From the NCBI GenBank assembly GCA_023433185.1, contig JAEZEN010000301.1, positions 1 to 8,768 of the forward strand: DNA of 8,768 bases, written 5' to 3'. Position numbers and translations under genes: made by a program. Origin of the DNA: Pseudomonadota bacterium. GTDB lineage: Bacteria; Pseudomonadota; Alphaproteobacteria; Rhizobiales; Kaistiaceae. The notes beneath the pieces were generated by a model. That model searched no databases, had not been told where the DNA came from, and saw only the letters and a list, made by a program, of their open reading frames with translations. Below are positions 1 to 8,768 of this stretch, one piece after another (position 1 is the stretch's first letter; each line of letters starts with the position of its first letter).

Positions 1-50
1 GCCGACGGCCTGTCGCGGCGGCCATTCCCGTCGAAACTGACTCGCGAGCC

Positions 51-80
51 TGTATTAATCACGCTTCCTGATATAAACGA
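51..80 (+). promoter_or_regulatory. AT-rich patch upstream of the ArsR-like gene, possible promoter
   Basis: This short AT-rich stretch stands out in very GC-rich DNA. It contains TATTAAT (53-59) and TATAAA (72-77), either of which could act as a -10 element for the gene starting at 122. I see no convincing -35 hexamer at the expected spacing, so this is a composition-based suggestion only. Positions 1-50 hold nothing I can assign. Confidence 0.25.
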
Positions 81-121
81 CATGTCGCTGCAGCGCTCCG
101 GCTGGGACTTGGCGACGGCAC

Positions 122-1051
122 ATGAAACCGAGCTTCCTCACGATCAATCCCGAAGACGGGCTCGATGTCCTGCGCGGCCTGGCATCGCCGGTCCGGATCG
201 GCATCCTCAAGCTCCTGCGCGCCCATGGCGCGCTCAACGTCAACGATATCAGCCGACAGCTCGCCCTGCCGCAATCGACGGTGGCCACCAACATCCAGGT
301 GCTCGAGCAGAGCGGCCTCATCGCGACGAGCACGGTCAAGGCCCGGAAGGGCCATCAGAAGATCTGCTCATCGCTCTACGACGAGATCATCCTCCGCTTC
401 GACGGCGAGGCGCCGACCAAGGACGACAAGGTGGTCGAGGTGGCGATGCCCCTCGGCCTCTTCACGAACTGCGAGGTCAGCGCGCCCTGCGGGCTGTGCT
501 CGACCGACGGGGTCATCGGGCTTCTCGACGTGCCCAACTCGTTCCTCGACCCCGAGCGCGTGCGCGCCGGGCTGGTCTGGTTCGGCCGCGGTCACGTCGA
601 GTACAAGTTCCCGAACAACGCCAAGCTGCTCAATGCCGAGGTCGAATCCGTCGAGTTCGTCATGGAGCTGTCTTCCGAGACGCCCGGCACCAACCTCAAC
701 TGGCCGTCCGACATCACCGTGTGGATCAACGACGTGGCGGTCGGAACCTGGACCTCCCCGGGCGACTACGGCGACAAGCGGGGGGTGCATACCCCTTCCT
801 GGTGGAAGCTCGAGGGCTCGCAATACGGCAAGCTGAAGACCTGGAAAGTGGGCGCCTCCGGGACCTTCATCGACGGCGTTCGGATCTCCGACATCGCCCT
901 CGCCGATCTCGCCATCGATGCCCACCACTCCATCCGCCTCAAGATCGGCATCGACGAGAAGGCCAGCCATCCCGGCGGCGTCAACATCTTCGGCCGGGGC
1001 TTCGGGAACTACGACCAGGACATCGTCATGCGCATCAACCTGCGGCGATAG
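122..1051 (+). CDS. ArsR-like winged-helix transcriptional regulator with large C-terminal domain
   Basis: This is a predicted 309-residue DNA-binding regulator. Residues about 14-80 form an ArsR-like winged helix: the segment LRGLASPVRIGILKLL resembles the first helices of the family, residues 49-67 (LPQSTVATNIQVLEQSGLI) look like the recognition helix and following turn, and a basic wing (KARKGHQK) follows. Classical ArsR proteins are about 100 residues, so the remaining 220 are an extra domain. That part is rich in Trp, Gly and predicted beta strands and resembles the long regulators of the COG4189 type, perhaps with a carbohydrate-binding-like fold (inference). Cysteines at 117, 123 and 126 (CX5CX2C) follow the HTH and could bind metal or sense redox. 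The ATG at 122 is the only plausible start, because an in-frame TAA lies at 74-76 with no other ATG, GTG or TTG between. I see no clear Shine-Dalgarno sequence. The gene converges on the sugar transferase gene with a 46-base gap, so it has its own promoter. Its link to polysaccharide control is suggested only by position. Confidence 0.85.
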   Translation: MKPSFLTINPEDGLDVLRGLASPVRIGILKLLRAHGALNVNDISRQLALPQSTVATNIQVLEQSGLIATSTVKARKGHQKICSSLYDEIILRFDGEAPTKDDKVVEVAMPLGLFTNCEVSAPCGLCSTDGVIGLLDVPNSFLDPERVRAGLVWFGRGHVEYKFPNNAKLLNAEVESVEFVMELSSETPGTNLNWPSDITVWINDVAVGTWTSPGDYGDKRGVHTPSWWKLEGSQYGKLKTWKVGASGTFIDGVRISDIALADLAIDAHHSIRLKIGIDEKASHPGGVNIFGRGFGNYDQDIVMRINLRR

Positions 1052-1073
1052 CCGGCGGCTGCGCGGCGCCGGC
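1051..1073. terminator. GC-rich hairpin between convergent genes, possible bidirectional terminator
   Basis: GCCGGCG (1051-1057) and CGCCGGC (1067-1073) form a perfect 7-bp stem around a 9-base loop, in the 46-base gap between two convergent genes. No T tract follows on either strand, so an intrinsic terminator is doubtful. The stem could still slow polymerase or protect 3' ends. Confidence 0.25.
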
Positions 1074-1097
1074 CATTGCGGCCAGGTCGAGGCCCGA

Positions 1098-2678
1098 TCA
1101 GTAGGCGTTCTCGGCCTTGAGGACCGCGATGGGCGTCAGCGCCAGGATGTAGAGGTCGAACAGCACCGACCAGTGCTCGATATAGTCGAGGTCGTATTCG
1201 ACCCGGCGCTGGAGCTTCTCCTGCGTATCGGTCGCGCCGCGAAGGCCGTTGACCTGGGCCCACCCGGTGATGCCGGGCTTGACACGGTGGCGGGCGAAAT
1301 ACCCGTCGACCACCTGCTCGAAGAGCTTGTCGGTGAGGATCCGACCCTCGACCGCATGCGGACGCGGGCCGACCAGCGAGATCGTCCCCTGGAAGACGAC
1401 GTTGAAGATCTGGGGAAGCTCGTCGAGGCTGGTCCGCCGGATGAAGCGGCCGACCCCGGTGACGCGGGGATCGTCCGCGGTGACCTGCTTCTTCGCCTGA
1501 TGATCGGTCATGTCGGTGCGGAGGGAGCGGAACTTGTAGACCTCGATGACCTCGTTGTTGAAGCCGTAGCGCTTCTGCCGGAACAGCACGGGGCCGGGGC
1601 TGTCGAGCTTGATGGCAAGCGCAATGAGCCCCATCACCGGCAAGGCGAGGAGCAGGATGATGCTGCCGAGGACGCGGTCGAAGAGCCATTTCGAGACGAA
1701 GTCCCAGTCGGCGATCGGCTTGTCGGCGATGTCGAGGAAGGGCACGTCGCCGACAAACGAGTAGGTCCGGTGGCGGAAGCGCAGCGCGGCCGACTGCATC
1801 GACAGGCGAATGTCGACCGGCAGCACCCAGAGCTTCTCCATCATCATTAGGACGCGTTTCTCCGCCGTGATCGGTATGGTGACGATCAGGAGGTCGATGC
1901 GGGCCTTGCGCGCGAACAGCACGAGCTCGTCGATGGTCCCGAGCTTGGGGTAGCCGGCAACGACCGACGGGGACCGCTCGTCGTCGCGGTCGTCGAAGAT
2001 GCCGCAGATGCGGATGTCGTGGTCCGGCGACGCTTCGATCGCTTGAATGAGCTTCTCGGCGGGCGCCCCGCCGCCGACGACGACCGCCCGCCGATCGAGC
2101 AGGCCCTGCCGGGACCATGCACGTATCCGGTTCGCCACGACGACACGGAACGCGATGATCGCTGCGAGACCGAACAGGAACCACAGGAGGAACCAGCCGC
2201 GGGAGAACACGATCCCGGAGCGGGTCATGAAGATGGCGATGGTGAGCGCGGCGAAGACCATCATCCAGGTGGCGAGGACCCGGCCGAGCTGCGGGAGCAG
2301 GCGCTTGGTGGCCACGATCCGGTAGGCGCCGCCCATCTGCGCGATGACCACGTAGAGAACGGCCGCACCGACGATGGCGAGCCCGTAGGGCCAGGGCAGG
2401 CGGTCGCGCGGCTCGACCGTGGCGAGCAGCACGGCGAACCCGACCGCTGCGACGATCGCCGCCTCGGCCACCCGGACGGTGCCGGTGACGATCGCCCGCG
2501 AGATCCCCCGGGTCGAAAGGGCCGCCGCGGCCTCCTCGGCTGCGGGGCTCAGTCGCGGCTCCGTCGTGAAGAACGCAGGCGGGCCCGAGGGTGGCCCGGG
2601 AGGGGCGCCAGGGGCGGTCACCTCGGAGCCGAGGCCTTCGGCCGGCTGCGGCTGGTCCATGTGGGCTTTGATACTCAT
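1098..2678 (-). CDS. Undecaprenyl-phosphate sugar-1-phosphate transferase (polyprenyl phosphotransferase, WcaJ/GumD/WbaP-like)
   Basis: This is a predicted integral inner-membrane enzyme that moves a hexose-1-phosphate (often glucose-1-phosphate from UDP-glucose) to undecaprenyl phosphate, the first step of exopolysaccharide repeat-unit assembly. The 526 residues show a Pro-rich cytosolic N-terminus (about 9-36), four hydrophobic segments (about 66-87, 97-115, 134-152, 161-181), a Rossmann-like CoA_binding_3 region (about 195-315, VVVGGG at 199-204), a membrane hairpin (about 332-357), and the catalytic bacterial sugar transferase domain to the end. Family motifs are intact: KFRSLRTDM (382-390), the catalytic Asp-Glu dyad D419-E420 in SLDELPQ, SLVGPRPH (434-441) and KPGITGWAQVNGLRG (467-481). 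Length and domain order match the large initiating transferases. The ATG at 2678 lacks a clear Shine-Dalgarno sequence, and M7 (2660) is an alternative start. It lies 169 bases downstream of the lyase gene on the same strand, so co-transcription is possible but a separate promoter is likely. Sugar specificity cannot be read from sequence. Confidence 0.95.
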   Translation of the reverse strand: MSIKAHMDQPQPAEGLGSEVTAPGAPPGPPSGPPAFFTTEPRLSPAAEEAAAALSTRGISRAIVTGTVRVAEAAIVAAVGFAVLLATVEPRDRLPWPYGLAIVGAAVLYVVIAQMGGAYRIVATKRLLPQLGRVLATWMMVFAALTIAIFMTRSGIVFSRGWFLLWFLFGLAAIIAFRVVVANRIRAWSRQGLLDRRAVVVGGGAPAEKLIQAIEASPDHDIRICGIFDDRDDERSPSVVAGYPKLGTIDELVLFARKARIDLLIVTIPITAEKRVLMMMEKLWVLPVDIRLSMQSAALRFRHRTYSFVGDVPFLDIADKPIADWDFVSKWLFDRVLGSIILLLALPVMGLIALAIKLDSPGPVLFRQKRYGFNNEVIEVYKFRSLRTDMTDHQAKKQVTADDPRVTGVGRFIRRTSLDELPQIFNVVFQGTISLVGPRPHAVEGRILTDKLFEQVVDGYFARHRVKPGITGWAQVNGLRGATDTQEKLQRRVEYDLDYIEHWSVLFDLYILALTPIAVLKAENAY

Positions 2679-2847
2679 CGGCGCACTTGGCTGGAGGTCA
2701 GACGGTGGTCATACCATCGGATATGGGGTCTCGACGCCATCAAGCGCAGAATTGGTGAATCACCTATGCGTCACGTCACACCCCCGGCCCGGCGGGTCAC
2801 GGCCAACTGTGGAAACGTTCTCCGCGGGGCGGGGCGGGGGCCGTGGC
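2679..2847 (-). promoter_or_regulatory. Intergenic region upstream of the sugar transferase, with a candidate operator palindrome
   Basis: This 169-base gap separates two minus-strand genes and can hold a 3' end for the lyase transcript and a promoter for the transferase. GGTGA-A-TCACC (2754-2764) is a perfect inverted repeat with one central base. With flanking partial matches it reaches 2751-2767, ending about 73 bases upstream of the transferase ATG. Next to it lies a CGTCA direct repeat (CGTCACGTCAC, about 2770-2780). No clear -35/-10 pair or intrinsic terminator was found, so function is inferred from placement and symmetry. Confidence 0.3.
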
Positions 2848-4527
2848 TCAGGCGAACAGGAAGTCGTCATCCGAGAGCTTGCCGGGCTTGACCTTGGCGA
2901 GGAAGAGCGAGCTGTCTCCGGCATCGATGAGGACGCCGCCCTTGTGCCCGGACATGGCGTCCTTGACGTCGGCGAACTTCGAAAAGACCTTCCTGTCGAA
3001 CAGGATCACGTCCTGGCCGACCTTGAAGTCGACGATCCGGTCGTTGCCGAAGCCGGGGGCGAAGTAGAACGCGTCCTTTCCCTTGCCGCCTTTGAGAACG
3101 TCGTCGCCGGCGCCCCCGGCGAGGAAGTCGTTGCCCTTGCCGCCGACAAGCTTGTCGTTGCCGTCGGCGCCGTAGAGCTTGTCGTTCCCCTTCTTGCCGT
3201 TGAGGAGATCGTCGCCGTCGCCTCCCTGGAGGTTGTCCTTCCCCTTCGTGCCCTTGAGCGTCTTGTTCGGCTCGCTGACCTGGTTGGGAGCCGGCACCGC
3301 GGAACCGCCCGCGCTTGCCGTGCTGCCGCCCTTCGCCGACCAGGGGCTCTCGAAGGCACCGAGGTCCGGCAGGCCCACCGATGCGCGGCCGACGTCGACA
3401 CCCTTGTCGACGAGATCGCTGGACTGGGCCAGGTGCAGGAACGTGATCTCGGGGAGCGAGCCGTCGGCCTGGCGCGGCCCGCGTGCCACCGTGTCGAGGA
3501 GGGACAGGAAGTCCTCCTTGGTGACCTTGACCGGGAGGTTCCAGGAATTGGCGGTCTGGGTCATGCTCGATGTCATCTGGACGCCGAGCTTGGAGGCGAA
3601 GGCGAGATTGTTGATCAGCGCGTGCTTGCCGCTTTCGAACTGGAAGTCGTACGTGCCGTTGTTGTAGGCGGTGCTGTTGATCACCGACATGGCGATCGTA
3701 GCGCCGTTGGCGACGAAGCCGGCGGCCAGGTTGTCCCACGAGACGGCGTCGATGATGGTGTGCCCGCCCGAGGTGTTGCCGAGGCCGGGGCGCTGGCCGC
3801 CGAGCTTGAAGCCGTTGCCGTCGCCGAGCGGGGTGCCGTCGGGGCCGAAGCCGTTGCCCCAGGCCCAGCAGTTCTCGACGAGGACGCCGTTGCCCTTCCG
3901 GTTGGTGGCGAAAGAGGCATTGAAGAAGTCGAAGCCGTCGTCCGAGTTGTCCCAGGCGCGACAGCCGCGGAGGACGTTTCCGGGGCCGGCATCGATCGCG
4001 AAACCGTCGGCGTTCTCGCCGCCGCCCAGAACGTCGTAGTTTCCGTAGGAATCGCAGTTCAGAAACAGATTGTTAGAGCCCGTGCCGTAGATTGCGATCC
4101 CGGTACCCTCGGCGACGGAAGCACGACCATTGTGATGGGCGACGATCTGCTCGAAAATGTTGTTGCTGGAGTTGCCGTCGATCAGCAGGCCGCCGTCGGG
4201 GCCGTTGGTGATCACCAGGCCCTTGAAGATGTTCCAGGAAACGCTCTCGAGGTGGATGGCCCGCCCGTTGAACTCGTCCGGCGTCGGGATCTTGGCGCCG
4301 TCAAAGATCGGGACCTCGTCCTTGTAGGCCAGGACGCTGATCGGCTTGTCGGCGGTACCGTCCTTCGTCAGCTTCAAGACCTGGGTCAGCTCATACGTCC
4401 CACCGCGGACGTAGATGGTATCTCCAGGTTTAGCTAAATTGTGCGCATATTGGAGGCTAGAGAAAGGGCTGTCGATGGACCCGCTATTTGAATTGGAGCC
4501 GGTTGTTGAGACGTAGTAAGTGGCCAT
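2848..4527 (-). CDS. Secreted beta-helix polysaccharide lyase (PL9-like) with RTX repeats
   Basis: This 559-residue protein appears to be an extracellular uronate-polymer lyase or related enzyme. Residues about 1-395 form a right-handed parallel beta-helix with an N-terminal motif (YYVSTTGSNSNSGS... GDTIYVRGGTY) and a DLGAFE ending (388-393), as in family 9 lyases. The PL9 calcium and catalytic pattern is recognisable: D174 in NADGF, D196, D197 and D200 in NSDDGFD, and K241 in GNGFKLGG, which aligns with the catalytic lysine of the family. A Gly/Ser/Ala/Pro linker (about 398-418) leads to five or six RTX nonapeptides (about 425-485, GGxGxD type) and a C-terminal region ending DDDFLFA, typical of a type I secretion signal. 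There is no Sec signal peptide, which agrees with type I export. Within a polysaccharide locus it may trim or release the cell's own polymer, like RTX glycanases near rhizobial EPS genes, but plant pectin is an equally possible substrate. A C5-epimerase is an alternative. No transporter lies in this window. The ATG at 4527 has only a weak ribosome-binding site. Confidence 0.85.
   Translation of the reverse strand: MATYYVSTTGSNSNSGSIDSPFSSLQYAHNLAKPGDTIYVRGGTYELTQVLKLTKDGTADKPISVLAYKDEVPIFDGAKIPTPDEFNGRAIHLESVSWNIFKGLVITNGPDGGLLIDGNSSNNIFEQIVAHHNGRASVAEGTGIAIYGTGSNNLFLNCDSYGNYDVLGGGENADGFAIDAGPGNVLRGCRAWDNSDDGFDFFNASFATNRKGNGVLVENCWAWGNGFGPDGTPLGDGNGFKLGGQRPGLGNTSGGHTIIDAVSWDNLAAGFVANGATIAMSVINSTAYNNGTYDFQFESGKHALINNLAFASKLGVQMTSSMTQTANSWNLPVKVTKEDFLSLLDTVARGPRQADGSLPEITFLHLAQSSDLVDKGVDVGRASVGLPDLGAFESPWSAKGGSTASAGGSAVPAPNQVSEPNKTLKGTKGKDNLQGGDGDDLLNGKKGNDKLYGADGNDKLVGGKGNDFLAGGAGDDVLKGGKGKDAFYFAPGFGNDRIVDFKVGQDVILFDRKVFSKFADVKDAMSGHKGGVLIDAGDSSLFLAKVKPGKLSDDDFLFA
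3079..3255 (-). repeat. RTX calcium-binding nonapeptide repeat block (within the lyase gene)
   Basis: Codons for residues about 425-483 of the lyase encode tandem nine-residue units of the GGxGxDxLx type, for example LQGGDGDDL, LNGKKGNDK, LYGADGNDK, LVGGKGNDF, LAGGAGDDV and LKGGKGKDA. Such repeats form a beta-roll that folds on binding calcium outside the cell, driving folding after type I secretion. Several units carry Lys in place of the usual second Gly, so calcium affinity could differ between units. Confidence 0.9.
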
Positions 4528-4870
4528 GTCGCGTCTTGACGGTATGCCTGCACTCGAGCCTGCAGTTAAACCGGCCCCTTTCTGGCTTTCGATTGTTTTT
4601 ATTCTTCAAAAATTTTACTCAACCCGCTGACGATAGCCTGGGAACCTTGCCGCAAGCTGGTCCGACCCGCGTCTGGCTGGCCGCGGAGCGTGTGTCGGAG
4701 GTCACTGCCGCATGCCGGCCTGTCGGCCATCAGGTGAGGCGGGCATCCAGGAGGGGAGGAACTGCCGTCGTGCCGTGGCGACGTACGTCATCAGGGGAGT
4801 TGGTGCCGTCCGCAGGATGCGGGGCGGCAATGCCGTACCCCGTCGCATGCACAGAGGGCGGCCTGGAGGC
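4528..4870. promoter_or_regulatory. Divergent intergenic region between lyase and polymerase genes
   Basis: This 343-base region must hold promoters for both the leftward lyase gene and the rightward polymerase operon. Its most obvious element is an AT-rich tract at about 4589-4619 (including AAAAATTTT), sharply different from the surrounding DNA. Close to the lyase start, GCCTGCA occurs twice as a direct repeat (4546-4552 and 4558-4564). On the rightward side a 13-base purine run, AGGAGGGGAGGAA (4749-4761), looks like a strong ribosome-binding site. I found no well-matched -35/-10 pair on either strand. AT-rich DNA upstream of EPS genes in alphaproteobacteria is often a target of MucR/Ros-type or nucleoid proteins, but that is inference here. 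Confidence 0.5.
4546..4564. repeat. Direct repeat GCCTGCA x2 upstream of the lyase gene
   Basis: Two identical 7-base copies of GCCTGCA are separated by CTCGA, giving a 12-base period. They lie 19-37 bases upstream of the lyase ATG and so probably within its leader or core promoter. They could be a paired protein-binding site; chance is also possible for a repeat this short. Confidence 0.3.
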
Positions 4871-4874
4871 ATGA
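4770..4874 (+). CDS. Candidate 34-residue leader peptide overlapping the polymerase start
   Basis: A GTG-initiated ORF begins nine bases after the strong purine-rich AGGAGGGGAGGAA (4749-4761) and encodes 34 residues. An internal ATG at 4830 would give 14 residues. Its TGA (4872-4874) overlaps the proposed polymerase ATG (4871) as ATGA, the usual arrangement for translational coupling. The peptide has no recognised domain, and the reading frame is open upstream without starting at a known gene, so the arrangement may be accidental. The alternative is that the purine run serves an extended polymerase start, GTG 4775 in the main frame. Confidence 0.25.
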   Translation: MPWRRTSSGELVPSAGCGAAMPYPVACTEGGLEA

Positions 4875-7090
4875 CACCGGCCTCCCGTCATCGCGGCGAT
4901 CGCGCTTCCTTCGGCGGCGTCGCCTGGATCCTGTCTGCGATCCTCGTCGTCTCGCCGCTGCTGCTCGGCAGCAACCGGCCGGCATTCTGGGTATTCAACG
5001 GCGTGCTGGCGGTGGCGGCCGTCGCCGTCCTGGTTGGCCTCGCGTGGCGTCGCGAGGTGCCGGAGGCCGACTGGCGTCCCGTGGCGTGGGGGCTGGTCGG
5101 CGTCTCCGCCGTCATGGCGTGGATGGTGATCCAGGCGGTCCCGCTGGCCGGCGCCTTCCCGAGGCTGCTCTTCCTCACCGGTCGATCAGGGGCGGTCGAC
5201 ACGTTCCGCACGATCAGCGTCGACCCGGCTGCGACGTTGACCGCGATCGTCCGCTTCGCCACGCCGGCGCTTCTCGGCTTCGTCGCGCTCGTGGCCTATC
5301 TCGATCGCGAAGGCGCCCGCCGCGCGTCGCGGCTTCTCGACATCGTGATCCTGGTCGCGAGCCTGATCAGCGCCTACGGGCTCTTCGCCCTCCATTTCGG
5401 CTCCGGCCAGCCCGCGCTGGTCGCGTCGCCCGACTACGCGGGCTTCCTCACCGGCACCTTCGTCAACCGGAACACCGCGGCGACCTATCTGTCGATCGCG
5501 CTCGTCGCCTGCCTGGCGCGCTTTCTCGAAATGGCCGCGCAGCCCCTGCCCGCGGGCACCCGCAGGCGGCAGGCGCCGCGCGAGCGATCATTCGGCGGGG
5601 TCTACATCGTCGCCGCAGCCTTCCTCGCCACCGCCGTGCTCAGCACCGGCTCGCGCGCGGGCATGGTCGCGGGCCTGCTCGGCATCGCCGCCACCCTCGC
5701 GGTCGGCGCGCGGGGAGTCCTGCGCTCCGGCGGCCGGACCTGGATCGTGATCGCCGGCGGGGTGGTGGCCGTGGCGGTGGTCGCGGTCCTCGCGGCGGGG
5801 TCCGTGCTCGAGCGGATCGGCGAGGGGCAGGTCTCCGACGACATCCGCTTCGCGGTCTATGCGAACACCCTCGACATGATCGAGGACCGGCCGTTCCTCG
5901 GCCACGGCGCCGGGTCCTTCGCGACGCTGTTCCCGCTGTATCACGGGCCCGACGTCCCTTCGGAGCGGGTCTGGCTCAGCGCCCACAACAGCTACCTCCA
6001 GGCGGCGGCGGAGCTCGGCCTGCCGGCGCTGGCGGTGATGCTCCTGGTGCTCAGCGGCGCCTTCGTCAACGTCCTCGCCAACGCCCTGTCGCCGCGCGCC
6101 GCGTCGGTCTCGGTCGCGGCCGTCGGCGCCTTCGTCGTCGTCGCGGTCCATTCGCTCCTCGACTTCAGCATCCAGATCGAGGCGGTGGCGATCCTCTTCG
6201 CCATCCTGGTCGGCGCCGGTACGGGCGCCGCGCTCGGCGCCCGGGTCGGATCGCCGACGGCCGAGCCGGAACCGGCGCCCGCGGCGCGCGACCTGACGCC
6301 ACGGACGATCCGTACGCGGCTGGCCTATACCGTCGTGAAGGAGGCGCCGTCGGCTGCGACGGAACCGGAAGGGGCACCGCGACGGATCTACGTTTTCGGC
6401 GACCTCCATGGACGCAGCGACCTTGCCGCCGGCCTCAAGGCCGCGATTGCGCGGGACATGACGGAGCGGCCATGCGAGCGTCCGGTGATCGTCGGCCTCG
6501 GCGACTACATCGACCGCGGGCCGGATTCGCGGGGCGTGCTCGAGTTGCTGTCGACGGGGCTCCATCCCGAGGCGGATCACGTCTTCATCCGCGGCAACCA
6601 CGAGCAACTGGTCATCGACGCCCTGGCCGGCGACGAGTCGGCCTATGACGTGTGGGTGCAGTCCGGCGGTCTCGAATGCCTGAAATCCTATGGGGTCGAC
6701 ATTCGCGAGGCGCTGCGCGGCCGCGAAGGCTTCGAAGCGACCCGAAAGGAGTTCGCACGGATTTTACCATACGCGCATTTCGATTTTCTCCGGGTCATGC
6801 CCATCAAGTACCTTGAGGGGGAGTATCTGTTCGTCCACGGCGGGGTCGATCCCGCCCGGCGGCTGGAAGAGCAGGCGGCCCGGGACTTTCTGTGGCACCG
6901 GCACGAGGATCAGAGCCGCGACGATGTCTTCGAGAGAGTTGTCGTCCATGGTCACACGCCGGTTCCCGAGCCGTTCCTCGGCCGCTACCGAATCAATCTC
7001 GACACCGGCGCCTACGCATCAAATCGACTTAGTTGCCTCGTACTCGAGGGCCACGACCGGCGGCTCCTGGAGCTCTCCGATGGACGCTGA
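4871..7090 (+). CDS. O-antigen ligase/Wzy-type polymerase fused to a PPP-family metallophosphatase
   Basis: This 739-residue protein has two parts. Residues about 13-455 are a polytopic membrane domain with roughly 12 hydrophobic segments and a large periplasmic loop (about 312-372). It carries Wzy_C/O-antigen ligase hallmarks: FVNRNTAATY (197-206), STGSRAG (258-264), GHGAGSF (344-350) and AHNSYLQAAAELG (371-383), where H372 fits the conserved ligase histidine. It would join lipid-linked repeat units. After a Pro/Ala linker (about 456-503), residues 504-735 form a complete PPP-type phosphatase with GDLHGR (510-515), GDYIDRGPDS (544-553), RGNHE (574-578), VHGG (655-658) and HGHTP (693-697). 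Metal ligands would be D511, H513, D545, N576, H656 and H695, with H577 as the catalytic His. GNHE rather than GNHD favours a protein phosphatase over ApaH. An even number of membrane spans would place this domain in the cytosol. The chosen ATG overlaps a short upstream ORF (ATGA) but has GGAGG only one base away. Alternatives in frame are GTG 4775, ATG 4712, 4817 and 4847. The BY-kinase gene follows after 34 bases, so they are probably one operon. Confidence 0.9.
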   Translation: MTPASRHRGDRASFGGVAWILSAILVVSPLLLGSNRPAFWVFNGVLAVAAVAVLVGLAWRREVPEADWRPVAWGLVGVSAVMAWMVIQAVPLAGAFPRLLFLTGRSGAVDTFRTISVDPAATLTAIVRFATPALLGFVALVAYLDREGARRASRLLDIVILVASLISAYGLFALHFGSGQPALVASPDYAGFLTGTFVNRNTAATYLSIALVACLARFLEMAAQPLPAGTRRRQAPRERSFGGVYIVAAAFLATAVLSTGSRAGMVAGLLGIAATLAVGARGVLRSGGRTWIVIAGGVVAVAVVAVLAAGSVLERIGEGQVSDDIRFAVYANTLDMIEDRPFLGHGAGSFATLFPLYHGPDVPSERVWLSAHNSYLQAAAELGLPALAVMLLVLSGAFVNVLANALSPRAASVSVAAVGAFVVVAVHSLLDFSIQIEAVAILFAILVGAGTGAALGARVGSPTAEPEPAPAARDLTPRTIRTRLAYTVVKEAPSAATEPEGAPRRIYVFGDLHGRSDLAAGLKAAIARDMTERPCERPVIVGLGDYIDRGPDSRGVLELLSTGLHPEADHVFIRGNHEQLVIDALAGDESAYDVWVQSGGLECLKSYGVDIREALRGREGFEATRKEFARILPYAHFDFLRVMPIKYLEGEYLFVHGGVDPARRLEEQAARDFLWHRHEDQSRDDVFERVVVHGHTPVPEPFLGRYRINLDTGAYASNRLSCLVLEGHDRRLLELSDGR

Positions 7091-7111
7091 ACGGTGCGAA
7101 TCCTTCGTTCC

Positions 7112-7116
7112 GGAAG
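7112..7116 (+). promoter_or_regulatory. Ribosome-binding site of the Wzc-like gene
   Basis: GGAAG lies eight bases before the ATG at 7125 and supports that start. The site sits in the 34-base gap after the polymerase-phosphatase stop codon, consistent with co-transcription and separate ribosome loading. Confidence 0.55.
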
Positions 7117-7124
7117 ACGGCTAG

Positions 7125-8768
7125 ATGGATCGTCTGGTCCACGAGACATGGAGCGGCAGAGTGCCTGACGAACAGGGGAGCGGCCTCGATTCCGCCCGCT
7201 TCGACCTGAAGTCCGGTGTCGCCTTCACGCGCCGGCGATGGCGGACCATCTTCTTCACCGCGCTCGGCGTGATGGGGCTGATCGTGCTCGCCGCCGCGCA
7301 GCTCGACCGCCGCTATACCGCCTCGGCCCTTGTCGTGGTCGATTCCCGCGCCTCGCAGCTCGTCGGCTTCGACGCCGCCTCCGACCCGGTGAGTGCCGGC
7401 TTCGCCATCGATGCCGAGGTCGCGATCGCCCGCTCGCCATCGGTGATCGAGCGCGTCGTCCGCCAGCTCGACCTGTGGCGGGCGCCGGGCTTCGCGCCAC
7501 GCCCCTCGCTCACCGACCGGCTCCTGGTGATGGTCGGCCTCGCCGAACCGGTGTCGGAAGCACCGCCCGAAAACTGGGCCAGCCTGACGCCGGAACAGCG
7601 CCTCGACGTCATCGCGTCCGTCGAGCGGGCCCTCGACATCCAGCGGCGCCCGCTGACCAGCCTCATCGACATCTCCGCCACCGCCCGGTCCCCCGAGCTC
7701 GCCGCGGCCATCGCCAATGCCCTCGCCGAGACCTATCTCGCGGTCCAGACCGACGAGAAGGTCCAGTCGACGCAGCGGGCCGTGGATTTCCTCCGTGATC
7801 GGGTGAGCGAGCTGGCGCGGGAGATCGACGCGCTCGAGGCGGAGCTCGAGGATTTCGTGACCGCGAGGCTCGCCGAGCTCGGCTCGGCGGAAGCCCGCGC
7901 CATGCTGCTCGCCCTCGACCGCAACGCCGAATCGCGGGCGAACCTCGTCAGGAGCCTCAACGATCTCCAGAGTGCCCTCGACGAGCAGAACTTCGACCGT
8001 GCCGTCGACCTGGTCGGCGGCACGACGGCCGACTATGCCCGCCGCAGGGCGGCGCTCCTCGCCCAGCTCGAGACGGCGACGCTCAGTCCCAGCGACATGC
8101 GGCGTATCCAGGACGATCTCGCCAGGACCGAGGAGGAGATCCGCGCGGCGGCCGCGAGCCGGGCCGCGATGCTCCGCACGGAGATCGCCGAGACCGAACG
8201 CTCGGGTGCCCAGCTCCGCGCGCGGCTCGAGACGGAGCTCGGCCAGCAGGACGTGCCGCGCGAAGTCGGAACGGAGCTGTTTCGGCTCCAGCGCGATGCC
8301 GAGATCCAGCGCAACCTCTACAGCAGCTACCTCACCAAGCTCCGCCAGGTCGAGCAGCAGTCGGGCTTCGACCTGCCCGACAGCCGCATCGCGGCCCCGG
8401 CGACGCCGCCGCGGCAAGCGAGCTATCCGCCGCTCGCCGCGATCGGGCTGGGCGGCCTCTTCGTCTCGCTCTTCGCCGGTTTCGGCGCGGCCCTTCTCAG
8501 GGAGTACTATGTCGGGGGCGCGACGACCGCGGAGCAGCTCGAGGCCGTGACCGGCGTGCCGGTGATCGCCGCGATACCCGCCTTCAGGCCGCGGCCGGGC
8601 TCGGACCCGGCGCCCGACCTCGCCATCGTCACGGAGCCGCTTTCGGCGTTCTCGGAATCGATCCGTCGCATGCGGCTCGGTATCGAGGCCTATGTCCGGC
8701 AGGACAGGTACTGCCTCTTCGTCACCTCGGCCTTTCCCGACGAGGGCAAGACGACGCTCGCCCTCGCC
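7125..8768 (+). CDS. Wzz/Wzc-like chain-length determinant with BY-kinase domain (3' end beyond window)
   Basis: The frame is open from the ATG at 7125 to the right edge (548 codons, no stop), so the gene is partial. The product is an inner-membrane polysaccharide co-polymerase that sets chain length and couples synthesis to export by tyrosine autophosphorylation. Order of parts: cytosolic N-terminus; first membrane span about 41-60 after basic TRRRWR; Wzz-type periplasmic region (about 61-205); long helical, probably coiled-coil segment (about 210-410) ending in a GNVR-like LFRLQRDAEIQRNLYSSYL (385-403); Pro-rich RIAAPATPPRQASYPP (421-436); second span about 437-458; and the start of the kinase with Walker A SAFPDEGKTT (535-544). 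Walker A', Walker B and the tyrosine cluster would lie outside the window, so kinase activity cannot be confirmed; a split or Tyr-poor form is possible. The start has a GGAAG ribosome-binding site, though the GTG 12 codons on is an alternative. It follows the polymerase-phosphatase gene closely and is likely its functional partner. Confidence 0.9.
   Translation, partial: MDRLVHETWSGRVPDEQGSGLDSARFDLKSGVAFTRRRWRTIFFTALGVMGLIVLAAAQLDRRYTASALVVVDSRASQLVGFDAASDPVSAGFAIDAEVAIARSPSVIERVVRQLDLWRAPGFAPRPSLTDRLLVMVGLAEPVSEAPPENWASLTPEQRLDVIASVERALDIQRRPLTSLIDISATARSPELAAAIANALAETYLAVQTDEKVQSTQRAVDFLRDRVSELAREIDALEAELEDFVTARLAELGSAEARAMLLALDRNAESRANLVRSLNDLQSALDEQNFDRAVDLVGGTTADYARRRAALLAQLETATLSPSDMRRIQDDLARTEEEIRAAAASRAAMLRTEIAETERSGAQLRARLETELGQQDVPREVGTELFRLQRDAEIQRNLYSSYLTKLRQVEQQSGFDLPDSRIAAPATPPRQASYPPLAAIGLGGLFVSLFAGFGAALLREYYVGGATTAEQLEAVTGVPVIAAIPAFRPRPGSDPAPDLAIVTEPLSAFSESIRRMRLGIEAYVRQDRYCLFVTSAFPDEGKTTLALA

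Follow-up and report, generated by a model that had tools for sequence, protein, structure and literature searches.

In this study, we investigated an 8,768-nucleotide stretch of DNA (the window) and found that one of its genes encodes a real in-frame fusion of two complete domains, a membrane domain of the Wzy/WaaL type and a phosphatase of the PPP family. The gene corresponds, in fused form, to an operon order found in relatives, Wzy-PPP-polysaccharide co-polymerase (PCP), and protein sequence matches mark the fusion as a recurrent architecture and not a one-off. We lean toward a model in which a PssZ-type phosphatase is tethered to Wzy and acts on the neighboring BY-kinase PCP or on some other phosphoprotein in the complex; activity, substrate, and tyrosine specificity are what we infer in this model.

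Results

The fused gene is a single uninterrupted frame of 739 amino acids at 4871 to 7090 on the forward strand, without an internal stop (Table 1). Pfam recognizes only Wzy_C (PF04932) at residues 248 to 390 (76.5 bits against a cut-off of 31.7) and Metallophos (PF00149) at residues 505 to 705 (53.4 bits against 21.5), and the CX5R LMW-PTP (Wzb) domain is absent from the protein. A sequence-only reading of this DNA, which preceded the present analysis, had described a 12-span ligase/polymerase joined in one 739-codon frame to a PPP domain with all signatures present, and had proposed predicting the structure of the full protein. Pfam, the structure prediction, and the motifs agree with that description: the AlphaFold model, which used an alignment of 31 homologues (mean pLDDT, 78.6; pTM, 0.60), has 12 long helices inside residues 15 to 459, a low-confidence linker at residues 462 to 500, and, beginning near residue 503, a PPP part that is modeled mostly with confidence. 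A hidden internal start was considered and rejected. The AAGGAGG that the same reading had pointed out at 6338 to 6344 is real, and, as it had stated, no usable start lies 3' of it; across residues 441 to 512, the sole in-frame ATG, GTG, or TTG is the GTG at 6335, which lies 5' of AAGGAGG and is not preceded by an SD-like stretch within 20 bases.

Table 1. Features of the fused gene and its neighbors (positions and strands within the window)
Feature	Positions	Strand	Basis
WcaJ-type undecaprenyl-phosphate glucose phosphotransferase	1098..2678	-	TIGR03023, 468.4 bits (cut-off, 410.75)
Wzy/WaaL-type polysaccharide polymerase domain, 12 membrane spans	4871..6250	+	Residues 1-460; Pfam Wzy_C, model helices, WaaL 7tpg fold match
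Disordered linker with short tail motif	6251..6373	+	Residues 461-501; pLDDT <50 at 462-500
PPP-family (PrpA/PssZ-like) metallophosphatase domain	6374..7087	+	Residues 502-739; Pfam Metallophos, invariant catalytic residues, lambda phosphatase and RLPH2 fold matches
Wzc/ExoP-like polysaccharide co-polymerase (PCP)	7125..8768	+	Pfam Wzz and GNVR, eps_transp_fam matches

The membrane part has its fold and its Pfam match in common with the WaaL/Wzy_C superfamily (PF04932; PDB 7tpg). It has about 12 spans, a large late loop at residues 317 to 383, and a WaaL-like fold, with a Foldseek match to WaaL 7tpg at an E value of 1.1e-6 and a TMt of 0.54, and its residues W84, Q88, R262, R326, R340, and H372 are invariant in 31 aligned fusions. 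Unfused Wzy_C relatives are mostly 435 to 524 amino acids long and the six closest end shortly past the last span, whereas the window protein has 739. WcaJ-type transferases initiate the repeat unit, and it is the context, a WcaJ gene and a PCP gene in the window, that suggests a Wzy polymerase rather than a ligase. The short loops carry 1.75 lysines and arginines per 10 residues where they would face the cytoplasm and 0.30 where they would face the periplasm (averaged over the 31 rows, with span limits from the model and the 66-residue loop before span 10 excluded), which points to an N-in/C-in topology. A positive-inside pattern combined with 12 spans would put both ends inside, so that the phosphatase is predicted to lie on the cytoplasmic side and the loop at 317 to 383 on the periplasmic side. 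The sequence-only reading had proposed that polymerization could be coupled to dephosphorylation of a protein or lipid-linked substrate. The coupling itself is plausible; a periplasmic phosphatase acting on a lipid-linked substrate is disfavored, since the positive-inside topology places the phosphatase in the cytoplasm.

The phosphatase part carries the motifs GDLHG (510 to 514), GDYIDRG (544 to 550), RGNHE (574 to 578), VHGG (655 to 658), and HGHT (693 to 696), and residues D511, H513, D545, N576, H577, H656, H693, and H695 do not vary in any of the 31 aligned fusions. The full PPP motif set (GDxHG, GDxxDRG, GNHE, HxG, and HGH, with the metal ligands) is thus present, and phosphatase activity is predicted. 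Foldseek with the model gave lambda phosphatase as the best fold match for this part (E, 3.7e-7), along with Rhizobiales-like phosphatase 2 (RLPH2; E, 1.0e-6), the PnkP phosphatase, ApaH, and a Shewanella cold-active tyrosine phosphatase; identity to RLPH2, the Shewanella enzyme, and lambda phosphatase is about 16 to 21%. The RLPH2 class is defined by a GNHD variant. RLPH2 is the nearest tyrosine-specific PPP, and at the aligned site the window protein has GNHE, which sets it apart from the RLPH2 class variant. RLPH2 has been described as a tyrosine phosphatase (PMC12817480).

The sequence-only reading had called for a search for Wzy_C plus Metallophos in one protein. With the phosphatase part as the query and length limits of 0.55 to 1.75 times 739 amino acids, by which ordinary free-standing phosphatases were excluded, at least 36 proteins with both domains (P0001 to P0036, P0001 being the window's own) were found among the best 120 of 134 matches. 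We aligned 31 of the 36, all longer than 700 amino acids, omitting the shorter P0002, P0010, P0013, P0019, and P0027; identity among the aligned fusions goes down to 37% with the PPP catalytic residues unchanged. When only the Wzy part was the query, 65 matches were obtained, 11 of them with both domains, and the eight closest were all fused. The same reading was not aware of the architecture as a standard one; it is recurrent by these counts, and we found no report of a polymerase-phosphatase fusion in the open-licence PMC literature, nor, by title, any among the papers listed on BY-kinases, Wzb, or PPPs.

Fused genes were rare in the genomes searched. A contig pattern scan that produced 30 loci included L001, from a Hyphomicrobiales MAG (G001), and L002, from a Reyranellaceae MAG (G002), each with the fused gene as one open frame and in separate genome assemblies. 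Across L031 to L060 and L161 to L191, both domains shared one open frame only in L031 and L172, which are again G001 and G002, and no further full-length one-frame match appeared among the matches listed for three overlapping samples (397 genomes from G003's order, 28 from G001's family, and 76 from G002's order). On viral contigs, all 37 matches were confined to query residues 485 to 735 and the fusion was not found; among plasmids, no record spanned 80% of P0001 or of P0239.

The PCP gene of the window starts 34 bp past the fusion stop codon and ends with the window at the Walker A region, before the kinase core and tail. A PCP lies immediately 3' in all three fused loci (the window, L001, and L002) and in both split Bauldia loci (L003 and L004). 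The PCPs of L001 and L002 are full BY-kinases by NCBIfam and motifs, with a tyrosine-rich C-terminal tail, and by eye those of L001 to L004 have Walker A, A', and B and 3 to 5 tail tyrosines. The Bauldia loci keep the same order, with Wzy (476 and 477 amino acids) and PPP in separate overlapping frames; Wzy ends right past the linker motif, and the closest GTGs in the PPP frame are no more than about 30 bases away. In the sample from the family of G001, the Wzy part was matched in 7 of 28 genomes, and Wzy and PPP were split and adjacent in six of these (G003, G004, G295, G349, G399, and G403) and fused only in G001. In G349 (L162), the two share a frame with a single stop codon between them, as they do in G383 (L149, same order), and in L161 and L163 the frames overlap. 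The sequence-only reading had held that orthologues in close relatives, encoded as two genes with a frameshift or stop at this place, would refute it. Orthologues that answer this description to the letter do exist (Bauldia L003 and L004, L051, and L161 to L163), yet they reveal the origin of the fusion and do not refute it.

By eye, a short tail motif can be read at about residues 484 to 492, LAYTVVKEA in the window protein and ETVxVxIP or variants of it in other fused proteins and in some unfused relatives. The fused state was followed on quick trees, for which SH-aLRT was the sole measure of support. In a tree of 85 Wzy sequences, which left out L051 and L161 to L163, the fused state required three changes, and a clade of 39 (support, 99) comprised 31 fused proteins, the two Bauldia rows, and P0121 to P0126, which are unfused Wzys that carry the tail motif or a variant form of it. 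This clade allows a single fusion followed by later splits as well as several fusions. When 149 PPP domains were placed on a tree, all 36 from fusions grouped with the two from Bauldia in a single clade (support, 98).

We then surveyed PCP regions with HMMs built for this analysis to detect PPP and LMW-PTP genes. With the L001 PCP as the query, 79 of 199 genomes from the order of G003 (Hyphomicrobiales) were matched at 101 or more places; the regions examined were the first 80 of 101 places, in 64 genomes, with 8.5 kb on either side (15 were shorter than 17 kb owing to contig ends). A PPP gene lay within 8.5 kb of the PCP in 28 of 80 regions (28 genomes), and in 16 of 24 for the best-scoring PCPs, compared with 0 of 11 control regions 80 to 120 kb off on the same contigs. 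The binomial tail is about 1e-32 if three such PPP genes per 4.5 Mb are assumed, as a rough guess, a figure that takes regions from the same genome or from kin as independent when they are not. No LMW-PTP gene of the Wzb type was detected in any of the 80 regions. The remaining 52 regions had neither phosphatase, so that having one close by is no strict requirement. The LMW-PTP model picks up all 8 sequences from which it was built, and a profile of the same 8 finds Wzb structures 2fek, 2wja, and 2wmy in the PDB, so that the zero in 80 regions is not plain insensitivity. Most of these 8 genes, from G001 to G004, we take by eye, from their motifs, to be arsenate reductase-like and one, in G002, to be Wzb-like; G002, the host of the L002 fusion, would also have a Wzb-like LMW-PTP, away from the locus.

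The nearest PPP was on the same strand as the PCP in 24 of the 28 regions and on the opposite strand in 4. In 10 regions, the two genes lay 200 bp or less apart, making 11 pairs (one region has two), and the PPP was upstream in 11 of 11; in the other 18, the distance was 1.2 to 8 kb. Wherever both Wzy and PPP were found in these regions, they were separate frames. Walker A in the form GK(S/T) was found in all 28 PCPs that have a PPP nearby and in 49 of the 52 that do not; for at least 3 tyrosines in the last 30 residues, the corresponding counts were 27 of 28 and 36 of 52 (Fisher P = 0.004, kinship uncorrected). Among the remaining 21 of 101 places, at least 3 more (G074, G089, and G130) have a PPP within 4 kb by coordinates.

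Discussion

BY-kinase co-polymerases are thought to need dephosphorylation for continued exopolysaccharide (EPS) synthesis, as in Wzc/Wzb. In the model that we lean toward, the product of the fused gene would be a bifunctional part of a Wzx/Wzy-type exopolysaccharide machine. Residues 1 to 460 would be the Wzy polymerase, with the chain built at the periplasmic face, and the last 240 residues would be a PssZ-type PPP on the cytoplasmic face, held by the flexible linker. The PCP oligomer would set chain length and export while the tyrosine cluster at its C terminus is phosphorylated and dephosphorylated in turn. The tethered phosphatase would remove phosphate from the PCP or a partner at the same spot, and the tether would place an off-switch at the polymerase under kinase control. 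Wzb is a CX5R LMW-PTP and belongs to a different protein family; what it would share with the PPP domain is the proposed role as partner phosphatase of a BY-kinase co-polymerase. No Wzb-type gene was seen beside the PCP in the 80 regions, and the polymerase-tied PPP, often just upstream of the kinase in relatives, is a candidate for this role. Several observations weigh against the model: 52 of the 80 PCP regions lack both kinds of phosphatase gene, the PPP is on the opposite strand in 4 of the 28 regions that have one and more than 1 kb off in 18, PssZ is described as Ser/Thr-specific, PPPs also occur outside EPS contexts, G002 has by eye a Wzb-like LMW-PTP away from the locus, the site that is GNHD in RLPH2 is GNHE here, and the PCP of the window ends ahead of its kinase core and tail.

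A free-standing PPP encoded in an EPS locus has been described before; for the fused form, we found no published description. The pssZ gene in the Pss-I EPS region of Rhizobium leguminosarum is reported as a PPP phosphatase gene that EPS requires; EPS is absent from a Tn5 mutant and restored by complementation, and PssZ is described there as a Ser/Thr phosphatase with PssA proposed among its targets (PMC6071215). The involvement of PssZ in EPS synthesis in this species is also treated elsewhere (PMC7020829). PssZ and the window PPP have in common the PPP motifs, an EPS locus (here with WcaJ and PCP as neighbors), and an alphaproteobacterial host; PssZ, which we liken to it by description and not by alignment, is a separate 263-amino-acid protein, whereas the window PPP is the C-terminal domain of a 739-amino-acid one. 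In the Caulobacter capsule cluster, CCNA_00167 is named a "putative Wzb-like metallophosphatase" alongside Wzc and an O-antigen polymerase/ligase, and the pssZ named in that paper is another gene (PMC4241560). CCNA_00167, again likened by description, is a separate gene, unlike the fusion, and both lie in polysaccharide clusters with a Wzc-type protein. If our model is true, PssZ, which is needed for EPS, would gain a likely place and target.

A narrower version of the model can be put forward only tentatively: the PPP tail may be a phosphotyrosine phosphatase that replaces Wzb and resets the BY-kinase PCP at the polymerase, steered by the ETVxVxIP motif as a docking strand, with close split relatives holding a free phosphatase by the same motif. 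The RVxF motif that recruits eukaryotic PP1 offers a loose parallel for such docking.

It is also possible, though we would not bet on it, that the tail is a Ser/Thr phosphatase acting on another cytoplasmic EPS protein (WcaJ/PssA, a glycosyltransferase, or a regulator) and not on the BY-kinase, the fusion only holding it at the complex. The authors of the PssZ work point to PssA and, from broad transcription changes in the pssZ mutant, to wider, global regulation (PMC6071215, PMC6628131). The WcaJ gene in the window, the wcaJ homologues beside the PPP in L038, L041, L044, and L060, and the PPP domains attached to a GT2 protein (P0086) and a flippase (P0071) fit this alternative as well. However, the recurrent close neighbor is the PCP, with the PPP upstream in every pair 200 bp or less apart.

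A fortuitous operon fusion, in which the stop codon between adjacent genes was lost and the tether itself serves no function, appears rather doubtful to us. The single stop codon within one frame in G383 and G349, the overlapping frames of Bauldia, L161, and L163, and the nesting of five unfused Wzys (P0121, P0122, and P0124 to P0126) inside the mostly fused clade speak for it; against it, the fusion persists down to 37% identity with invariant catalytic residues, and a second membrane-protein family carries a C-terminal PPP of another clade.

We consider it unlikely that the tail is a nucleotide phosphatase of the Ap4A hydrolase type, sensing or tuning a nucleotide pool. ApaH is among the fold matches, and NCBIfam, in which every match of the tail is far under its cut-off, includes weak matches to PrpE (27.6 bits) and symmetrical Ap4A hydrolase (20.6 bits), with P0012 scoring 41.9 for PrpE versus 47 for protein phosphatase. 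Nevertheless, protein phosphatase PRK11439 scores highest in NCBIfam (39 bits, also below cut-off), and the best fold match is a protein phosphatase, that of lambda. Finally, an assembly chimera or frameshift artifact can be rejected with near certainty: the window fusion is known from the window record alone, but at least 36 two-domain proteins from several sources are present among 120 of 134 matches, L001 and L002 are one-frame in separate assemblies, and codon position 3 is the G+C-richest or nearly so throughout the linker, with the phase kept.

The PPP family is broader than EPS. Four plasmid contexts of PPP genes comprised one with polysaccharide-synthesis neighbors, two without, and one ambiguous. 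P0086 and P0071 have one cluster member each and are possible chimeras for that reason. In the second family of fusions (P0065, P0073, P0075, P0084, and P0087), the PPP follows another kind of hydrophobic protein, one that Pfam does not name, and these PPPs form a separate clade in the 149-domain tree (support, 99). P0239 had no match at an E value of 1e-60 in 385 genomes of the class, in a search run without a positive control. The second membrane family (A5) has no PDB relative at E <0.9, and its model (A3) has a pLDDT of 53.8, too poor for use. Its profile aligns with that of Wzy (A2) at the GxGAG...ExG region at a nonsignificant probability of 1.1% (E, 0.049), a resemblance that is suggestive only and by which we do not claim Wzy identity. 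With residues 1 to 415 of P0073 as the query, 100 matches were obtained, 70 without a PPP and 30 with one (29 of at least 680 amino acids, including Sphingomonas proteins). PF27321 is annotated on three unfused members of this family.

Tail motif and composition of the fusion

By eye, we recognized a short conserved motif of the form ETVxVxIP or a variant of it, the tail motif, at residues 484-492 of the fusion, within an otherwise variable linker. This motif or a variant also lies close to the C-terminal end in the nearest unfused Wzy relatives, namely, the protein-search matches P0121-P0126 and the Wzy proteins of the split Bauldia loci L003 and L004, and none was seen in more distant Wzys among the sequences that we compared by eye. 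Two copies each were visible in P0011 and P0012. GC3 is ~0.8-1.0 in the polymerase half of the fusion, versus ~0.65-0.9 in the phosphatase half (window 6250-7090), a contrast that is perhaps a trace of separate histories.

At L162 (genome G349) and L149 (G383), one stop codon parts Wzy from PPP, with both in the same frame; this arrangement is one step short of the fused state. The single locus L065 (G158) carries two Wzy-PPP-PCP sets in tandem, the co-polymerase of the second being matched only in part.

Other pairings of the PPP domain

In five proteins of ~700 amino acids (P0065, P0073, P0233, P0239, and P0244), a PPP tail of the same kind as that in the fusion follows a membrane part whose family has no Pfam name. 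Some of them come from Sphingomonas and are annotated at source as metallophosphoesterase or hypothetical protein. The order is reversed in P0037, P0039, and P0049, where PPP occupies the N-terminal side and is followed, as judged by eye, by an apparent single membrane span and then a long C-terminal region; P0037 gives a weak Sel1 match. Further matches pair PPP with domains whose accessions we take to be SPOR, TonB_C, DnaJ, or bactofilin.

Other genes of the window

Features assigned by family matches
Product	Window position	Strand	Basis
Right-handed beta-helix protein, similar to PelN-like pectate lyases, with RTX calcium repeats at its C-terminus	2848-4527	-	Family matches
Protein with ArsR-like winged-helix N-terminus	122-1051	+	Family match

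The beta-helix protein is perhaps a secreted enzyme through which the locus modifies polysaccharide. Family-profile searches gave no match over the ~220 residues that follow the ArsR-like winged helix; this protein contains a CEVSAPCGLC stretch.
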